From: a virus
Direction: 5' to 3' (one strand)
DNA: 64,000 nt
Virus record (IMG/VR): IMGVR_UViG_3300050120_000230
Coordinates: 86,325-150,324 of that record
Each line of letters starts with the position of its first letter. Within the stretch, counting starts at the first letter, position 1. Below the pieces are notes generated by a model that worked only from the letters and a program-made list of their open reading frames with translations, made no database searches and was not told where the DNA came from. Both the position numbers and the translations under genes were made by a program. Below are positions 1-64,000 of this stretch, one piece after another.

Positions 1-72
1 TCAACGAACGGTCGCTCCCGTTCCATGATACTGACGACGATCCCACGATTGAGACAGTCGGACGGGATTTGT

Positions 73-699
73 TCAATATTCATCGACCGTCAACGTTTCT
101 TTGGGGTTGAAGTTTTCCAGATCGACCCCGAACATATCTCGCAAGACGCCGGGGCCGGGCGTGAAGCCATAGGCACAATATTTCGCGAGCCGGGCTGCGG
201 TGGGGCGAGTGGGTGTGCGATGCAAGGTCAGCGTCTTGGCCGCCAAGGCAGCAGGCGCCCGATCATCGGCCAAGAGTGATCCGCCATCCGTGGCGAACAT
301 CGTCGCCGTCAGATCGAAATCATCGAGCAGTTCATCCGCCGAAGCGTAGTAGCGCCCCTTCACGAACTGGAAAGTGACGATCTCTTCGACCTCACCCTCC
401 ATGAAGCCCAGTTCGAACTTGTTCGATTTCGGGTGCTTGAACTCGTTGACCACTCGCCACTGAGGCCGCTCGAAGGTCCGAACGTGTTCTCGAATCGAGG
501 AACACACCCATTCGTGCACTTTCTCGCTCGGGGAGAAAATGTCGATGTCGGAATTACCGATGACCGTCTCACCATCGGCGAGGCGACGACAAATCCCTCC
601 GGCGACCCACGGGCCGTATTCCAAGTTCAGAAACGGCAGCACAGTCGAGATGCGACGAACGATTGGATTGTCGTCGGCGAGAAGCGGCAAATGGATCAA
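73..699 (-). CDS. Nucleotidyltransferase-like protein
   Basis: A 208-residue protein with the core signature of the polymerase-beta-like nucleotidyltransferase superfamily: Gly-Gly at residues 34-35, an arginine shortly after, then SDIDIF at 50-55, where D51 and D53 would bind the catalytic metals. Such enzymes move NMP groups onto RNA, protein or small molecules; the substrate cannot be read from the sequence. The start is TTG at 697-699. An in-frame stop lies just upstream and the first internal ATG is far inside the protein, so a non-ATG start seems required. It is transcribed away from the fibre cluster. Family assignment is fairly secure; function is unknown. Confidence 0.6.
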   Translation of the reverse strand: MIHLPLLADDNPIVRRISTVLPFLNLEYGPWVAGGICRRLADGETVIGNSDIDIFSPSEKVHEWVCSSIREHVRTFERPQWRVVNEFKHPKSNKFELGFMEGEVEEIVTFQFVKGRYYASADELLDDFDLTATMFATDGGSLLADDRAPAALAAKTLTLHRTPTRPTAARLAKYCAYGFTPGPGVLRDMFGVDLENFNPKETLTVDEY

Positions 700-785
700 A
701 ACAAGGCCCGTCTTGCTAATTTAATATGGTTTACGAGAATGGTTTACGGCGGCCTAAGTCCCCTGTCAACCCACCTCCTAGCTCG

Positions 786-793
786 CATAAATA
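786..793 (+). promoter_or_regulatory. Late promoter CATAAATA (leaderless)
   Basis: A match to the T4 late element TATAAATA. Transcription is expected about 6 bases after its last A, which is the ATG at 800. Confidence 0.6.
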
Positions 794-799
794 CCCGTC

Positions 800-1198
800 A
801 TGGGTCGTCAATCTATCGTCTTGCTGAGCGTGCAATCCTACGAAGTCATTCATGTGGGTGAACCCGTTCGAGTTGATAATTGGTATTCAGACCCGGAACA
901 TCTTCACACAATCGCTGTGGTCGCCAGTCATTTTCGCGGCAGAGTGAGTGTAGAGGCGTCGATTAAAGTAAAGCCGACAGAGTCGGATTGGTTTCCTGTT
1001 CCGTTGAACGATCAATACTACGTTGACTATCCACATCTAGGGTATGGACATGAAACCTCAACTCTTGGTTTCAGTTTTCCCGGTCGGTATGTTTGGCTTC
1101 GCGCCAAGATTGACAGATCGTTGGTGATCCCACTCGACGCAGGCGAACTAATGGTCGCCGCCTGTGGTTTCATTGATCGCATTTTGCTTAACATTTGA
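800..1198 (+). CDS. Small conserved virion-type protein, unknown function
   Basis: A 132-residue protein that I cannot assign to a characterised family. It is rich in beta-type sequence with aromatic residues and ends in a hydrophobic block (AACGFIDRILLNI). The late promoter directly upstream and the fibre genes downstream suggest a virion role. Only 6 bases separate the promoter element from the ATG and there is no ribosome-binding site, so the message would be leaderless. A GTG at residue 31 is a possible alternative start that would leave a normal leader. Confidence 0.55.
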   Translation: MGRQSIVLLSVQSYEVIHVGEPVRVDNWYSDPEHLHTIAVVASHFRGRVSVEASIKVKPTESDWFPVPLNDQYYVDYPHLGYGHETSTLGFSFPGRYVWLRAKIDRSLVIPLDAGELMVAACGFIDRILLNI

Positions 1199-1223
1199 TC
1201 CCGACGCTACAGTATAGGCGCCG

Positions 1224-1231
1224 CATAAATA
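1224..1231 (+). promoter_or_regulatory. Late promoter CATAAATA
   Basis: T4-type late element 24 bases before the fibre gene at 1256. A normal leader with GGGGAG as ribosome-binding site follows, so this one is not leaderless. Confidence 0.65.
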
Positions 1232-1255
1232 CCGATAATATTTGGGGAGATACCT

Positions 1256-3181
1256 ATGCCTTCCGTTGACAGCAGCCGCGTTAAGACTACCGGAACCGGT
1301 GCAATTACCTATGCCGATCAAAACTCGGCCAATTCTGCCGCCGATGCGGCTGCCGCCGATATCGCACCGGATCAGGTGATTGTCCGCTCTGTTCAGGGCG
1401 ACAACATCGGCGACGGAGAAGGCATTTTCGCGGGGTCGAACGGCTCCGATAGCGTCATGCTGCAATTCAAGTCGCTCCAAGCTGGCGACGGAATCAACAT
1501 TGCGGACGACGGCTTCACGATCACCATCACGAACACCGCCAACAGCGGCGGTGGTGGCGGGGGCGGCGGTGGTCCGTCTGACGGATACCATCTCACGCTC
1601 GGCAATGCGGTCACCGAAGGCGACGGTTCTTGGAGCGGCGGCGCCGTGGCTCTGACCGACAGCACGTCGGTTTCGAACGCGGTCGATAAGATCAACACGC
1701 TTCTGGGTCTCCTTGTCCCGGCTGGCCCAACCGCTTTCCCCGGCGGCTCGCTGGCTGTCATCAATACGGTCGGTAACAACCCTGTTTTGGCGCTCAGCGC
1801 CGCAGATCACGCAAACTCCGGTATCTCGGCGGGCTCTTCCGTTACCCGTATCGTCACCTCTTCGGTGTCGAGCAACGTCTTCAACGACGTGGGTCCGGGT
1901 GAAAGCGGAACGATCACCCTGCTCATCAACAATGCTTCGGCTGCGGCACATACGCTGAACGGCACCAGCGACAACGGCACTTACAGTGGCCTCGTCATCG
2001 CTGACCAAAAAGCGTTCCCTGTTTCTCAGCCGGGTTTCTGGAAATCCATCGACGTGTCCGTTGCGGGCGCGGGTGTGGCGCCGGGCGTCAACAAAATGAA
2101 ACTGAGCCACAGCGGCGCGGGCACGACCAATGAAGTCGTGTTTGTGCGCGATGACATGGTCTCCACTCCGACGATCAGTCCGAGCAGCGTCACGGAATCG
2201 TCCAACGGCGCCGTGGCTTTCTCTTCCGGTGTTCCGCACTACGGTGCGAATGCAAACCTGCTGGTCGGGCTCTCGTTCACGAACCTGTCTGGTGAAACCT
2301 ACTACGGCGGCACCGATGTCCTCACGGTCTCGGGCACCAACGGCGTGCTGGCCGATCAGACTTTCAGCTATGCAAACCTCGGCATCAACACCCCGGTCAC
2401 CCACCAGATCACTTCGGCTACGGCCGTCACCCCGGTCATCGTTCCGGTCAACGGCACGACCCACGGCTCTGGCCTGATCCAAGGCACGATCAAGAATGTG
2501 AATGGCGCCAGCGGCGTTACTTCACTTTCCTCTTCCATCGTGTTGGTCAAGCGCGGCGCGGCTGCGAGCAACAAGGTTGACGAACTTAGCATTCCGGTTG
2601 CGGGCCTTGGCTCCGCACCGAACAACAACAATGCAATCCGTGTGAACATCGGGGCGACCGGCGATGAACCGACTGGTTCGGTTACCTCGTGGGATGCGAC
2701 GGCTACTCTCCCGACCTACGAAGCGGCGGTTGTCGCGGGCATTCTGTCGAACAATCAGACGAACTATCTGACTGGCTTCCTACCGGTTGGCCCGAACCTT
2801 TCGACTGGCCGTAACGGCGCGCAATACGCCACGTTCAGCTTCCAACGTTCGGCTGTCTCCACGTTCAAGATCAACGTGACCGGCACCTACCACGGTGTCT
2901 GGATCAAGCTGCCGGGCGTCTCGGACAACGGCACGATCTCGCCCAACGCCACCAACGGCTGGTGGGATGCGACCAAGTCCTACAACGGCGCGGGCGTCCC
3001 CGGTAACGCCAGCGACCCTTCAGCGGGTTGCGCGGTCGGCTCGGTCATGGCGGGAGCAAGCGGAGCTTACTCGATTACGTTTGGTCCCCAAACCTCCACT
3101 AACTCGAACTCGAATACGATCCTCGTTCGCATTCGTCTGGACGCTGGTCAGAGCATCACTGCTCTCAGCTTCAGCAATTAA
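1256..3181 (+). CDS. Tail-fibre/adhesin-like structural protein (paralogue of 23601-25430)
   Basis: A 641-residue Gly/Ser/Thr/Asn-rich protein, probably an extended beta-structured virion protein. A low-complexity glycine run lies near residue 100. It shares most of its length with the product of 23601-25430: the segment starting DGYHL, the GPGESGT...LLxNNxS block, the TGFLPxGPNLS block, and an almost identical last 20 residues containing ILVRIRL and AGQSITALSF. It is followed after 15 bases by the large fibre gene at 3197, the same order as in the inverted copy. It may mediate host contact; no enzymatic motif was seen. Confidence 0.65.
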   Translation: MPSVDSSRVKTTGTGAITYADQNSANSAADAAAADIAPDQVIVRSVQGDNIGDGEGIFAGSNGSDSVMLQFKSLQAGDGINIADDGFTITITNTANSGGGGGGGGGPSDGYHLTLGNAVTEGDGSWSGGAVALTDSTSVSNAVDKINTLLGLLVPAGPTAFPGGSLAVINTVGNNPVLALSAADHANSGISAGSSVTRIVTSSVSSNVFNDVGPGESGTITLLINNASAAAHTLNGTSDNGTYSGLVIADQKAFPVSQPGFWKSIDVSVAGAGVAPGVNKMKLSHSGAGTTNEVVFVRDDMVSTPTISPSSVTESSNGAVAFSSGVPHYGANANLLVGLSFTNLSGETYYGGTDVLTVSGTNGVLADQTFSYANLGINTPVTHQITSATAVTPVIVPVNGTTHGSGLIQGTIKNVNGASGVTSLSSSIVLVKRGAAASNKVDELSIPVAGLGSAPNNNNAIRVNIGATGDEPTGSVTSWDATATLPTYEAAVVAGILSNNQTNYLTGFLPVGPNLSTGRNGAQYATFSFQRSAVSTFKINVTGTYHGVWIKLPGVSDNGTISPNATNGWWDATKSYNGAGVPGNASDPSAGCAVGSVMAGASGAYSITFGPQTSTNSNSNTILVRIRLDAGQSITALSFSN

Positions 3182-3196
3182 TCAAAGGCATTTGCA

Positions 3197-6100
3197 ATGA
3201 CCATTTCAGATCAAGATAAGGTAGACTTCCTCTGGAAGAAAGTGATTTTCGGTTACACGAAGACTGCTTCTGGAACTGTCAAGCTCGGCTCGAACGAGAG
3301 CATTGCCTCGCCGTTCCCTGTGAACCCGGATAACATCTGGGCTGAAGCTGACCAGATCGCGGCGTCTCCTACGGCGAACACAACCGCGCAGGTTGGTGTC
3401 TTCAAGGGTGCAACGCGTATCCAAATGACGGTGGACCCGTCTTCCCCGCCGAACCAAACGTGGTTGGCGACGGGCACCCACAATCTGCTCACCAGCCTGA
3501 TGGGCGACTTCATTTCGCCGATCTACGGCCCCGGCTACAACGTGGCTGCCTATATCGGTGATCCGAACGTCGGCCCGGCCGCGCGAATTTTCCCCGATAC
3601 GACGAACGAAGAGTTCGTGTTCGATTACTCGGCGGGCGTGCTGAATTTCCTCGGAAACATTCCGGCTTCGAAGCCTGCCACTATTGGCTCTGGCACAGTC
3701 TCGGTTTCCACGAACGGCGTCTATCTTGAAGCCTATCGCTACATCGGCACCAAGGGCGGCGGTGGATCGAGCGGTTCATTCGTCTCCAAGACCGGCGACA
3801 CGATGTCCGGCCCGCTGGTGTTCGACTACACCTCTAACTCTGGCCAAACCGTTTTGGTGTTCTCGAACACTACAGCAAACGCCTTCGCCGGTATCGGGTC
3901 TCTGCAATCCGGCGAAACCCGCATCTTTGCCGATAGCAACAATGCTCTGAGCTTCGGTCACGTCTCCACGACGGATGGCGTCACCTATCACGAAGACATG
4001 CGTCTCGGCGCTGATGGCGTCCTGAACATCGGCACCGGCAGCGGAGATGGTTTCATTACCGTCGATAACGGCAATCGCATCGTGTTCGGTGATATCGCCA
4101 ACGGTTCGGTCAATGAGCAGATGGTTATCGATGCCAATGGCGTCGTCTACATCGGCGGCAACATGGTCTACCACACCGGCAACCTCGATCTTGAGTCTCT
4201 GACTCTGACGAACACCGGTGTGACCGCAGGCACCTACACCTCCACAAACATCGTGGTTGATGCTCAAGGTCGCATCCTATCCGCCAGCAATGGTTCGGGC
4301 GGCGGCGGTGGTGGCGGCAACGGCACGGTGACCGAAGTCAGCATCGGTGGCTCGACCAGTGTTTCTGTTTCGGGCGCTCCTATCACGACAGACGGCACGT
4401 TCGTCATCGATCTGACCAATACTGGCGTTTCGGCTGGCACCTATGCGAAGGTCAGCGTTGACGCCAAGGGCCGCGTCCAATCGGGTTCTGGCCTCGCCAG
4501 CGGCGACGTGACCTCGGCTCTGGGCTTCACGCCGCTTCAGCACAACGAAACGATCACTGTCTCGGGAGACGTTACCGGCTCAGGCACGTCTTCGCTTGCT
4601 CTGACGCTCACCAACTCCGGCGTCACGGCTGGCACCTACAACAAAGTCATCGTCGATGCGAAGGGCCGCGTCGTCGGCTCCGGCGCGCTGACCTCGTCGG
4701 ATGTTGATACGGCGCTGGGCTATACCCCGACCAATGCCGCCACGGCCATTGTCTTCACGGGCGATGTCACGGGTTCGGGCACCAATCCGATCAACCTGTC
4801 TCTGGCCAATACTGGTGTCGCAGCAGGCACATATACTCTCGCAACTTTGGTTGTCGATGCGAAAGGCCGCGTTCTGGCAGTCTCCAATGGCAGCGCCGTT
4901 GGCGGTTCCAACGGAACGGTTACGAGCGTCTCGGCAGTCGGTTCGGCCGACATCCACGTCAATGGTTCGGCGACGATCACCACCACGGGTACTTTCACTT
5001 TCGATCTGGCCAACACCCCGGTTGCGGCAGGCGTCTACTCGCTCGCCACGATCTCGGTTGATGCCAAGGGTCGTATCATCGCGGCGGCCAACGGCACAGC
5101 GGGCTCCGGCACGGTTACTAGCGTGGGCGTCAGTTCCACGACGTTGAACGTCTCTGGTAGCCCGGTCACTACGGCTGGCGTCATCTCTATCGACCTGACG
5201 AACACCGGCGTCACTGCTGGCACCTATGAAAAGGTGACCGTGGATGCACAAGGCCGCATTCATGCAGGTGCTGCTCTCGCAAGTGGTGATGTGACTTCGG
5301 CTCTGGGCTTCACTCCGCTTCAACACAACGAAGCGATCACCATTTCTGGCGACGCGGCCGGAACGGGTGCATCTGCAATCGCTTTGACGTTCGCTAACAC
5401 TGGCGTCGCGGCGGGCACTTATTCTGCCGCAAACATCGTCGTTGACTCCAAGGGTCGTATCCTCTCGGCTGCCAACGGCGCGGCCGGTGGCGGAAGCGGC
5501 ACGGTTACCTCTGTGGACGTTACGGGTTCGGCCGACATCTCGGCAGTTGGTGGACCAATCACAGTCTCGGGCGCTATCGCTCTGGGTCTATCGAACACCG
5601 GCGTCGTCGCTGGCACCTATACTCTCACCAACCTGACGGTTGACTCCAAGGGTCGTATCACCTCGATCCAGAATGGCACCGCTTCCGGCGCCGGAACTGT
5701 TACCTCAGTTTCGGTCACCGGCGACGGCGCGATCTCGTCCACCGGCGGGCCGATCACCAACACGGGCACAATCGCTCTCACGTTGTCCAACACGGGCGTT
5801 GCACATGGCACCTACACGAAGGTCATCGTTGATCTCCAAGGCCGTGTGACGGGCTCTCTGGCCCTCGCAAACACAGACGTGACGACAGCCCTCGGCTTTA
5901 CGCCGATTGCCAACACGATCATCGATCTCGGCTACACCCCGCTTCAGCACAACGAAAGCATCACCGTCGTTGGTGATGTGGTCGGCGTTGGTTCGACCAC
6001 TCTTTCGCTGGCTCTGCAAAACACCGGCGTGACCGCAGGCACCTACGAAAAGGTGACTGTGGACGCAAAGGGTCGGGTTCTCTCCGGCGGCGCGCTCGCC

Positions 6101-7069
6101 TCCGGCGATGTCACCACGGCGCTGGGCTTCACTCCGATTTCCGGCATCGTCAGCGGAGACGTTACGACGGCGCTGGGCTTCACTCCGCTTCAGCACAATG
6201 AGACCATCACGGTCTCCGGCGACGCTTCAGCCACCGGCACAACGACTCTGGCTCTGACGCTGGCCACCACTGGCGTCGCGGCGGGCACCTACACGAAGTT
6301 CACCGTTGACACCAAGGGCCGCGTCCTCACCGGTCTCGCTCTGGCGAACACGGATGTAACGACGGCGCTGGGCTTCACTCCGCTTCAGCACAACGAAACG
6401 ATCACCCTGTCGGGTGACGTGGTTGGCTCTGGTGCAAATGCTATCGCCACCACGCTGACGAACACCGGCGTGACACCGGGCACCTACACCTCCACGAATA
6501 TTGTGGTCGATGCGAAGGGCCGTATCACGGCTGCTTCGAACGGCACTGGTGGCGGTGGTGGTTCTCTCGCGATCACGAAGGCAAACGCTTCCATCGTTTC
6601 CGCAGCTTCGACGCTGAACTTCACCGGTAACGGTGTGACCGTCGTGGACCAAGGTTCTGGTGTAGCTCACATCGACATTCCGAGCAACGTCGAATGGGTT
6701 TCGTTCCTGTATTCGGGCACCACGCCTCAGCTTACGGGCGGTGATGCAATTCAAGCCAATTCGGCTGGCGTTGTCGCGACGATCACTGATGGTTCGACTT
6801 CGACCGTCACGTTCACGTTCACCGGATATCCTTTCCCGCCGACCTCCATTGCGGTCATGGGCCAGTCATATACTGCGAACGTCTTCAACTATCAGAACAT
6901 GAACCCGACCTTCACGAGCAGTGCGATTCCGGGTGGAAACACCAGTGCGGCTCCGTCGATGTTTGGTGCGTTCTCTTCGATCTCGTTGAAAATTCCGGGT
7001 GGTGTTACGGGGGCTTCTACTACGAGCGCCCTGCAACGTCCGCGCGGTTACGTGATGTTCAAGTTCTAA
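3197..7069 (+). CDS. Large tail fibre with 12 tandem TGV-AGTY / VDAKGRV repeats
   Basis: A 1290-residue fibre. Residues 1-180 are an N-terminal domain (start MTISDQDKVDFLWKKVIFG) also found in the inverted paralogue at 22503-23585. Next comes a Gly-rich linker. From about 330 to 1130 there are 12 copies of a repeat containing NTGVxAGTY...VDAKGRV, interleaved with several ALGFTPLQHNE blocks, a typical trimeric shaft of phage side fibres. A unique C-terminal domain of about 150 residues may carry the receptor-binding tip. It lies between two other fibre genes with short gaps, so it is probably co-transcribed from the promoter at 1224. Confidence 0.85.
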   Translation: MTISDQDKVDFLWKKVIFGYTKTASGTVKLGSNESIASPFPVNPDNIWAEADQIAASPTANTTAQVGVFKGATRIQMTVDPSSPPNQTWLATGTHNLLTSLMGDFISPIYGPGYNVAAYIGDPNVGPAARIFPDTTNEEFVFDYSAGVLNFLGNIPASKPATIGSGTVSVSTNGVYLEAYRYIGTKGGGGSSGSFVSKTGDTMSGPLVFDYTSNSGQTVLVFSNTTANAFAGIGSLQSGETRIFADSNNALSFGHVSTTDGVTYHEDMRLGADGVLNIGTGSGDGFITVDNGNRIVFGDIANGSVNEQMVIDANGVVYIGGNMVYHTGNLDLESLTLTNTGVTAGTYTSTNIVVDAQGRILSASNGSGGGGGGGNGTVTEVSIGGSTSVSVSGAPITTDGTFVIDLTNTGVSAGTYAKVSVDAKGRVQSGSGLASGDVTSALGFTPLQHNETITVSGDVTGSGTSSLALTLTNSGVTAGTYNKVIVDAKGRVVGSGALTSSDVDTALGYTPTNAATAIVFTGDVTGSGTNPINLSLANTGVAAGTYTLATLVVDAKGRVLAVSNGSAVGGSNGTVTSVSAVGSADIHVNGSATITTTGTFTFDLANTPVAAGVYSLATISVDAKGRIIAAANGTAGSGTVTSVGVSSTTLNVSGSPVTTAGVISIDLTNTGVTAGTYEKVTVDAQGRIHAGAALASGDVTSALGFTPLQHNEAITISGDAAGTGASAIALTFANTGVAAGTYSAANIVVDSKGRILSAANGAAGGGSGTVTSVDVTGSADISAVGGPITVSGAIALGLSNTGVVAGTYTLTNLTVDSKGRITSIQNGTASGAGTVTSVSVTGDGAISSTGGPITNTGTIALTLSNTGVAHGTYTKVIVDLQGRVTGSLALANTDVTTALGFTPIANTIIDLGYTPLQHNESITVVGDVVGVGSTTLSLALQNTGVTAGTYEKVTVDAKGRVLSGGALASGDVTTALGFTPISGIVSGDVTTALGFTPLQHNETITVSGDASATGTTTLALTLATTGVAAGTYTKFTVDTKGRVLTGLALANTDVTTALGFTPLQHNETITLSGDVVGSGANAIATTLTNTGVTPGTYTSTNIVVDAKGRITAASNGTGGGGGSLAITKANASIVSAASTLNFTGNGVTVVDQGSGVAHIDIPSNVEWVSFLYSGTTPQLTGGDAIQANSAGVVATITDGSTSTVTFTFTGYPFPPTSIAVMGQSYTANVFNYQNMNPTFTSSAIPGGNTSAAPSMFGAFSSISLKIPGGVTGASTTSALQRPRGYVMFKF

Positions 7070-7081
7070 GAAAGCAATTTT

Positions 7082-9040
7082 ATGTTCATTGACATCCCAG
7101 CGAAAGTTATTTCGGGCACAGCCGACACGATCAATGCATTTCAATTCTGGCCGTATGAAACGCCGGGTGACATCTATTGGTCGGGCGGCTCGGCGCCCAA
7201 ATACTATCAGTGGAATGTCACTGTAAACATCACGGAACAAACCCACAGCAGCAATAAGACTCGCAAACCGTTCGCATTCAACGGTAGTGATGTGTCTGTC
7301 GGTGACTATATGGCAGATACCGTGAATGGTGTTGCGGTGAAAATTGTCAGTATTTCCAGCAAAAGTGACACGCAAATCACATGCCTCGTCGAGGATGTGC
7401 TGCGTTACAACACTTTCCGCAACCCAAACCAATTGGCTGTTGGTATTTTCGCCGAACGAAGCAGTGTGCTGATCTTCCAATTGAACGAAGAGGGTCTACC
7501 CATCGTCGATAACTCGCCGTCATCGGTGAGTGCCAATTTCTATGCCAATCTCTCTTCTCGCTTCATCAACATGGAGCAAAGCTATAATTTCGTCCTGAAC
7601 AAACCCGCTCATGGTTTTGCTTTGGGTGATCTCATCGGCGCTGATCCTCACGGTAATACGTTTGTCTTGGCGAACTCGGCATACCCGTATCTCATCGGCA
7701 CGGTGACCAATGTCGATTTGGGACCGGACCAGTTCATGGTCAACCCGTTCCAAAAAGTCATAGATGGATACCCGTCGCTGATCGGTAACGTCGCGACGAT
7801 CATCTATGCAGACCCAGTAGACGAAGGCGAATATTCGCTGACCGGACAACAGCCTGTTCTCATCAAGCTGCGTCAACAGACGAATACCGTGGTCATTGGG
7901 TCCAACCTCGATAGCAATTCGTCCGTCGATGTTGGGAGCACATTCACTCTCAACGGTGAAGAAATCGTGGTCGCAAATGTTGGTTCGCCAAATGATTTTG
8001 TGACAGCTTGTAATTTGCAGTCGTCGAATACATCGGTCATGGCTGCAATGATTGAAAACGCGCCATCCGTTACGACTTCTCCTGCGTTGATTAATGACTT
8101 TTCGGTCGTGGCGTTGCAACTGCCAGCCTCGGCAAAAATCAATGGTGTGACGGTCACTTTCACGACTTCGACCAGTGGTTCTAGTTCTCTTGGTCCCGGT
8201 TTCGCTGACCAGTTTGATATTGCGGCCGACATCAATACCGCCGCAATTTCTGGCATTGTCGCTTCTGCCGACTCTTCCGGTTTGACTCTGCGGAATGATG
8301 ATCTGGCTCCAATCGTGTTGGAAAACATCGGCGTCGATGGATTGGGAAATCCGTTTGCGGGCGCGCACTCTTCGACCGGCTTGGCGTTGCTGACATCTCT
8401 GGGCGACAGTTTCATCCAATTGACGGGTAACGGCGCCATTGCCATCAATCTTTTCGATACGGTCAATTCTCCGACACAAGACTTTGGCCTCATCAGTGCT
8501 GAAAACGGAATCAAAGCCGCTGCCATGACTATCGAGCAGGGCATCCGTGAAGCATCGACCTATGTAGTTTCCAATATCGCAGCGCGTGATGCTCTTACCG
8601 CTTTTGTCGGTGACCAAGCCTATGTCACCGATCAAGGAAATGGCGAATGGGCGTTCTTCATCTTCACGCTAGATAGTGTGTGGGTTGAGATCGCCAACAA
8701 GGACTCGTCGGAAACCGACGCTCAGTCTGTCGAACTCGCAATCTCCGCGACTTCCAATGCGTCGGCGACTATTCACACGATTTCGAACAACCGTAGGGTC
8801 ACGTTCGTAACGGTCACGGTTCTTGACGCGTTCAACGCGCCCGCCACGGTCACCGTGGGCGACAGCGCGGATCACACACGTTTGATGACCGTAGATCAGA
8901 ATGATTTGACAGCAATCGGAGATTATTCGACCACTCCGTCATATACCTATGCGGGTGGTTTTGACACCGATATCAACCTATACTTTAATGCGGACGGTGC
9001 GACTGTCGGCAATGCAATTGTGGCCATCACGTATACTTAA
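7082..9040 (+). CDS. Tail fibre / virion adhesin, 652 aa
   Basis: Begins 12 bases after the preceding fibre gene and is probably in the same operon. The first 500 residues are not recognised. From about residue 490 it carries an ARDALxxxVGDxAxVxDxGxGE block and a C-terminal beta-rich domain, and both recur in the product of 22503-23585. The shared C-terminal module suggests an attachment or tip domain exchanged between fibres. No catalytic motif was seen. Confidence 0.7.
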   Translation: MFIDIPAKVISGTADTINAFQFWPYETPGDIYWSGGSAPKYYQWNVTVNITEQTHSSNKTRKPFAFNGSDVSVGDYMADTVNGVAVKIVSISSKSDTQITCLVEDVLRYNTFRNPNQLAVGIFAERSSVLIFQLNEEGLPIVDNSPSSVSANFYANLSSRFINMEQSYNFVLNKPAHGFALGDLIGADPHGNTFVLANSAYPYLIGTVTNVDLGPDQFMVNPFQKVIDGYPSLIGNVATIIYADPVDEGEYSLTGQQPVLIKLRQQTNTVVIGSNLDSNSSVDVGSTFTLNGEEIVVANVGSPNDFVTACNLQSSNTSVMAAMIENAPSVTTSPALINDFSVVALQLPASAKINGVTVTFTTSTSGSSSLGPGFADQFDIAADINTAAISGIVASADSSGLTLRNDDLAPIVLENIGVDGLGNPFAGAHSSTGLALLTSLGDSFIQLTGNGAIAINLFDTVNSPTQDFGLISAENGIKAAAMTIEQGIREASTYVVSNIAARDALTAFVGDQAYVTDQGNGEWAFFIFTLDSVWVEIANKDSSETDAQSVELAISATSNASATIHTISNNRRVTFVTVTVLDAFNAPATVTVGDSADHTRLMTVDQNDLTAIGDYSTTPSYTYAGGFDTDINLYFNADGATVGNAIVAITYT

Positions 9041-9068
9041 CACTATACCACAACAAACCCTATAGGCG

Positions 9069-9076
9069 GATAAATA
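9069..9076 (+). promoter_or_regulatory. Late promoter GATAAATA
   Basis: T4-type late element 72 bases before the fibre gene at 9149, in a 108-base gap with no gene. Confidence 0.65.
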
Positions 9077-9148
9077 ACTCCACTGCTGTGGCGAGGACAT
9101 TAAGCCTGTCTGACCCGCACATTCTCAAATCCTATAGGAGAATACTTA

Positions 9149-12100
9149 ATGGCTAATATCAAGAACTTCGGTATCGTTGGTGTTGGCGCCGGGGTCCAGT
9201 TTGGTAAGGGTGGCGCGCAGCTTATCCAAACCACTGGAACCTTTGCTGCGAAGAATGCTGCGGGCAATGCTTTTGTCCGTTTCCAGATCGCAGATGGCGC
9301 CAGCGACGGTGATGCTGTTACGTTCAATCAGCTTACGAACGCCGTAAGCTCGATTGGCAACACCACCACTGCCATCCAAACCGAACTCGACGCTGTCGAA
9401 GCCGGTGCTGGTCTGGGCACCGATGGCTCCTACGTGGCGCCGGTCGGCTCGAACTACCTCGCAAATGCAACGACTCTGAAGGCAGCGGACGCGCTGCTCG
9501 ACGCAGCCATTTTTGCGGAAGCCACCACGCGCGCTGCTGCTGACTCGGCTCTGTCGAACGCAATCGCCAACGCGGCTGCTTCTACGGGCGGCATTCAAGC
9601 TGAACTCGACCAAGTCGAAAACTCGGTTGGTCTGGGCACCGATGGCACGCTGACCCTCGCGGCCGGTAACTACCTCGGTTCCGCAACCGATCTGGTCAAT
9701 GCAATCGAAACCCTCGACGGCGTCCTCGGCGACACCGCCGCCATCGCTGCTGAAGCGAACTCCACTGCGACACAAGCGTCCTCGGACGTTGCGAACGCAC
9801 TGGGTGAAATCACGCAGAACACCACTGACATCGCGAACGTCTCCACTCGTGTTGACGTTCTGGAAGCAAACGAAACCTCGGTCACTGGCCTACTGACCGG
9901 TCTCCGTACCGATGTTGATTCCAACTCGGCCATTCTCGCTGGTGAAATCACCCGCGCCGAAGCCGCTGAAGGCAACCTCAGCAACTCGATCACCACCGAA
10001 GTTTCACGCGCCACGGCAGCCGAAGGCGTTCTCACCAACGCAGTCGTCACCGAAACCTCGCGTGCAACTGATGCTGAAGGTGTCCTGACCACCGCAGTCG
10101 TGACCGAAACGTCCCGCGCCACGGCAGCCGAAGGCGTTCTCACCAACGCAGTCGTCACCGAAACCTCGCGTGCAACGTCCGCTGAACTGGCTCTGGGCAA
10201 CTCCGTTGCCGCTGCCAACGCTGCAATCGCCGCCGAAGTCGTCCGTGCAACTGGCGCTGAAGCGGCTCTCGATGGTCGTCTGACCACCGTTGAAACCGAC
10301 TACATCAACAAGGACGGCACCGTCGCAATGACCGGCGCCCTCGACATGGGCAACAACGTTATTCATAACGTTTCGACCCCGGTTGATGACAACGACGCAG
10401 CGAACAAGGCTTTCGTCACCGGCCTCATCGCTGGTATCGGCAACGCCTTCAACTACAAGGGCACTGTCGCACCGGGCGTCGATGCTGGTAACGCAACTGT
10501 TCTGGCTTCCACGCCCGCAGTTGGTGATTACTACAAGGCCACGAGCGACGGTTACCTGATCGGCGCCGACGATGGTTCGGTTGCTTTCCACGTTTTCCAC
10601 AACGATGGTGTTGTTCGCAACACTGACGGCGGCTGGGATACGATTGGTCACACCGACTCGACCGTTGCTGGAACGTCTGGCGAAATCACCGTCACGGGTA
10701 CTGTTGACACCGGCTACGTGGTTGGTATCGATGCGACCTATACGGCCGCTCGCCATCAAGAAGTGACGGACGAAGCTAACGCTCGCGCCGCCGCTGACGC
10801 CACCCTCACTGCCGCCATCGCTGGCGCTAATGCGGCTGTCGCAACTGAAACCACCCGTGCCATGCAGGCCGAATCGGACCTGACCAACTCGGTCGTCTCC
10901 GAAACGTCCCGTGCAACTACTGCTGAAGGTGTTCTCACCAACGCAGTCGTGACCGAAACCTCGCGTGCAACCGCTGCTGAAGGTGTTCTCACGAACGCCG
11001 TCGTCACGGAAACCTCGCGTGCAACCGCTGCTGAAGCTCTGATCGCAAACTCCGTTTCGACGGAAACCGCTCGCGCTGAAGGCATTGAAGCCGGTCTCCG
11101 CACCGACGTTGACGCAGCTAACGCCGCGATCATCGCCGAAGTGACCCGCGCTGAAGGTATCGAAGCCGGTCTCCGCACCGACGTTGACGCCGCAACCGCA
11201 GCAGTTGGAACGGAAACGGCTCGCGCCGAAGCCGCCGAAGCCGCACTGGCCAACTCTATTGCTTCCACCAACTCCAACGTCTCGACCCTGTCGGGCCGCG
11301 TGGATGTTCTGGAAGCCGCTGAAGAGCACGCCGTTTCGGACGAAGCCAACGCTCGTATCGCCGCCGACAACCTCATCAACGCCAACGTCGCTGCTGTCGC
11401 TTCGAATGTCGCTAACGCGCAATCGGAAATCGACTCCATCGAAACCGGTGCTGGTCTGGATGCAAACGGTCACTACGTCGCCAACACTGGTGCTCACTAC
11501 ATTGCGACTGCAACGAGCCTCTTCGATGCAGACAACATGCTGGACAACGCTGTCGCCGCACTGGCAACGGAACTGGCCACCCTGTCGCAAGACACCATCA
11601 AGACTGAAGACGGCCTGAACTCGGTTCACGTCGCTGACGGCCTCATCACGACGAAGTTGGACGTTGCTGGAACCGCAACCGTGGTCTCGACCATGGTCGC
11701 AACCGCCAACACCAACACGGCTCTCGCACTGGACTTCAGCGCGGCAGACGAAGTCAAGCTGGCAGCTTCCGGTACTTCGGCCGACGTTGATCTTCGCCTC
11801 ACCGCGCAAGGTTCTGGCCACGTCATCATCGGTGAAACCGGTGTTGGTGTGATCCAAGCTGACGACGGCTACGACATGACCATCGCAGGCGGCACGGGTG
11901 CAAACCTGAACCTCCAAGGCACCTTGGTCAACGTCCAAGACGGCAGCGGCACCAACGTCGCGGTCTTCGCTGGCGTTGCTGGTGCAACTGCATGGGCCAC
12001 CGTCGCGAACGGCAACACCGCTGTCACCTTCGGTGCGGCTGGTGCAGCTTCCAACCTCGATCTCGTCTTCGCACCCAAGGGTGGCGGCGTCGTCAATATG

Positions 12101-12511
12101 TCTTCGGCTCGCGTCATCAACGTCGCGAACGCCACGGCATCGACGGACGCAGTCAACAAGGGTCAACTCGATGCAGCCCTCTCGACCGCTTCGGTCGGCG
12201 TGGTCAAGACTGTCGTCGCCACTCTGCCCGCCACTTCGGGCTCGGTGACCCTCGGCACGATCACGGGCACCGTCCTGCGCGTCCGCGTTCTGGTCAGTAA
12301 CACCTACGACGCTGGTTCCACCATCGTTGTCGGTAACTCGACTACCGCGAACGATCTGGCCGCTGACACGGACATCGATGAAGGCACCGCTGGCATCTAT
12401 GTCATCGAAACCGCGAAGGACTACTCCGCAATCACCGTCACCGCGACCGTCACGAATACGACTGGTCTGAACGGCGCTGCGAAAGTCATCGTCGAATATC
12501 TGGCTTCGTAA
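9149..12511 (+). CDS. Long coiled-coil tail fibre
   Basis: A 1120-residue fibre with a good ribosome-binding site (AGGAG). The N-terminus (MANIKNFGIVGVG...QFGKGG) is related to that of the 23601-25430 product (KNFGLSGVG...QLGKAG), so this is probably the virion-attachment segment. Residues of about 240-370 and 540-700 hold many alanine-rich repeats of the type ETSRATAAEGVLTNAV, a clear coiled-coil pattern. A globular segment near 400-530 separates the two coiled-coil blocks. The C-terminus is beta-rich. Two strong terminators follow at once. It is likely a long trimeric tail or whisker fibre. Confidence 0.75.
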   Translation: MANIKNFGIVGVGAGVQFGKGGAQLIQTTGTFAAKNAAGNAFVRFQIADGASDGDAVTFNQLTNAVSSIGNTTTAIQTELDAVEAGAGLGTDGSYVAPVGSNYLANATTLKAADALLDAAIFAEATTRAAADSALSNAIANAAASTGGIQAELDQVENSVGLGTDGTLTLAAGNYLGSATDLVNAIETLDGVLGDTAAIAAEANSTATQASSDVANALGEITQNTTDIANVSTRVDVLEANETSVTGLLTGLRTDVDSNSAILAGEITRAEAAEGNLSNSITTEVSRATAAEGVLTNAVVTETSRATDAEGVLTTAVVTETSRATAAEGVLTNAVVTETSRATSAELALGNSVAAANAAIAAEVVRATGAEAALDGRLTTVETDYINKDGTVAMTGALDMGNNVIHNVSTPVDDNDAANKAFVTGLIAGIGNAFNYKGTVAPGVDAGNATVLASTPAVGDYYKATSDGYLIGADDGSVAFHVFHNDGVVRNTDGGWDTIGHTDSTVAGTSGEITVTGTVDTGYVVGIDATYTAARHQEVTDEANARAAADATLTAAIAGANAAVATETTRAMQAESDLTNSVVSETSRATTAEGVLTNAVVTETSRATAAEGVLTNAVVTETSRATAAEALIANSVSTETARAEGIEAGLRTDVDAANAAIIAEVTRAEGIEAGLRTDVDAATAAVGTETARAEAAEAALANSIASTNSNVSTLSGRVDVLEAAEEHAVSDEANARIAADNLINANVAAVASNVANAQSEIDSIETGAGLDANGHYVANTGAHYIATATSLFDADNMLDNAVAALATELATLSQDTIKTEDGLNSVHVADGLITTKLDVAGTATVVSTMVATANTNTALALDFSAADEVKLAASGTSADVDLRLTAQGSGHVIIGETGVGVIQADDGYDMTIAGGTGANLNLQGTLVNVQDGSGTNVAVFAGVAGATAWATVANGNTAVTFGAAGAASNLDLVFAPKGGGVVNMSSARVINVANATASTDAVNKGQLDAALSTASVGVVKTVVATLPATSGSVTLGTITGTVLRVRVLVSNTYDAGSTIVVGNSTTANDLAADTDIDEGTAGIYVIETAKDYSAITVTATVTNTTGLNGAAKVIVEYLAS

Positions 12512-12518
12512 GAAGTTG

Positions 12519-12546
12519 AGGGGGAGGCTCGGGCCTCCCCTTCTAT
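12519..12546 (+). terminator. Rho-independent terminator after fibre operon
   Basis: An 8-bp GGGGAGGC/GCCTCCCC stem with a short loop and a moderately T-rich tail. Confidence 0.75.
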
Positions 12547-12560
12547 TCAGAATTGAGAAA

Positions 12561-12586
12561 GGCGGGGATCACTCCCCGCCTTTTTT
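12561..12586 (+). terminator. Second tandem terminator
   Basis: GGCGGGG/CCCCGCC stem followed by six T. The minus-strand reading has a weaker T tract, so it might also end a minus-strand RNA coming from 12750. Confidence 0.85.
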
Positions 12587-12603
12587 GATGCCTGAGCATC
12601 AGA

Positions 12604-12750
12604 TTGGAACCGCGTGCCGGATTTGCACCGGCTATTTCTCACTCTCGGCCAGCTTGCTGGCTTCCGCTATATGACTACGATTACCTCGTCCGAAGTCTCA
12701 AATACTTTGGAGTCAACGACTTTCGCATCACGGAGTGACGCGGATTGAAC
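12604..12750 (-). ncRNA. Possible structured RNA with T-loop-like hairpin
   Basis: This gene-free stretch holds, on the minus strand, the hairpin GCCGG-TGCAAAT-CCGGC (plus 12619-12635), followed by ACGCGG. About 120 bases upstream lies CCGCGT, which could close a long-range helix, and a second hairpin GCCAG/CTGGC lies between them. The 7-base loop resembles a tRNA T-loop or the L4 loop of cobalamin riboswitches. At about 140 nt with no cloverleaf it is not a normal tRNA, and no minus-strand gene lies downstream for a riboswitch to control. The identity is unknown. Confidence 0.3.
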
Positions 12751-12799
12751 ACCCGAAGGCGAAACATCACCATGCCAATCAACGACGATCTTGTCAACG

Positions 12800-12807
12800 C
12801 ATAAATA
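12800..12807 (+). promoter_or_regulatory. Late promoter CATAAATA (leaderless)
   Basis: Ends 4 bases before the ATG at 12812. An out-of-frame ATG also lies at 12808. Confidence 0.6.
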
Positions 12808-12811
12808 ATGG

Positions 12812-13276
12812 ATGAGCATTCGCCAATTCATGAATATCATCGTCGAATCCTATGAGGATGAAGACGATGAGTATCAGGCTCCCACGCCAGAAGAGTATAC
12901 GCTCAAGGCCGGGACGACTGTTTATCATGGCACGAATGGACGGTTTGATGAACGACACGGTCTATCGAGCCCATCGTGGGTGACCGATTCCATCGAAACC
13001 GCCAAATATTTCGCTACGTGGAAGCCAGATGAAGGCAAAGCTCGTCTCACTACGTGGAAGATAAACGGTGATTTGCGTCTGGCCATCATGACTACGGAAT
13101 ATCTCGACTACTGCCACGAAGACCTTTGCTACGAAGACCCCGAAGACATCCTCGCCCATCTCCGTCGAGAAGGCTTTGATGGATGGATCATCCCAGACAA
13201 TTACGGAACTCGGCAGGCTGACATTCTTCTGAATGACGCCAATATGCTGGACTATGTGAAGAGCACACGCCTATGA
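12812..13276 (+). CDS. ADP-ribosyltransferase-like fold protein, putative injected effector
   Basis: A 154-residue protein with TVYHGTNGRF near residue 35 and WVTDSIETAKYFA near 57. This spacing of an H-G-[TS] motif and a T-[DS]-S...A-x-[YK] motif is seen in ART-fold (ADP-ribosyltransferase-like) toxins and polyvalent-protein domains. A final glutamate motif is not obvious, so activity is uncertain. The N-terminus (MSIRQFMNIIVES) resembles a T4-like capsid-targeting sequence. The mRNA should be leaderless. The stop overlaps the ATG of the RyR-domain gene, so the two are probably translated together. Confidence 0.45.
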   Translation: MSIRQFMNIIVESYEDEDDEYQAPTPEEYTLKAGTTVYHGTNGRFDERHGLSSPSWVTDSIETAKYFATWKPDEGKARLTTWKINGDLRLAIMTTEYLDYCHEDLCYEDPEDILAHLRREGFDGWIIPDNYGTRQADILLNDANMLDYVKSTRL

Positions 13277-13908
13277 ACCGCCCAGCCAATTTTTCCCACT
13301 ACATCAAGATCAAAACAACGGAGCCTCTAGACAAGGCAACCATGAAGACGTGGTTCGATTGTGCGAAAGAGTTTCTTCCGGGTGGCGTTATCGCGTCGGT
13401 GCAAACTACGGACGACCAAGGGTCTCTGCGTAGCGCCACCATGGTTCATCGTGAAGTGGGTGGCGCCCACGAATATATCATCCCGCTGTCTCGCGATCTG
13501 CTCGACAAGGAAGTGCAACCGGTCATTGACGCATTGGCGTCAGAACTTCCCGATCTGGACTTCGATCTTGAGGTGTCGTCGGCACAAGCTGGTCTCTTGA
13601 CCGAACCGGAAGTCATCGAAGTCGCGGACAACAAATACACTGACCTCTGCACTGCATGGGCGCGTAAACAGCACGAAACATGGCTGCATGATCGTACCGA
13701 CGCGGGCTGGCGCTATGGCCCCAGCATGAGCGTGAAAAATAAAACTCACCCGCTCCTGCGGCCGTGGCATGATCTCCCAGATCAATTTCGAAAAATTGAT
13801 ACGTCTCAGCCGCAAGCATTGCTCGATCTTTTGAACGATCAGGGCTACGCGGTGATCGGCAAGGCCGAACTCGAAGGCATCATGCGTCTGCTCAAAGGCG
13901 GCGTCTGA
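13273..13908 (+). CDS. RyR-domain protein
   Basis: A 211-residue protein. From about residue 118 to 200 it matches the RyR (ryanodine-receptor repeat) domain: an alpha-helical start, then WxxxRxxxGWRYG, KTHPLLRPWHDLP, and a final LLxxxGYAV. In bacteria and phages this domain occurs in proteins of mostly unknown role, and ligand binding has been proposed. The first 110 residues are unassigned. The start overlaps the preceding stop by 4 bases (ATGA), so it is coupled to the ART-like gene. Confidence 0.65.
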   Translation: MNRPANFSHYIKIKTTEPLDKATMKTWFDCAKEFLPGGVIASVQTTDDQGSLRSATMVHREVGGAHEYIIPLSRDLLDKEVQPVIDALASELPDLDFDLEVSSAQAGLLTEPEVIEVADNKYTDLCTAWARKQHETWLHDRTDAGWRYGPSMSVKNKTHPLLRPWHDLPDQFRKIDTSQPQALLDLLNDQGYAVIGKAELEGIMRLLKGGV

Positions 13909-13967
13909 GATTCTTATTGCACAGCTACCCTTGTTCCACCAAAGTGGGATGGTTAATTGGGGGCATA

Positions 13968-14177
13968 ATGGAAGTCGCGCTGGTAATTTGGTTGGGAGGT
14001 GGGTTTCTCCTGTGGGTCACCTATCGGTTGACGCACGGGGATGCTTCGGCTGATGTTCACGCCCCGCCACAGAAAACCTTGCTCGGCGCCATCATGTGGC
14101 CGTTCTATCTGGGCAATTTCTTGCTCCACAAAGCCGGTCAGTTAGTCGGCCTGCGACCTAAAACCGACGACGAATGA
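13968..14177 (+). CDS. Small membrane protein
   Basis: A 69-residue protein with a hydrophobic N-terminal helix (VALVIWLGGGFLLWVTY) and a second, weaker hydrophobic stretch (AIMWPFYLGNFLL), ending in a charged tail. It probably sits in the inner membrane. The ATG at 13968 was preferred over an upstream TTG because it follows a purine-rich GGGGG stretch and begins the hydrophobic helix. No family was recognised. Confidence 0.55.
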   Translation: MEVALVIWLGGGFLLWVTYRLTHGDASADVHAPPQKTLLGAIMWPFYLGNFLLHKAGQLVGLRPKTDDE

Positions 14178-14214
14178 TGTTGATCTGGTAAACCATACGA
14201 GATACGTTTCTGGT

Positions 14215-15570
14215 ATGGATGCTGTCTCGATCATTAATAGCCTCGCCGCCACAACCAAGCGCACCGAAAAAGAACAAATCCTCATGGGTGCGTTCATGGG
14301 TGGGCACCGTGAGTTTTTCATCGCGTCCCAGATGGCCTACGACATTCTGGTGACGTTCGGCGTCAAGAAGGTCGCCGAGATCGATGATGACGACGATAGT
14401 CCCGGCGAGTTCACGTTCGCCGATTTCCTCAGTCTGGCGGGGAAGCTCCGTCGCCGGGAACTCACCGGCCACGCTGCCCGCGACGCCATCCATGATGCGG
14501 CCGAACGCTGCCACATTCCCACTTGGAACACGTTCTATCGTCGGGTCCTTCTGAAGGATTTCCGCTGCGGTGTGGACACTTCGACCATCAATCGGGTCCT
14601 GAAGAAACTATCGGACACCGAACCGGAAGCCCGGCAATTGATGATCCCGGTTTTCGACTGCCAGTTGGCACACGACGGCGCCAAACCAGAACATCAGAAA
14701 AAGGTTTCCGGCACCAAGATGCTGGATATCAAACTCGATGGTGTCCGGCTGTTGACGATCCTCGATAAGGAAGAGGGCACGGTCACCCAATACACTCGCA
14801 ACGGAAAGGTGAATGCCAACTTCACCGAAATTCGTGAAGGACTGGAAAGTCTGCTCACGACGTTGCCGGGGTCTATCGTGCTCGATGGCGAAGTGATGTC
14901 GCTGAATTTCCAAGATTTGATGCGACAAGTGAACCGCCGAGAAGGCGTGGACACCAGTCAATCTCGTTTGGCAGTCTTTGATATCATCCCACTCAAGGAT
15001 TTCCGTGCGGGTATCTGCAACATCCCCCAGTCCATGAGGCAGCACATTCTCGCCGATCTTGAACAGAGCGGCGATCTGAAGCAGCACACCAACGGGCTTG
15101 TCTACGTCATCCCGAAGGTGACCGTTGATTTGAACACGCCGGAAGGTCAACTAAGTTTCAAGGAGTTCAACAAGCAAGCCATAGCCGCCGGTTACGAGGG
15201 CATCATGGTCAAGGACCCTACCGCTCCCTATGAACTGAAACGCTCGTTCGCATGGTTGAAGATCAAGCCGTTCATTGAAGTCAGCTTGACCATCGTGGGC
15301 TACGAAGAAGGTTCGGGCAAATACGCCGGAATGCTCGGGGCTTGGGTCATGAAGGGCGAAGACGATGGAGTCGAGATCGAAACCAACGTTGGCGGTGGGC
15401 TCAGCGATGCAGAACGCGTGGAATATTGGGAGAAGCGCGACAAACTGATCGGAATGATCGGCGAAGTTCGAGCCGACGCCAAAACGCTGGAAGACGGCGG
15501 GACGGTTTATTCGCTTCGTTTCCCTCGCTGGAAGGGCTTCCGAGGCACCGTCCCCGGCGAAAAACTCTGA
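14215..15570 (+). CDS. ATP-dependent DNA ligase (T4 gp30-type)
   Basis: A 451-residue enzyme that seals nicks in duplex DNA using ATP. The adenylated lysine is in motif I, K173-LDGVR. Further ligase motifs follow: ILDGEVMSLNF (III), GYEGIMVKDP (IV) and FAWLKIKP (V). The N-terminal helical region matches the DNA-binding part of T4-type ligases, and the length is close to that of T4 gp30. Its stop overlaps the ATG of the next gene (TGATG). It would act in phage replication and repair. Confidence 0.9.
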   Translation: MDAVSIINSLAATTKRTEKEQILMGAFMGGHREFFIASQMAYDILVTFGVKKVAEIDDDDDSPGEFTFADFLSLAGKLRRRELTGHAARDAIHDAAERCHIPTWNTFYRRVLLKDFRCGVDTSTINRVLKKLSDTEPEARQLMIPVFDCQLAHDGAKPEHQKKVSGTKMLDIKLDGVRLLTILDKEEGTVTQYTRNGKVNANFTEIREGLESLLTTLPGSIVLDGEVMSLNFQDLMRQVNRREGVDTSQSRLAVFDIIPLKDFRAGICNIPQSMRQHILADLEQSGDLKQHTNGLVYVIPKVTVDLNTPEGQLSFKEFNKQAIAAGYEGIMVKDPTAPYELKRSFAWLKIKPFIEVSLTIVGYEEGSGKYAGMLGAWVMKGEDDGVEIETNVGGGLSDAERVEYWEKRDKLIGMIGEVRADAKTLEDGGTVYSLRFPRWKGFRGTVPGEKL

Positions 15571-15962
15571 TGCTGGATAGCTACACCGTTCCTATGGAGC
15601 GACATGGTCGAGCAAAGTTCAACGCTCGACATTCGCCCGACCGGTGTGAGTTCTACAACAGCGACGAACTCCGGCGGGCAGGCCATATCCAGTGGTCTCC
15701 CGCAAATCTTCGCGACAAAGAAATGCTCGGTGTGTTTCACACGATCCGAACGATAGACGAAATGTATGCTCTCGTCTCTCAACCGATCACGAGAGAAGTT
15801 CTGGAAGAGTCCATGGAGGCCGCGACAACGCTACTCCGCATGAACATGCACTTCGACGCATGGACCAGTATGGAAGTGTCTGACGGCGTTCAAAATAGGC
15901 TGGGATTTTTCTTTCGGCGCCGTGAAGACGCACTCATGTTTAAGATGGTGTGGCCGTCCTAA
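15570..15962 (+). CDS. Small protein of the FKMRW C-terminal motif family (dispersed copy)
   Basis: A 130-residue protein translationally coupled to the ligase gene. It ends in REDALMFKMVWPS, matching the [D/E]-x-A-[V/L/M]-[L/M]-F-K-[M/L]-x-W ending of the genes at 28623-30100 and 52477. The rest is not recognised. Its stop codon TAA forms part of the late promoter of the following gene. Confidence 0.6.
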   Translation: MLDSYTVPMERHGRAKFNARHSPDRCEFYNSDELRRAGHIQWSPANLRDKEMLGVFHTIRTIDEMYALVSQPITREVLEESMEAATTLLRMNMHFDAWTSMEVSDGVQNRLGFFFRRREDALMFKMVWPS

Positions 15963-15965
15963 ATA
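15958..15965 (+). promoter_or_regulatory. Late promoter CCTAAATA (leaderless)
   Basis: Overlaps the stop codon of the upstream gene and ends 4 bases before the ATG at 15970. Confidence 0.6.
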
Positions 15966-15969
15966 CAGG

Positions 15970-16608
15970 ATGCGCGTTGACGATATTTTCCCGCCCGAAG
16001 TCATCGACGAAGATATTCGGAAATGGATGGGTGGCGCTCTGGCGGCCGGTGCTCTCGCCGCCGCCCCTGTGGGCATGAAAAACGTCCACGATACCAACGC
16101 TCAAGCGTCCATCGCCCAAGACATCGCAGTGCTGGCACAGACCATGTGGGGCGAGGCCCGGAACCATGGCACGGTGGGCATGTTGGCCATCGGCAACGTC
16201 GTCAAAAACCGCGCCGAGTCAGATCGCGGCCTGACATTTGGTCACGGAATTAGGGGTGTCGCGCTGAAGCACAAGCAATTTTCTTGCTGGAACCCGAGCG
16301 ATCCGAACCGCGACAAAATCGAAGAAATGAAAAAACTGGATCAAGATATCAAGAGCCATGTCTCTCCTGATCCGAAAGTTCCGTTCGATCAGTGGTTCAA
16401 GGCGTTTCAGACAACACCAGAATTCGGTGAGTTTAAGGCGTGGCGTGAAGCTTATTTCTTGGCTCAGAAAATCATGTTGGACCAAGTTCCAGACCCCACA
16501 AAAGGGGCTTTCTTCTATCATACGACCTCCGTTCACCCTCGTTGGTCTATCGGTGCTGAACCGATCAGTCAGGTCGCAAATCACGTTTTTTATCAACGAG
16601 TGCACTAA
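15970..16608 (+). CDS. SleB-type cell-wall hydrolase
   Basis: A 212-residue protein of the SleB/Hydrolase_2 family of peptidoglycan lytic enzymes: LAQTMWGEARNHG (with the catalytic-type glutamate after MWG), then AIGNVVKNRAES, then a KQFSCW segment and a GAFFYHT ending. The N-terminus MRVDDIFPPE resembles the capsid-targeting-like starts of other late genes here. An alanine-rich hydrophobic stretch (about residues 20-34) could be a membrane or export segment. It may act as an injected or virion lysin, or as the endolysin. The mRNA is predicted to be leaderless. Confidence 0.75.
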   Translation: MRVDDIFPPEVIDEDIRKWMGGALAAGALAAAPVGMKNVHDTNAQASIAQDIAVLAQTMWGEARNHGTVGMLAIGNVVKNRAESDRGLTFGHGIRGVALKHKQFSCWNPSDPNRDKIEEMKKLDQDIKSHVSPDPKVPFDQWFKAFQTTPEFGEFKAWREAYFLAQKIMLDQVPDPTKGAFFYHTTSVHPRWSIGAEPISQVANHVFYQRVH

Positions 16609-16636
16609 TCGTCGCGCGACAATTGAATCATTTTGG

Positions 16637-16664
16637 TTGACGAAACCGTTTCGGTATATATTTT
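16637..16664 (+). promoter_or_regulatory. Early-type sigma70-like promoter
   Basis: TTGACG preceded by TTTTGG, with TATTTT about 16 bases downstream. It lies just ahead of the NYN gene. Confidence 0.55.
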
Positions 16665-16712
16665 ACGCTCCATAGTTCGCGGGTAACACCGCATACATTG
16701 GAGCAGAGCCAT

Positions 16713-17273
16713 ATGTCGCCTTTCGGAATCCGCCCTGACGAACGCGTCGCCGTTTTCATCGACGGCCCCAATCTCTATGCGGCAGCCAAACAAGCTCAGG
16801 TCGAAATCGACTACAAGAAGATGCGTGAGCACTTCGAAACGTCGTCGCAGTTCATTCGCGCCTACTACTACACCGCCATGGCCGACGACGAGGAAGAGTT
16901 CAACCCCGTCCGTCCCCTGCTCGATTTCCTCGGCTACAACGGCTTCTCGCTGGTGACCAAGCCGATGAAGCAGTTCACCGACGAGACCGGCCGCAAGCGC
17001 AACAAGGGCAACATGGACATCGAGATCGCGGTGGACATGCTGGGTCTCGCCGACCGCCTCGACCACATCATCCTGTTCTCCGGCAACGGCGACTTCCGCC
17101 GCGTGACCGAAGCCGTGCAGGACAAGGGCGTTCGTGTCACGGCCGTTTCCACGAAGGATGGCGGCTCCACGATGATCGCCGATGAGCTTCGCCGTCAGGT
17201 GGACAGCTTCGTCGATGTCAAGGATTTGGCCGGTATTCTCGGCCGCGCGCCGCGAGCCGTCACCCGCGACTGA
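16713..17273 (+). CDS. NYN-domain (LabA/DUF88-like) putative ribonuclease
   Basis: A 186-residue protein of the PIN-like NYN family. The acidic site is visible: VFIDGPNLY (D17), KGNMDIEIAVDM in the middle, and LFSGNGDF further on. Such proteins are metal-dependent RNases or nucleic-acid-processing factors; the target here is unknown. The ATG at 16713 has GGAG 8 bases upstream. The host-like promoter at 16637 and terminator at 17316 make it a single-gene unit, probably expressed early. Confidence 0.75.
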   Translation: MSPFGIRPDERVAVFIDGPNLYAAAKQAQVEIDYKKMREHFETSSQFIRAYYYTAMADDEEEFNPVRPLLDFLGYNGFSLVTKPMKQFTDETGRKRNKGNMDIEIAVDMLGLADRLDHIILFSGNGDFRRVTEAVQDKGVRVTAVSTKDGGSTMIADELRRQVDSFVDVKDLAGILGRAPRAVTRD

Positions 17274-17315
17274 ACAACCCGATTTGCACCCTGTGCCGGT
17301 GCATTTTGGAAGACT

Positions 17316-17345
17316 GGGGCGTCCTACGGGGCGCCCCTCTTTTTT
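17316..17345 (+). terminator. Terminator after NYN gene
   Basis: An 8-bp GGGGCGTC/GGCGCCCC stem (one G-T pair) followed by a T-rich tract. Confidence 0.8.
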
Positions 17346-17347
17346 GG

Positions 17348-17376
17348 TTGACCAAATAGTTTTCCGTGAGAAACTT
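17348..17376 (+). promoter_or_regulatory. Early-type promoter (weak -10)
   Basis: GGTTGACC preceded by T's, 58 bases ahead of the gene at 17406. The -10 hexamer is poor (AAACTT at 17-base spacing). Confidence 0.4.
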
Positions 17377-17405
17377 CAATCAAGAGCGAAACGCGGAGGC
17401 ACATC

Positions 17406-17765
17406 ATGCAAGTCCACATCAAGAAGATGAACCGGGTGATCGAAACCACCGACGACCGTGGTGGCCTCGGCAAGACCATCGGCTTCTACGAAATGAAGTC
17501 GGAAGCTGAAGCGGTGGCAAAAGGTCGTGGCTGGTACGGCGGCGATGCTCGCCTGATCTCGACCCGCATCCTGCAAGTGGTGGAAATCGTGGACGGCTCA
17601 CCGGTCGCCAAGAATTACGTGCTGGACAACACCTTCTCCGACCCGGTGGCTCTGGAAGTCGATCTGGTGCAGGACGCCCGAGACAAGCTCGAAGCCGTCC
17701 AAGCGAAGGCCAAGAGCACGTTCACGGCTGAAGAACTCGCCATGCTGAAGCTCAATTTGCCCTAA
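17406..17765 (+). CDS. Unknown protein, 119 aa
   Basis: Not recognised. A mixed alpha/beta protein with a charged C-terminal helix. It is preceded by a good purine-rich ribosome-binding site (GCGGAGG) and an early-type promoter, suggesting expression soon after infection. It converges with the methyltransferase gene across a strong hairpin. Confidence 0.55.
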   Translation: MQVHIKKMNRVIETTDDRGGLGKTIGFYEMKSEAEAVAKGRGWYGGDARLISTRILQVVEIVDGSPVAKNYVLDNTFSDPVALEVDLVQDARDKLEAVQAKAKSTFTAEELAMLKLNLP

Positions 17766-17781
17766 CACATATAGGAAACAG

Positions 17782-17821
17782 CAGTTTTCTATGCACGTTC
17801 CAGCGACGTGTATAGAAACTG
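17782..17821. terminator. Long hairpin between convergent genes
   Basis: A near-perfect inverted repeat of about 16 bp with one bulged T (CAGTT.TCTATGCACGT pairing with ACGTGTATAGAAACTG). There is no clear T tract, so it could end transcription in both directions weakly or be an RNA-processing site. Confidence 0.5.
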
Positions 17822-17823
17822 GC

Positions 17824-18432
17824 TCAAATCCACGCCAATGTGGCTTCGCCCTTATAGTCGTGGTCCCAGACGAACCACGCGAAGGCGATCATCCCAGAGT
17901 TCTTCATTTTCTCACCGTTCCGCGTCATCGATAGACGCTTGGAGAACACATAGACGCGTTTGAGCGGTGTGCTCTCGAACATTTTCTTTCGCCTGCCGCC
18001 CTCAAGAAATTGCAGCTTGCAGAGCATGGCTACCTTGCCCGTGGTGAGTAGCAGCGATTGATAGATAAACTCTTCGGCCAGTTTGAACGGAGGATTCGTG
18101 ATGATGTTCGCCGGGCGCTCACGCTCGTTATAAGTTTCGATCTCATTCAGGAAGTTCTTGTCTCCCACGCCGTAGCCCCGATAGTTCAAATCGGTAGCTC
18201 TGATCTCGTGGCCATGCGCTTCGAGCACCTTGCAGATGGCGCCGTCGCCGCAAGCAGGTTCCCAGATCAATCCTTCAAAAGTTTCGTGGGCCAGTAACGC
18301 TTCTGTCGCCTCGGGAGGCGTGGGGTAGAAATCGTCATCTGGCCGCCCGGCCGAAGTGCCTACTAGGCTCTGCGCGCGCTTGAGTTTGGGATCAATAGGA
18401 GTGTCGGGGAAAAAGATAAGGGGTTCGCTCAT
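17824..18432 (-). CDS. DNA adenine methyltransferase-like protein
   Basis: A 202-residue class I SAM-dependent methyltransferase: DDFYPTPPEAT near residue 33, motif I WEPACGDGAIC near 57-67, and motif IV NPPF near 111, the catalytic motif of amino (N6-adenine or N4-cytosine) DNA methyltransferases. No separate target-recognition domain is visible, so specificity is unknown. It could modify phage DNA against host restriction. The minus-strand late promoter lies 8 bases upstream of the ATG, so the mRNA would be leaderless or nearly so. Confidence 0.8.
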   Translation of the reverse strand: MSEPLIFFPDTPIDPKLKRAQSLVGTSAGRPDDDFYPTPPEATEALLAHETFEGLIWEPACGDGAICKVLEAHGHEIRATDLNYRGYGVGDKNFLNEIETYNERERPANIITNPPFKLAEEFIYQSLLLTTGKVAMLCKLQFLEGGRRKKMFESTPLKRVYVFSKRLSMTRNGEKMKNSGMIAFAWFVWDHDYKGEATLAWI

Positions 18433-18440
18433 TGCGAAGG

Positions 18441-18448
18441 TATTTAGT
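18441..18448 (-). promoter_or_regulatory. Late promoter ACTAAATA
   Basis: Minus-strand element ending 8 bases before the methyltransferase ATG. Confidence 0.5.
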
Positions 18449-18469
18449 ACGGACTTTACTCATCCTGAG

Positions 18470-18643
18470 TTAGGTGAAGTCAACGACTATTTCGGTGGTT
18501 TTCCACCAATGAAGTTCTAAGGCTGCGCGTGGCACCCCTGCGACCATGAGGGCTGCTTCCGCGTTTTCCGTGGCGCTTCGAAGAGGGTTCAATAGTTCTA
18601 CTTGCATCTGAGCGAATTGATGGGGGCTGACCACGCGCAACAT
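18470..18643 (-). CDS. Small protein, 57 aa, downstream of glycosyltransferase
   Basis: An open frame from an ATG directly abutting the stop of the TPR-glycosyltransferase gene (TGAATG), ending TAA. The product runs from MLRVVSPHQFAQMQ to EIVVDFT and contains LHWW near the end. Adjacency and the ribosome-binding-site-like GAAAAAG suggest translational coupling. No family was recognised. Confidence 0.45.
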   Translation of the reverse strand: MLRVVSPHQFAQMQVELLNPLRSATENAEAALMVAGVPRAALELHWWKTTEIVVDFT

Positions 18644-20185
18644 TCACTTTTTCTCCGTAATGAGTTGCTTCAGCCGTTCTTCAACTCTTTCGAGCACACT
18701 AGACCAGTTTCGTGGTTCTTCCTGATGGAAGATTTCCACAGTCGGATACCAAGGACTATCGGTGCGATCTTTCAGCCAGCGCCAGCATCCATCAAATCGT
18801 GAAAGCAACCACGTCGGTTTGCCAAGGGCTGCTGCGAGGTGAGCCGTGGACGTATCGACAGCGATCACCAGATCGAGTTGAGAGATGACCGCTGCCGTAT
18901 CCAGAAAATCGAAATCCGGTTCGAGGACTTGATGTGGATAAAGTTCTGGCGGCAAGGCAGTTAGATGATCTGTTGCACGGTCACCAAATTGTAGACTGAA
19001 AAAATCTGCATCTAGTTCCAGTAGGCCGACGAACCACATGAGTTCAATGGATCGCCGATTATCGATGAGTTTCATCTCGTGGGCGTCACGAGATTGGCCC
19101 GCCCAGACGATGCCAACTTTGAGTCGGGAACCTTTGATTTTGCGAGTTTGTATAAGTTCATCGGGCACCGTCAAATAGGGAACGGTTGCTGGAATCGTTT
19201 CCAATATAGTGCCTAGCAACATCGGCGCGTTCAGCATCGGGCATTCGAAATCATAGTCCAGATCATCCCGACTATCGACCACCGGAACACCGAGTGCGTC
19301 GAACAAACGAAGCAATGGTGTAGGCACAAGAATTGTGAGTTCTAGACCGGCGGCCACCAACAACGGTGCGAAGCGCACGAATTGAATGCTGTCCCCGAAA
19401 CCTTGTTCATGGCAAAACAGAACACGTTTGCCGATCCCGTCTTCCAAATTGGTGAGGATTGGTTTTTGGAACTTGGCTACATCCGGCTTTGCCATGGGGC
19501 AGTCCCAGCGCCGCCCATAGAGCCGCCACCCTGTCGAATAGTCTCCGAGCTTCAGACGTAGTGTGGCTCGATTGAAATCCATCTCTGGACTGTCTACTGG
19601 TGAATCCGCCGCAAGCGCATCGAACGCCTCCAACGCCTCGTCCTCTCGGCCGATATCGCTGAGCGTGACGGCTCGGTTCAAGCGGGTTCGAATACGACCA
19701 GCGTTGTCATCACCGTTAAGGGCCAAGGCACGGTCGTAGAGGGCCAAAGCGTTCTCATGCTGGCTCAGGCGGCGATAGACGTTAGCGAGGTTCATAGCGG
19801 CCTCCCAGTGCGCTGGATCGGCATCCAGAGCTTGCAGGAGAGCATCGCGTGCGTCGTCGTGTCGATTTAGAGCAGTGAACACATTTGCTGCGTTGAAGCA
19901 GAGGTTGGCGTCTGCTGAAAAATCTTTCAGACCGTTCAGGGCATAGGTGAGCGCGTGATCGGCTGCCTTTGCTTCTAGGAACCCGACACAGGCATTGGAG
20001 AACCAATCCGCACGAGGTTGCACAAGACTGCTTGCCATGAGCAAAGTGTCTGCTTCGTCAAATCGCCCCAGCGCGATGAGCGATAGGCCGGTGACGTGCA
20101 TGATCTCGGCGGACTGAGCGCCCACTTGCAGAACATCGAGATGTTCGCCTGCAAAATATTTCGTCCAAACGTCTTCCGGGTTCAT
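18644..20185 (-). CDS. TPR-repeat / glycosyltransferase fusion
   Basis: A 513-residue protein. The N-terminal half (about 30-220) holds degenerate tetratricopeptide repeats, such as AAMNLANVYRRLSQHENALALYDRALAL. The C-terminal half (about 250-500) resembles GT-B glycosyltransferases of the heptosyltransferase/SPINDLY kind: FCHEQGFGDSIQFVRF, VGIVWAGQ, then AVDTSTAHLAAALGKPTWLL and a DSPWYP ending. It may glycosylate virion proteins or host surface sugars. A ribosome-binding-like GAAAG precedes the ATG. It is divergent from the ART-like gene at 20231. Confidence 0.75.
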   Translation of the reverse strand: MNPEDVWTKYFAGEHLDVLQVGAQSAEIMHVTGLSLIALGRFDEADTLLMASSLVQPRADWFSNACVGFLEAKAADHALTYALNGLKDFSADANLCFNAANVFTALNRHDDARDALLQALDADPAHWEAAMNLANVYRRLSQHENALALYDRALALNGDDNAGRIRTRLNRAVTLSDIGREDEALEAFDALAADSPVDSPEMDFNRATLRLKLGDYSTGWRLYGRRWDCPMAKPDVAKFQKPILTNLEDGIGKRVLFCHEQGFGDSIQFVRFAPLLVAAGLELTILVPTPLLRLFDALGVPVVDSRDDLDYDFECPMLNAPMLLGTILETIPATVPYLTVPDELIQTRKIKGSRLKVGIVWAGQSRDAHEMKLIDNRRSIELMWFVGLLELDADFFSLQFGDRATDHLTALPPELYPHQVLEPDFDFLDTAAVISQLDLVIAVDTSTAHLAAALGKPTWLLSRFDGCWRWLKDRTDSPWYPTVEIFHQEEPRNWSSVLERVEERLKQLITEKK

Positions 20186-20217
20186 CTTTCAAGTATAAAC
20201 CGCCCGCCCTTCCTCAC

Positions 20218-20225
20218 GCTAAATA
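20218..20225 (+). promoter_or_regulatory. Late promoter GCTAAATA (leaderless)
   Basis: Ends 5 bases before the ATG at 20231, placing the predicted transcription start on the A of the ATG. Confidence 0.65.
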
Positions 20226-20230
20226 TATCA

Positions 20231-21280
20231 ATGCGATACCGTGAAATCATTGGCGAACATGCCCCGACCATCGCAGATGCGACAAAGAAGAACGGCATTG
20301 ATCGGAAGATCGCGAATAAGATGGTAGACCCCAAGGGGTATTTTCATCCCAAGGCGCCCATCTCTGAGCGAGATAATCTGTCGGCGTGGTTTTCTGGTTC
20401 GAAAGTTGTTGACGAACACGGTCAACCCAAACGAATGTATCACGGTAGTAACACCGCGTTCTCGTCATTCGACCCCGATAAAGCAAATCCCAATTCACTC
20501 GTCGGGCCGGGATTTTATTTCACGTCGAGTCCAGAAGTTGCCGGAGGAACCGGTGGCGCCCAGAACGATGAAGAGCTACGAGCGAAAGCCGCCTTCAATC
20601 AGGCAGGCTACGCTTTTCAAGGCACCAAGTTTGAAATCGCCCCGCTGACACCTCGTCAAATCGAACACTTCCGCCGTATCTTCAACAGCAAGCAGGTTGA
20701 GCACGACTGGCGAAACGATATCGGCTCTCGCGAAAGCTGGCAACGAGCCGACAAAGCGTTCGATCAAGGACCCGAGGCCCTTGCAAAATGGATCGCGAAC
20801 GAAGCTCCGCAGTGGGTCAAAGATCGCATGAAATTGCAACCCGTCCAAACGACTACGCCGACCGTGTATCCGGTTTATCTTTCGATCAAGCACCCGTTCG
20901 AAATGGACCTACGCCTCAACCCGGAAGAGGCACAGGAAATGCGTCGCCATATGTGGGAAGCTTCGAAAGAGTTTTTCGAAGGCGGCGAGCATGGTGAGAC
21001 ATTTGAGAACGCGACCGGCGGCTATCGTGGCACGAAGCGCGATACCTACGCCGGGGATGTCTGGGAATGGATGTTGAAGCGAGTTTTCAGTAGTGATCGT
21101 GGCCGGGCTACGGCGACCCTAAAGCGCATGGGTTATGACGGTATCCATCACACCGGCGGCCGAAACATCGGCACCATGGGCGAACACGACGTGTGGGTGG
21201 CTTTCTATCCCAATCAAATCAAGTCGGTCTTCGCCCAGAAGTTCGATGCCGACAGCCACGACATCGGAGAATCACGCTAG
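20231..21280 (+). CDS. ADP-ribosyltransferase-like (ART-PolyVal type) effector
   Basis: A 349-residue protein. MYHGSNTAFSSFDPDK followed by LVGPGFYFTSSPEVA (about residues 67-105) is the typical start of ART-fold domains found in polyvalent proteins, which carry H-G-S and Y-F-T-S signatures for NAD binding. Near the C-terminus the protein has YDGIHHTGG and DVWVAFYPNQIKSVF, also typical of this fold. The N-terminus MRYREIIGEH is like T4 capsid-targeting sequences. It is the leading candidate for a packaged and injected host-modifying enzyme, by analogy with T4 Alt. Target unknown. Confidence 0.7.
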   Translation: MRYREIIGEHAPTIADATKKNGIDRKIANKMVDPKGYFHPKAPISERDNLSAWFSGSKVVDEHGQPKRMYHGSNTAFSSFDPDKANPNSLVGPGFYFTSSPEVAGGTGGAQNDEELRAKAAFNQAGYAFQGTKFEIAPLTPRQIEHFRRIFNSKQVEHDWRNDIGSRESWQRADKAFDQGPEALAKWIANEAPQWVKDRMKLQPVQTTTPTVYPVYLSIKHPFEMDLRLNPEEAQEMRRHMWEASKEFFEGGEHGETFENATGGYRGTKRDTYAGDVWEWMLKRVFSSDRGRATATLKRMGYDGIHHTGGRNIGTMGEHDVWVAFYPNQIKSVFAQKFDADSHDIGESR

Positions 21281-21281
21281 A

Positions 21282-21755
21282 TCATTTCGGTTTCTTGAGG
21301 TTAGCAACAGCTATCGCTAAACTAGATGGGTGAAACTTGGGGACCGACAAAGTTAGCTTTGCCTTCTCATCAGCAGCAAGGAAGACATGATGACTTCCAA
21401 ACAAATATTTCCCCACAGGATTGCTTCTGAAATGGCGATGCGTGGCCACTTCTAATACAACGATCTCATCGTCATACTCGATGTAGTAAACCCTGATATC
21501 GTTGCTGTGGAGATCGGGCAGGATAGTCAGGTGCTTTAGACCATGATCCAGTCTCAAGAAATCTTTCGATGGATCGCTGTTTCCATATTGATAGATAGGA
21601 AGAGAGTTTGCGGTGGTTACGTTCTCACGCAACTCTGCTAACGCCAGTTTGATCTCGGTTTTGAAGCGAGTAAGCGACTTGTCGATGTGGAAAGTTGTCG
21701 CGTGACGGAAACCAAGTTTCTTCTTCGCAATCGTTTCTGTAGTCTTACGCAGCAT
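21282..21755 (-). CDS. Unknown protein, 157 aa
   Basis: Not confidently recognised. The middle (LPDLHSNDIRVYYIEYDDEIVVLEVATH) has the look of a RelE-like beta sheet, and the N-terminus is basic, but no catalytic set is obvious. It converges tail-to-tail with the ART gene with almost no gap. It has no late promoter. Confidence 0.5.
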   Translation of the reverse strand: MLRKTTETIAKKKLGFRHATTFHIDKSLTRFKTEIKLALAELRENVTTANSLPIYQYGNSDPSKDFLRLDHGLKHLTILPDLHSNDIRVYYIEYDDEIVVLEVATHRHFRSNPVGKYLFGSHHVFLAADEKAKLTLSVPKFHPSSLAIAVANLKKPK

Positions 21756-21795
21756 GATACGCGCATAGTCCTAGAAAATATACTCAGAGTCTATT

Positions 21796-22077
21796 TCAAT
21801 CGAAATACTTATCCAAAAACGCACTATATTCACTAGGCGTCATGCTAGTAACATCTGTTCCACGATCCACATCAGCAATATTTGCTTTTGCAATAAGATC
21901 AGACACTTTTCTAGAAGAGTCGAATACCAAAGTATCTAGTATGGGAGTGAAATCGATTGGAATACTAAAGACACCAAACAAGTTTGAGGTGTCCGTTTGC
22001 GGCATAGAAAATTGCAGTTGGCCATCGAAGGCTAACGTGGAGGTCAAAAAATCCATAGGTGCCTTGGTAGTCTCCAT
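21796..22077 (-). CDS. Unknown protein, 93 aa, late
   Basis: A short protein of no recognised family. The late promoter ends 5 bases before its ATG, so the mRNA should be leaderless. This strengthens the case that it is a real gene. Confidence 0.5.
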   Translation of the reverse strand: METTKAPMDFLTSTLAFDGQLQFSMPQTDTSNLFGVFSIPIDFTPILDTLVFDSSRKVSDLIAKANIADVDRGTDVTSMTPSEYSAFLDKYFD

Positions 22078-22082
22078 CTGAG

Positions 22083-22090
22083 TATTTATG
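22083..22090 (-). promoter_or_regulatory. Late promoter CATAAATA (leaderless)
   Basis: Minus-strand element 5 bases ahead of the ATG at 22077. Confidence 0.6.
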
Positions 22091-22118
22091 CGCGCTATCG
22101 GATGATGTTGTCTATAAG

Positions 22119-22146
22119 AAAAGGCCCCGAGGTTCGGGGCCTTTTC
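22119..22146. terminator. Bidirectional terminator
   Basis: A perfect AAAAGGCCCC/GGGGCCTTTT inverted repeat with a 7-8 base loop. It ends the minus-strand fibre operon. Confidence 0.85.
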
Positions 22147-22155
22147 CTAGTTCAT

Positions 22156-22386
22156 TTACTCGTCGTTGACGAAGACGCCGGTGACTTTCACCGATACGAT
22201 GGCCGTCAGTGGAATGTAGAGTCGGGGCGCCGTATCCGGCATGTTCGAGAAGATCAGCAGGCCGTTGTCCAGAACTTCGGCCATTCCAGCGCCGAGATAG
22301 GTAGTTCCATCCACGCACACGATGTCGTAGGTATCAGTGGGATTGTCTGAAGCATAAGTGCTCAGAGCCGTAGTAACATTCGACAT
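22156..22386 (-). CDS. Small beta-rich protein, 76 aa
   Basis: Not recognised. The segment YDIVCVDGTTYLGAGMAEVL...RLYIPLTAIVSVKV has the strand pattern of small Sm/SH3-like barrels, as does the gene at 31701, but similarity is weak. A good ribosome-binding site (AAAGGAC) precedes the ATG. It lies downstream of the inverted fibre cassette. Confidence 0.5.
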   Translation of the reverse strand: MSNVTTALSTYASDNPTDTYDIVCVDGTTYLGAGMAEVLDNGLLIFSNMPDTAPRLYIPLTAIVSVKVTGVFVNDE

Positions 22387-22445
22387 ATCAAAAGTCCTTT
22401 ACTCGGTTAATACCGTAACTTTGTCTCAAAGCAAGACGATAGTCA

Positions 22446-22477
22446 AAAAGAAACGCCCCCAAGTTTCCTTGAGGGCG
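22446..22477 (-). terminator. Terminator after minus-strand fibre genes
   Basis: A 10-bp CGCCCTCAAG/CTTGGGGGCG stem (one G-T pair) with a GAAA-type loop and a T-rich tail on the minus strand. Confidence 0.8.
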
Positions 22478-22502
22478 CCCTTTATTCATTGACGAACTTG
22501 GA

Positions 22503-23585
22503 TTAGGCCCAAGTAATCGTGATCTTCGCCGCACCTTGTGTCGGGCTACCGGTGTAGTAGACCAGAACGTCGGTGTCTTCGGCTGAATCGAACTGATAGA
22601 CCGGATACACGACGTAAACGCCGAGTGTTTGCAGGTCCACTTCGGAGTTGTCCAGCAGACGGGAGTTGTTGGCCGCATCACCAATGGTGATATCGGCGCT
22701 GCCGTCGAACACGGTCGTAACTTCGATGCTCACTTCAACGACGCGTGTGCCGTTGCCAACCGTGCCAACCAGATCATCGCCGTCACCAACGAAGTTGCTG
22801 TTGCTGATCGGAATGGATTGGGTCAGGGCGTCGGTGCGTGCCGAAGCTTGCGTCGCGATGCACTGCCATGCAGAACCAGTCCACAGGTAGTCAGCGAACT
22901 CACCCGTGCCAGCGTTAGCCGGATCACCGCTGGCGTCGAGGACGTGGGCGATGTCACCGACGTTCGGCACCAGAGCATCACGAGCCGTGATGTCAGCGAC
23001 GACACTGGTCTTGGAAGATTCACCGATAGCAGCGATGCTGGTGTCCAGCGTCGTGCCGATGTAGTGATAGACTTCGATGTAAACGCTGTCCGTGGCGACG
23101 CCAACAACGCCCGAACCGATAGTGGCGGTGATGCCCGAAGGAATCGTGCCAGTGAAGTTCAGGGTGCCGGAGACGTAGTCGAAGACGTATTCTTGGCCAG
23201 TCGTATCAGGGAAGATACGAGCAGCTTTGGCGCCGTTGGGATCACCGAGCCACACGCGGACGAGATAACCCGAACCGAAGGTGGTGGGGATGAAGTTCCC
23301 CATGCCAGCGCCCCAAGTCACGTTCGCCGGAGAAGTGGTGTCCATGACCAGTGCGATACGTGCAGCGCCGTAATACTTGTGCACGGTGGCCGTGGTCGAA
23401 CTCGGCGGAATGAGAGGAATGCTCGTGGTGTCCGATTGCGTCCACACGTTCGTGGCGTAAACGGGAAGCGGCGAGGAAACGGTTTCGTTGGAACCAGACT
23501 TCGTCAGCGAAGACGCGGTCTTGGAGGTTCCGAAGATCACCTTCTTCCAGAGGAAGTCCAGTTTTTCTGTGTCAGAAATGGTCAT
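22503..23585 (-). CDS. Tail fibre, short paralogue of 3197-7069
   Basis: A 360-residue protein. Residues 1-180 match the N-terminal domain of the 3197 gene (start MTISDTEKLDFLWKKVIFG; later RIFPDTTGQEYVFDY). The repeat shaft is missing and the protein passes straight into a C-terminal half related to the end of the 7082-9040 product (ARDAL...VGD block and beta-rich tip). It thus joins the head of one fibre to the tip of another. It follows the 23601 gene in the same operon. Confidence 0.75.
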   Translation of the reverse strand: MTISDTEKLDFLWKKVIFGTSKTASSLTKSGSNETVSSPLPVYATNVWTQSDTTSIPLIPPSSTTATVHKYYGAARIALVMDTTSPANVTWGAGMGNFIPTTFGSGYLVRVWLGDPNGAKAARIFPDTTGQEYVFDYVSGTLNFTGTIPSGITATIGSGVVGVATDSVYIEVYHYIGTTLDTSIAAIGESSKTSVVADITARDALVPNVGDIAHVLDASGDPANAGTGEFADYLWTGSAWQCIATQASARTDALTQSIPISNSNFVGDGDDLVGTVGNGTRVVEVSIEVTTVFDGSADITIGDAANNSRLLDNSEVDLQTLGVYVVYPVYQFDSAEDTDVLVYYTGSPTQGAAKITITWA

Positions 23586-23600
23586 TGGTCAATGCTCCCC

Positions 23601-25430
23601 TTAGTTCGTGAAGCTGAGAGCAGTGATCGACTGACCGGCATTCAAACGAATGCGGACGAGGATTTGATTGCCCGTTGCGGAGGTTGAAGAAGCGGTGCCG
23701 AAAGTCATCTGGAAGGTGCCCGAAGAACCGTTCATCACGGCGCCAGAAGCGCAACCAGCGGTCAATTCGCCAGCACCACCGGGAACGCCAGCGCCCGCGT
23801 AGGCGACAAAGGCGTTCCACCATGCACCACCAACTGCGTTCGGCGAGACGCCGGAGTTGTCGGAGACGCCCGGCAGGCCGATCCACACACCGGCGTAGGT
23901 GCCGGTGACGGTGATCTTGAACTGCGAGAGCGCGGTGCGGTTGAAGGAGAACGTCACATACTGTGCAGCGTCTTGACCCGAGAGGTTCGGACCAGCGGGC
24001 AGAAAGCCCGTGCTGTAGTTGGTCGTGTCGTTCTTGAGGGCGCCGCCGACGACCGTTGCATCCCAAGTGTGGATGGAAGCCGATTGGACCCAAGTGTTGG
24101 CTGCGAGGACCGGAGTGTTGCCCGTAGCTTGGCCGACGCGAACCGCGTTGCTGTTGCTCGGAGAAGAACCCAGACCAGTGACCGGGACGCTGAGTTCGTC
24201 AACGCGAGTGGTCGTGCCGTTCTTGACCAGAATGACGGAGGACGGAGAGGCAGTGCCACCCTGACCGTTGACGTTCGTGCCAGCCAGCGAAATCGTGCCC
24301 GAGTTGTGCACGTTCGAGGGGTTGACGCTGAGAGTCACCGTGGACATCGCCGTGGCCGTCGTGGTGTTTGCCGCGATGGGGGTGGAGATACCGACGTTGG
24401 CGTAGGTGAAGGTCTGCGTCGAAAGGATCGAGTTGGTTGCACCAATCGACAACGGCGAACCGTTGAAGTAGGTTTGACCAGCGAGGTTCGAAATCGAACC
24501 ACCGACCGTCAGGGTAGCGCCCGTGTTGTAGTGCGGGACGCTCGACGAGAAGGCGACGGTGCCGTTCGAGAGTTGGGCCACAGTCGGCGACGTGATCGCC
24601 GGAGTTGCGACCAAGTTGTCACGAACGAACGTGACGAGGTTCGTAGAACCAGCGGCCGTATCGGTGATCTTGGCGTTGTTGACGCCGAGTTGCGTTGCCG
24701 CGCCAGAAACCGAGACGTTGACCGATTTCCAGAAGCCCGGAGTAGCGACCGGATAATCTGCTTGGCCGGAGATAACGAGGCCGCCGTAGGTGCCGTTGTC
24801 TGCGATACCCGTCAGGGTGTGTGAACCAACCGAAGAGTTGTTGACCAGCAGCGAAAGCGTGCCGCTTTCACCCGGACCCATGTTCGTGAACGAGTTCGAG
24901 CTTGCGAGTGTCGTTGATGTGATACGCGTGACGGCCGTACCGGCAGTGGTGCCGGTGCTGGCGTTGTCTTGCGCGCCGGAAGCCAAAACAGGCGAAGAAC
25001 CAACCGAAGCGACGGTCAGTGCGTTTGCGTTCGGGAAGTTCGGCGGGGCGTTCGGGACGAGCTTGCCGAGGATTTCGTTGAGTTGGTCAACTGCTTCGGA
25101 AACCACGGTGCTGTTGGTCAGCGGGACCGCACCGGGGGACCAAGAACCGTCGCCGTAAGCAACGATGTCGCCAAGAATAAGGTGGAAACCATCTGCAACG
25201 CCTGCGTTTGAGATGGAGTTGCTCAGGCTCGAATCGAGCGCGTTAAGCTGCGAAAGGGTAACAACGTCGGTATTCGCGACGGCGGCTGCCGCGCGAATAG
25301 TGGTCAACGAGATACCATCGGCACTCCGCGCCTCGACAACCGATCCATTCACCTTAAGACGAGGACCAGCCTTGCCAAGTTGAAGATCGGGGCCAACGCC
25401 CGAAAGTCCGAAGTTTTTTGTGTCTGCCAT
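23601..25430 (-). CDS. Tail-fibre/adhesin-like protein (paralogue of 1256-3181)
   Basis: A 609-residue protein. The N-terminus (KNFGLSGVG...QLGKAG) matches the long coiled-coil fibre at 9149. From residue about 85 to the end it matches the 1256-3181 product. It therefore seems to be a hybrid of attachment domain and adhesin body. Ser/Thr/Asn/Gly-rich, no cysteine-rich or enzymatic motif. Two late promoters lie upstream at 25463 and 25537. Confidence 0.75.
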   Translation of the reverse strand: MADTKNFGLSGVGPDLQLGKAGPRLKVNGSVVEARSADGISLTTIRAAAAVANTDVVTLSQLNALDSSLSNSISNAGVADGFHLILGDIVAYGDGSWSPGAVPLTNSTVVSEAVDQLNEILGKLVPNAPPNFPNANALTVASVGSSPVLASGAQDNASTGTTAGTAVTRITSTTLASSNSFTNMGPGESGTLSLLVNNSSVGSHTLTGIADNGTYGGLVISGQADYPVATPGFWKSVNVSVSGAATQLGVNNAKITDTAAGSTNLVTFVRDNLVATPAITSPTVAQLSNGTVAFSSSVPHYNTGATLTVGGSISNLAGQTYFNGSPLSIGATNSILSTQTFTYANVGISTPIAANTTTATAMSTVTLSVNPSNVHNSGTISLAGTNVNGQGGTASPSSVILVKNGTTTRVDELSVPVTGLGSSPSNSNAVRVGQATGNTPVLAANTWVQSASIHTWDATVVGGALKNDTTNYSTGFLPAGPNLSGQDAAQYVTFSFNRTALSQFKITVTGTYAGVWIGLPGVSDNSGVSPNAVGGAWWNAFVAYAGAGVPGGAGELTAGCASGAVMNGSSGTFQMTFGTASSTSATGNQILVRIRLNAGQSITALSFTN

Positions 25431-25462
25431 TGTGTCTATCTCCGAAAGGGGACTCCTTTCGT

Positions 25463-25470
25463 TATTTAGA
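25463..25470 (-). promoter_or_regulatory. Late promoter TCTAAATA
   Basis: Minus-strand element 33 bases ahead of the fibre ATG at 25430. Confidence 0.6.
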
Positions 25471-25536
25471 TAGAACAGCGTAAGGATTCACATCCCCGAT
25501 TACTTCGAGAACGGACTCAGGCCAATGGTCTACTTT

Positions 25537-25544
25537 TATTTATA
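25537..25544 (-). promoter_or_regulatory. Late promoter TATAAATA (perfect)
   Basis: The exact T4 late octamer on the minus strand, just beyond the tmRNA terminator. Confidence 0.75.
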
Positions 25545-25550
25545 CAGGAG

Positions 25551-25582
25551 GAAAAAGAGTGGAGGGGAGCCGAAGCTCCCCC
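25551..25582 (-). terminator. Terminator of tmRNA gene
   Basis: GGGGAGC-TTCG-GCTCCCC on the minus strand followed by CTTTTTCC. Ends the tmRNA precursor. Confidence 0.8.
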
Positions 25583-25844
25583 TTGGGTAATAAGGACACC
25601 ATCTCTGCCCTCAAAGGAGTTACGCGGCGAGCGCGTAGTCCATGCTAACGTTGTCGTTGGCATTTAGAAATGTGAACTGATTGGCGGTCGTTTCTTACCG
25701 GGATTCTCGCAAACCTTTTACCGTCGCCAATCGAAAGCTGTTCGCCCCCGCACTTCCCGGTGACAACGCCGGAGAAAGATTGGTGGAGGCGCGGGGATTC
25801 GCACCCCGGTCTTGCCGACTTATTCTGATGTGGTCATCAAATCC
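25562..25844 (-). ncRNA. ssrA: Circularly permuted two-piece tmRNA
   Basis: A full set of tmRNA landmarks in permuted order on the minus strand. The acceptor piece comes first: a T-arm CGGGG-TGCGAAT-CCCCG (25808-25792), acceptor strand CGCCTCC (25791-25785), then A and an encoded CCA (25783-25781). A spacer of 31 bases (25780-25750) follows. The coding piece starts GGGGGCG at 25749, pairing with CGCCTCC over 7 bp with a G3-U70 wobble, the alanyl-tRNA synthetase identity element. Next come a TTTCGA D-loop analogue and a P2 strand TTGGCGAC facing GTCGGCAA of the acceptor piece (one mismatch). The tag frame (25661-25620) reads ANDNVSMDYALAA and then TAA. A late promoter and a terminator bound the gene. 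The role is rescue of stalled ribosomes and tagging of the nascent protein. Confidence 0.93.
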
Positions 25845-25849
25845 AAGGC

Positions 25850-25857
25850 TATTTAGC
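25850..25857 (-). promoter_or_regulatory. Late promoter GCTAAATA of tmRNA
   Basis: Minus-strand late element. The predicted start, about 25844, lies at the beginning of the acceptor piece. Confidence 0.65.
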
Positions 25858-25864
25858 GATTTTT

Positions 25865-26104
25865 CTAGGGATAAGTCAAGCGATCTTCATCGCGGATGTG
25901 TGGATGTTTTTCCAACTCCACCAGAAGTTCGAAGATTTGTAGAACGACAAGCAGGCCATCCTTTGATCCGTCGTCGTATTGCCATTTCTTGTAGATGATC
26001 TCGCGCAGCGGATTGAGTATTTTCGCCGAAGCGTTAAGGCGGTGAAATTCGGCCTCGTCCTTGAACCCGTGACGTTGGACCATTTCTTCAATTCGATTTC
26101 TCAT
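25865..26104 (-). CDS. Unknown small protein, 79 aa, coupled to serS
   Basis: A charged, mostly helical protein of no recognised family. Its ATG overlaps the stop of the seryl-tRNA synthetase gene by 4 bases, so translation is probably coupled. It lies between the synthetase and the tmRNA gene. Confidence 0.5.
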
Positions 26105-27618
26105 AGTTTCTTCTTCTTAAAGATTTCGACCAGTCCATCGACGAAATCTTCCAAACGCCCTTCGTCAGAATACCCGCCGCACATGTTCGGCCCGTCAATC
26201 GCGTAGATCGCTTTCGCTTCCGGCGGATTCAGTTCGACCCGTTCCTCAATGCCAGCCGCTTCAAGCTTCGCGTTGAGGCGTTCGATGAATGCGTTCCGCT
26301 CGGCCGCCTCATCACCGCCAATGAGCCATCGGTCATCTCGATTCGCCGTTGGGCTGTTCATATAAGGACGAAGCGCCTCGGGGATGAGAATTGAGCCATC
26401 TTCCCGTTGGTAGGTTTCAAGGATAGCCACCAGCGCGCGCCCGACGGCCACGCCAGACCCGTTGAAGGTGTGGATGAACTTAGTGCCTTTGGTTTCCCCA
26501 GCCGGGCGATAGCGAGCGTTCATGCGGCGAGCTTGGAAATCGCCGCAGTAGGAAATGCTCGAAATCTCGCGGAAGGCATTCTGGCCGGGTAGCCACACTT
26601 CGATGTCGTAGGTTTTGGAGGCCGAGAACCCCATGTCCCCGACCGACAGAAGCATGACGCGATAGTGCAACCCCAGCGCCTTCAGCATGTGCTCGACACT
26701 GCCGAGCATTCGCTCGTGTTCCATTTCGTGAAGAGCCACTTCCTCGGACACGAGTGAGACGAGTTCGACCTTGTTGAACTGATGCTGCCGGATCATCCCT
26801 CGCGTGTCGCGCCCGGCCGAACCCGCTTCCGCACGGAAGCAGGGCGTCAGGGCACAATAGCGCCCGAGTTCACCCCAGTGTAGCACGCTGTCGCGCACCA
26901 TGTTCGTCAGGGACACTTCCGCCGTTGGGATCAGATAGCGGCCGTCCGTTGTCTTGAAGAGGTCTTCTTCGAACTTGGGAAGCTGCCCGGTGCCGAACAT
27001 CGACTCTTCGCGGACCAACAGCGGCGGCGCCACTTCGGTGTATCCGTTATTTTCCGTGTGGAAATCGAGCATGAATTGCCCGAGCGCACGTTCTAGCCGG
27101 GCCATTTTCCCTTTCAGGAAAACGAAGCGCGCGCCAGACACCTTGGCTCCGGTCTCGAAATCCATGCCGAGGGGTTCACCGAGATCGAAGTGTTCTTTCG
27201 GTGTGAAAGAAAACGACGGTTTCACACCTTCACGGCGAATCTCAATGTTGTGATCCGCGTCGGGTCCGAGTGGCACGCCCTTCATTGGCAAGTTCGGCAG
27301 GCGAGACAGATGGTGCATCACGACTCGATGGTCTTCTTCTACCTGCGGGGTGAGTTTTTCGATGTCGGCTTTGACGGTGACCATCTCGGCCTTCAACGCC
27401 TCCACGATCTCCATGGCGGCCTTGTCGCGCATCAACTGCCCGATCTCACCGGAGATCGCATTGCGACGCTGCTGAGCCTTCTCAAGAGCCTGTAGACCGT
27501 TCCTGTGCCGGGCATCCGCCATCAGCAACAGCTTGATGAGCGTTGGGCTTTCCAAGCGATAGTGCAGGCGGGAAATAACCTCGCCTTGATTCTCGCGGAT
27601 ATAATTCAGGTCAAGCAT
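26101..27618 (-). CDS. serS: Seryl-tRNA synthetase
   Basis: A 505-residue class II aminoacyl-tRNA synthetase that charges tRNA-Ser with serine. The N-terminal antiparallel coiled-coil arm (about 30-110) is present. Motif 2 ([20 protein letters not shown]) is at 261-280, followed by FNKVELVS; motif 3 ([15 protein letters not shown]) lies near 390. The catalytic core ends about residue 425. A further 80 residues form an extension not usual in bacterial SerRS, containing a [18 protein letters not shown] helix. The ATG at 27618 has GGA upstream. It looks intact and active. Confidence 0.92.
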
Positions 27619-27669
27619 CAAATGTCCTCGTCGCCATATCCATAATCAATAACATGCTTCGAGCATCGA

Positions 27670-28632
27670 TCAAGCATCCTCCCCGATCCATTCTTGGTCA
27701 TGCTCGACGTTTGTATCATAAATCGAGAACTCTGAAATGGTCTTCGGCACAACGAAACCGTCTCGTTCCAAGTTCTGAACCAATCCTTCGCACTCTGTTT
27801 TGAAAGCCTCGTAAGTGCCAACGTAGTTGCGCTTCGTAGCCATCATCACGAACTCCGTGGCCGAGATGCGTTTGAACGCATTCCGAGATAGGTGGAAGTC
27901 GTAGGCGGCCTCGCGAGAACGAAGGTCGGCCAGCGTTTTATCGGTGACCACAATATTGAAGTGGGCTTCGAAGTAGCAATCCTTCGGCATGATCGGGTTT
28001 TTGTGCACCGCAGACGGCGCCGCCGGATGCCAAGGAACGGTCTCCACTTTCTCTCGCACGACCGTAAAGCCACCCGCCTTAAGGCTCTTCGAAATGCGTC
28101 GCACTTCGGTGATGGCGCTCGTGTTGTCGCCCATGTGCAGGCTCGACGTTTGCGTATCGAGCATGATCGTCTTACCCATGGTATTGTGCATATCGATCAG
28201 CAGCGGTTTCACCCCGATCATGGCACAAGCTCGTTTGAAATCTTCGAGCCGCTCGGCCGAATCAGTAACAAGGCCGCCCGCCACGGTGACGTGGATTTCG
28301 TAGGGCAGCGGATAGACGGCCTTACTTTCTCGCGTTTGGAGTTCTTCCCAGTATGCCGCCTTGCGGAACATCATGGACTTGATGTCCTCGTGTCCGTAGT
28401 CGAGGTCATAGGCGACCGAGAGCGCGCAGAGGATCACATCGGCGACTTCTTCAAGAATGCGCTCTTTGGCCACGAACCGATGAGTGGTGGAATGCGCTCC
28501 CTCATAAGGAAGCACCACTTTGGCCAGTTCTCCGACTTCTTCGGCGGTTTTCAGCGCCTTTTGCCCGAGAGTTTTCCTGTCGAGCGACGACAGCTTGGCG
28601 ATATAGTCGAGAAGTTCGTCCATCACATCCAT
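27670..28632 (-). CDS. MazG-like nucleotide pyrophosphohydrolase with extra C-terminal domain
   Basis: A 320-residue protein. The N-terminal 100 residues carry the MazG/all-alpha NTP pyrophosphatase signature: KTAEEVGELAK and, later, ILEEVADVILCALSVAYD, the E-E-x-x-E and E-x-x-D metal-binding pairs. The remaining 200 residues form a second domain of unknown role beginning EIHVTVAGG. Phage MazG proteins are thought to hydrolyse (d)NTPs or alarmones. Its start overlaps the end of the FKLRW gene upstream: ATG at 28632 lies within that gene's last codons, while a second ATG lies at 28623. Confidence 0.7.
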   Translation of the reverse strand: MDVMDELLDYIAKLSSLDRKTLGQKALKTAEEVGELAKVVLPYEGAHSTTHRFVAKERILEEVADVILCALSVAYDLDYGHEDIKSMMFRKAAYWEELQTRESKAVYPLPYEIHVTVAGGLVTDSAERLEDFKRACAMIGVKPLLIDMHNTMGKTIMLDTQTSSLHMGDNTSAITEVRRISKSLKAGGFTVVREKVETVPWHPAAPSAVHKNPIMPKDCYFEAHFNIVVTDKTLADLRSREAAYDFHLSRNAFKRISATEFVMMATKRNYVGTYEAFKTECEGLVQNLERDGFVVPKTISEFSIYDTNVEHDQEWIGEDA

Positions 28633-29018
28633 CTCAATTTGAAAAGTACCGCGTCGTTTTCGCGCTCGAACCCGATGCTCCAAGCATCGAGATAATCTAC
28701 GTCGTTCGCCGCACAATGTTTGGCTTCGAGCAGATCAAACCAGAAGATTATTTCACATGCTCCAATGTGAAACTGATCTACCCATTCCATGAAAGACACG
28801 GTCGGCCGCAGGAGAAACGGCCCAGACCACGGAGACGGATCGTCATCCAGTTTGGGTCGATTATCGACAGGGTGACGCTCGTAGTTTTTGAGGGCGAACT
28901 CCGGCCATTCATTCAGCATGACTCTATGGGGTAGGCGCCCAGCCCAGCGATCTACCGGTTTCCAGTTGGCTGCACCGAGACCGATAGGGTTTATGGCTGA
29001 CCGCTTCATCCGATCCAT
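28623..29018 (-). CDS. FKMRW-family small protein, copy 1
   Basis: A 131-residue protein ending ERENDAVLFKLRWM. The body is unlike its neighbours apart from the ending. The ATG (MDRM) lies out of frame inside the RW codons of the upstream copy, and its own end contains the ATG of the MazG-like gene. The function is unknown. Confidence 0.6.
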   Translation of the reverse strand: MDRMKRSAINPIGLGAANWKPVDRWAGRLPHRVMLNEWPEFALKNYERHPVDNRPKLDDDPSPWSGPFLLRPTVSFMEWVDQFHIGACEIIFWFDLLEAKHCAANDVDYLDAWSIGFERENDAVLFKLRWM

Positions 29019-29221
29019 CGCATCTTGAACAGTACGGCATCTTCATCGTTTTCAAAACGAACTGTATGCCGGGAAGGAGGATGATCGGCGAAATGAAACT
29101 CGTGAGGTGCTCGCAGGTTGCTACGACACCATTTCTCGATTTCCGGCTTCAATCTGCCGCCGATATTATCGATGCAGTCAAGATTTTCAAATGAGACAGT
29201 TTTCGATGACATCACGACCAT
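29006..29221 (-). CDS. FKMRW-family small protein, copy 2
   Basis: A 71-residue protein ending ENDEDAVLFKMRWIG. It starts MVVM within the end of copy 3 and contains EFHFADHP, similar to EFHFVANP in copy 5. The function is unknown. Confidence 0.6.
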   Translation of the reverse strand: MVVMSSKTVSFENLDCIDNIGGRLKPEIEKWCRSNLRAPHEFHFADHPPSRHTVRFENDEDAVLFKMRWIG

Positions 29222-29457
29222 CTCATTTTGAAAACGATGAAATCTGCATCACGCCCAAACGCACAATGGTAGCCATTGAACACGGCGCCATACTGCGTCA
29301 AGTCAGCATTGATGGTGTTTTTTTGTTGTGCCCTGATATTTTTCAGAGACACGCCAAGTGTTGGGTCATACGAGATCATATTCAAATGATCTATGAAGTT
29401 CTGCCAAAATTTCGGACTGTCATGGTAGCCATTGATTTCGAGGATCATCCGATCCAT
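29212..29457 (-). CDS. FKMRW-family small protein, copy 3
   Basis: An 81-residue protein ending GRDADFIVFKMRWS. It starts MDRM, overlapping the end of copy 4. The function is unknown. Confidence 0.6.
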   Translation of the reverse strand: MDRMILEINGYHDSPKFWQNFIDHLNMISYDPTLGVSLKNIRAQQKNTINADLTQYGAVFNGYHCAFGRDADFIVFKMRWS

Positions 29458-29813
29458 CTCATTTTGAACATGACAGCATCGCGCACATCAGAAAATGAAA
29501 TCTGCCATCTCTTGACGCCCAATGGCGCGTCTCGATCACCCAGCCATCCGTATCGTTCCATCATGTTTTTGAAACGCATACACAACGCTTTGTATTCCGC
29601 CTCGCCGTTTTGCACCGAATATGGTGAGACTTCGATTCGCCGAAGACGATAGTTTCCGCGAAGAGACCCGGCCCATTCTTTGAACATTGGACTGATTACG
29701 ACGGACCATCTGCCCGCAACGGTTTCTGATTTTTGGAAATCCCAAAGTATCTTGCTGATCGAACGGTCAAGCACGACGACTTTGTGCTCTAGGTCCACCG
29801 AAGTTTCACCCAC
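29445..29813 (-). CDS. FKMRW-family small protein, copy 4
   Basis: A 122-residue protein ending FSDVRDAVMFKMRWIG, with a GTG start inside the end of copy 5. The function is unknown. Confidence 0.6.
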   Translation of the reverse strand: MGETSVDLEHKVVVLDRSISKILWDFQKSETVAGRWSVVISPMFKEWAGSLRGNYRLRRIEVSPYSVQNGEAEYKALCMRFKNMMERYGWLGDRDAPLGVKRWQISFSDVRDAVMFKMRWIG

Positions 29814-30100
29814 AACAGATGTTCCTCTGTTTGCACGACCACGATGATCCCAGATTTCGGACTTTCGAACAGCAGTTCGTAGTCAATACCATTGAGTTTG
29901 GCCCACTCATCAAACTCGGGCGTCGCCATAGGTTCGAGACCGTAAGAAAGGTTCAATGACCCGTGTTTTTTGATATATTCTTCGGCATCATCCGGCATTT
30001 TCGGCGAGATAATTTTGATCCCGGCGACGGCTGGATTGGCGACGAAATGAAACTCTTTGGCCATGGTAAATTCGTTTACCAGTTCCGACAGCACACGCAA
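29789..30100 (-). CDS. FKMRW-family small protein, copy 5 (divergent ending)
   Basis: Up to 103 residues, ending EEHLLWVKLRWT, a divergent form of the motif. The start is uncertain: TTG at 30100, GTG at 30094, or ATG at 30064 (MAKEFHFVANP), none with a good ribosome-binding site. It is the first of the array, just after the 30104 gene. Confidence 0.55.
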   Translation of the reverse strand: MRVLSELVNEFTMAKEFHFVANPAVAGIKIISPKMPDDAEEYIKKHGSLNLSYGLEPMATPEFDEWAKLNGIDYELLFESPKSGIIVVVQTEEHLLWVKLRWT

Positions 30101-30103
30101 GCA

Positions 30104-30844
30104 TTATACGATGGGTGGAATTGGATCGCCTAAGCCGCTGTTGCTCCCATCTATGGGAGGCGGGGGCGTAACGCTCGTGGGTATGGGGTTCAAGATGGCG
30201 AGCAGAGCATCGCTACCGGCGGCGCCGATGACGCCTTTGAACGAAATGTCCGAAAACATCTGCACGAGATGCAACGCATCTGAGTAGTTGTTGAGAGTCA
30301 ATGCGCTTGCTGAATTGAAATTGTCTTGAGCCGTAATCGATGCAGGCACGGTAGATGGAATGGCCAATATCTGGGACACTCTGTCTGCCAGCGCATCCAT
30401 TGCATCGCCGATTGTCAAAATCGGCAAGCTCGATGGGATCAGGTTCGGATCGCCCAGATTATCGAGAATGTCTCCGCAAGAGTCGATGGCCGCCACGAAA
30501 CTTCGAGCCGCGAATTCGGCACCGAATGCAGCAGATATGGATGCAGTATCGTCTAGGTTGCTGATAGACGAGAACACCGCCATTCGTTCAACCAACGTCG
30601 GAAGATTGGCGGCGATGTAGGTGGACAACGCAGGCATGTTTGTCGGATCGAAATCGTCGAGCATCGTTTTGTAGCCCAACAAGGTTGTGGACTCGGCCGG
30701 AAAGGCACTGGCAGCCGATTGAAGATGAGCTTGAACGTTCGACACTTCCGTAGACGAATTGGCAAGGCGCGGAGCAAGTGTGGAATCGACGTGCGTGCCA
30801 GCTTGAAGCAGAGCGAAGACGGCTGTGACAGCGTCCGTCATCAT
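30104..30844 (-). CDS. Structural protein of unknown role, 246 aa
   Basis: A mostly helical Ala/Ser-rich protein with a proline-rich end. No family was recognised with certainty. Its ATG overlaps the stop of the PAAR/M15 gene, so it belongs to the baseplate or spike operon transcribed from 32123. A virion or chaperone role is inferred from context only. Confidence 0.55.
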   Translation of the reverse strand: MMTDAVTAVFALLQAGTHVDSTLAPRLANSSTEVSNVQAHLQSAASAFPAESTTLLGYKTMLDDFDPTNMPALSTYIAANLPTLVERMAVFSSISNLDDTASISAAFGAEFAARSFVAAIDSCGDILDNLGDPNLIPSSLPILTIGDAMDALADRVSQILAIPSTVPASITAQDNFNSASALTLNNYSDALHLVQMFSDISFKGVIGAAGSDALLAILNPIPTSVTPPPPIDGSNSGLGDPIPPIV

Positions 30845-31698
30845 GCGCTCCTTGGAAGGTTCGCGTGGTATGGAGAACTGCCGGTCATCGTGTAACCGAT
30901 TCGCAGAGAAGAGTTGCCACCGGTCTTACGATTGGCGATGTGCATCCAACCGGGACTGCTATCTCCTTGGAACTCAAGCAAGAATTGCGTGAACGGGATG
31001 TTTGCACTGTTGAGGATTTTCTTCGCAATCTGACGAAGATCGTCCCGGCCGATTCGCGTGCCACCGTTGAAGAAATGCAAATCGACGGCTGAGCCGATGT
31101 TGTGATCGGAACCGTTCGTGTTGTTGCGAAAACCACTACCGATTTTGAAGGACAATCCACCGCCGTTGGCAGCCAGCCAATCCTTCAGAGGATCAATAGA
31201 GTTCGTCGCAAGGAACTTGAGATTGCAGATCACATCAGCCCGCGCCATGTTTTTGGCAGTGGTGTTGGGAATCGCGTGGGACAGTGAGGATTGATAGGTC
31301 GCGGATGAGAAATCAGCCACGGTGTAGTAGCGCGAGATTTTCGTGGAGTCCGGCGAACTATTGCTGAACTCACCGCAAGTCACGTCCTTGGATTGGGCAT
31401 TTGGAGCCGAAACGTTGTCTGAACCGGGGTCTTCCGCATTGGCGGTGGTTGCCCGTTCGATAGCGTCGGCGGTGCCTTCTCCATATTTCTGAGCCAGATA
31501 GGCATGACGTTCCGCAGGGGTCATGTCTTCGGTTTCCATGGAGTTACCCTCGGTCACCAACACGTCTGGCGCCACACCGCCGGGGCCGGAGCCCGCGCCG
31601 CCGCCATCGACAAAGTGAGAGGACGCGCCGGTGATGACCGAACCCGTCTTCCCATCGACTTTCACGATGCTCCCAACTCTGGCGACGGCGAACGACAT
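30841..31698 (-). CDS. PAAR-like spike tip fused to M15 peptidoglycan peptidase
   Basis: A 285-residue protein. The first 45 residues read like a PAAR-type spike cap (GSIVKVDGKTGSVITGASSHFVDGG). A flexible acidic linker follows. The C-terminal half (about 150-280) is an M15 D,D-carboxypeptidase-like domain: SGFRNN, then SDHNIGSAVDLHF, the SxHxxGxAxD zinc motif, and finally GWMHIAN with the W-x-H zinc ligand. It would sit at the tip of the tail needle and cut peptidoglycan peptides during entry, a job carried out in T4 by the gp5 lysozyme. Confidence 0.75.
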   Translation of the reverse strand: MSFAVARVGSIVKVDGKTGSVITGASSHFVDGGGAGSGPGGVAPDVLVTEGNSMETEDMTPAERHAYLAQKYGEGTADAIERATTANAEDPGSDNVSAPNAQSKDVTCGEFSNSSPDSTKISRYYTVADFSSATYQSSLSHAIPNTTAKNMARADVICNLKFLATNSIDPLKDWLAANGGGLSFKIGSGFRNNTNGSDHNIGSAVDLHFFNGGTRIGRDDLRQIAKKILNSANIPFTQFLLEFQGDSSPGWMHIANRKTGGNSSLRIGYTMTGSSPYHANLPRSA

Positions 31699-31700
31699 GC

Positions 31701-32039
31701 TTAGACCTTCAGCAGGCCGCCGGTCGGAATATCGAGACCGGTGGTCATCTTCACGTATTGCGAGCCCACGTCAGCGCGGGGCTTGAAGGGATCGGTGACC
31801 AAGCGGTCCCGCACGATGCGAAACTTTGTCGTGCCCTCGTCCCCAGACAGCATGAACGGCAGGAAGCCAAGGCGAGCTTCGCTCGGGCCGACCATCTGCA
31901 TTTGAACGATGACGGGTTTTGACACCGTAATCGAGCCGTCGTCTTGAGCAACCAGCTTAGCGATGACTTCTTCACCCGTCGAAAGACGGAAGCCGATGGT
32001 GTCGTTGACGGCGACGCCGTCTTTCTTCTCAATGAGCAT
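31701..32039 (-). CDS. Sm/Hfq-like small beta-barrel protein
   Basis: A 112-residue protein whose strand pattern (IGFRLSTGEEVIAKLVAQDDGSITVSKPVIVQM) resembles the Sm/LSm fold seen in some T4-type phage proteins. A role in RNA binding or as a structural component is not settled. First gene of the minus-strand spike operon, with GGAG as ribosome-binding site. Confidence 0.45.
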   Translation of the reverse strand: MLIEKKDGVAVNDTIGFRLSTGEEVIAKLVAQDDGSITVSKPVIVQMQMVGPSEARLGFLPFMLSGDEGTTKFRIVRDRLVTDPFKPRADVGSQYVKMTTGLDIPTGGLLKV

Positions 32040-32122
32040 TACTTCAAAATCTCCAAAAGGTTACTCAATATAGTCGAGTAGAGCGGCAAATCCTAATTTC
32101 ATCGGAAAAAGTGCCACCATAA

Positions 32123-32130
32123 TATTTAGG
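32123..32130 (-). promoter_or_regulatory. Late promoter CCTAAATA
   Basis: Minus-strand element 84 bases ahead of the ATG at 32039, probably serving the genes down to 30104 or beyond. Confidence 0.55.
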
Positions 32131-32190
32131 CATTCGATAAGCCACTGACACCCGTAGGTAAATAGAAGATTGCGGCGTTTGGTTCCAGTC

Positions 32191-32220
32191 GCGGTCATAA
32201 ACTACGGTTCTATTGACCGC
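32191..32220. repeat. Inverted repeat in divergent promoter region
   Basis: GCGGTCA/TGACCGC arms flank a 16-base spacer, between two divergent late promoters. It might be a protein-binding site or hairpin. Confidence 0.35.
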
Positions 32221-32236
32221 CTAGAATCACCGTCCG

Positions 32237-32244
32237 GCTAAATA
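32237..32244 (+). promoter_or_regulatory. Late promoter GCTAAATA of sheath gene
   Basis: 33 bases ahead of the sheath ATG; the leader has a GGAGG site. Confidence 0.7.
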
Positions 32245-32276
32245 CTGAAAAGCCGATTTCTCGGAGGTCTTACTAA

Positions 32277-35219
32277 ATGGCTACACTCGTTTCACCGGGC
32301 GTCGATGTCGAAATCATTGACGAATCGTTCTATGGCGGCGCTGGTCCGGGCACCGTTCCGCTCGTCGTTTTCGCGACCGCAGCGAACAAGGCATCTCCTT
32401 CGGGAACCGGAATTGCCCCCTATACCGCTCCTTCCCAAGCAGGAAAGCTCTTCCTTGCGACTTCGCAACGTGAGTTGATCCAGAACTTCGGCACCCCGAA
32501 CTTCAAGACTGTTCAGGGCACCCCGGTTCATGGCTACGAACTGAACGAATACGGGCTGCACGCAGCCTATCAGTTCCTCGGTATCTCGAACCGCTGCTAC
32601 GTTCTGCGCGCAGACATTGACATGTCTCAGCTTGAGGCATCTTCCACGGCTCCGGTCGCCCCGCCGCTTCCCGGCACCTACTGGCTCGACCTGACCCAAA
32701 CCCAATTCGGTATCTTCCAGTCGAACGGTAACCCGTCGTCTGGTCTGGCTTGGGAAACGCAACCGACGCTCGCCGCGACCGCTGGCAACATCACCACGAC
32801 GATGGATGACGTGGACGTTCCGTCCGCTTCTTTCGGCGCGGATGGCCAATTCGCTGTCGTCGTCACCATGTCGAACAATCTGATCTATGAAAAGCTGAAC
32901 GGTGCATGGCTGCAAGTCGGTTCGACTGCTTGGGCCGCCGCGCGCCCGACAACGGTCACCGGCCGCTCGAACCCGAGCCTGATCGCCACGACCGACACCT
33001 TCGAGATCAATGGTCACACGGTTGCATTCGATCAGATTTGGGACGGCACCGCCTACACCATTCAAGGCACTGGCGCCCTTTCGGAAATCGTCACGAACAT
33101 CAACGCTGCTGCTATCGCGAACATCGTCGCCACCGTCTCCGGCGCTGGCGCTCTGGTTATTCGCGAATCGGCTGGTGGGAACATCGTTCTCAGCGCCCTG
33201 AACGGCACCCCGCTGACCACGCTCGGTTTGGCTCCCGGCCTGACGGCTGGCGTCACCGTTGACCAAACCAACACTCCGCAATACCCGGCCAACCGTGCCG
33301 CAGGTTCGGTGTGGGTCAAGGGTAATCCGCCGAACCATGGTGCAAGCTGGAAAGTCAAGCTTTGGAACGCAACGGCTGGTGCATTCGTCACCGTCCCGGC
33401 TCCGTTCTACCCGTTCAACTCTATCCTGAGCGACGGCAACTCCTCGAAGGACCAAGCTGCTTCGGCCGCATTTGGCACTATCGCAACCGGAACGATCTAC
33501 GTCGGCTTCGACGCTTCCAACGGCACGCAACAACTGCGTCGTTGGAACGGCACTGGCTGGGAAAACCTGATCTATGAAGCAGGCACGATCCCGCCGACCA
33601 GCCCTCCGGCAGACGGCACTTTCTGGTATAACACCAACTTCCGCGCCGACATCATGTATGGCGATGGCAATCAGTGGCTCGGCTACGCTCGTAAGTTCAC
33701 GGCAACCGATCCCGCTGGCGTTCTGATCTCGGGCTCCGCTCCGACGACCCAGTCTGACGGCACTGCTCTGGTTGACAACGATCTGTGGATTGATTCCAGC
33801 GATCTCGAAAACTACCCGATGCTGTATCGCTACGATACGACGTTGGCCCGTTGGAACCTGATCGACAACACCGACCAAACCTCTCCGTTTGGTATCGTGT
33901 TCGCCGACGCTCGCTCGAACTCTGGCACGAACTACACCAACAACCCGCACCCCGGCACGTACAACTACGGTTCGGAACTCTCGGTTGATATGGTGCTGTC
34001 GAACTTCCTCGAACCCGACGCGCCCGATGCACGCACCTACCCGGATGGTATGCTGCTGTTCAACACGCGTTATTCGACGAACAATGTCAAGGAATGGAAG
34101 CCCCTCTACTTCGCGCAGGGCGGCTTTGATCCGAACACGAACTTCACCCAATCCACCTATCACAACAGCGGCAGCAACGCGATCTTCCCGGTGCTCGGCA
34201 CCACGGGTATCTGGGTCACGGCAAGCGGCAATGACGTTGACGGCACACCCTTCATGGGTCGCAAGGCCGTTCGCGTCCTGATCGTTCGCTCGCTCGAAGA
34301 GATGATTACTCTGAACGACGATATTCGTTCGGAACTTGTCTACTTCAACCTGCTCGCGGCTCCGGGTTACCCGGAACTGATGAACGAGATGGTGACGTTG
34401 AACACCGATCAGAAGGAAGTTGCCTTCATCGTTGGTGACACTCCGATCCGTCTGACTCCCGGTGGCACCGATGTCACTTCGTGGGCGAACAACGGTAAGA
34501 ACGTTGCTTCCACTGGTGAAGACGGTCTCACCGTCGCCAACGAATACGTCGGCGTCTACTACCCGTGGGGTCTGAGCACCGATCTGAGCGGCAATGAAGT
34601 GATGATCCCGCCCAGCGCCATCGCGCTGAGCACTCTGGCCTACAACGACCAAGTTGCTTACCCGTGGTACGCCCCGGCTGGCTTCCGTCGTGGTCTCGTG
34701 ACCAACGCTTCGTCGGTCGGTTACCTGACTTCGGAAGGCGAGTTCAAGCCCGTCATCCTGAACCCCGGTCAGCGCGACGTTCTTTACACCAACAAGATCA
34801 ACCCCATCGCCTACATTCCGGGCCGTGGTCTGGTGGTCTACGGTCAGAAGACGCTCAACGCGGATCAAACCGCACTCGACCGCGTCAACGTCGCCCGTCT
34901 TGCCAACTACTTGAAGTATAACCTTGACAACATCGTCAAGCCGTTCCTCTTCGAGCAGAACGATTCGCAAACTCGTGCTTCGGCTCAAGCAACCGTTTCA
35001 GGTTTCCTGAATGGTCTGGTTGGTCTGCAAGCCCTGTCTGACTACGCAGTGATCTGCGACGACTCGAACAACACTTCGAGCCGCATCGACGCGAACGAAC
35101 TCTGGATCGACATCGCCATCAAGCCGCTGCACGCCATCGAGTTCATCTATATCCCGGTGCGTATTCTCAACACCGGCTCCGACCTTGCAACGGCCGTCTC
35201 ACAGACAGTCTCCCTGTAA
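32277..35219 (+). CDS. Contractile tail sheath protein (gp18-like)
   Basis: A 980-residue protein whose contraction drives the tail tube through the envelope. The N-terminus (VSPGVDVEIIDES) and the C-terminal domain from about residue 640 to 980 match phage sheaths, with GRGLVVYGQKTL, RVNVARLANYLK and a final LHAIEFIYIPVRIL. T4 gp18 is about 660 residues; the extra 300 or so here lie in the middle (about 140-560) and include several fibre-like W-N/W-Y-N segments, probably surface-exposed insertions. Strong ribosome-binding site GGAGG. Confidence 0.9.
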   Translation: MATLVSPGVDVEIIDESFYGGAGPGTVPLVVFATAANKASPSGTGIAPYTAPSQAGKLFLATSQRELIQNFGTPNFKTVQGTPVHGYELNEYGLHAAYQFLGISNRCYVLRADIDMSQLEASSTAPVAPPLPGTYWLDLTQTQFGIFQSNGNPSSGLAWETQPTLAATAGNITTTMDDVDVPSASFGADGQFAVVVTMSNNLIYEKLNGAWLQVGSTAWAAARPTTVTGRSNPSLIATTDTFEINGHTVAFDQIWDGTAYTIQGTGALSEIVTNINAAAIANIVATVSGAGALVIRESAGGNIVLSALNGTPLTTLGLAPGLTAGVTVDQTNTPQYPANRAAGSVWVKGNPPNHGASWKVKLWNATAGAFVTVPAPFYPFNSILSDGNSSKDQAASAAFGTIATGTIYVGFDASNGTQQLRRWNGTGWENLIYEAGTIPPTSPPADGTFWYNTNFRADIMYGDGNQWLGYARKFTATDPAGVLISGSAPTTQSDGTALVDNDLWIDSSDLENYPMLYRYDTTLARWNLIDNTDQTSPFGIVFADARSNSGTNYTNNPHPGTYNYGSELSVDMVLSNFLEPDAPDARTYPDGMLLFNTRYSTNNVKEWKPLYFAQGGFDPNTNFTQSTYHNSGSNAIFPVLGTTGIWVTASGNDVDGTPFMGRKAVRVLIVRSLEEMITLNDDIRSELVYFNLLAAPGYPELMNEMVTLNTDQKEVAFIVGDTPIRLTPGGTDVTSWANNGKNVASTGEDGLTVANEYVGVYYPWGLSTDLSGNEVMIPPSAIALSTLAYNDQVAYPWYAPAGFRRGLVTNASSVGYLTSEGEFKPVILNPGQRDVLYTNKINPIAYIPGRGLVVYGQKTLNADQTALDRVNVARLANYLKYNLDNIVKPFLFEQNDSQTRASAQATVSGFLNGLVGLQALSDYAVICDDSNNTSSRIDANELWIDIAIKPLHAIEFIYIPVRILNTGSDLATAVSQTVSL

Positions 35220-35246
35220 GGACTCCTCACCTACCTCCGAAGAACT

Positions 35247-35277
35247 GGGCGGCCTCGCAAGGGCCGCCCTTTTCTTT
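35247..35277 (+). terminator. Terminator after sheath gene
   Basis: A GGGCGGCC/GGCCGCCC stem followed by TTTTCTTT. Confidence 0.8.
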
Positions 35278-35470
35278 AGGGATTGAAATCCCACAGCTTC
35301 ATCGCCCAGTTGGTGCCGTCCGTGGCGACGTGCCAAACTTGGATGAATCCAGCCTCGGGCTTGGCGAAATGTTCGCGAAACGCGGTGGCGGCTTCGGCTC
35401 GGGTGGCAACGTCACGTTCACCGGCTGACGTTGTGATGCGATAAGCGTCTTCGCTCTTTTGCTCAGCCAT
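35276..35470 (-). CDS. Unknown small protein, 64 aa
   Basis: Not recognised. The composition is soluble, with a Trp-rich end (WHVATDGTNWAMKLWDF). It overlaps the end of the following minus-strand gene by a few bases, indicating an operon with the two genes upstream. Confidence 0.5.
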   Translation of the reverse strand: MAEQKSEDAYRITTSAGERDVATRAEAATAFREHFAKPEAGFIQVWHVATDGTNWAMKLWDFNP

Positions 35471-35729
35471 TCGAAACTCCTATGATTGATACGTCTCTAG
35501 AGTAATGTTCCAAGGGCAGGAACGATACCACGGTTTGACTACGTTTGTCCCACCGATATCCAACAAGTTGACCTTGGATTTCGATTATTCCCTCACGATG
35601 CTTGGTGGAGTGGTAGAAAACACGTTTGTTTTGTATACGGGCTAGCACATCCGAGACATCATCATCGGACAACATCAGTCCGTATCGTTCCATCAAACGA
35701 ACATGGGCGTGTTGTGTAATGCGGCTCAT
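35463..35729 (-). CDS. Unknown protein, 88 aa (DUF4258-like pattern)
   Basis: Starts at the ATG that overlaps the upstream stop (ATGA). The sequence HAHVRLMERYGLMLS...VFYHSTKHREGIIEIQG has the layout of small DUF4258/RelE-like proteins, but no catalytic residues are certain. Confidence 0.45.
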   Translation of the reverse strand: MSRITQHAHVRLMERYGLMLSDDDVSDVLARIQNKRVFYHSTKHREGIIEIQGQLVGYRWDKRSQTVVSFLPLEHYSRDVSIIGVSNG

Positions 35730-36223
35730 TTTCCGTTGGCCCGCCGAGTCTCCCACGCAGCGCGGCGGCGCTTCCAATCCGCATATTCAGTCTCGAATAC
35801 ATATCCGAGTTCTGGTGCATATACTATCTTGCGCGTAGGGTGCATTAGCGCGTGATAGGCGCCGCCGCCGCCGAATGGTCGGCCGAAAATGTTGCTCTGT
35901 TCGTTGATGCCGCGTTCGCCGCCGAAGGTCATCCAGTGGACTAGGATACGATCCTCTTTCACCCACTTGACCCAAGCACGCGTGGTTCTCCCACCGGGAT
36001 GACTTTTGTCCTGCCACGGAAACCGCACCACTACCTCGTCACCGACCTCCAATGAGTTCACCCACGCAGCCAATCCGTTTTTTCGGAGGCGCTTGATTTT
36101 ACTCAGACGTTGGCGGGCTTTGCGTTCTCGTTTTCGAATGGCCTCGGGGCTATGCTCAAGTTCCCACATGAGTTCAAGGTCGCCCTTTTCACCGGGACGC
36201 AACTGCTCTGACATACCTAACAT
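35726..36223 (-). CDS. Unknown basic protein, 165 aa
   Basis: Starts at MLGMSEQ with GGAGG 6-7 bases upstream. A highly basic helical region (about 30-55) precedes a segment EVGDEVVVRFPWQ that looks like a small beta barrel, so nucleic-acid binding is possible. The family is not recognised. Confidence 0.55.
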   Translation of the reverse strand: MLGMSEQLRPGEKGDLELMWELEHSPEAIRKRERKARQRLSKIKRLRKNGLAAWVNSLEVGDEVVVRFPWQDKSHPGGRTTRAWVKWVKEDRILVHWMTFGGERGINEQSNIFGRPFGGGGAYHALMHPTRKIVYAPELGYVFETEYADWKRRRAAWETRRANGK

Positions 36224-36281
36224 GCGGGTCCTCCGGCTGTCTTGAGAACAAAATACCCCGCTATTAGATTTCGTCAACGAA

Positions 36282-36289
36282 AATAAATA
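36282..36289 (+). promoter_or_regulatory. Late promoter AATAAATA
   Basis: 8 bases ahead of the ATG at 36298 and 1 base ahead of an out-of-frame ATG at 36291. Confidence 0.5.
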
Positions 36290-36297
36290 CATGTGCT

Positions 36298-36558
36298 ATG
36301 CACCGGAGAGGTTCTCGACCTATCAAAGTCTTCGTCAAGTCGAAGATCGGTTTAGAGTGCTTTCTCGTGGAGAACGACGATATTTTCGACGCGGCTCTAC
36401 CTTTCATACGCCGCCTCCATGGCTTGGGCTACAGTAAAGCGATCACCTCGAAGACTCAGAATACAATGGCAAGTCTATTGGTTCACAAAGAGACGGCCGA
36501 GCCAGCAATGGTCACAAGTTGCCGATTACATACAAAGAACTACCAAAGTAAAAGCTAA
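36298..36558 (+). CDS. Unknown basic protein, 86 aa
   Basis: Not recognised. A basic, mostly helical protein with a hydrophobic middle (CFLVENDDIFDAALPFI). The mRNA would be leaderless or nearly so. Its stop codon forms part of the next late promoter. Confidence 0.45.
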   Translation: MHRRGSRPIKVFVKSKIGLECFLVENDDIFDAALPFIRRLHGLGYSKAITSKTQNTMASLLVHKETAEPAMVTSCRLHTKNYQSKS

Positions 36559-36561
36559 ATA
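36554..36561 (+). promoter_or_regulatory. Late promoter GCTAAATA of structured RNA
   Basis: Overlaps the stop codon of the preceding gene. The predicted start is about 36567. Confidence 0.55.
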
Positions 36562-36566
36562 TAACT

Positions 36567-36779
36567 GAACGATGGATGTCGTTCCTGCAAGGATTTCGGT
36601 CCTGAACCTATAATCTCATGTGTTGGCGACTAGGAGACGTGCGCTTAGCGTGTAAAGGTAAGGGTCGGGTAAGCTCCGACTGGCATATGGGAATGCGGGA
36701 GTTCACCCGCTAAAGCAGTTATGTTTCAACTTCGGTTGGACGTTAGGCGGTCGGGGGTCAAACCTCGGCCGTCTTTTTT
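36567..36779 (+). ncRNA. Candidate structured non-coding RNA
   Basis: About 210 bases bounded by a late promoter and a terminator with no gene of normal size. Successive hairpins can be drawn: AGGA/TCCT with a TTTCGG loop (about 36590), GTCGG/CCGAC (about 36667), GCGGG/CCCGC (about 36697), TTCAAC-TTCG-GTTGGA (about 36725) and the terminator. A 13-codon frame (36572-36613) starts near the 5' end and could be a leader peptide. No tRNA cloverleaf or known riboswitch core was seen. Confidence 0.5.
36746..36779 (+). terminator. Terminator of structured RNA
   Basis: An 11-bp stem GGCGGTCGGGG/CCTCGGCCGTC with wobble pairs, a GTCAAA loop and six T. Confidence 0.8.
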
Positions 36780-36818
36780 CATTTGCAAATAAAACACCGA
36801 GTTTAATGAACTATCCTA

Positions 36819-36826
36819 AATAAATA
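36819..36826 (+). promoter_or_regulatory. Late promoter (overlapping double TAAATA) of tube gene
   Basis: CCTAAATAAATA contains two overlapping TAAATA elements (36817 and 36821), 50-60 bases ahead of the tail tube gene. Confidence 0.6.
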
Positions 36827-36877
36827 CACAAGCCGGATGAATAATCGGCAATCAATTTAGATACATGAGGTGATGTC

Positions 36878-37462
36878 ATCGCTACGCTACAGAATTTTGG
36901 AGTCCCTCTCGGCGGCGGTGCTGGTCGCGGTGGTTTGCTCATGCCGAAGACCCGACAGAAGTTCCGCGTGCGTGTCACGCAGTTCGGCCCGGTCAACGGT
37001 GGACTTGAACTCACCCAACAGGTGGTAACAGTCGGTCGTCCGCAAATGCAGCAGCAAGCGCAGGAAGTCCACTCCTACAACTCTATCGGTTACTACGCCG
37101 GTAAGGCCGTTTGGCAAGAAATCTCGATGACGGTTCGTGACGATGTTTCGAACGCCGTCAGCCGTCTTGTCGGTCACCAGATGCAGAAGCAGATGAACTT
37201 CTTCCAACAGACTTCTGCTGAAGCAGGCGCCAACTACAAGTTCGGCATGTTCATCGAAACCCTCGACGGCGGCAATGACGCTGTTCTGGAACAATGGATT
37301 CTGGAAGGCTGCTTCCTCGCATCCGTCAACTACGAATCGTTCGACTATTCGTCCAGCGACGCAATGACCATCGAAATGAGCATCCGCTACGACAACGCGA
37401 CCCAGCAGGGTGGCCTCATGCCCGTTAGCCCGGAACTCGGCGTCGGCCCGATGCTCGCATAA
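36878..37462 (+). CDS. Tail tube protein (gp19-like), probable ATC start
   Basis: A 194-residue protein that would build the inner tube of the tail. The N-terminus ATLQNFGVPLGGGAGRGGLLMPK is characteristic of T4-type tube proteins, and includes the GGGxGRGG...MPK segment, so translation must begin upstream of the first in-frame ATG (36941) and TTG (36935). The reading frame is open only from a stop at 36868. The codon matching the expected initiator before ATLQ is ATC (36878), with GAGGTG 5 bases upstream. A stop or a sequencing error cannot be excluded. It is probably co-transcribed with 37478. Confidence 0.75.
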   Translation: MATLQNFGVPLGGGAGRGGLLMPKTRQKFRVRVTQFGPVNGGLELTQQVVTVGRPQMQQQAQEVHSYNSIGYYAGKAVWQEISMTVRDDVSNAVSRLVGHQMQKQMNFFQQTSAEAGANYKFGMFIETLDGGNDAVLEQWILEGCFLASVNYESFDYSSSDAMTIEMSIRYDNATQQGGLMPVSPELGVGPMLA

Positions 37463-37477
37463 GATCGGAATAGTCCA

Positions 37478-38884
37478 ATGGTGGATTATTTCGTTCGCAG
37501 CCCTCGGCAAGCTACTACCATCTATGGTTTGGATGGTAATAGCGCGCCGAGAAGCAGAAGTCAGTTCTACGTTCGGTTCCGCAGGACTAGCAATGGCCAA
37601 GCGAGTAGCGGATGGCAAGACAATCTGGGGTTCATGGTCAAGTCGTTGGATCGACCGTCCGTGCAACCCCAGCTTGACGAAGTCAACCAATATAACAAGA
37701 AACGCTGGATCACTACCGGCTTCAAGCTGCAACCCATGCGGATCGTTCTCTACGATACCGCAGACAGCTTGGTCATGCGGATGTGGGATGAGTATTCTCG
37801 TTGGTATTTCGGCGACTTCAACCAAGACGATGAAACTCAATTTCGATATGACGTGACGACCGCTGATTTCCTCGGTGATGACATCGGCTTTGGTTTCGTG
37901 CCTCGTCCATCGGCGGCGTCAACTGATGGTAAGGACTCTTCACTCGATCTGAACTCACAATTCTTCTTCGATGCTATCGAAGTCTATCAAGTCTTCGGTG
38001 GTGAGTTCACGCAGTTCGATCTCATCAATCCCAAAATCGGCACGTTTGACCCGGACGAACTCGATTACTCGGCTTCCGAGCCCGCGACGATTTCGATGAC
38101 GCTCAATTTTGAAGCGATCATCTATCGCAACGGTGGTGCACCGACACCGATCAGCAGTAATTCCGACATCGCTGCCGTGTTCGATGAAGACTTCGACGGT
38201 GACACCTTCGATGTGACCGGCGCGGCCGTGCGACACAATCTCTCGACGATGTCACCTTCGTTGATCCCGTTCGGCGTCGATGACTTTCGCCGCGATCCGA
38301 TCTCGGAAGCTACCGGGCTTTTGGACAATTCGGGTAACACCATCGGCGGCGGCGCCCTTGGGCAATTCGGTAATCTGGATTTTGGATCACTGCGCGCAGC
38401 CGTGCGAGCAGGGAAGGGCATCGCGGGAGATGTCTCCTACTTGGCCAGTGGCAACATCGGCCTATCCACTCTCTTGAACTTGCCGGTTGGAGGATCGTCC
38501 TCAACGATTAACGATCTACAATCGCGCCTTGGCCTGCCGCAACAGTCCCCGCGCGCGATCCTCGGTTCCACACTTGACGCTGCCACGGGCGCTCTTAAGG
38601 GGCGCGGCGGCGGTAGTGAGTTCGGAGACGACTACATCGACGATAATCTCGTTGGCGGTGTCGCGGCTAGTGCCTCCATCGACGACAGCAGTATCGGTGA
38701 CCAATTGACACCAACTGGTCAGAGCGGATTGCTTCTGAACTCGCAGTCTTACGGCGTCATCAATGCACAACGTCCGAGTTACAGCCAAATTGGCTACAAC
38801 GACAGCTATTCGACTTCATACAGCAGCAACAGTAGTGATGACAGTCTGTCAATTTCTACTGATTCGGACCCCATCGATATCTAA
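37478..38884 (+). CDS. Tube-like baseplate/tail protein (gp19/gp54-like N-terminus)
   Basis: A 468-residue protein. Residues 1-240 resemble the gp19/gp54 tube fold: RSQFYVRFRR, then QPQLDEVNQYNKKR and MRIVLYDTADSLVMRMWDEYSRWYFGDF, typical of tube-family proteins that seed or extend the tube on the baseplate. The rest is a low-complexity Ser/Gly/Asp-rich extension ending DSDPIDI, unlike known tube proteins. Its stop overlaps the ATG of the head-completion gene (TAATG). Confidence 0.6.
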   Translation: MVDYFVRSPRQATTIYGLDGNSAPRSRSQFYVRFRRTSNGQASSGWQDNLGFMVKSLDRPSVQPQLDEVNQYNKKRWITTGFKLQPMRIVLYDTADSLVMRMWDEYSRWYFGDFNQDDETQFRYDVTTADFLGDDIGFGFVPRPSAASTDGKDSSLDLNSQFFFDAIEVYQVFGGEFTQFDLINPKIGTFDPDELDYSASEPATISMTLNFEAIIYRNGGAPTPISSNSDIAAVFDEDFDGDTFDVTGAAVRHNLSTMSPSLIPFGVDDFRRDPISEATGLLDNSGNTIGGGALGQFGNLDFGSLRAAVRAGKGIAGDVSYLASGNIGLSTLLNLPVGGSSSTINDLQSRLGLPQQSPRAILGSTLDAATGALKGRGGGSEFGDDYIDDNLVGGVAASASIDDSSIGDQLTPTGQSGLLLNSQSYGVINAQRPSYSQIGYNDSYSTSYSSNSSDDSLSISTDSDPIDI

Positions 38885-39330
38885 TGGCAAAGTCTAAGTT
38901 CAGTCAGGGACAATATGCTCCCAATCATCCCGAAAAGATCATTGGCAAGACGCCAATTGTCTATAGGTCTAGTTGGGAAATGAGCTTGATGCGGGTATTC
39001 GATGAGAACCCCGCAGTCCTGCAATGGAGTTCCGAAAGCATTTCTATTCCGTATCAAAATCCGTTGACTGGTAAATGGTCTTTGTATCTTCCCGACTTCT
39101 TCGTGATATATATGGATAAGAACAACGGAAAGCACGCAGAGATCATTGAGATCAAACCGTGGAAGGAAGACCCGAGAAACCCGGCCAAAGCCAGTGCTCG
39201 CACTAGACTGACACAGGCTATCAATCAAGCAAAGTGGACCGCTGCTATGGTCTACTGTCAGAAACGGAAATGGCATTTCCGCATCATGACTGAGCGTGAT
39301 CTGTTCGGCCTACCCGGTAAGAAGAAATAA
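38884..39330 (+). CDS. Head completion protein (gp4-like)
   Basis: A 148-residue protein of the T4 gp4 (gp50) head-completion family: SSWEMSLMRVFDENPAVLQWSSE, then IPYQNPLTGK and YLPDFFVIY, and a KPWKEDPRN segment with EIIEIK. This layout resembles a TnsA/PD-(D/E)xK nuclease core (E...D...ExK). The role is finishing of DNA-filled heads before tail joining. It directly precedes the small terminase gene. Confidence 0.85.
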   Translation: MAKSKFSQGQYAPNHPEKIIGKTPIVYRSSWEMSLMRVFDENPAVLQWSSESISIPYQNPLTGKWSLYLPDFFVIYMDKNNGKHAEIIEIKPWKEDPRNPAKASARTRLTQAINQAKWTAAMVYCQKRKWHFRIMTERDLFGLPGKKK

Positions 39331-39333
39331 CCC

Positions 39334-39864
39334 ATGACCAAAATGATTGAACACACCTTGAATCTTCCGAGCATGGAAGACATTCTGAAGAGCACTGAGC
39401 CCACGGGCGATGCTGACGCAGAATTGGAACTGGAATTTGACAACGCGATCAACGAAGCCGCACTGAGTTCGGCTGTCGCACTCGCGGACGCGGCGGACAG
39501 GCATTTGGCGATCCAAGATGGAGACGGCCATTCGCAAGCGATGGACGAAATCCACAAAGAGACACTGAAGACGGCCCGTGACCTCGTCGATCTTGGTTTC
39601 AACGTCGATCAACGGTCGGCCGCCACCATCTTCGAAAAAGCCAACATGATGTATAAGACCGCACTCGATGCGAAGAGCACCAAGCGCGACATGCAGCTTA
39701 AGACGATGAAGTTGATGCTCGATCAACGAAAGATGGAATTGGAAGAGCGCAGGCTTCAACATGAAATGGGCGACGTGCCGGTGGATGCCGAAGCAACCAT
39801 TGTGGAAGATCGCAACGAACTCATCAAGCGTATCCGAGATCAGGCAGCTTCCGACAAAGCCTAA
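39334..39864 (+). CDS. Small terminase subunit (gp16-like)
   Basis: A 176-residue protein with acidic N-terminus and long helices (about 60-145), the usual layout of T4 gp16, which forms rings that bind DNA and stimulate packaging. Similarity is weak by eye, but length, coiled-coil content and position after the gp4-like gene support it. Its end overlaps the end of the convergent gene at 39861. Confidence 0.65.
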   Translation: MTKMIEHTLNLPSMEDILKSTEPTGDADAELELEFDNAINEAALSSAVALADAADRHLAIQDGDGHSQAMDEIHKETLKTARDLVDLGFNVDQRSAATIFEKANMMYKTALDAKSTKRDMQLKTMKLMLDQRKMELEERRLQHEMGDVPVDAEATIVEDRNELIKRIRDQAASDKA

Positions 39865-40496
39865 GTCACTCGTCCTTCGAGGATGACCAGACCGTTTCGC
39901 GGGTCACCAACGAGCCCCTCGTTCATGGCCAGCATCGGCCATTCTTCCGCGAAGAGCGTCACATCATAGGTCAAGTAGCCACCGCCACCGCCGCTTCCCG
40001 CATGAATAGCCGTGCCGTCGAGGATATCAGACGAGAAGTTCGAATATCCTTTGAGGTAGAAGCGGATAGAACCCTTCCAACCGGGATAGCCTTTGGGCAA
40101 ATGATCTTTCCCAGCCCAATTCTGGGGTTTACCTGCGGGTGCGTTGTGACTGTTGCTGCAACAATCACTCCACCGCATGTTTCGAAAGGTGAACTCCTTG
40201 AAGCAAAAGTCTTCTGGGATTTTCCCTTTGGATTTCTGAAGACGATACGAAGTTGAATTGTGGACGATTTGACGCTCGTAAAGTAGGCGTCCGTTCGCAA
40301 CCAACCATTCTTCGATCTCATGGAAACTACCAAGGCGATAACGGTCGCGCATAACCTCGTCGGCTTTCGCCAGCCGCGCAATACGACTGCGTTTCACCCA
40401 CCGCGCCGCAGACCGGCGGCACAGATGGCGTCGATAGTCGATGGTCTCTTCGAATAGAGAACCGGTCTTCCGGCATTTCCAGACTTCGACTCGCAT
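39861..40496 (-). CDS. Unknown protein with N-terminal zinc-finger-like motif
   Basis: A 211-residue protein. The N-terminus VWKCRKTGSLFEETIDYRRHLCRR may bind zinc (C...H...C). The middle has a SDCCSNSHNAP block followed by AGKDHLPKGYPGWKG. The end is beta-rich with a Gly run and a LAMNEGLVGDPRNGLVILEGRVT end. Family unknown. Convergent with the small terminase gene. Confidence 0.5.
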   Translation of the reverse strand: MRVEVWKCRKTGSLFEETIDYRRHLCRRSAARWVKRSRIARLAKADEVMRDRYRLGSFHEIEEWLVANGRLLYERQIVHNSTSYRLQKSKGKIPEDFCFKEFTFRNMRWSDCCSNSHNAPAGKPQNWAGKDHLPKGYPGWKGSIRFYLKGYSNFSSDILDGTAIHAGSGGGGGYLTYDVTLFAEEWPMLAMNEGLVGDPRNGLVILEGRVT

Positions 40497-40539
40497 CTCA
40501 TCGTCTTAGCAGAGTTTCCTATCTCGTCAACCAGATGCG

Positions 40540-40547
40540 GATAAATA
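40540..40547 (+). promoter_or_regulatory. Late promoter GATAAATA
   Basis: 28 bases ahead of the ATG at 40576; the leader carries a GGGGAT ribosome-binding site. Confidence 0.6.
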
Positions 40548-40575
40548 AGTAGAAACCGCCTTTTCGGGGATAATC

Positions 40576-41352
40576 ATGGACTTGAAACAGTATATCGCTG
40601 AGAGTGAGCGCACTTACACCTACCGGCTGAAGACTATCGTTCCGCTCGACGACTATGCTATGGATCGTATCGAGCGGGTCTGCATGAAGTATCAACCGCT
40701 TGACATCAGCAAGCCTCGCAAGACTCTGATGCAGAAAAACCCGCTCGATTTCACGAACATCGACGCTGCCGAAGTGTGGATCGTCGATCTGGAATTTGCA
40801 CAACCCGCCAGCAGCTATGCTCTTGGACAAGAAGTCCGTCATGCTCTGGGTGTTCCTGAGAACAACGTCATCGTGCGTGGTTCAAACGATCCGACAGAAG
40901 TCGAAAGTGAGCGCCTCGTCGCCAGCGAAGAAATCGCGGCCGAAGCGAAGGAACAAGGTCTGACGCCTTCCGGCCTCTTGACCGATCCCACCTATTCCGA
41001 AGTGACACCCGGCGCCGATCTCTACGGCAAAGTGCACAACGAAAAGTTCCTCGACTATCTCCGCACCGTTCAGAAAGAACGCGAAGCGAAGAGCAGAGTG
41101 GACGCTCCCAATCCGCTGTTCCGCTGGATGGACATGCCCGAAGCGACCCCGGACGATGATGGCGCCTACAATGCCGACATTCCCAATGCTCCGCGCATTG
41201 GTAAGGCCGGGAAAGACGCGAAGCCGGACGAGACCGTGAGCGACAAGGGTATCCTCACCGACCGCAAGCGCACCTACAAGCGCCAATATGGCAAAGACGG
41301 CGAGCGCACGACGTTGAGCCGTTCGGTGGACACCACGAAAGACCCGAAATGA
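40576..41352 (+). CDS. Late protein with capsid-targeting-like N-terminus
   Basis: A 258-residue, highly charged protein. Its start, MDLKQYIAESE, is strikingly like the T4 internal-protein capsid-targeting sequence (MKTYQEFIAEA), suggesting that the protein enters the prohead. The N-terminal 100 residues look like a small ferredoxin-like fold. The C-terminal half is proline- and charge-rich. No enzymatic motif was seen. Its stop overlaps the next ATG (ATGA). Confidence 0.55.
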   Translation: MDLKQYIAESERTYTYRLKTIVPLDDYAMDRIERVCMKYQPLDISKPRKTLMQKNPLDFTNIDAAEVWIVDLEFAQPASSYALGQEVRHALGVPENNVIVRGSNDPTEVESERLVASEEIAAEAKEQGLTPSGLLTDPTYSEVTPGADLYGKVHNEKFLDYLRTVQKEREAKSRVDAPNPLFRWMDMPEATPDDDGAYNADIPNAPRIGKAGKDAKPDETVSDKGILTDRKRTYKRQYGKDGERTTLSRSVDTTKDPK

Positions 41353-42005
41353 CCGACAGCCTCATTCTTGACCGGCTCCACACCGTGATGAATGATGCGG
41401 GGATCGATGACCACGAAATCATTGGCGGCGTCCGCCTCACGCCCGTTGGCTATCAGAAGCTTGCGGCGAAGATGAAGGTTGGTTTCAGGGACATCAACGG
41501 CATGATTAACGAACTCATCACGAAAGTGCGTGATGAGCAAAGTCTCGTTGCTGAAGCCTATAGCGATCTTCTCGACGAAGATGATGAACGCTACAGCTTC
41601 GAAAAGGACTATCTCCGCAACGTTACCATCCACGACAAGGTGACGGGGCAAGACACATATCTTCAGGGCTCAGAAGCCAGCGAGATGCTCGGCCTGCTGG
41701 CATCTGGTATGACCGACAAACAGACGATTCTCGCACAGTATGCGGATGCTGAGCAGCCGATGAACGAGGATGCCGGAGATGTTAACGACACCTTCGAACC
41801 CGAACTCGAAATGGATCACGGTTCGTATAATTTTCCGTGGAAAGTCGGCAATCATCATGGCACCGCCACGGTGACGTATTCGGGGAAAGGCAACATCAAG
41901 CTTGTCTCGGTGCGCGACACTGAAGGGAACGAAATCCCCGACGTGGATCAAGCCGAATCCGATCTCATCACCCAGCAAGCCGTGGCGTTCATCGGAGACG
42001 CTTGA
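41349..42005 (+). CDS. Unknown acidic late protein, 218 aa
   Basis: Not recognised. An N-terminal helical region is followed by an acidic linker and a beta-rich end. It sits between the CTS-like gene and the Nudix gene with overlapping start and stop codons, so the three are one translational unit. Confidence 0.55.
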   Translation: MTDSLILDRLHTVMNDAGIDDHEIIGGVRLTPVGYQKLAAKMKVGFRDINGMINELITKVRDEQSLVAEAYSDLLDEDDERYSFEKDYLRNVTIHDKVTGQDTYLQGSEASEMLGLLASGMTDKQTILAQYADAEQPMNEDAGDVNDTFEPELEMDHGSYNFPWKVGNHHGTATVTYSGKGNIKLVSVRDTEGNEIPDVDQAESDLITQQAVAFIGDA

Positions 42006-42505
42006 TGAGAATCCACGACCTCTTCGAGGCCAGCGCCGACGCGGAGCATTTCGATGCACTCGACCGCACGGGGTTCTTCGGAGCGGCCGGAGCAGGCTGC
42101 GTGTTTCTAGCTCAAGACACGGGCCGTCTACTTCTCGCGCATCGTTCAGCAGATGTTGAACAGCCCCACACTTGGGGTGGCTGGGGCGGCGCCATCAATC
42201 GTGGCGAAAATCCCGAGGAAGCCGTTCGTCGCGAAGTGAGCGAAGAAGCCGGGTATCACGGAAACTACGAACTGCAACCTCTGTTCGTATTCGCGTCCGG
42301 CAGCTTCCGCTATTACAATTTCCTCGTCATCGTCGATGAGGAGTTCAAGCCCCAACTGGATTGGGAAACGCAGGGTTTCGAATGGTGCGATTGGGGTCAT
42401 TGGCCCACGCCGTTGCACTTCGGTCTGGTGTCGTTGTTTGGTGATCCCGCCAGCGCGAAGAAAATCCAAGCTGACATCGCAGCCATCAAGCAGAATAAGA
42501 CGTAA
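42005..42505 (+). CDS. Nudix hydrolase with capsid-targeting-like N-terminus
   Basis: A 166-residue Nudix enzyme. The Nudix box is complete: GGAINRGENPEEAVRREVSEEAGY, matching G-x5-E-x7-REUxEExGU (U hydrophobic), which binds magnesium and cleaves nucleoside diphosphates linked to another group. The N-terminus, MRIHDLFEAS, resembles other late proteins thought to be packaged. The substrate may be NAD-related or an ADP-ribose, which would link to the ART-like genes, but this is inferred. The stop of the upstream gene overlaps the ATG. Confidence 0.8.
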   Translation: MRIHDLFEASADAEHFDALDRTGFFGAAGAGCVFLAQDTGRLLLAHRSADVEQPHTWGGWGGAINRGENPEEAVRREVSEEAGYHGNYELQPLFVFASGSFRYYNFLVIVDEEFKPQLDWETQGFEWCDWGHWPTPLHFGLVSLFGDPASAKKIQADIAAIKQNKT

Positions 42506-42564
42506 TTTCGTTTGCCAATTCCAATGCGCTGTGTAAGGTCGAGTGATCTTCACGGAGGCTACCT

Positions 42565-42993
42565 ATGGCATTTGATTCTGAGGCCATCGACGGAACACGC
42601 GGTATGACCTTGCTGGGTCCTGACGGCGATCTTGAGATCGCGTGGGATTCCGAGAGCGAGGAAAAGGTCCGCGCGCTCATCGAAAAGAAAATGAGCGAAG
42701 GCGTGACCTTCTTCGTCATGCAGCCCATCGTCGGCGATGTGCTCCACATGCGTCGAAAAGTGACACGCGCCAGCCAACTGGCCAAGGTCTCCAAGGTCAC
42801 CATCAAGGACCCTGACATCGACGCGATGTTCTCGGCCGGTGAAATCGGTCTCTTCCGCGCAAATGGCGCCGAAGTGAACACCGGCGAAGCCGTTCGTGTT
42901 CGCGACGCCAAAGGCAAGCTCGATCACAGGGCGGCCAGCAAGGTGGCGGTGAAGCAACGCACCGTGGGCGTCCGAGCCCTCCAAGGGGGCTAA
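42565..42993 (+). CDS. Unknown protein, 142 aa
   Basis: Not recognised. A basic C-terminal half (KGKLDHRAASKVAVKQR) suggests contact with nucleic acid. A ribosome-binding site (GGAGG) is present. No late element was seen; a host-like promoter might lie near 42510-42545 (CCAATTCCAAT..TGTAAG), but it is weak. Confidence 0.5.
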   Translation: MAFDSEAIDGTRGMTLLGPDGDLEIAWDSESEEKVRALIEKKMSEGVTFFVMQPIVGDVLHMRRKVTRASQLAKVSKVTIKDPDIDAMFSAGEIGLFRANGAEVNTGEAVRVRDAKGKLDHRAASKVAVKQRTVGVRALQGG

Positions 42994-42996
42994 GCC

Positions 42997-44538
42997 GTGC
43001 CCGCCGCTGATGTGCAATACGTGCTCGATGGTTCGCTAGAAGCGGGCCACATCAGCGGTGACACGCATTTCTATCTCATGGAGATCGCCACCAACTCCAA
43101 CGAGTTGATGGATGCCCATGAAGCCGAAGATCGTGATCGCCCGGCGGCCGAATCGCATTGGGCCAATCTCGCACGCATGGGCCTCTACTTTGAGAGCCAT
43201 TATGTGGATTGGCGGGCGAGTCATCCAGCCGAAGCTCGTATGGCCTCATTGCAGGGCCTCCGACACGTCCCCGAGACGTTTCGCGAGTTCACCCAAGCCT
43301 GTTCACACAAAATGGCTGAACGGGGCCACAGGGCTCTTACACCCGCCGCGTTGGACATGCTGGACAAGGTCTTCGAGTTCAAGACGACGACGCGTGTCAT
43401 GCGTCGAACTATGGCTCGGGCTGCTGCCGATTTCGCCGGGGCGTCACCAACTGAGCTAAGCGATGTTCGAACCCTGATTGAAAATCGCTATGCAGACAAT
43501 CGCCGCGCGCATGATGAGGCGATGCAGCGCCTTCAACAGAACATGCACACTCAGGTCAACAATTTCTGGGTGACCGTCACCAACGGCACCAATGCGACCA
43601 CCAACAATTGGCGAGCGCATGTGAATGGCGTCTCACCGGAGAACTATCATCACAACGAGACCCAGTTCAAAAAGACGCAGAAGATGTTGCGTGAACGGAA
43701 AGCTGACGAACGGCGAGTGCTGAAGCGCAGCATCAAGTTCTTCAGCAAGCTCGTTGGTTCTGACACTACGCGCGTGTTCATCGGCGGCGGCGGTATCCGC
43801 TTCGAGGGCAAACACGCGATCTACGAAATGAAGAAGATGTCGGGCATGATGAACTCGCATGGCGGGTTCCGAGCTTTGTCCGTCTATCACAAAGATCATC
43901 CCGATCTGATGCTCTGCAATCTGTGCATTGCCACGGACAAGGTTCCGTTGCTTGACCACGTCGCCAGCCTCATCATGCACATCAAGTCGGGCAATGAGGA
44001 AGAAATCCTCAAGATCGGCAACGCTCGTGAAATTCACGAGACGGCCAGAGATTACGACTGGTTGGAGCCACATCTCCCCAAACCTTTCGACCGTGAAGGC
44101 CCACTGAACTGGGATCATCCTCGTCTGTTTGAACGCGATGAGTCACCCGGCTATCGTCGCAAACGGGAACGGATCGAAGCAGAAGCAATTCGGCTCCGGC
44201 CGATCATTGCCCGATACCTCTATGATGAAGTGCTCGCGGATTACATGCCACTCGTGCGCGCCGCAGGCTTGGCGATCCGTAGTCCCGAATATCAATGGGC
44301 CACTGTGCAGACGGTCAACGCGACGGTCGGCACGAACGCGACGATGACAATCCCGTCGCCGTTCATGGGCCAAGCCGTTCCCACCCCGGTCGATCATCGT
44401 TTTTGCACACACGCCACGACGGTCGAACTTCTGAATCGTCCGTTGGTCGAACCGCTAGTTCCCGGTTTCGAAATGCAGATGGGGGCGGACTGGACTCCGC
44501 TTCCTGCCGCAGCCGAGACCGAATGGGTTGATGCCTAG
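42997..44538 (+). CDS. Unknown large protein, 513 aa
   Basis: Not recognised. Starts with GTG 3 bases after the stop of the previous gene. The N-terminal half is long-helical. A central TRVFIGGGGIRFEGKHAIYEM segment and a NLCIATDKVPLLDHV segment look beta-rich. The C-terminus is Asn/Thr/Pro-rich. No catalytic set is seen. Its position among head and packaging genes gives no clear role. Confidence 0.55.
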   Translation: MPAADVQYVLDGSLEAGHISGDTHFYLMEIATNSNELMDAHEAEDRDRPAAESHWANLARMGLYFESHYVDWRASHPAEARMASLQGLRHVPETFREFTQACSHKMAERGHRALTPAALDMLDKVFEFKTTTRVMRRTMARAAADFAGASPTELSDVRTLIENRYADNRRAHDEAMQRLQQNMHTQVNNFWVTVTNGTNATTNNWRAHVNGVSPENYHHNETQFKKTQKMLRERKADERRVLKRSIKFFSKLVGSDTTRVFIGGGGIRFEGKHAIYEMKKMSGMMNSHGGFRALSVYHKDHPDLMLCNLCIATDKVPLLDHVASLIMHIKSGNEEEILKIGNAREIHETARDYDWLEPHLPKPFDREGPLNWDHPRLFERDESPGYRRKRERIEAEAIRLRPIIARYLYDEVLADYMPLVRAAGLAIRSPEYQWATVQTVNATVGTNATMTIPSPFMGQAVPTPVDHRFCTHATTVELLNRPLVEPLVPGFEMQMGADWTPLPAAAETEWVDA

Positions 44539-44568
44539 TAGTATTTGATGCTGCGGCGTCAATAGTAT

Positions 44569-44597
44569 TTGACGAGCCTCTTTCCATAATCTAAATA
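44569..44597 (+). promoter_or_regulatory. Early-type promoter overlapping late element TCTAAATA
   Basis: TTGACG followed at 17 bases by TAAATA (44592-44597), which is also a late-type octamer. A near copy of AGTATTTGA lies about 25 bases upstream, making a direct repeat. The region serves the gene at 44702. Confidence 0.5.
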
Positions 44598-44701
44598 GAG
44601 ATTCACATCGCGCTCGCTCTGCGACTGCCTGAGACGTGAACTTACCGACTGTTCCTCTGGGATTTGGACCGCTGTCCACCCCGGAACAGAAGGAGAAGAA
44701 C

Positions 44702-45073
44702 ATGTTTTTTGGTGATTTCACGAGCAAGCAAGATGTCTGTAAAGAGTTTAGTATTTCCGATTTTGAAGGCACTGTCGTCTTCGCGGCCTATGAGTATGAA
44801 GATTACAGCGGCTCCGCTGAGGTGATCTTCGTCCATGACGGGAAGTTCTTCATGGTCCAAGGGGGGCACTGCTCCTGCAACGGCCTTGAAGATCAGTGGG
44901 AACCTATCGAGATGCCGATTGAGGGGCTTCGGCGAATCATCGGCGACGGATGTGGAATGCTTTCCAAGTTTCGAGAGGGCCTCTCCGAGGCGCTCGAAAT
45001 GTTGGTGGTGTTGAACCTTGAAGGCGCGTCCCCGGATGTTGTCTACACGGCTCTGAAACTCGCTTATGGATGA
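44702..45073 (+). CDS. Unknown acidic protein, 123 aa
   Basis: An acidic protein with GGHCSCNG...WEPIEMP, a motif seen in small phage proteins of unknown function. Ribosome-binding site AGGAGAAG. The host-like/late dual promoter and the terminator at 45082 form a single-gene unit. Confidence 0.6.
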   Translation: MFFGDFTSKQDVCKEFSISDFEGTVVFAAYEYEDYSGSAEVIFVHDGKFFMVQGGHCSCNGLEDQWEPIEMPIEGLRRIIGDGCGMLSKFREGLSEALEMLVVLNLEGASPDVVYTALKLAYG

Positions 45074-45081
45074 GACAACGA

Positions 45082-45115
45082 GGCTCGCAGGGGAAACCCG
45101 GCGGGCCTTTTGTTT
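45082..45115 (+). terminator. Terminator between convergent genes
   Basis: A 7-bp GGCTCGC/GCGGGCC stem with a T-rich tail. Confidence 0.6.
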
Positions 45116-45974
45116 AACTGACGATGAACGATCCCGAAGCGGTGAACGTGTGGATCGTGAAACCCCCGGACGTGGTAATCGTCCCACCGGTAGCGGTCAA
45201 CGTGCCCGTCAAGTAGCGGACGATGACCACACCTGATCCGCCTGATCCTGATGTCGCTGTGTTTGCGGCGCCGCCGCCCCCGCCACCACGATTTGCGACT
45301 GCGCTCCCACCTGTGGTTGAAGCTCCACCATTACCCGCACCAGAACCACCACTGCCCGCACGGCTTGATCCACCGCCGGTGCCATAACCGCCGCCGCCCC
45401 CGGAACCATATACAACTGCTGTGCCGGTGATCGAACTTGTGAAACCTGCACCGCCGTCACCGTTTGGAGCGGAAGCAGAAGTTGAACCGAGATTGCCCGC
45501 TTGCGTAGCGCCGCCGCCACCACCGCCAGTCGGGCCGCCGCTCGTCCCACCACCGGCGTTGCCTTGCCCAACAACTCCGTTGCTGGTGGCCGTAGCCGAG
45601 TTACCATTTCCGCCGCCGCCAGAACCACCGTCGTTGCCGGGGCCGGGACTAGAATTGGAAGAACCAGCGCCACCACCAATAGAGACAATACTAACTGCGT
45701 TACCGATTAACGAAGAGTTGGCGCCGTTGTTTCGTGAGCCATCGTTTGCGTGGCCTACACCACCCGCGCCGACAATGACGGCATAGCTCCCGGCCGCCAC
45801 AGTAGTGTTTCCGGCAAGGACCCCACCGCCGCCACCACCACCGCCGCCGTCTGTGTTTCCGCCACCGGCGGTTCCACCGGAACCCCCACCGCCAACCACC
45901 AAGAATTCAAGCGGGCCAGAGGCAACCGCGTGAGTTTTGGAGATGACACCTCGCATTGATGGCAGGATGAGCAT
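45114..45974 (-). CDS. Glycine-rich receptor-binding tip protein (adhesin)
   Basis: A 286-residue protein with long poly-glycine stretches (about 28-250), as in phage tip adhesins of the S16 gp38 or poly-glycine type, where stacked glycine helices present variable loops. The N-terminus MLILPSMRGV is nearly the same as that of the preceding gene, so this is likely the docking segment. Its ATG overlaps the preceding stop. Confidence 0.65.
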   Translation of the reverse strand: MLILPSMRGVISKTHAVASGPLEFLVVGGGGSGGTAGGGNTDGGGGGGGGGVLAGNTTVAAGSYAVIVGAGGVGHANDGSRNNGANSSLIGNAVSIVSIGGGAGSSNSSPGPGNDGGSGGGGNGNSATATSNGVVGQGNAGGGTSGGPTGGGGGGATQAGNLGSTSASAPNGDGGAGFTSSITGTAVVYGSGGGGGYGTGGGSSRAGSGGSGAGNGGASTTGGSAVANRGGGGGGAANTATSGSGGSGVVIVRYLTGTLTATGGTITTSGGFTIHTFTASGSFIVS

Positions 45975-46558
45975 TAGTAAAGCCCACCATGACCGCTAAC
46001 GAGGCCGCCATTGAGAATGGTTGCACCGTAGGTTCGGAAGCCGCTCTGCGGCAGACTCATCAAGAAGATATTCGATCCCGGTAGGACTGCTTCTCGAACC
46101 GTGGATGGTGTTCCACTGATTCGTTGCATGTAAAAAACACTGTTGGGTCGGTCTATGGCAATTCGATATGTGCCAGTTACCAAGGCTGATGAGTCACCAG
46201 CAGAAATCGTGGTAGCATCGCCAAACCAATTACCACTCCAATACCATGCTTTGTAATTCGCAGAAGTCGTGTAAGCAAACGATCCGACAGTATTGGACAA
46301 ACCCAAAAACCCAACCGATGATGGTGAGGAATCTTGGCCAGATGCTAGAGTGATATCGATGTAATACTGGCCGCTACTAGGAAGCACACCGCTGAATACA
46401 CCGAAGGTATTTGTGTTGTTAGATGTGGTCGCCGAAAAGGTTGGACCCGGAGATGCCAAGGAGACAGTATCTCCCAATGCCGTGATCCAATTCACCGACG
46501 ACAGCAGGGTGAGCCCAGTAGGCTTCATTGCCCCGCGCATCGTCGGTAGAATAATCAA
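45974..46558 (-). CDS. Lectin/SPRY-like fibre tip protein
   Basis: A 194-residue protein beginning MIILPTMRGA, like the Gly-rich protein downstream. The rest (GQYYIDITLASG...VGFLGLSN...GTYRIAIDR) resembles concanavalin-like or SPRY beta sandwiches that bind glycans or proteins. Probably a second tip protein that docks on the same collagen-like shaft. Confidence 0.55.
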   Translation of the reverse strand: MIILPTMRGAMKPTGLTLLSSVNWITALGDTVSLASPGPTFSATTSNNTNTFGVFSGVLPSSGQYYIDITLASGQDSSPSSVGFLGLSNTVGSFAYTTSANYKAWYWSGNWFGDATTISAGDSSALVTGTYRIAIDRPNSVFYMQRISGTPSTVREAVLPGSNIFLMSLPQSGFRTYGATILNGGLVSGHGGLY

Positions 46559-48411
46559 CTCATGTCACCCGACAGGACGTATTCGGCGACCGTTCCGTTG
46601 GCAGTACGAACCGTCACGGAGATTTCAGACCACTGCTTACGGCCTTTGGTGAAGCCGTCAGCCTGACGAATAGTCGTGCCGGTGTTGGCCACGAAAGTCG
46701 GAATGCCAGTTGCATTCGCCACGCGAACCAAGCAATTGAACCCGGCGAACAATGTGTTCGGCAGAATCAAAGAACCATTGCCGCTGTTCCATTCAACGAC
46801 TCGCCCGTGGTCAATAACGGTGAGCACACCATTTGCCGTGATGATCGTGTTGCTGATGATCGAAAGCGGGAACTGGTGAACGTGATCTTCACGCGATGCG
46901 ACGTTCGCCACACCAACTGCGTTCGTCGTTCCCAAACCTAGTGGGCTGATGATCGAATAGACCGCATTGGCGCCATTGACGCCCGCGTTGCCTTGCGGCC
47001 CCGTCGCTCCGGTCAGGCCGGTGTTGCCAATGGGACCTTGCAGACCAGTTGAACCCGTGTTGCCGGTCGCGCCAGTGGCACCTGTGTTGCCGATTGGACC
47101 CTGAGCACCGGTGTTGCCTTGTGGCCCCTGCGCTCCAACGAGGCTGGTGAGCCAGAATGTGACGTTGCCCGAAAAACCTTGGGTGACTGCGACTTGATAC
47201 GCGTTCGCTCCATCGACCCCTGCGTTACCTTGCGGGCCGGTTGATCCCGTAGCTCCGGTGTTGCCAATCGGGCCTTGGACGCCAGCGTTACCTTGGGCGC
47301 CTGTATTGCCGATGGGACCTTGAAGACCAGTCGAGCCGGTGTTGCCGATGGGACCTTGAATACCCGCATTGCCTTGAGCACCGGTGTTGCCAATGGGACC
47401 TTGGGGACCGGTGGCCCCCGCATTGCCTTGAGGACCGGGAACGGTAGAATCGGCGCCTTGCGGGCCAACCAGCGTCAACAGCCATGAAGTCGTATTGCCA
47501 ACGAAACCGTCTTCGACCGCGATGACGTAAGCATTCGCGCCATCGACACCCGCATTGCCTTGCGAACCAGCAGGGCCAGTGTCGCCCGTAGTGCCAGTGT
47601 TTCCTTGAATGCCCGGTTCGCCTTGATCCCCTTGGGGACCGACGAGCGATGCGAGCCAAGTGGAAACGTTGCCAGAGAACGCCTCTTCGGTGACGGCGAT
47701 GGTGTATGCGTTCGCGCCATCGACGCCTGCGTTACCTTGCGGTCCAACAGGGCCTAGATCGCCTTGCGGGCCGGGGACCGTCGAGTCCGCGCCTTGCGGG
47801 CCTACGAGAGATGCCAGCCATGTTGAAACGTTGCCGGAGAAACTCTCTTCTTCGACCGCGATCACGTATGCGTTGGCGCCGTCTACGCCTGCGTTACCTT
47901 GTGGGCCGACATCGCCTTGAACGCCGGTGTTCCCCACGGGACCTTGCGAACCAGTCGTTCCTTGAACGCCCGGCGGACCTTGGTCACCGGGCGGTCCTTG
48001 CGGCCCGGTGTTGCCCGTGATGCCTTGGCTACCGGTCTCGCCTTGAACGCCGGTGTTCCCAATGGGACCTTGCGGTCCTTGCGGACCATCCGGTCCCTGT
48101 GAACCGGTGTCACCCTTCGGACCAGTATTACCGGTCGGTCCACTGATGCCTTGCGGCCCGGCAGGAATAGTCCCGGCGATAATGCTCGTGTTGTCAGTGA
48201 GATGGAAAGTCAGCACACCCGTGTTGGCAGCCAGCACGATGCCGTCGATGCCAATGCCATGCGGGCCAAGCTCGCCTTGCGGACCCTGCGGACCAACGAC
48301 CGTGGTCACGGTTTCGGCCGATGCAGATGCATTGGGTTCGATCAAAATGGCGTTGCTGACGAAGTAAACGTTTCCTTCAGCATCAATGCGGAGATCATCA
48401 ATTGTAGGCAT
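46555..48411 (-). CDS. Collagen-like tail fibre
   Basis: A 618-residue fibre. After an N-terminal segment (MPTIDDLRIDAEGNVYF) it has long Gly-X-Y runs rich in GPQG, GNTG and GPIG, which should form a triple helix. The collagen runs are interrupted four times by a block of about 25 residues of the type GANAYVIAVEEE-FSGN-STWLASLVG. The last 140 residues are a globular C-terminal domain with an EDHVHQ motif. It overlaps the lectin-like gene by 4 bases. The start is the ATG at 48411, rather than an upstream TTG. Confidence 0.85.
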   Translation of the reverse strand: MPTIDDLRIDAEGNVYFVSNAILIEPNASASAETVTTVVGPQGPQGELGPHGIGIDGIVLAANTGVLTFHLTDNTSIIAGTIPAGPQGISGPTGNTGPKGDTGSQGPDGPQGPQGPIGNTGVQGETGSQGITGNTGPQGPPGDQGPPGVQGTTGSQGPVGNTGVQGDVGPQGNAGVDGANAYVIAVEEESFSGNVSTWLASLVGPQGADSTVPGPQGDLGPVGPQGNAGVDGANAYTIAVTEEAFSGNVSTWLASLVGPQGDQGEPGIQGNTGTTGDTGPAGSQGNAGVDGANAYVIAVEDGFVGNTTSWLLTLVGPQGADSTVPGPQGNAGATGPQGPIGNTGAQGNAGIQGPIGNTGSTGLQGPIGNTGAQGNAGVQGPIGNTGATGSTGPQGNAGVDGANAYQVAVTQGFSGNVTFWLTSLVGAQGPQGNTGAQGPIGNTGATGATGNTGSTGLQGPIGNTGLTGATGPQGNAGVNGANAVYSIISPLGLGTTNAVGVANVASREDHVHQFPLSIISNTIITANGVLTVIDHGRVVEWNSGNGSLILPNTLFAGFNCLVRVANATGIPTFVANTGTTIRQADGFTKGRKQWSEISVTVRTANGTVAEYVLSGDMS

Positions 48412-48437
48412 TTCACACCGATCCAAGTAATATCGTG

Positions 48438-48445
48438 TATTTAGG
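48438..48445 (-). promoter_or_regulatory. Late promoter CCTAAATA of collagen-like fibre operon
   Basis: Minus-strand element 26 bases ahead of the ATG. Confidence 0.6.
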
Positions 48446-48489
48446 GTCGGGTGCTATTTTGGTTGGTGGCTGTTTTTCCTCAATTTTTG

Positions 48490-48497
48490 GCTAAATA
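48490..48497 (+). promoter_or_regulatory. Late promoter GCTAAATA of terminase gene
   Basis: 51 bases ahead of the terminase ATG. Confidence 0.65.
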
Positions 48498-48545
48498 CTC
48501 GACCATAACTCGGAAGCCGGTGGTTCCTATACTACCAAGCCATAA

Positions 48546-50141
<1,596 letters not shown>

Positions 50142-50195
50142 CCAACAACGTTCGTTTTTCGACTGAAAAATATTGCATTTTTCTGCTCTTTTTCG

Positions 50196-50223
50196 TTGAC
50201 CGAATCGCTATCCGTGGTATTTT
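50196..50223 (+). promoter_or_regulatory. Early-type promoter
   Basis: CGTTGACC preceded by a T-rich tract, TATTTT 16 bases downstream. Serves the gene at 50252. Confidence 0.6.
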
Positions 50224-50251
50224 CATAATACAGCAACGCGGGAGCCACCAC

Positions 50252-50950
50252 ATGTCCATGTTCGACAGCGCCAAGACCCTGAAGACCGGTAAGGCCCCCA
50301 AGGCGACTTCGGTCAAGGAACAAATCACGATTGCTGGCATCGAAGTGGTCGCCGCTCTCGACGTGGTCATCAAGTCGCTGGTCGCGCTGAAGAAGACCAA
50401 GGACGCCGACGTGAAGGACGCCATGATCGGCTACTTCGCCGAAAAGGGCGTGGCCACCGGCGCCCGTCCCGTCAATTTCCGTGGCGTCGAAGGCGCCGCC
50501 TCCGCTTCCTGCGAACTCCGCATCCGTTCGTCCGCCTCGGCGTTGACCCCCGATGAAATCGAACTGCTCGCCGCGAAGAACATCCCCATGGAAACCGTGG
50601 TGGACACCGTCGAGACGTTCGTCATCAACCCGGAATACCTGAACGACGCCGAAATCATGGGCAAGATCGAAGCCGCCCTGAAGAAGGTCAAGGGCATCCC
50701 CGAAGACCTTTTCCTGAAGCAGGAAGGCCGCTCGAAGACCATCGTCGGCGAAGGCGCTTTCGACGCGCTGTTCTCCAACAAGGACATGAACGAAGAGGAA
50801 GCCATCGATCTGCTTCCCCTGATCTCGGTCCCGGCCATCAAGCCGACGCTGGACAACGACGATCTTTCCAGCGCCTTCGAGATCGCCCGCAAGATGCTGG
50901 TGCCGTCGAAGCCCGCCAAGGCCGCCAAGGGTGCGAAGGCCGCCGCGTAA
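50252..50950 (+). CDS. Unknown protein, 232 aa, lysine/alanine-rich tail
   Basis: Not recognised. A mixed alpha/beta protein with a KPAKAAKGAKAAA tail, which may bind nucleic acid non-specifically. ATG at 50252 and 50258 are both possible. Early-type promoter upstream. Confidence 0.6.
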   Translation: MSMFDSAKTLKTGKAPKATSVKEQITIAGIEVVAALDVVIKSLVALKKTKDADVKDAMIGYFAEKGVATGARPVNFRGVEGAASASCELRIRSSASALTPDEIELLAAKNIPMETVVDTVETFVINPEYLNDAEIMGKIEAALKKVKGIPEDLFLKQEGRSKTIVGEGAFDALFSNKDMNEEEAIDLLPLISVPAIKPTLDNDDLSSAFEIARKMLVPSKPAKAAKGAKAAA

Positions 50951-50953
50951 GCG

Positions 50954-51253
50954 GTGCTCTACACCAGTCCAAGTTCTATCATCCCCACTGGGGTAACGGC
51001 CGGTGATATGTGGCACGCCACAGACACCGGTCGCCTTCATATCTGGACCGGAAGTTATTGGAAACCGGCTTGGGCCGTCGATCATCCGAATGTTCTTGAA
51101 TGGACCGAACAGCGCCGCGCTGATTGGTCGAACTACAGAGACCGCATTCTCATCAAAGTGGTCGAACTTGTCATAACGATTTTCATGCTTTCTCTGGTTG
51201 GTTTTTCGCTCTGGAATTGGCACATAAAAGTCGTGCTCCACATGCGGTCGTGA
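50954..51253 (+). CDS. Small membrane-anchored protein, 99 aa
   Basis: Starts with GTG just after the previous stop. The N-terminal half has a fibre-like motif (GDMWHATDTGRLHIWTG), and the C-terminal half has a transmembrane segment (VVELVITIFMLSLVGFSLW). Possibly an inner-membrane protein. Family unknown. Confidence 0.5.
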   Translation: MLYTSPSSIIPTGVTAGDMWHATDTGRLHIWTGSYWKPAWAVDHPNVLEWTEQRRADWSNYRDRILIKVVELVITIFMLSLVGFSLWNWHIKVVLHMRS

Positions 51254-51284
51254 TACACAATTCAGATCAGCACTGGGTAAGAAC

Positions 51285-51515
51285 ATGACGCAAGAATTGC
51301 ACGTCGTCCTCGGGGGCGAACTGGTTGATCTGGACGGAACGGAGTTCCGAGACCCTTCGAAAATCCACTACGTGGGGGTGTTCCCGAACCGCCCGGCCGC
51401 CGTGGCAGCATGGCGCGGCAACGCTCAGCAGACGGTGGACAACGCTCTGATGCGGTATTTCGTGCTCCCTCTGCATGAACTTCTCGAACATCTGCATCCG
51501 ATGGAACATCACTGA
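51285..51515 (+). CDS. DUF4170-like protein
   Basis: A 76-residue protein that matches the alphaproteobacterial DUF4170 family pattern: LHVVLGGELVDL, then FRDPSKIHYVGVFPNRPAAVAAWRG and TVDNALMRYFVLPLHELL. The function of the family is unknown. It looks acquired from, or shared with, an alphaproteobacterial host. Confidence 0.7.
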   Translation: MTQELHVVLGGELVDLDGTEFRDPSKIHYVGVFPNRPAAVAAWRGNAQQTVDNALMRYFVLPLHELLEHLHPMEHH

Positions 51516-51527
51516 ACTCGCATTTGC

Positions 51528-51555
51528 TTGACGGTCCTCAGTATTGAGATAGATT
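51528..51555 (+). promoter_or_regulatory. Early-type promoter
   Basis: GCTTGACG with TAGATT 16 bases downstream. Serves the ligase-like gene. Confidence 0.55.
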
Positions 51556-51582
51556 GGTCTCAGGATTTGCAGGAGACTTTTC

Positions 51583-52227
51583 ATGCGATTTGACGAATGG
51601 CGCTATCTCTGGCCACCCCGTCCGGGTTCGGAAAACGCCATCGCCAAGAGTCTGCTTCCCCACTTCGAAGAGCAGGGTTGGATCGCGCAGACGAAGATGA
51701 ACGGAACGTGCAACGTCATGGGCGTGGCACCGGATCGGAAGACCATCCGCGCCATGTCTCGTCATAACGACGAACACAAACTCTGGTCGCCGAGCGTCCA
51801 CACGACCGCCCCGTTCAAGAAACTACCGGGAGTGGGCTGGTATGTGTTCGTGGCCGAACTCATGCACTCCAAGGTCACTGGCGGGCCGCGAGACACCAAC
51901 TACATCCACGACATCCTCGTGGCCGATGGTGAGTATCTCGTCGGTGTGACGTTCGCGGAGCGGCAAGCTCTCCTGCACAAGGTGCTTGGAATCACCCCGG
52001 CGACGAAGAAAACCAAGACCCACTACATTCTGGACGATCACACTTGGGTGGCAGTGAACCATACTACCGGTTTCCCGGCGCTCTTTGAGACCCTCGTCAA
52101 GACGGTCGAGCACGAAGGCGTGGTGGTCAAGAACCCGAACGCCAAGCTCGGCATGTGCTCGCGGGAGAAATCGAACAGCGCGTGGCAAGTCAAATGCCGC
52201 AGGGGTGGCAAGAACTACACGTCGTGA
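51583..52227 (+). CDS. Second nucleotidyltransferase-type ligase (RNA or DNA ligase-like)
   Basis: A 214-residue minimal enzyme of the covalent nucleotidyltransferase ligase fold: motif I KMNGT near residue 38 (adenylated lysine), motif III FVAELM, motif IV EGVVVKNP near 180, and motif V WQVKC near 201. There is no OB-fold domain. The small size recalls RNA-ligase-like enzymes more than the DNA ligase at 14215. The substrate cannot be told. Good ribosome-binding site and an early-type promoter. Confidence 0.75.
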   Translation: MRFDEWRYLWPPRPGSENAIAKSLLPHFEEQGWIAQTKMNGTCNVMGVAPDRKTIRAMSRHNDEHKLWSPSVHTTAPFKKLPGVGWYVFVAELMHSKVTGGPRDTNYIHDILVADGEYLVGVTFAERQALLHKVLGITPATKKTKTHYILDDHTWVAVNHTTGFPALFETLVKTVEHEGVVVKNPNAKLGMCSREKSNSAWQVKCRRGGKNYTS

Positions 52228-52238
52228 TATGGTGGCTT

Positions 52239-52496
52239 ATGGAAGCCTCACGCACTCGCCTCACCTTGGACCTGTCCGCCCGCCTGACGCGAAGCGTCGA
52301 GCGCATCACGGAGCAGCAGGGTATCAGTAAGGCCGACGTGTTTCGTAATGCTCTTGCCTTGCTTTTCGCGTTCGATGACGCAGCGAAAGACGGGTTCGCC
52401 GTTGGCGCCTTTGATTCACGGCAGGGCATCTATCGTGAATTTGTTGGACGGGGTGTGCCTCACCGCGACGAGCACGTCATCGCCAGTGTAGCTTGA
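52239..52496 (+). CDS. Ribbon-helix-helix-like protein
   Basis: An 85-residue protein with RLTLDLSARLTRSVERITEQQGISKADVFRNALALL at the N-terminus, the shape of a ribbon-helix-helix DNA-binding domain (Arc/MetJ or CopG type), so it may be a transcription repressor. A GTG at 52224 is an alternative start. It overlaps the end of the convergent gene at 52477. Confidence 0.6.
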   Translation: MEASRTRLTLDLSARLTRSVERITEQQGISKADVFRNALALLFAFDDAAKDGFAVGAFDSRQGIYREFVGRGVPHRDEHVIASVA

Positions 52497-52986
52497 ACAT
52501 CGCCGCCGTCTTCACGTCGGAGAACATGTAAACGGCGTCCTCCCTGTCTTGCACCATGCTCCATTTTTCGACGACGTTTTGATCGCACCATGCGTCTGCA
52601 TCGGCAGACCACTTAACGCGCACTGCGGTGGGTGATGTCTCTAGTCCAGCCGCGAGTGCCTGTGCCGCATGATGCTGACTGGTCGTCTCAGCCAGTTCTT
52701 TTTTCAAATGATTGGCCATCATGAAGGCTGATTCGAGCGAGCGCACCGCCTCGATGGCCAACGTCGCCTCGCCGGAGCGCCGATTGTAATCTGGATCGTC
52801 CATTTTGCGATGAGAGATTCGCTCAGCATGATGCTGAAGAACTCCTCTTGCATATTCGAGAATTTCACCCCTCGAAGGCTGACGCCCGCGCTCGAACCGG
52901 GTCTCGTATTGATCCCGATACGACAAGGATGATCGGTTTTTTTGCTCGCGCAGAAGGTCAAATATTTTCGACTTAGCAGGGGGCAT
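52477..52986 (-). CDS. FKMRW-family small protein, dispersed copy
   Basis: A 169-residue helical protein ending MFSDVKTAAMFKLHWR, matching the shared ending of the 28623-30100 array. The rest is unrelated to the array. The function is unknown. Confidence 0.6.
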   Translation of the reverse strand: MPPAKSKIFDLLREQKNRSSLSYRDQYETRFERGRQPSRGEILEYARGVLQHHAERISHRKMDDPDYNRRSGEATLAIEAVRSLESAFMMANHLKKELAETTSQHHAAQALAAGLETSPTAVRVKWSADADAWCDQNVVEKWSMVQDREDAVYMFSDVKTAAMFKLHWR

Positions 52987-53015
52987 CGAGCAAATCCCAA
53001 AAGGCCGAGAGGGCG

Positions 53016-53023
53016 GATAAATA
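53016..53023 (+). promoter_or_regulatory. Late promoter GATAAATA
   Basis: 28 bases ahead of the TTG start at 53052. Confidence 0.6.
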
Positions 53024-53051
53024 CGATACTACAGGATTTTGGGAGCACCAA

Positions 53052-55007
53052 TTGATTTCGCTCGACACCGCAGCCACCGAGGTCTTCCAGATTCTCCGCT
53101 CATATGATTATGCGGTGATGATGTATGACGACGACGGCAATCAGGTCTACAAGCCGGAAGAAACGCGTCGCTTCTTCGCAAAGCCCGAAAACCTGCTCGT
53201 TTCCCTAGTCGAAGACGGGGACAACAGCAGCATTCGGCTCTATCTCGGCAAGTCCACGGACATCTCTGACGTGCTCAGCCTCGATCAGACCCTTCGTCGG
53301 ACAGCTACTAAATACAACATGATTTTCAACGTCAAACGCTACGGGCGTGACCTTCAACCGGCGGACTTCGCCACGAAGGCGTCTGTGACGGAGGACAAGA
53401 AAGAGGAAACTATGAACATTCTTGAAGGCATGTATGGAACGACACGCAGTTCCTACCTCAAGCTTGAAAACGCCCGCATGATCGTCCGCCACTCGAAGAA
53501 GATCGACGAAATGGTCATGGGCAGCCGTGGTCGTCACATCGACGCGATTTTCGTCGAAAACGCTGTAGGCGAACGTTTCCTGTTCCCCACTCGTCAACTG
53601 TCTCCGGCGCGCGCGATGACGCAGCACGTCAACCAAGGCGGCGGCTTTGCGGACATGGTCGGCCAACAGATTACTCGCATGGCGAATGACTATGCCAACC
53701 TCGGCGCCGCGTCTGGTCACATTGCAGCGAACTCGAACATGCTTGGCGAGTCGGCCCAAGCCGTCCGCCAGACGTGCCGGACTCAAATGCATGAGATGCG
53801 GAAGTGCTTTGAGCGCCTCGCCCGCGCCAACAATCCAGAAAAATGGGCCGCGTTCGCTGAAGCCGTAGAAGCAAAGTGCGACACCCTCAACGAGGGCGAA
53901 GAAGTCGCCATCGACATCACGGAAGTTCGCGACATGCTGACGGTCGAAGGCACGGAACTGGACGAGAGCGTGCTCACCACTGTTGCAGAAGCCCTCAAGA
54001 GCGCCGAGATAGACGAAGGCGCGTCCAACGAGATCAAAGAACCGAAATGCCGCGAATGCGGCGGTAAGGGCCTCGTCAATGGTGACGCTGATGTCTGCCC
54101 GTCCTGCGCTGGTTCTGGTGTGGACTCCGTTGTCATCGTCGGCCGCCCGGTTTCCAAAGAAGCATGGGACGAACTGAAGAACGGTCATATCGAACTCTAT
54201 CATCCCGTGGCCAACGACGACTCGGAACCGCGTTTCACCAGCCGAGCCGCCTATCTGGCGTTCAAGCTTGGCAAGATCGTTCCTGAGATCAAGAGCGACA
54301 GCTTGGTCAATTTCCTCAGCTACGTTGCCGATCAACTCCAAAGCGGCCACAACGATCCGTCTCGTGCAAAGAGCCTCGAACGTATCGCCATGCACACCAT
54401 CACCATCGCGACCCCGCGTGACGAAATGGCAGTGAAGAGTGAATCGGTAGAAGCTTATCGTGAGTTCACCGAATGGATGGACTCCACGTCGCCGAGCCGT
54501 GTGCTCGCAGAGCATGACCCGGACGATCATGACTATGGCTACGAAGCCACGGATGACCAGATCGAAGGCGATGCAGAGCAAGTGGCCAATGATTTCGAAC
54601 CCGAGGACTTCCTGAAGTCGTGTGGAGAAGATTTCCATTGGGGCACCGCTGAAGCGCCGGAAGAGAAGGAGTTCGACAAGAGCTTCATCGTCGGCCTGCT
54701 GACCCGCTATCTGGACAAGAAAGTCGAAGAAGCGACCGGTCGCGAAGGCGATGTCTATGACATGAGCGAGTTCGCTGAGAGCCTGTTCGACCGTGTCGAG
54801 CCCATGCTGTCGGAAGCTGGCTATAAGCTGTCCGAAGGTGAACTGAGCCGCGAAGATATGGTCATCCCGACCAACCAAGGCGAAGACCTGAAGCGTGAAG
54901 TCACGAAATCCACGTCAACTGACCCGGTTACCGGTGAACAGATTCCGGCCGACACCGACTATATTGGCCGTATCCGCACGCTCGCGGGTATGCCGTGGAA
55001 TCGTTAA
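53052..55007 (+). CDS. Large late protein with DnaJ-type zinc motif
   Basis: A 651-residue protein that starts with TTG (a good GGGAG site 7 bases upstream). The middle has two CxxCxGxG-type motifs (CRECGGKG at about 334 and CPSCAGSG at about 349), the DnaJ-like zinc finger that binds unfolded proteins. The rest is helical and highly acidic; no J-domain was seen. It may be a phage chaperone or a conserved internal virion protein. It ends just before the small-RNA region. Confidence 0.65.
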   Translation: MISLDTAATEVFQILRSYDYAVMMYDDDGNQVYKPEETRRFFAKPENLLVSLVEDGDNSSIRLYLGKSTDISDVLSLDQTLRRTATKYNMIFNVKRYGRDLQPADFATKASVTEDKKEETMNILEGMYGTTRSSYLKLENARMIVRHSKKIDEMVMGSRGRHIDAIFVENAVGERFLFPTRQLSPARAMTQHVNQGGGFADMVGQQITRMANDYANLGAASGHIAANSNMLGESAQAVRQTCRTQMHEMRKCFERLARANNPEKWAAFAEAVEAKCDTLNEGEEVAIDITEVRDMLTVEGTELDESVLTTVAEALKSAEIDEGASNEIKEPKCRECGGKGLVNGDADVCPSCAGSGVDSVVIVGRPVSKEAWDELKNGHIELYHPVANDDSEPRFTSRAAYLAFKLGKIVPEIKSDSLVNFLSYVADQLQSGHNDPSRAKSLERIAMHTITIATPRDEMAVKSESVEAYREFTEWMDSTSPSRVLAEHDPDDHDYGYEATDDQIEGDAEQVANDFEPEDFLKSCGEDFHWGTAEAPEEKEFDKSFIVGLLTRYLDKKVEEATGREGDVYDMSEFAESLFDRVEPMLSEAGYKLSEGELSREDMVIPTNQGEDLKREVTKSTSTDPVTGEQIPADTDYIGRIRTLAGMPWNR

Positions 55008-55018
55008 GAGATTAATAT

Positions 55019-55048
55019 TGACGTGCCGACGCGGCGCTCAGTATTCTG
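55019..55048 (+). promoter_or_regulatory. Early-type promoter of candidate small RNA
   Basis: TTGACG with TATTCT 18 bases downstream. The core AGATTAATATTG recurs as CGATTAATATTG near 55130. Confidence 0.45.
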
Positions 55049-55049
55049 A

Positions 55050-55123
55050 GCATGGATTGAGAAGTCCATGTGTGTAAGCCACTGACTTGGGGAGGAACTC
55101 ATACGGGTTTCTCCCCTTTTTTT
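55050..55123 (+). ncRNA. Candidate small RNA or leader
   Basis: About 70 bases between the promoter and the terminator at 55089. It contains a CATGGA/TCCATG hairpin at about 55052-55071. It holds no gene of usual size. It could be a small RNA or an attenuated leader of gp32. Confidence 0.35.
55089..55123 (+). terminator. Terminator upstream of gp32
   Basis: GGGGAG/CTCCCC stem with seven T. Confidence 0.75.
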
Positions 55124-55200
55124 GGTTAACGATTAATATTGCGACCCGAAAAATAATCTGCGAGATTGAGGTTGTCAGGGAAAATTAGGTCTCTGACGAA

Positions 55201-55208
55201 GATAAATA
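55201..55208 (+). promoter_or_regulatory. Late promoter GATAAATA ahead of gp32
   Basis: 86 bases ahead of the ATG. A weak hairpin followed by TTTTTT (about 55218-55248) lies between, and an A/T-rich tract follows that could be a gp32 autoregulation site. Confidence 0.5.
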
Positions 55209-55293
55209 GAAGTATCCGGCGACGATTGCAGTCATCCGGTTTTTTACAACTTGAAACATTTGTTCAGGCAAATTTGAAAGGCAACTGATTATC

Positions 55294-56277
55294 ATGGCTA
55301 CTAAAGCTGAAATTATGGAAGCACTGAAGGCTCAAAAAGAAAAGAGCCAGCGTGGCAACAAGACCCAATCCAGCGGCGGCGACAATGCGTCCTACGCCTT
55401 CTGGAATATCGACGTTGGAGCAACGGCTACGATCCGTTTCCTGCCCGATAAGGACCCCAACAACACCTTCTTCTGGGTCAAGCGCGAAGTCATCAAGATG
55501 CCGTTCGACGGCGTCGAGGGTGGCGATTATCCCACCAACAAGCCCGTCACCGTCACTGTTCCCTGCGTGGAAATGTGGGGCGAATCCTGCCCGATCCTGA
55601 CCGCCACTCGTCCGTGGTGGAAAGACCCCGCGAAGGAAGCTACCGCACGCACCTATTGGAAGAAGAAGTCTTTCATCTTCCAAGGCTTCGTCGTGTCGTC
55701 GCCGTTCGAAGAGCAAAACCTGCCCGAGAACCCGATCCGTCGTTTCGTCATCAACCCGTCGATCTTCGAGATCATCGAGAAGAGCCTGATGGACCCGGAA
55801 ATGGAAGACATGCCCACCGACTACGTCGGCGGCGTTGACTTCCGCATCGCGAAGACGAAGCAGGGAGAGTATTCGAACTACAAGACTTCTTCGTGGTCCC
55901 GCAAGACTCGTTCGCTGAGCGAAGACGAACAGGCCGCTGTCCAACAGCACGGTCTCTTCAACCTCGCTGACTACCTCGGCCGCAAGCCGGACGCCGACGA
56001 AATGGCCGCGATCAAGGCGATGTTCGAAGACTCCGTTGCTGGTCGTCCGTTCGACGTGGCCTCCTTCGGGCAATACTACCGCCCGTATGGCGACCGTGAC
56101 TCGGATGCGGCTCCGGCTGCTCGCACGACCCCGGCCGCAACGGCTGTCCGTGAAACGGCTCCGGCCGCCGAGCGTGACGAACCGGCCGCGACCACGACTC
56201 CGGCAGCACCGTCCTCTGCGACGGCCAACGCTCAAGAAATCCTTGAGCGCATCAAGAACCGGACGATGAAGGGCTAA
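55294..56277 (+). CDS. Single-stranded DNA-binding protein (gp32-like)
   Basis: A 327-residue protein. The N-terminal basic region (KAQKEKSQRGNK) would be the cooperativity domain. The OB-fold core (about 30-240) includes AFWNIDVGATATIRFLPD, a VPCVEMWGESCPI segment with cysteines that may bind zinc, and a FQGFVVSSPF strand. The C-terminus is an Ala/Thr/Pro-rich linker ending NAQEILERIKNRTMKG. Key role in replication and recombination. It is followed by a terminator. Confidence 0.85.
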   Translation: MATKAEIMEALKAQKEKSQRGNKTQSSGGDNASYAFWNIDVGATATIRFLPDKDPNNTFFWVKREVIKMPFDGVEGGDYPTNKPVTVTVPCVEMWGESCPILTATRPWWKDPAKEATARTYWKKKSFIFQGFVVSSPFEEQNLPENPIRRFVINPSIFEIIEKSLMDPEMEDMPTDYVGGVDFRIAKTKQGEYSNYKTSSWSRKTRSLSEDEQAAVQQHGLFNLADYLGRKPDADEMAAIKAMFEDSVAGRPFDVASFGQYYRPYGDRDSDAAPAARTTPAATAVRETAPAAERDEPAATTTPAAPSSATANAQEILERIKNRTMKG

Positions 56278-56286
56278 CGCCCATTG

Positions 56287-56319
56287 GGGGAGTGCCGCAG
56301 CGCGGCGCTCCCCTTTCTT
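56287..56319 (+). terminator. Terminator after gp32
   Basis: A 12-bp stem (GGGGAGTGCCGC/GCGGCGCTCCCC) and a short T tract. Confidence 0.8.
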
Positions 56320-56378
56320 CACCTACAATTTGAATAGCCCACTGTGGTGCGAACACCCATGTGCGGACGAAAGGAAAT

Positions 56379-57485
56379 ATGGTTCAACCCTTTGATCTAA
56401 GCAAACTCCGCAAGGGGATCGACAAGTCAATTCAGGGCTTGTCCTACGGGTTCAACGACCCGACGACTTGGCTCAACACTGGTTGCTATGCCCTCAACTA
56501 TCTGATCTGCGACCGATTCGACGGGGGTATTCCGCTCGAAGGCAAGTTCACGATGTTCGCGGGCGACAGCGGCAGCGGCAAGTCCTACATCGCCTCAGCC
56601 AATCTCATCAAGGACGCACAGGCCAAGGGGGTTTTCCCGATCCTCGTGGACACTGAAAACGCCCTCGACGAATCGTGGTTGAACGCACTGGATGTCGATA
56701 CCGACCCGACCAAGATGATGAAGGTCTCCGGCGCCACCGTCGATGACGTTGCCGCTATGTTGGGCATGGTCATCGATCTCTACCGCACGGAGAACGATCC
56801 GAAACCTTACGCTGATCGCGCCAAGGTTCTCATCATCATCGATTCCCTCGGAATGCTCATCACGCCGAACCAAGAAAAGCAGTTCATGGAAGGCGACATG
56901 AAGGGCGACATGGGCATCAAGGCCAAGCAAATCACGAGCATGTTGCGCGTGATGATGGCCAAGATCGCCTCGCAACCCATCGGCCTCTTGGCCACCAACC
57001 ACGTCTACGATAGTCAAGACCAATACAAGCCAGACACGATTCCGGGCGGCAAGATGTTGGAGTTCGCCTCGTCCGTCATCATTCAGATGAACAAGCTTCT
57101 TCTGAAGGAAGATGAAAACGGTGTGAAGCTGACGGACGGTGAAGTCGCGGGCATCAAGTCCTCGACCGTCGTTCGGAAGTCTCGCTACGCGAAGCCCTTC
57201 GAAAAGCTGAAGATCAACATTCCGTATGACAAGGGCATGGACCCTTATTCGGGCCTGTTCGATCTCTTCGAGAAGAAGGGTCTGATTACCAAGGACGGCG
57301 CGCGCTATGTCTACACTTCCCCGGTGACCGGCGAAGTGCTGAAGGACTATCGGAAACGTTTCAAGCCCGCAGGTTGGCTGGATCAGATCATGGCCGAGCA
57401 AGAAGCATGGGACAAAGAAAAGCCCGGTGTGGAAGGTTTCGACCACACGGAAGGCGCGAACTATATTGAGGGGGAAGACGACTAA
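56379..57485 (+). CDS. uvsX: Recombinase UvsX (RecA-like)
   Basis: A 368-residue strand-exchange ATPase. Walker A GDSGSGKS is at 62-69, Walker B KVLIIIDSLGML near 150, and a TNHVYDSQDQYKP loop lies at about 205-217. Size is near that of T4 UvsX (391). It works with gp32 upstream and UvsY downstream. The ATG at 56379 has AAGGA upstream; an in-frame GTG at 56361 is a weaker alternative. Confidence 0.93.
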   Translation: MVQPFDLSKLRKGIDKSIQGLSYGFNDPTTWLNTGCYALNYLICDRFDGGIPLEGKFTMFAGDSGSGKSYIASANLIKDAQAKGVFPILVDTENALDESWLNALDVDTDPTKMMKVSGATVDDVAAMLGMVIDLYRTENDPKPYADRAKVLIIIDSLGMLITPNQEKQFMEGDMKGDMGIKAKQITSMLRVMMAKIASQPIGLLATNHVYDSQDQYKPDTIPGGKMLEFASSVIIQMNKLLLKEDENGVKLTDGEVAGIKSSTVVRKSRYAKPFEKLKINIPYDKGMDPYSGLFDLFEKKGLITKDGARYVYTSPVTGEVLKDYRKRFKPAGWLDQIMAEQEAWDKEKPGVEGFDHTEGANYIEGEDD

Positions 57486-57570
57486 CCCACTGAGATAAGT
57501 AGAAAATGCGCGAGCTTTGGAATAGTCTGAAGTTCGTGTGTTTTCATCCCCCAACTGTGAGTAGTGCGTT

Positions 57571-57807
57571 ATGAATAGTGAGAGTAAAGTAGTAGCAGAA
57601 CTTTGGGATTTGGTCCGAGATCATATCCCGAGTGCAAGGCGCCTAGAGATGGCCATTGGTTTTCTCAGAGCGTTCGAAGAATACGGTTTCGACTCTCGCG
57701 ACATGCAAGACATCCTTGATGAGGATCGTTACCTCGCCCGTGCATATGCCGATCTCTACGATGTCGGTGAAGAAGGCGAAGAAGAAGACGAAGGTTACGG
57801 AGACTAA
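57571..57807 (+). CDS. Unknown acidic protein, 78 aa
   Basis: Not recognised. A helical protein with a strongly acidic tail (GEEGEEEDEG), between uvsX and the uvsY-like gene. A role in recombination is possible from position only. Confidence 0.5.
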   Translation: MNSESKVVAELWDLVRDHIPSARRLEMAIGFLRAFEEYGFDSRDMQDILDEDRYLARAYADLYDVGEEGEEEDEGYGD

Positions 57808-57813
57808 GCCAAT

Positions 57814-58290
57814 ATGGCTCGCTGGTATAGCAAGATCACTGCCGATCCGGTGAACTTCCACGAGGCGTTGGGAAATGCACTCGAACATTTCCACAACGAG
57901 TACGAACTCGCACAGAAGGAGCTACGGCCAAAGCCGGGTAGTCGCATCATCGATCTGTCCACCAATCTGGCCGGGATCGTTGAATATCGTTACGGGCAAC
58001 TTCAGGAACTTGAGAGTATCCTGAAGTTTCTCGAAATCCAATATGACCGGGTTAAGGGTGAAAAGAAGCGCAACTTTTTCGAGCATTACAACCGCCAACT
58101 CTCCGAACGGTTGTCCGATCAATATGCCGAAATCGAGCCCGAAGTCATCTTGTTGCGAGAGTTCATCCAACAGGTCGCATTGATTCGAAACATGTTCCTC
58201 GGCATCAGCAAGGGCCTAGAAACTTTGCACTTCCAAATTGGTCATATTATTCAACTACGTAAGAATGGTATCGAGGACGCCACTTTCTAA
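57814..58290 (+). CDS. uvsY: UvsY-like recombination mediator
   Basis: A 158-residue all-helical protein. The segment YDRVKGEKKRNFFEHYNRQLSERLSDQYA and the end LETLHFQIGHIIQLRKNGIEDATF match the layout of UvsY in T4-type (especially cyanophage-like) genomes. It helps UvsX replace gp32 on single-stranded DNA. Placement two genes after uvsX supports this. Confidence 0.7.
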   Translation: MARWYSKITADPVNFHEALGNALEHFHNEYELAQKELRPKPGSRIIDLSTNLAGIVEYRYGQLQELESILKFLEIQYDRVKGEKKRNFFEHYNRQLSERLSDQYAEIEPEVILLREFIQQVALIRNMFLGISKGLETLHFQIGHIIQLRKNGIEDATF

Positions 58291-58322
58291 TAACGGCATT
58301 TTTTCAGGCGAGTTTTTCAGAA

Positions 58323-58330
58323 GCTAAATA
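58323..58330 (+). promoter_or_regulatory. Late promoter GCTAAATA
   Basis: 36 bases ahead of the fibre gene at 58367. Confidence 0.6.
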
Positions 58331-58366
58331 CTCGCATATATTAGCCGCCCGGAAAGAGTGTTGACG

Positions 58367-58876
58367 ATGCCTTCACCTTCAGTCTTCAGCAATCATGCTG
58401 GAACCTTGTCCGACTCTTATGCCATCGGTAAACGAGGCATCAAACTGCTGCAAGGGACGAGTGATCCGGCTGGTGTAGATGCACCGATGGGCAGTCTCTA
58501 CATTCTGCGCGGCCTAACTACGAACAAGGTCTACCAAATCGACGCCGATGGCGTCTGGACGGCATTGCTGTCCCCCGACGATATCATCTCGGCCAATGAC
58601 AATCTCACTGTTGCCTTCGTAGATGGTAAGGTGACGATCACTGCACCGACCACCAAGCATCGCACGCAGTTTACCACTTCTGATCTTTCGGCAGGCGTGT
58701 TGACCGTAACTCACAATCTCAGTGAGGACTATCCGATAGTTCAAATCTACGACAACACACGAAAAGCAGTATTGCAAGACGTAATTACAACCGTTGATGC
58801 TAATTCGCTCACGCTTGGGTTGTCTTCTTATGGTTCTTTTTCGGGAACATGGACGGTTACCATTATAGCGAGCTAA
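58367..58876 (+). CDS. Small fibre protein, 169 aa
   Basis: A short N-terminal part, a VYQIDADGVW segment and a C-terminal beta domain of about 70 residues (LTVTHNLSEDYPIVQIYDN...SSYGSFSGTWTVTII). The domain is shared with the 58949 gene, so this is a mini-fibre or tip. Confidence 0.65.
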   Translation: MPSPSVFSNHAGTLSDSYAIGKRGIKLLQGTSDPAGVDAPMGSLYILRGLTTNKVYQIDADGVWTALLSPDDIISANDNLTVAFVDGKVTITAPTTKHRTQFTTSDLSAGVLTVTHNLSEDYPIVQIYDNTRKAVLQDVITTVDANSLTLGLSSYGSFSGTWTVTIIAS

Positions 58877-58904
58877 CGTCGTTCTGAACTATGTCGAGGT
58901 GTCA

Positions 58905-58912
58905 CCTAAATA
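58905..58912 (+). promoter_or_regulatory. Late promoter CCTAAATA
   Basis: 36 bases ahead of the ATG at 58949. Confidence 0.6.
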
Positions 58913-58948
58913 CGGCGACACACAACTCTCGGCAGGGGAACATTCTAC

Positions 58949-60286
58949 ATGGACGTTGGCAATATTCTAGTTCACGGCTCTCTTAAGCAGACCGCGAATA
59001 CTGCAATTCAAATCGCAGTTGGCACGACGGCAAACCGCCCGGCCAACCAAGCTGGTCTGGTTCGCTACAATAGCGACCTATCTCGTTACGAAACCAATAA
59101 CGGCACCGCATGGTCGAACATTGGCGCGGGCGACGGCACCGTCACCAGCATTTCGCTCACGGGCGTCGCAAACGCAATCACCGTCTCCGGTTCTCCGATC
59201 ACGGGCGCCGGTACGCTGACGCTGGCACTGGCTGGTGAACTTGCCGGTCTGAGCGCAATCTCGACGAACGGTCTGGTCGCTCGCACTGCTGCTGGCACCT
59301 ACACCCCGCGCACCATGGCTGCTTCGGCCGTCGCTGGCGCTCAAGGCATCACGATCACGAACGGCGACGGCGTTGCTGGCGCCCCGGTTATCGGCTTCAC
59401 GATCACTGGCCTGACCGCCGAAGCTGGTGCAATCGCTGGCACCAACACTCTGGCCATGAACGATGGCACGAACAACCTGAAGGCCACGTTCACGCAAGTG
59501 GCGACCTTCATGGACACTCTGTTCGTGAACCAAGGCGGCGACACGATGACCGGTGCTCTGGTCCTCGCCGCCGATCCCGCGTCGGCCCTGCAAGCTGCTA
59601 CGAAGTCCTACGTTGACAACGCAGCCGTTACCGCAACCACCAACGCACAGTCGAACTCGGTCCTGAAGGCTGGCAGCACCATGACCGGTCTGCTGGTCCT
59701 CAGCGCCGACCCGACTGCACCGCTTGGCGCTTCCACCAAGTCTTACGTTGACAACTCCATTGCCACTGCCATCTCCACAGACACCTACACCGCTTCTGCG
59801 GCCGGTGGTCTGCTGCTGACTGGTAAGGCGTTCAGCGCCAACACCACCAGCGCATCGACCGGTCTGGTCGGCGGCAACATCGCTGTTCGCTCGACCGCTC
59901 TGACTGGTCAAGTTCTGCGCTCGACCGGCACGGCTGGCGCTGAAGCAACTTGGGGTGCTCTCGATCTCACCAATGCCAACGCAGTCACCGGCGCTCTCGC
60001 CGTGGCGAACGGCGGCACCGGCGGTGCGACCGCAGCAATTGCTCGCACGAACCTCGTCGTCCCGAGCATTTTCCGCGCGTCTTTCACCAACGCCACTCTG
60101 GTCTCGAACGCACTGACTGTCACGCACAACCTGTCGCAACAGTTCGTCCATGTCACGGTCACCGACAACAACAACAAGATCATCCAACCGGATGACATCA
60201 CTATGACCAGCACTTCGGCCAGCACGGTCGATCTCACGTCCTATGGTGCGCTTACGGGCACTTGGAACGTCACGGTTATCGGTTAA
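58949..60286 (+). CDS. Tail fibre, 445 aa
   Basis: A Gly/Ala/Thr-rich fibre with an N-terminal QIAVGTTANRPANQAGLVRYNSD attachment block, repeats of the type GGDTMTGALVLAADP...ATKSYVDNA, and a C-terminal tip domain (LTVTHNLSQQFVHVTVTDN...LTSYGALTGTWNVTVI) shared with 58367. The GxTMTG...TKSYVDN repeat is a known tail-fibre building block. Confidence 0.8.
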   Translation: MDVGNILVHGSLKQTANTAIQIAVGTTANRPANQAGLVRYNSDLSRYETNNGTAWSNIGAGDGTVTSISLTGVANAITVSGSPITGAGTLTLALAGELAGLSAISTNGLVARTAAGTYTPRTMAASAVAGAQGITITNGDGVAGAPVIGFTITGLTAEAGAIAGTNTLAMNDGTNNLKATFTQVATFMDTLFVNQGGDTMTGALVLAADPASALQAATKSYVDNAAVTATTNAQSNSVLKAGSTMTGLLVLSADPTAPLGASTKSYVDNSIATAISTDTYTASAAGGLLLTGKAFSANTTSASTGLVGGNIAVRSTALTGQVLRSTGTAGAEATWGALDLTNANAVTGALAVANGGTGGATAAIARTNLVVPSIFRASFTNATLVSNALTVTHNLSQQFVHVTVTDNNNKIIQPDDITMTSTSASTVDLTSYGALTGTWNVTVIG

Positions 60287-60305
60287 TTCCACATCACTAC
60301 CATTG

Positions 60306-60345
60306 AGAGCCCGAAGGATATTTTCGTTCTTCGGGCTCTTTCTGT
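60306..60345 (+). terminator. Terminator after fibre gene
   Basis: A perfect 11-bp AGAGCCCGAAG/CTTCGGGCTCT stem and a T tract. Confidence 0.8.
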
Positions 60346-60350
60346 ATAGG

Positions 60351-60358
60351 ACTAAATA
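60351..60358 (+). promoter_or_regulatory. Late promoter ACTAAATA (leaderless)
   Basis: Ends 5 bases ahead of the ATG at 60364; the predicted start is on the ATG. Confidence 0.6.
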
Positions 60359-60363
60359 AGGCC

Positions 60364-61461
60364 ATGAGAGAAGGCAACGAGCAAACCGGTAATATCCAGC
60401 AACTTTCGACTGGATATCTTCAGTTGGCCAGCGGCACAACTGCTCAGCGACCTACCGCCAACAACGGTATGATGCGCTACAATACTGATTTTGCTCAGTT
60501 TGAGTTCTTTGCCGCTAATGCATGGTCGAATGCGGTTACAGCGACAAGTGTCGCGGCCACCTACCTTCCTCTCGCCGGTGGCAACGTCACTGGCAACCTT
60601 GGCGTCGCGGGCAACCTGTCGATGAGCGCCGGTAGCTTGAGTCTCACGGTCGGCAACGTCACGATGACTTCCGGCAATGTCATTTTGACTTCTGGTAAGG
60701 TCGAACTCGCCACAGGCAACGCAACAGCGCCGTCTCTTACGTTCGGCAGCAACTTGAAAGCGGGTGCGTATTACACCACAAATGCGGTGTCGATAACCGC
60801 AGATGGTTCAAACACGTTCGTTGTTCAATCGAATGTGGCCACACCAAGTTTCTTGTTCAATTCTATTGATGGTATCGCACTGCCATCCGGCACCACTGCG
60901 GATCGCCCAGTGACCGTCACCGCCGGTATTCATCGTTGGAACACGACACTCGGTGGTTTCGATTCCTACGACGGCGTGAATTGGGACACTCACTCCACTG
61001 CTTCGTTGACCGGCGCCGACAGCATCGCAAGTGAGCCCATCAACTTTGTGTATGACACGACGCGCTCGAAGTATCTGAGTCAAGCAACCATGTCGCAATA
61101 CTACATCGCGACGACTGTGGCCACGAATGACTTCATCACATGGGATAGCATCTTTTCGTCGGATGTGGGTCTCATCATGCCGTACAACGGCTGTATTACA
61201 GGTTGGGGCGTTTATATTACGAACATCAATACCTGTGCTCGTAATGTTTCCGTCTATGTAGGCGCCACAGAAAACACCGGGCAATTTTTGATCGGCGGGA
61301 CCGGCACAAACACCGGCGCCTATTCGCTGACCAAGACGAATGCCAATTTGAATTTCTCTGCTGGCAACAACATCCGAGTTCAAATGCGTTTCGCCGCAGG
61401 AACTACCGGCCATGGTTGGACCAATATGAACCTCATCATGTATTACAAGTGGAGGATTTAA
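60364..61461 (+). CDS. Tail fibre, 365 aa
   Basis: N-terminal LASGTTAQRPTANNGMMRYNTD block as in the previous fibre, a middle with LSLTVGNVTMTSGNVILTSG-type repeats, and a C-terminal RSKYLSQATMSQYYIATTVATND domain related to the following gene. Probably part of a fibre complex with the next three genes. Confidence 0.75.
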   Translation: MREGNEQTGNIQQLSTGYLQLASGTTAQRPTANNGMMRYNTDFAQFEFFAANAWSNAVTATSVAATYLPLAGGNVTGNLGVAGNLSMSAGSLSLTVGNVTMTSGNVILTSGKVELATGNATAPSLTFGSNLKAGAYYTTNAVSITADGSNTFVVQSNVATPSFLFNSIDGIALPSGTTADRPVTVTAGIHRWNTTLGGFDSYDGVNWDTHSTASLTGADSIASEPINFVYDTTRSKYLSQATMSQYYIATTVATNDFITWDSIFSSDVGLIMPYNGCITGWGVYITNINTCARNVSVYVGATENTGQFLIGGTGTNTGAYSLTKTNANLNFSAGNNIRVQMRFAAGTTGHGWTNMNLIMYYKWRI

Positions 61462-61462
61462 G

Positions 61463-62233
61463 ATGCCTCTAATCGTTCAAAACACAACTGGCGATGACAT
61501 CGAGATCGTGCAACTGGGTCTCACTGTCCCGGCATCTGATATCTATGATTTGTCGCTCCGTCAGCAAACGATCATCGCGGCCAGCGATGAACTCGCCGGG
61601 CACATTGCATCCGGTAATCTGACGGTTACGGCCGACACCCTAAACACCCTCGCCAATGCGACTGGCTATTTCCAGATCGTCAGTGGCGAACCCGAAGACC
61701 GTCCGGCCTCGCCGCCGACCGGCACCATGCGTCACAACGCAAACACCAACGTGGTCGAGATTTATCAGTCCGGTGCTTGGCAGAGTATGCCGAACATGCA
61801 GAGCACGATTTTCGCCATCGACTCGGTTACCGGTGTGCTCTGCTCGTTTAATGAGGCTCGCGCAAAATACCTGAGCGTTGCTATCATCCCCGTCACGTAT
61901 ACGAACGCCAATGCGGCCGACCAATCGTGGCTCTACATAGATTCAAATATCAACCACTCTCAATCTGGATACGTGTCTCCCGTCTACGGAGTCATCACGA
62001 ACATCAGTGTCTACACTGACATGATGATCGACAAGGATGTTTCGGTCTATGTGAACGATACGCTATACGCGAATGTCGTTACGTTCGCCGGGGAGCAAAA
62101 GGCAAACTCAGTCACCACATATATCAATTTTGATCCGGGCGATACTGTTCGTATTCGAGTCAATTCCACCAACAGTGGAGTTCTTGGAGCCATGTATGCC
62201 ACGGTCTTCGTGAGCCTGCGAGGAACCGTCTGA
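61463..62233 (+). CDS. Fibre-associated protein, 256 aa
   Basis: Starts directly after the previous fibre gene. N-terminus NTTGDDIEIVQLGLTVPASDIYDLS is similar to that of the next gene (NTSNAAIDLDDFGMTIPALGTADIS). A middle block (RPASPPTGTMRHNANTNVVEIYQSGAW) and a C-terminal ARAKYLS...VTYTN domain relate it to 60364. Likely a structural tip module. Confidence 0.7.
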   Translation: MPLIVQNTTGDDIEIVQLGLTVPASDIYDLSLRQQTIIAASDELAGHIASGNLTVTADTLNTLANATGYFQIVSGEPEDRPASPPTGTMRHNANTNVVEIYQSGAWQSMPNMQSTIFAIDSVTGVLCSFNEARAKYLSVAIIPVTYTNANAADQSWLYIDSNINHSQSGYVSPVYGVITNISVYTDMMIDKDVSVYVNDTLYANVVTFAGEQKANSVTTYINFDPGDTVRIRVNSTNSGVLGAMYATVFVSLRGTV

Positions 62234-63009
62234 TGACCGTCCTTTTCAACACGAGCAACGCTGCAATCGATCTCGATGATTTCGGGATGACTATTCCCGC
62301 CTTGGGAACGGCCGACATCAGCCACATTCGCGCGCAGATCATCGCCAACTGTGCGGTTTTGATCGAGAACGTCACGAATGCCGTCATTGCCGTCGTGAAC
62401 CAACAAGCGGACCCCACTTCATATTGGTCAATTGATGACGGTCTCGCGATCATTGAACTTGGTGTCAACGGCGCCCAAGTTGGCATCTCCAAGCCAACTC
62501 GTCCCGGTATCATTGAGGGGAATTACTACGGCCCGACCACCGACGCACCGTTGATCGACGATACGGTCCCGGCAAATCACCTGAACGCCATTCCGGTGAA
62601 CTATCTCGGTGAGCAATTCAACCGAATTGGCGTCTCGATCACGACACCCGGAGTTGCCAATTCTTTCTGCCGCCTCGGTGTCTACGAAAACAATGATGGT
62701 TTTCCCGGCAAACTCCTCTTGGACGCGGGTGTTGTTCCCTGCGACACCACCGGAAACAAGGAAATCATCATCGATTTCCAGACACCCTCTGATTGGTGTT
62801 TCCTGAGCACGCTAACCAGCGATCTCACCAATGCTCTTTCCGTGGCCTCTCAGCTTAGCGTTTGCGGCAACACCGGGAACAATGTCACCGATGTGACTCG
62901 ACATATTCACACTGACTACACGGCGACTGACGGTTTCCCCGACATGTTTCCGAACACGGCCGTCGCTTCGACCAACTATCCCCCGTTCGTCTGGTTCAGA
63001 AAGGTCTAA
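62233..63009 (+). CDS. Fibre-associated protein, 258 aa
   Basis: Its ATG overlaps the preceding stop. N-terminus is like that of 61463. The C-terminal half resembles a lectin-like beta fold (RIGVSITTPGVANSFCRLGVYEN). No known receptor. Part of the fibre cluster. Confidence 0.65.
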   Translation: MTVLFNTSNAAIDLDDFGMTIPALGTADISHIRAQIIANCAVLIENVTNAVIAVVNQQADPTSYWSIDDGLAIIELGVNGAQVGISKPTRPGIIEGNYYGPTTDAPLIDDTVPANHLNAIPVNYLGEQFNRIGVSITTPGVANSFCRLGVYENNDGFPGKLLLDAGVVPCDTTGNKEIIIDFQTPSDWCFLSTLTSDLTNALSVASQLSVCGNTGNNVTDVTRHIHTDYTATDGFPDMFPNTAVASTNYPPFVWFRKV

Positions 63010-63012
63010 ACC

Positions 63013-63477
63013 ATGAGCACCATGGATCGCACAGAGACCTATCACAGCAACGGCGCCCTCATGAGCGTCGTGGACAACCGCAATTTGGATGACATGAAAG
63101 CCAAGAAATGGGACGAAATCAACGCGTATCGTGAAGTCATTCTCGACCGTGGACTTTGGTATATGGGCTACCTCTGGGGTAGTGACGAACGCAGCCGTGC
63201 CAACATTACCGGTGTAACCGCTGGTATCGCTACGGGTATTCCTCTACCGACCGGCTTCACATGGCGCGACAACAACAACAACAACGTGTCTTTCACCGCC
63301 ACGAATATTGTGACGCTGGGTGCATACATGCTAGGCTACGTGAATGAAGTCTACAACGCAAGTTGGACTATGAAAACCACGGTTGACGCATTGACTACTC
63401 TGGATGCAGTCGATGCCTTCATCATCGCCAATCAAACTTGGCCCGATGGTAATATGGACGGAACTAAGCCCGCTTAA
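63013..63477 (+). CDS. DUF4376-like fibre-assembly or tip protein
   Basis: A 154-residue protein matching the DUF4376 pattern: KKWDEINAYREVILDRG, SDERSRANITG, FTWRDNNNNNVSFTATNI. Members lie at the end of tail-fibre operons. Overlaps the convergent Dps-like gene by 4 bases. Confidence 0.65.
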   Translation: MSTMDRTETYHSNGALMSVVDNRNLDDMKAKKWDEINAYREVILDRGLWYMGYLWGSDERSRANITGVTAGIATGIPLPTGFTWRDNNNNNVSFTATNIVTLGAYMLGYVNEVYNASWTMKTTVDALTTLDAVDAFIIANQTWPDGNMDGTKPA

Positions 63478-63935
63478 GCTAGCGGCTTTCCGGTGCTCGG
63501 AGCTTGAGCAGAAGCACGGAGCATCCAGCGATGCTTTTGATGCATTTCGATCCTCGCTCCAAGATAGTTCACGATACCTTGCTGGTCATTTTGCTCGGCC
63601 GCGTGCAACGTTTCTTTCATCAGAGCGATCAAGACTTCATGTGCCTGCACAAATTTTGCTAGCATTTCACGAGTTCCGGGTTGATATGCCGGAGCGCCCG
63701 GAATCCGACTCAGTTGGATAAAATGTTCCATGCTCTGCGGCGCGTAAGCATCCAGTGCGCGCAGATGCTCGGCGATATCGTCCAAAGATTCCCAAATGTC
63801 GCGATATTGCTCTTCAAGCATTTTGTGGAGTTGGTAGAAGTCGGGTCCTTCCACGTTCCAGTGTGCACCATGAGTAGCGACATACAACGAGAACGCCGTT
63901 CCCAATGTCGCTTTCATCAATTCAATTAGTTCCAT
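63474..63935 (-). CDS. Dps/ferritin-like protein
   Basis: A 153-residue four-helix protein. The ferroxidase motif of Dps is recognisable: THGAHWNVEGPDFYQLHKMLEEQY (H25) and ESLDDIAEHLRAL (D52, D53, E56). Dps proteins oxidise iron and protect DNA. The motif residues that bind iron at the dimer interface look present, so it may be active. Upstream of its ATG (63936-64000) I see no other gene. Confidence 0.8.
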   Translation of the reverse strand: MELIELMKATLGTAFSLYVATHGAHWNVEGPDFYQLHKMLEEQYRDIWESLDDIAEHLRALDAYAPQSMEHFIQLSRIPGAPAYQPGTREMLAKFVQAHEVLIALMKETLHAAEQNDQQGIVNYLGARIEMHQKHRWMLRASAQAPSTGKPLA

Positions 63936-64000
63936 TTTGCTCCTTGGCCCACTTTCCCAGCAGGATCAATTCGTTGAGATTTGCATCATTCTTTATTCGG

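Follow-up and report, generated by a model that had tools for sequence, protein, structure and literature searches.

Organization of the locus

The window analysed here, 64,000 nucleotides in length, sits in a 415,409-base virus record. Rfam covariance models, together with reading of the sequence, located a permuted tmRNA gene on its minus strand (25844-25620). The general permuted model (RF04321, tmRNA_permuted) was matched over its full length (model positions 1-213 of 213), with 123.2 bits and an E value of 1.3e-23 (cut-off 47), and the alphaproteobacterial model (RF01849, alpha_tmRNA) gave 83.2 bits at the locus (cut-off 50). A preliminary description of this DNA had recognized a permuted tmRNA and had suggested a covariance-model check; the matches to both models, each above its cut-off, support that identification. 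A permissive-threshold Rfam scan of the window revealed nothing else of note. ARAGORN, the other program suggested, gave a divided answer: no gene was reported at the locus with default settings, whereas a relaxed score (-ps50) returned the permuted gene with the tag ANDNVSMDYALAA, plus one spurious overlapping reading.

On the minus strand, the tRNA-like 3′ part with its CCA comes first, followed by the spacer, the tRNA-like 5′ part and the tag frame. This acceptor-first order, previously likened to that of the alphaproteobacterial permuted gene, holds on reading of the sequence, and the -ps50 call is likewise permuted. The features of the locus, all on the minus strand, are:

26101..27621 (-), seryl-tRNA synthetase (SerRS) gene, upstream and in the same direction (TIGR00414, 465 bits)
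25865..26104 (-), 79-aa open reading frame between SerRS and the tmRNA (no Pfam or PHROG match)
25781..25844 (-), acceptor piece (RF04321 alignment, sequence, compensatory changes in relatives)
25844-25840 (-), outer P2 5′ strand GGATT, acceptor piece
25819-25812 (-), inner P2 5′ strand GTCGGCAA, acceptor piece
25808-25792 (-), T-arm CGGGG-TGCGAAT-CCCCG, acceptor piece
25791-25785 (-), acceptor 3′ strand CGCCTCC, followed by A73
25783-25781 (-), encoded CCA (sequence)
25780-25750 (-), 31-nt spacer between the two pieces, with predicted removal during maturation (sequence)
25620..25749 (-), coding piece over its modelled extent, with a putative 3′ end (sequence and Rfam alignments)
25749-25743 (-), acceptor 5′ strand GGGGGCG, 7 bp with CGCCTCC including G3-U70
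25730-25723 (-), inner P2 3′ strand TTGGCGAC, coding piece
25705-25701 (-), outer P2 3′ strand AATCC, coding piece
25661-25620 (-), tag frame GCC..GCG TAA, encoding ANDNVSMDYALAA (sequence and ARAGORN -ps50)
25563..25582 (-), intrinsic-terminator hairpin GGGGGAGC-TTCG-GCTCCCCT, with a T-rich tail to about 25550

Re-reading of the minus strand reproduced the acceptor strand, the A, the CCA, the 31-base spacer and the 7-bp GGGGGCG pairing with its G3-U70 wobble as they had been described, and the tag frame with its stop codon was recovered both from the sequence and by ARAGORN. The 7-bp acceptor stem, with G3-U70 and A73, carries alanine identity. GCTTTCGATTGG comes after GGGGGCG on the minus strand and before the P2 3′ strand. 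The P2 helix, which had been called near-perfect, is present, but its inner part (25819-25812 with 25730-25723) forms 7 of 8 pairs, the remaining position being a G.G mismatch. The single-sequence fold of the region was unremarkable (z -0.73), as is expected for an RNA that is pseudoknotted and made of two pieces, and the spacer folds into a weak hairpin (-9.1 kcal/mol, z -1.5).

The RF01849 alignment stops at model position 270 of 355, just past the tag stop codon, leaving the 3′ region of the coding piece unmatched by the alphaproteobacterial model; this region also lies outside the general permuted model. The same alignment is full length in a sister phage (contig IMGVR_UViG_3300009177_000052, L123) and in two further relatives, L104 and G049 (a 578-kb phage). 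Since the alignment ends after the tag, the coding piece may have a reduced 3′ part.

SerRS lies upstream of the tmRNA in three phages (this one, the sister and G049), and a MazG-like gene is also found upstream in the same direction. SerRS and the tmRNA have in common that both are translation genes; serine charging was considered on account of the neighbour and rejected, the acceptor bearing the alanine identity pair. The TIGR00414 alignment reaches residue 421 of the 506-aa SerRS protein; the roughly 80 aa beyond it form a C-terminal extension, most of which is retained in the sister (alignment 2-498). The 79-aa reading frame is absent from the sister, whose SerRS ends about 44 nt ahead of the tmRNA match. 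A search upstream of the gene for a sigma-70-type promoter found none. The earlier boundary at 25562 takes in the downstream terminator (25582-25563), which is not part of the tmRNA. An equivalent hairpin and T run are present in the sister; terminator-like sites in the region showed no excess over shuffles.

Beyond the terminator lies a 609-aa open reading frame of an uncharacterised phage family (phrog_8578). TATAAATA at 25537-25544 was considered as a T4 late promoter and set aside, as it is the sole copy in the window and the sister has ACTAAATA. A leader of about 100 nt (25531-25431, minus strand) precedes the gene at 25430-23601 and is nearly identical in the sister (151 of 164 positions, gene start included). 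Its predicted hairpin, CGAAAGGAGTCCCCTTTCG, would mask the ribosome-binding site of that gene, making translational control possible.

PHROG matches in the record include a tail sheath, a T4-type terminase, a UvsX-like recombinase and a gp32-like single-stranded DNA-binding protein, and 49 tRNA matches were counted. The terminase is nearest to those of Sinorhizobium phage Phosso (58% identical) and Agrobacterium phage Atu_ph07 (56%), and an alphaproteobacterial host is therefore likely. The earlier label of a T4-type phage fits the gene content, but by its terminase the phage reads as a jumbo myophage of T4-like make-up and not, strictly speaking, as a T4 relative. Neither SmpB (PF01668) nor an alanyl-tRNA synthetase (AlaRS) was found in the record, which is linear and possibly incomplete.

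Covariation and relatives of the phage tmRNA

The acceptor stem, T-stem and inner P2 were compared in five sequences (this phage, the sister, G049, L104 and phage phiCbK). In this set 97.9% of cells were paired, compared with 44-54% when the partners were slid by 1-3 columns, a percentage that is partly circular because the structure was written from the same sequences. The stronger point is that two-sided changes were observed in 5 of the 19 pairs; the covariation score was reached by none of 500 shuffles. A second alignment, which included the Phosso acceptor, revealed changes on both sides in 6 of 20 pairs, and the U-G pair of the acceptor was retained in all relatives compared. Compensatory changes in related phages, which had been named earlier as bearing on the identification, were seen in the acceptor, T-stem and P2.

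The sister carries its tmRNA at the same place, beside a SerRS that is 77% identical. Without the spacer (71 nt in the sister, 31 nt here), the tmRNA parts of the two phages are 88% identical. The sister tag, ANDNVDMAAYALAA, retains the reading frame with one additional in-frame codon, and the frame is preserved among the close relatives despite differing codons. In G049 the tmRNA follows a SerRS that is 56% identical, and the tag is ANDNVAMDYAVAA. The spacer ends are strongly complementary in the sister (z -4.9) and in phiCbK (z -3.8).

Relationships were judged from pairwise scores and not from a tree, which cores of about 190 nt would not resolve. Scores within the group formed by this phage, the sister and L104 were 100-147, and the best score against 90 sampled bacterial tmRNAs was 57. 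The group stands well apart from these bacterial genes, indicating on sequence grounds that the phage did not recently acquire this tmRNA from a host. A search for the element GGGGGCGANNAGCTTTCGATTGGC found it in no bacterial genome; it occurred only in the sister contig and in one contig of 221,828 bases. The alphaproteobacterial permuted tmRNA (RF01849/RF04321; the two-piece ssrA of Caulobacter) shares with the phage gene the gene order, the G3-U70 acceptor, the encoded CCA and an ANDN... tag ending in Ala-Ala. The gene described here differs in being phage-borne, in the end of its RF01849 alignment past the tag, in the D-region/P2 sequence (GCTTTCGATTGGC against the alphaproteobacterial consensus AGGATCGAC), and in having no close bacterial relative among the 90 parsed.

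Tag, Clp proteins and proposed function

Tags were parsed from 80 virus loci, some of which repeat the same gene, and from 90 bacterial loci. The ending ALAA was found in 61 of the 80 virus tags and in 27 of the 90 bacterial tags, and AVAA, which had been taken as the usual alphaproteobacterial type of ending, was just one among several bacterial endings. The E. coli tag ends in YALAA, and the Ala-Ala-COO- terminus is the main determinant for ClpXP (PMC7652416). These observations run counter to the earlier proposal that the tag could direct proteins to a different protease fate; ordinary degradation by ClpXP or ClpAP is predicted.

The 415-kb record also encodes three Clp proteins, outside the window and in genes that are not neighbours. 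ClpP (199 aa; C1:406512-407051, L144:1465-2064) begins at the mature N-terminus, can be aligned over its whole length with E. coli ClpP, including the Ser-His-Asp positions, and scored 306 bits with NF001368 (cut-off 249) and 289 bits, below the cut-off of 308.6, with TIGR00493. ClpX (439 aa; L146:1144-2463) scored 539 bits with NF003745 (cut-off 359), and a ClpA-like ATPase (754 aa; L145:1207-3471) scored 884 bits with TIGR02639, below its cut-off of 993. The structure of E. coli ClpX identified six tag-contacting residues (PMC7652416). Two of these six are altered in the phage ClpX: the pore-1 Tyr/Val and pore-2 Thr/Val are retained, and RKH has become KRT, with substitutions at Arg228 and His230. 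The loop reads RKN in Phosso and Atu_ph07 and RKH in phage G, Lak and an ‘Acinetobacter phage’ record; a changed or shortened RKH loop was observed in many further virus sequences. A link between the loop change and the presence of tmRNA failed, since phages with intact and with altered RKH both have tmRNA.

The gene very probably encodes a functional permuted tmRNA that would be processed and charged by the host, act with host SmpB and tag proteins for Clp proteases. Directly observed are the gene order, the helices with their compensatory changes, the tag frame, the conserved neighbourhood and the lack of detectable SmpB or AlaRS. For transcription, cleavage, charging, tagging and degradation we infer the following course, in which the steps beyond a single precursor draw on established knowledge of tmRNA. 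One precursor containing acceptor piece, spacer and coding piece would be transcribed and would end at the downstream terminator. Host tRNA-processing enzymes would remove the spacer, with RNase P cutting at GGGGGCG and an RNase at the CCA; in the sister and phiCbK, the complementary spacer ends would lengthen the acceptor stem and expose both cleavage sites. The two resulting RNAs would be joined through the acceptor stem and P2, and host alanyl-tRNA synthetase would charge the molecule via G3-U70 and A73. Together with host SmpB, it would enter stalled ribosomes, add A-ANDNVSMDYALAA to the nascent protein and free the ribosomes. The reliance on host proteins is suggested by the lack of SmpB and AlaRS in the record. 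ClpXP/ClpAP-type proteases, whether from the host, from the phage or from both, would then degrade the tagged protein. In the course of an infection, ribosomes would thereby stay available and fragments would be cleared while host mRNA is broken down.

Two other readings deny the gene a role in tagging. A tmRNA-like RNA might serve as a decoy that competes for host SmpB, AlaRS or ribosomes and dampens quality control. A precedent exists in E. coli, where the cell's own tmRNA is inhibited by a tag-less, tRNA-like form from mycobacteriophage DS6A (PMC11915505). The absence of SmpB from the phage record and the less model-like 3′ part of the coding piece would suit such a role, but a decoy has no need of a tag frame, whereas the resume codon, the stop and the Ala-Ala end are preserved in all close relatives though the bases differ, and the extra codon of the sister is in-frame; the decoy is accordingly considered improbable. 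That the gene is a decaying, functionless passenger derived from host ssrA, for example as an integration leftover, is more improbable still. Phages are known to retain fragments of ssrA after imprecise excision (a point taken up in PMC9004378), but this gene is complete and has no close bacterial counterpart, its place beside SerRS is conserved in three phages amid a large T4-like structural gene set, and the compensatory changes by themselves already make decay unlikely.

The preferred reading, a functional tmRNA, leaves a choice as to which proteases act on its products. The phage might run the pathway largely by itself, its tmRNA tagging proteins and its own ClpX, ClpA and ClpP degrading them, so that only SmpB and AlaRS would be borrowed. 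Encoding of ClpP, ClpX and a ClpA-like ATPase in the same record as the tmRNA is in keeping with this, as is the report of one tmRNA and six Clp open reading frames in the Sinorhizobium jumbo phage AP-J-162 (PMC11242549, in its available part), where no link between the two is drawn. Among 25 virus records with a ClpX relative, 18 contained a permuted tmRNA above cut-off and 4 contained SmpB; these records were picked by ClpX similarity without a matched control of ClpX-free large phages, so that the counts are a lead and not an association test, and the co-occurrence may reflect genome size. Against a dedicated pathway, Atu_ph07 has ClpP and ClpX without a tmRNA, phages Domovoi and Gurke have a tmRNA without ClpP, the tmRNA and clp genes are not adjacent, and KRT in place of RKH in ClpX could mean that other degrons are read. 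A phage-run pathway is possible but less likely than not, and is worth pursuing. The wider proposal, that alphaproteobacterial jumbo phages have a largely self-supplied pathway of tmRNA, loop-altered ClpX, ClpA-like ATPase, ClpP and sometimes SmpB, is put forward only tentatively. If it is true, phage proteases, and not those of the host alone, would decide the fate of tagged proteins during infection. The co-occurrence with ClpX and ClpP raises the question of whether phages gain ribosome rescue alone or also take over the degradation of tagged proteins.

Permuted tmRNAs in other phages

The permuted form had been thought uncommon in a T4-type phage. Published counts indicate otherwise: 53 two-piece tmRNAs were counted in phage genomes in 2021, including those of methylophage Melnitz and of pelagiphages (PMC9004378), and the tmRNA database paper that introduced RF04321 has 79 phage entries when every form of tmRNA is included (PMC11915505). 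A pattern scan of IMG/VR returned at least 47 records, among them some short contigs that may derive from a host genome or the edge of a prophage; RF04321 exceeded its cut-off in 41 of the 48 virus records tested (40 of these 47, plus the sister). Phage isolates were also found to carry the gene. With the present locus, a jumbo-phage lineage gains a well-supported permuted tmRNA, phage two-piece tmRNAs being already known.

The two-piece tmRNAs of Melnitz and the pelagimyophages are of the alphaproteobacterial type (PMC9004378), as is the one described here. Melnitz, a T4-like myophage from the sea whose hosts are OM43 bacteria, has a glutamine riboswitch, whereas the present phage is a jumbo myophage with a SerRS neighbour, and the Rfam scan of its window detected no riboswitch. 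Phosso (PV764938), a jumbo myophage related by its terminase, has a permuted tmRNA (PV764938.1, 349596-350198; L134:1501-2103) with the tag ANDNVSTKVALAA, together with ClpP and ClpX. It differs in its acceptor sequence and in a spacer of about 400 nt with internal inverted repeats, and no SerRS was found in the Phosso region searched. This spacer holds an inverted copy of each end that flanks it, 24 nt at 92% for the 3′ end of the acceptor piece and 20 nt at 100% for the 5′ end of the coding piece, and these copies could base-pair with the ends of the mature RNAs.

The occurrence of tmRNA and of SmpB in huge phages was noted earlier (PMC7162821); in the main text of two huge-phage surveys, including that one, Clp is unmentioned. 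Here, permuted tmRNA and SmpB were observed together in four large virus records, G050 (IMGVR_UViG_3300034072_000758), G070, G068 and G060. In G070 some 140 nt separate SmpB and the tmRNA, and G050 contains tmRNA, SmpB, ClpX and ClpP. Some records deposited as phage contain bacterial-looking DNA, namely Acinetobacter phage MD-2021a (CAKLQH020000002.1), where serS has cysG and lolA as neighbours, and the OR84xxxx ‘phage’ records, which are unverified wastewater clones; matches to such records are therefore not evidence of phage genes.

Permuted tmRNA genes are missed both by default ARAGORN and by deposited annotations, as in phiCbK, Phosso, Domovoi and Gurke, whose genes are unannotated in their records. 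A Brevundimonas paper (PMC10070969) reported finding no tmRNA. The genes of the Dolichocephalovirinae phages phiCbK (71 bits; L002:1475-1793), Domovoi (60 bits; L136) and Gurke (58 bits; L137) exceed the cut-off of the permuted model, as in the present phage, and phiCbK also shares the GCTTTCGATTGGC element. These phages form a separate lineage with lower scores and other tag bodies. Caulobacter is where two-piece tmRNA was worked out, and phiCbK infects Caulobacter, so that a well-established laboratory host is at hand for examining what a phage copy does. In Domovoi and Gurke, an annotated tRNA-Cys lies about 75-110 bases beyond the tmRNA match.
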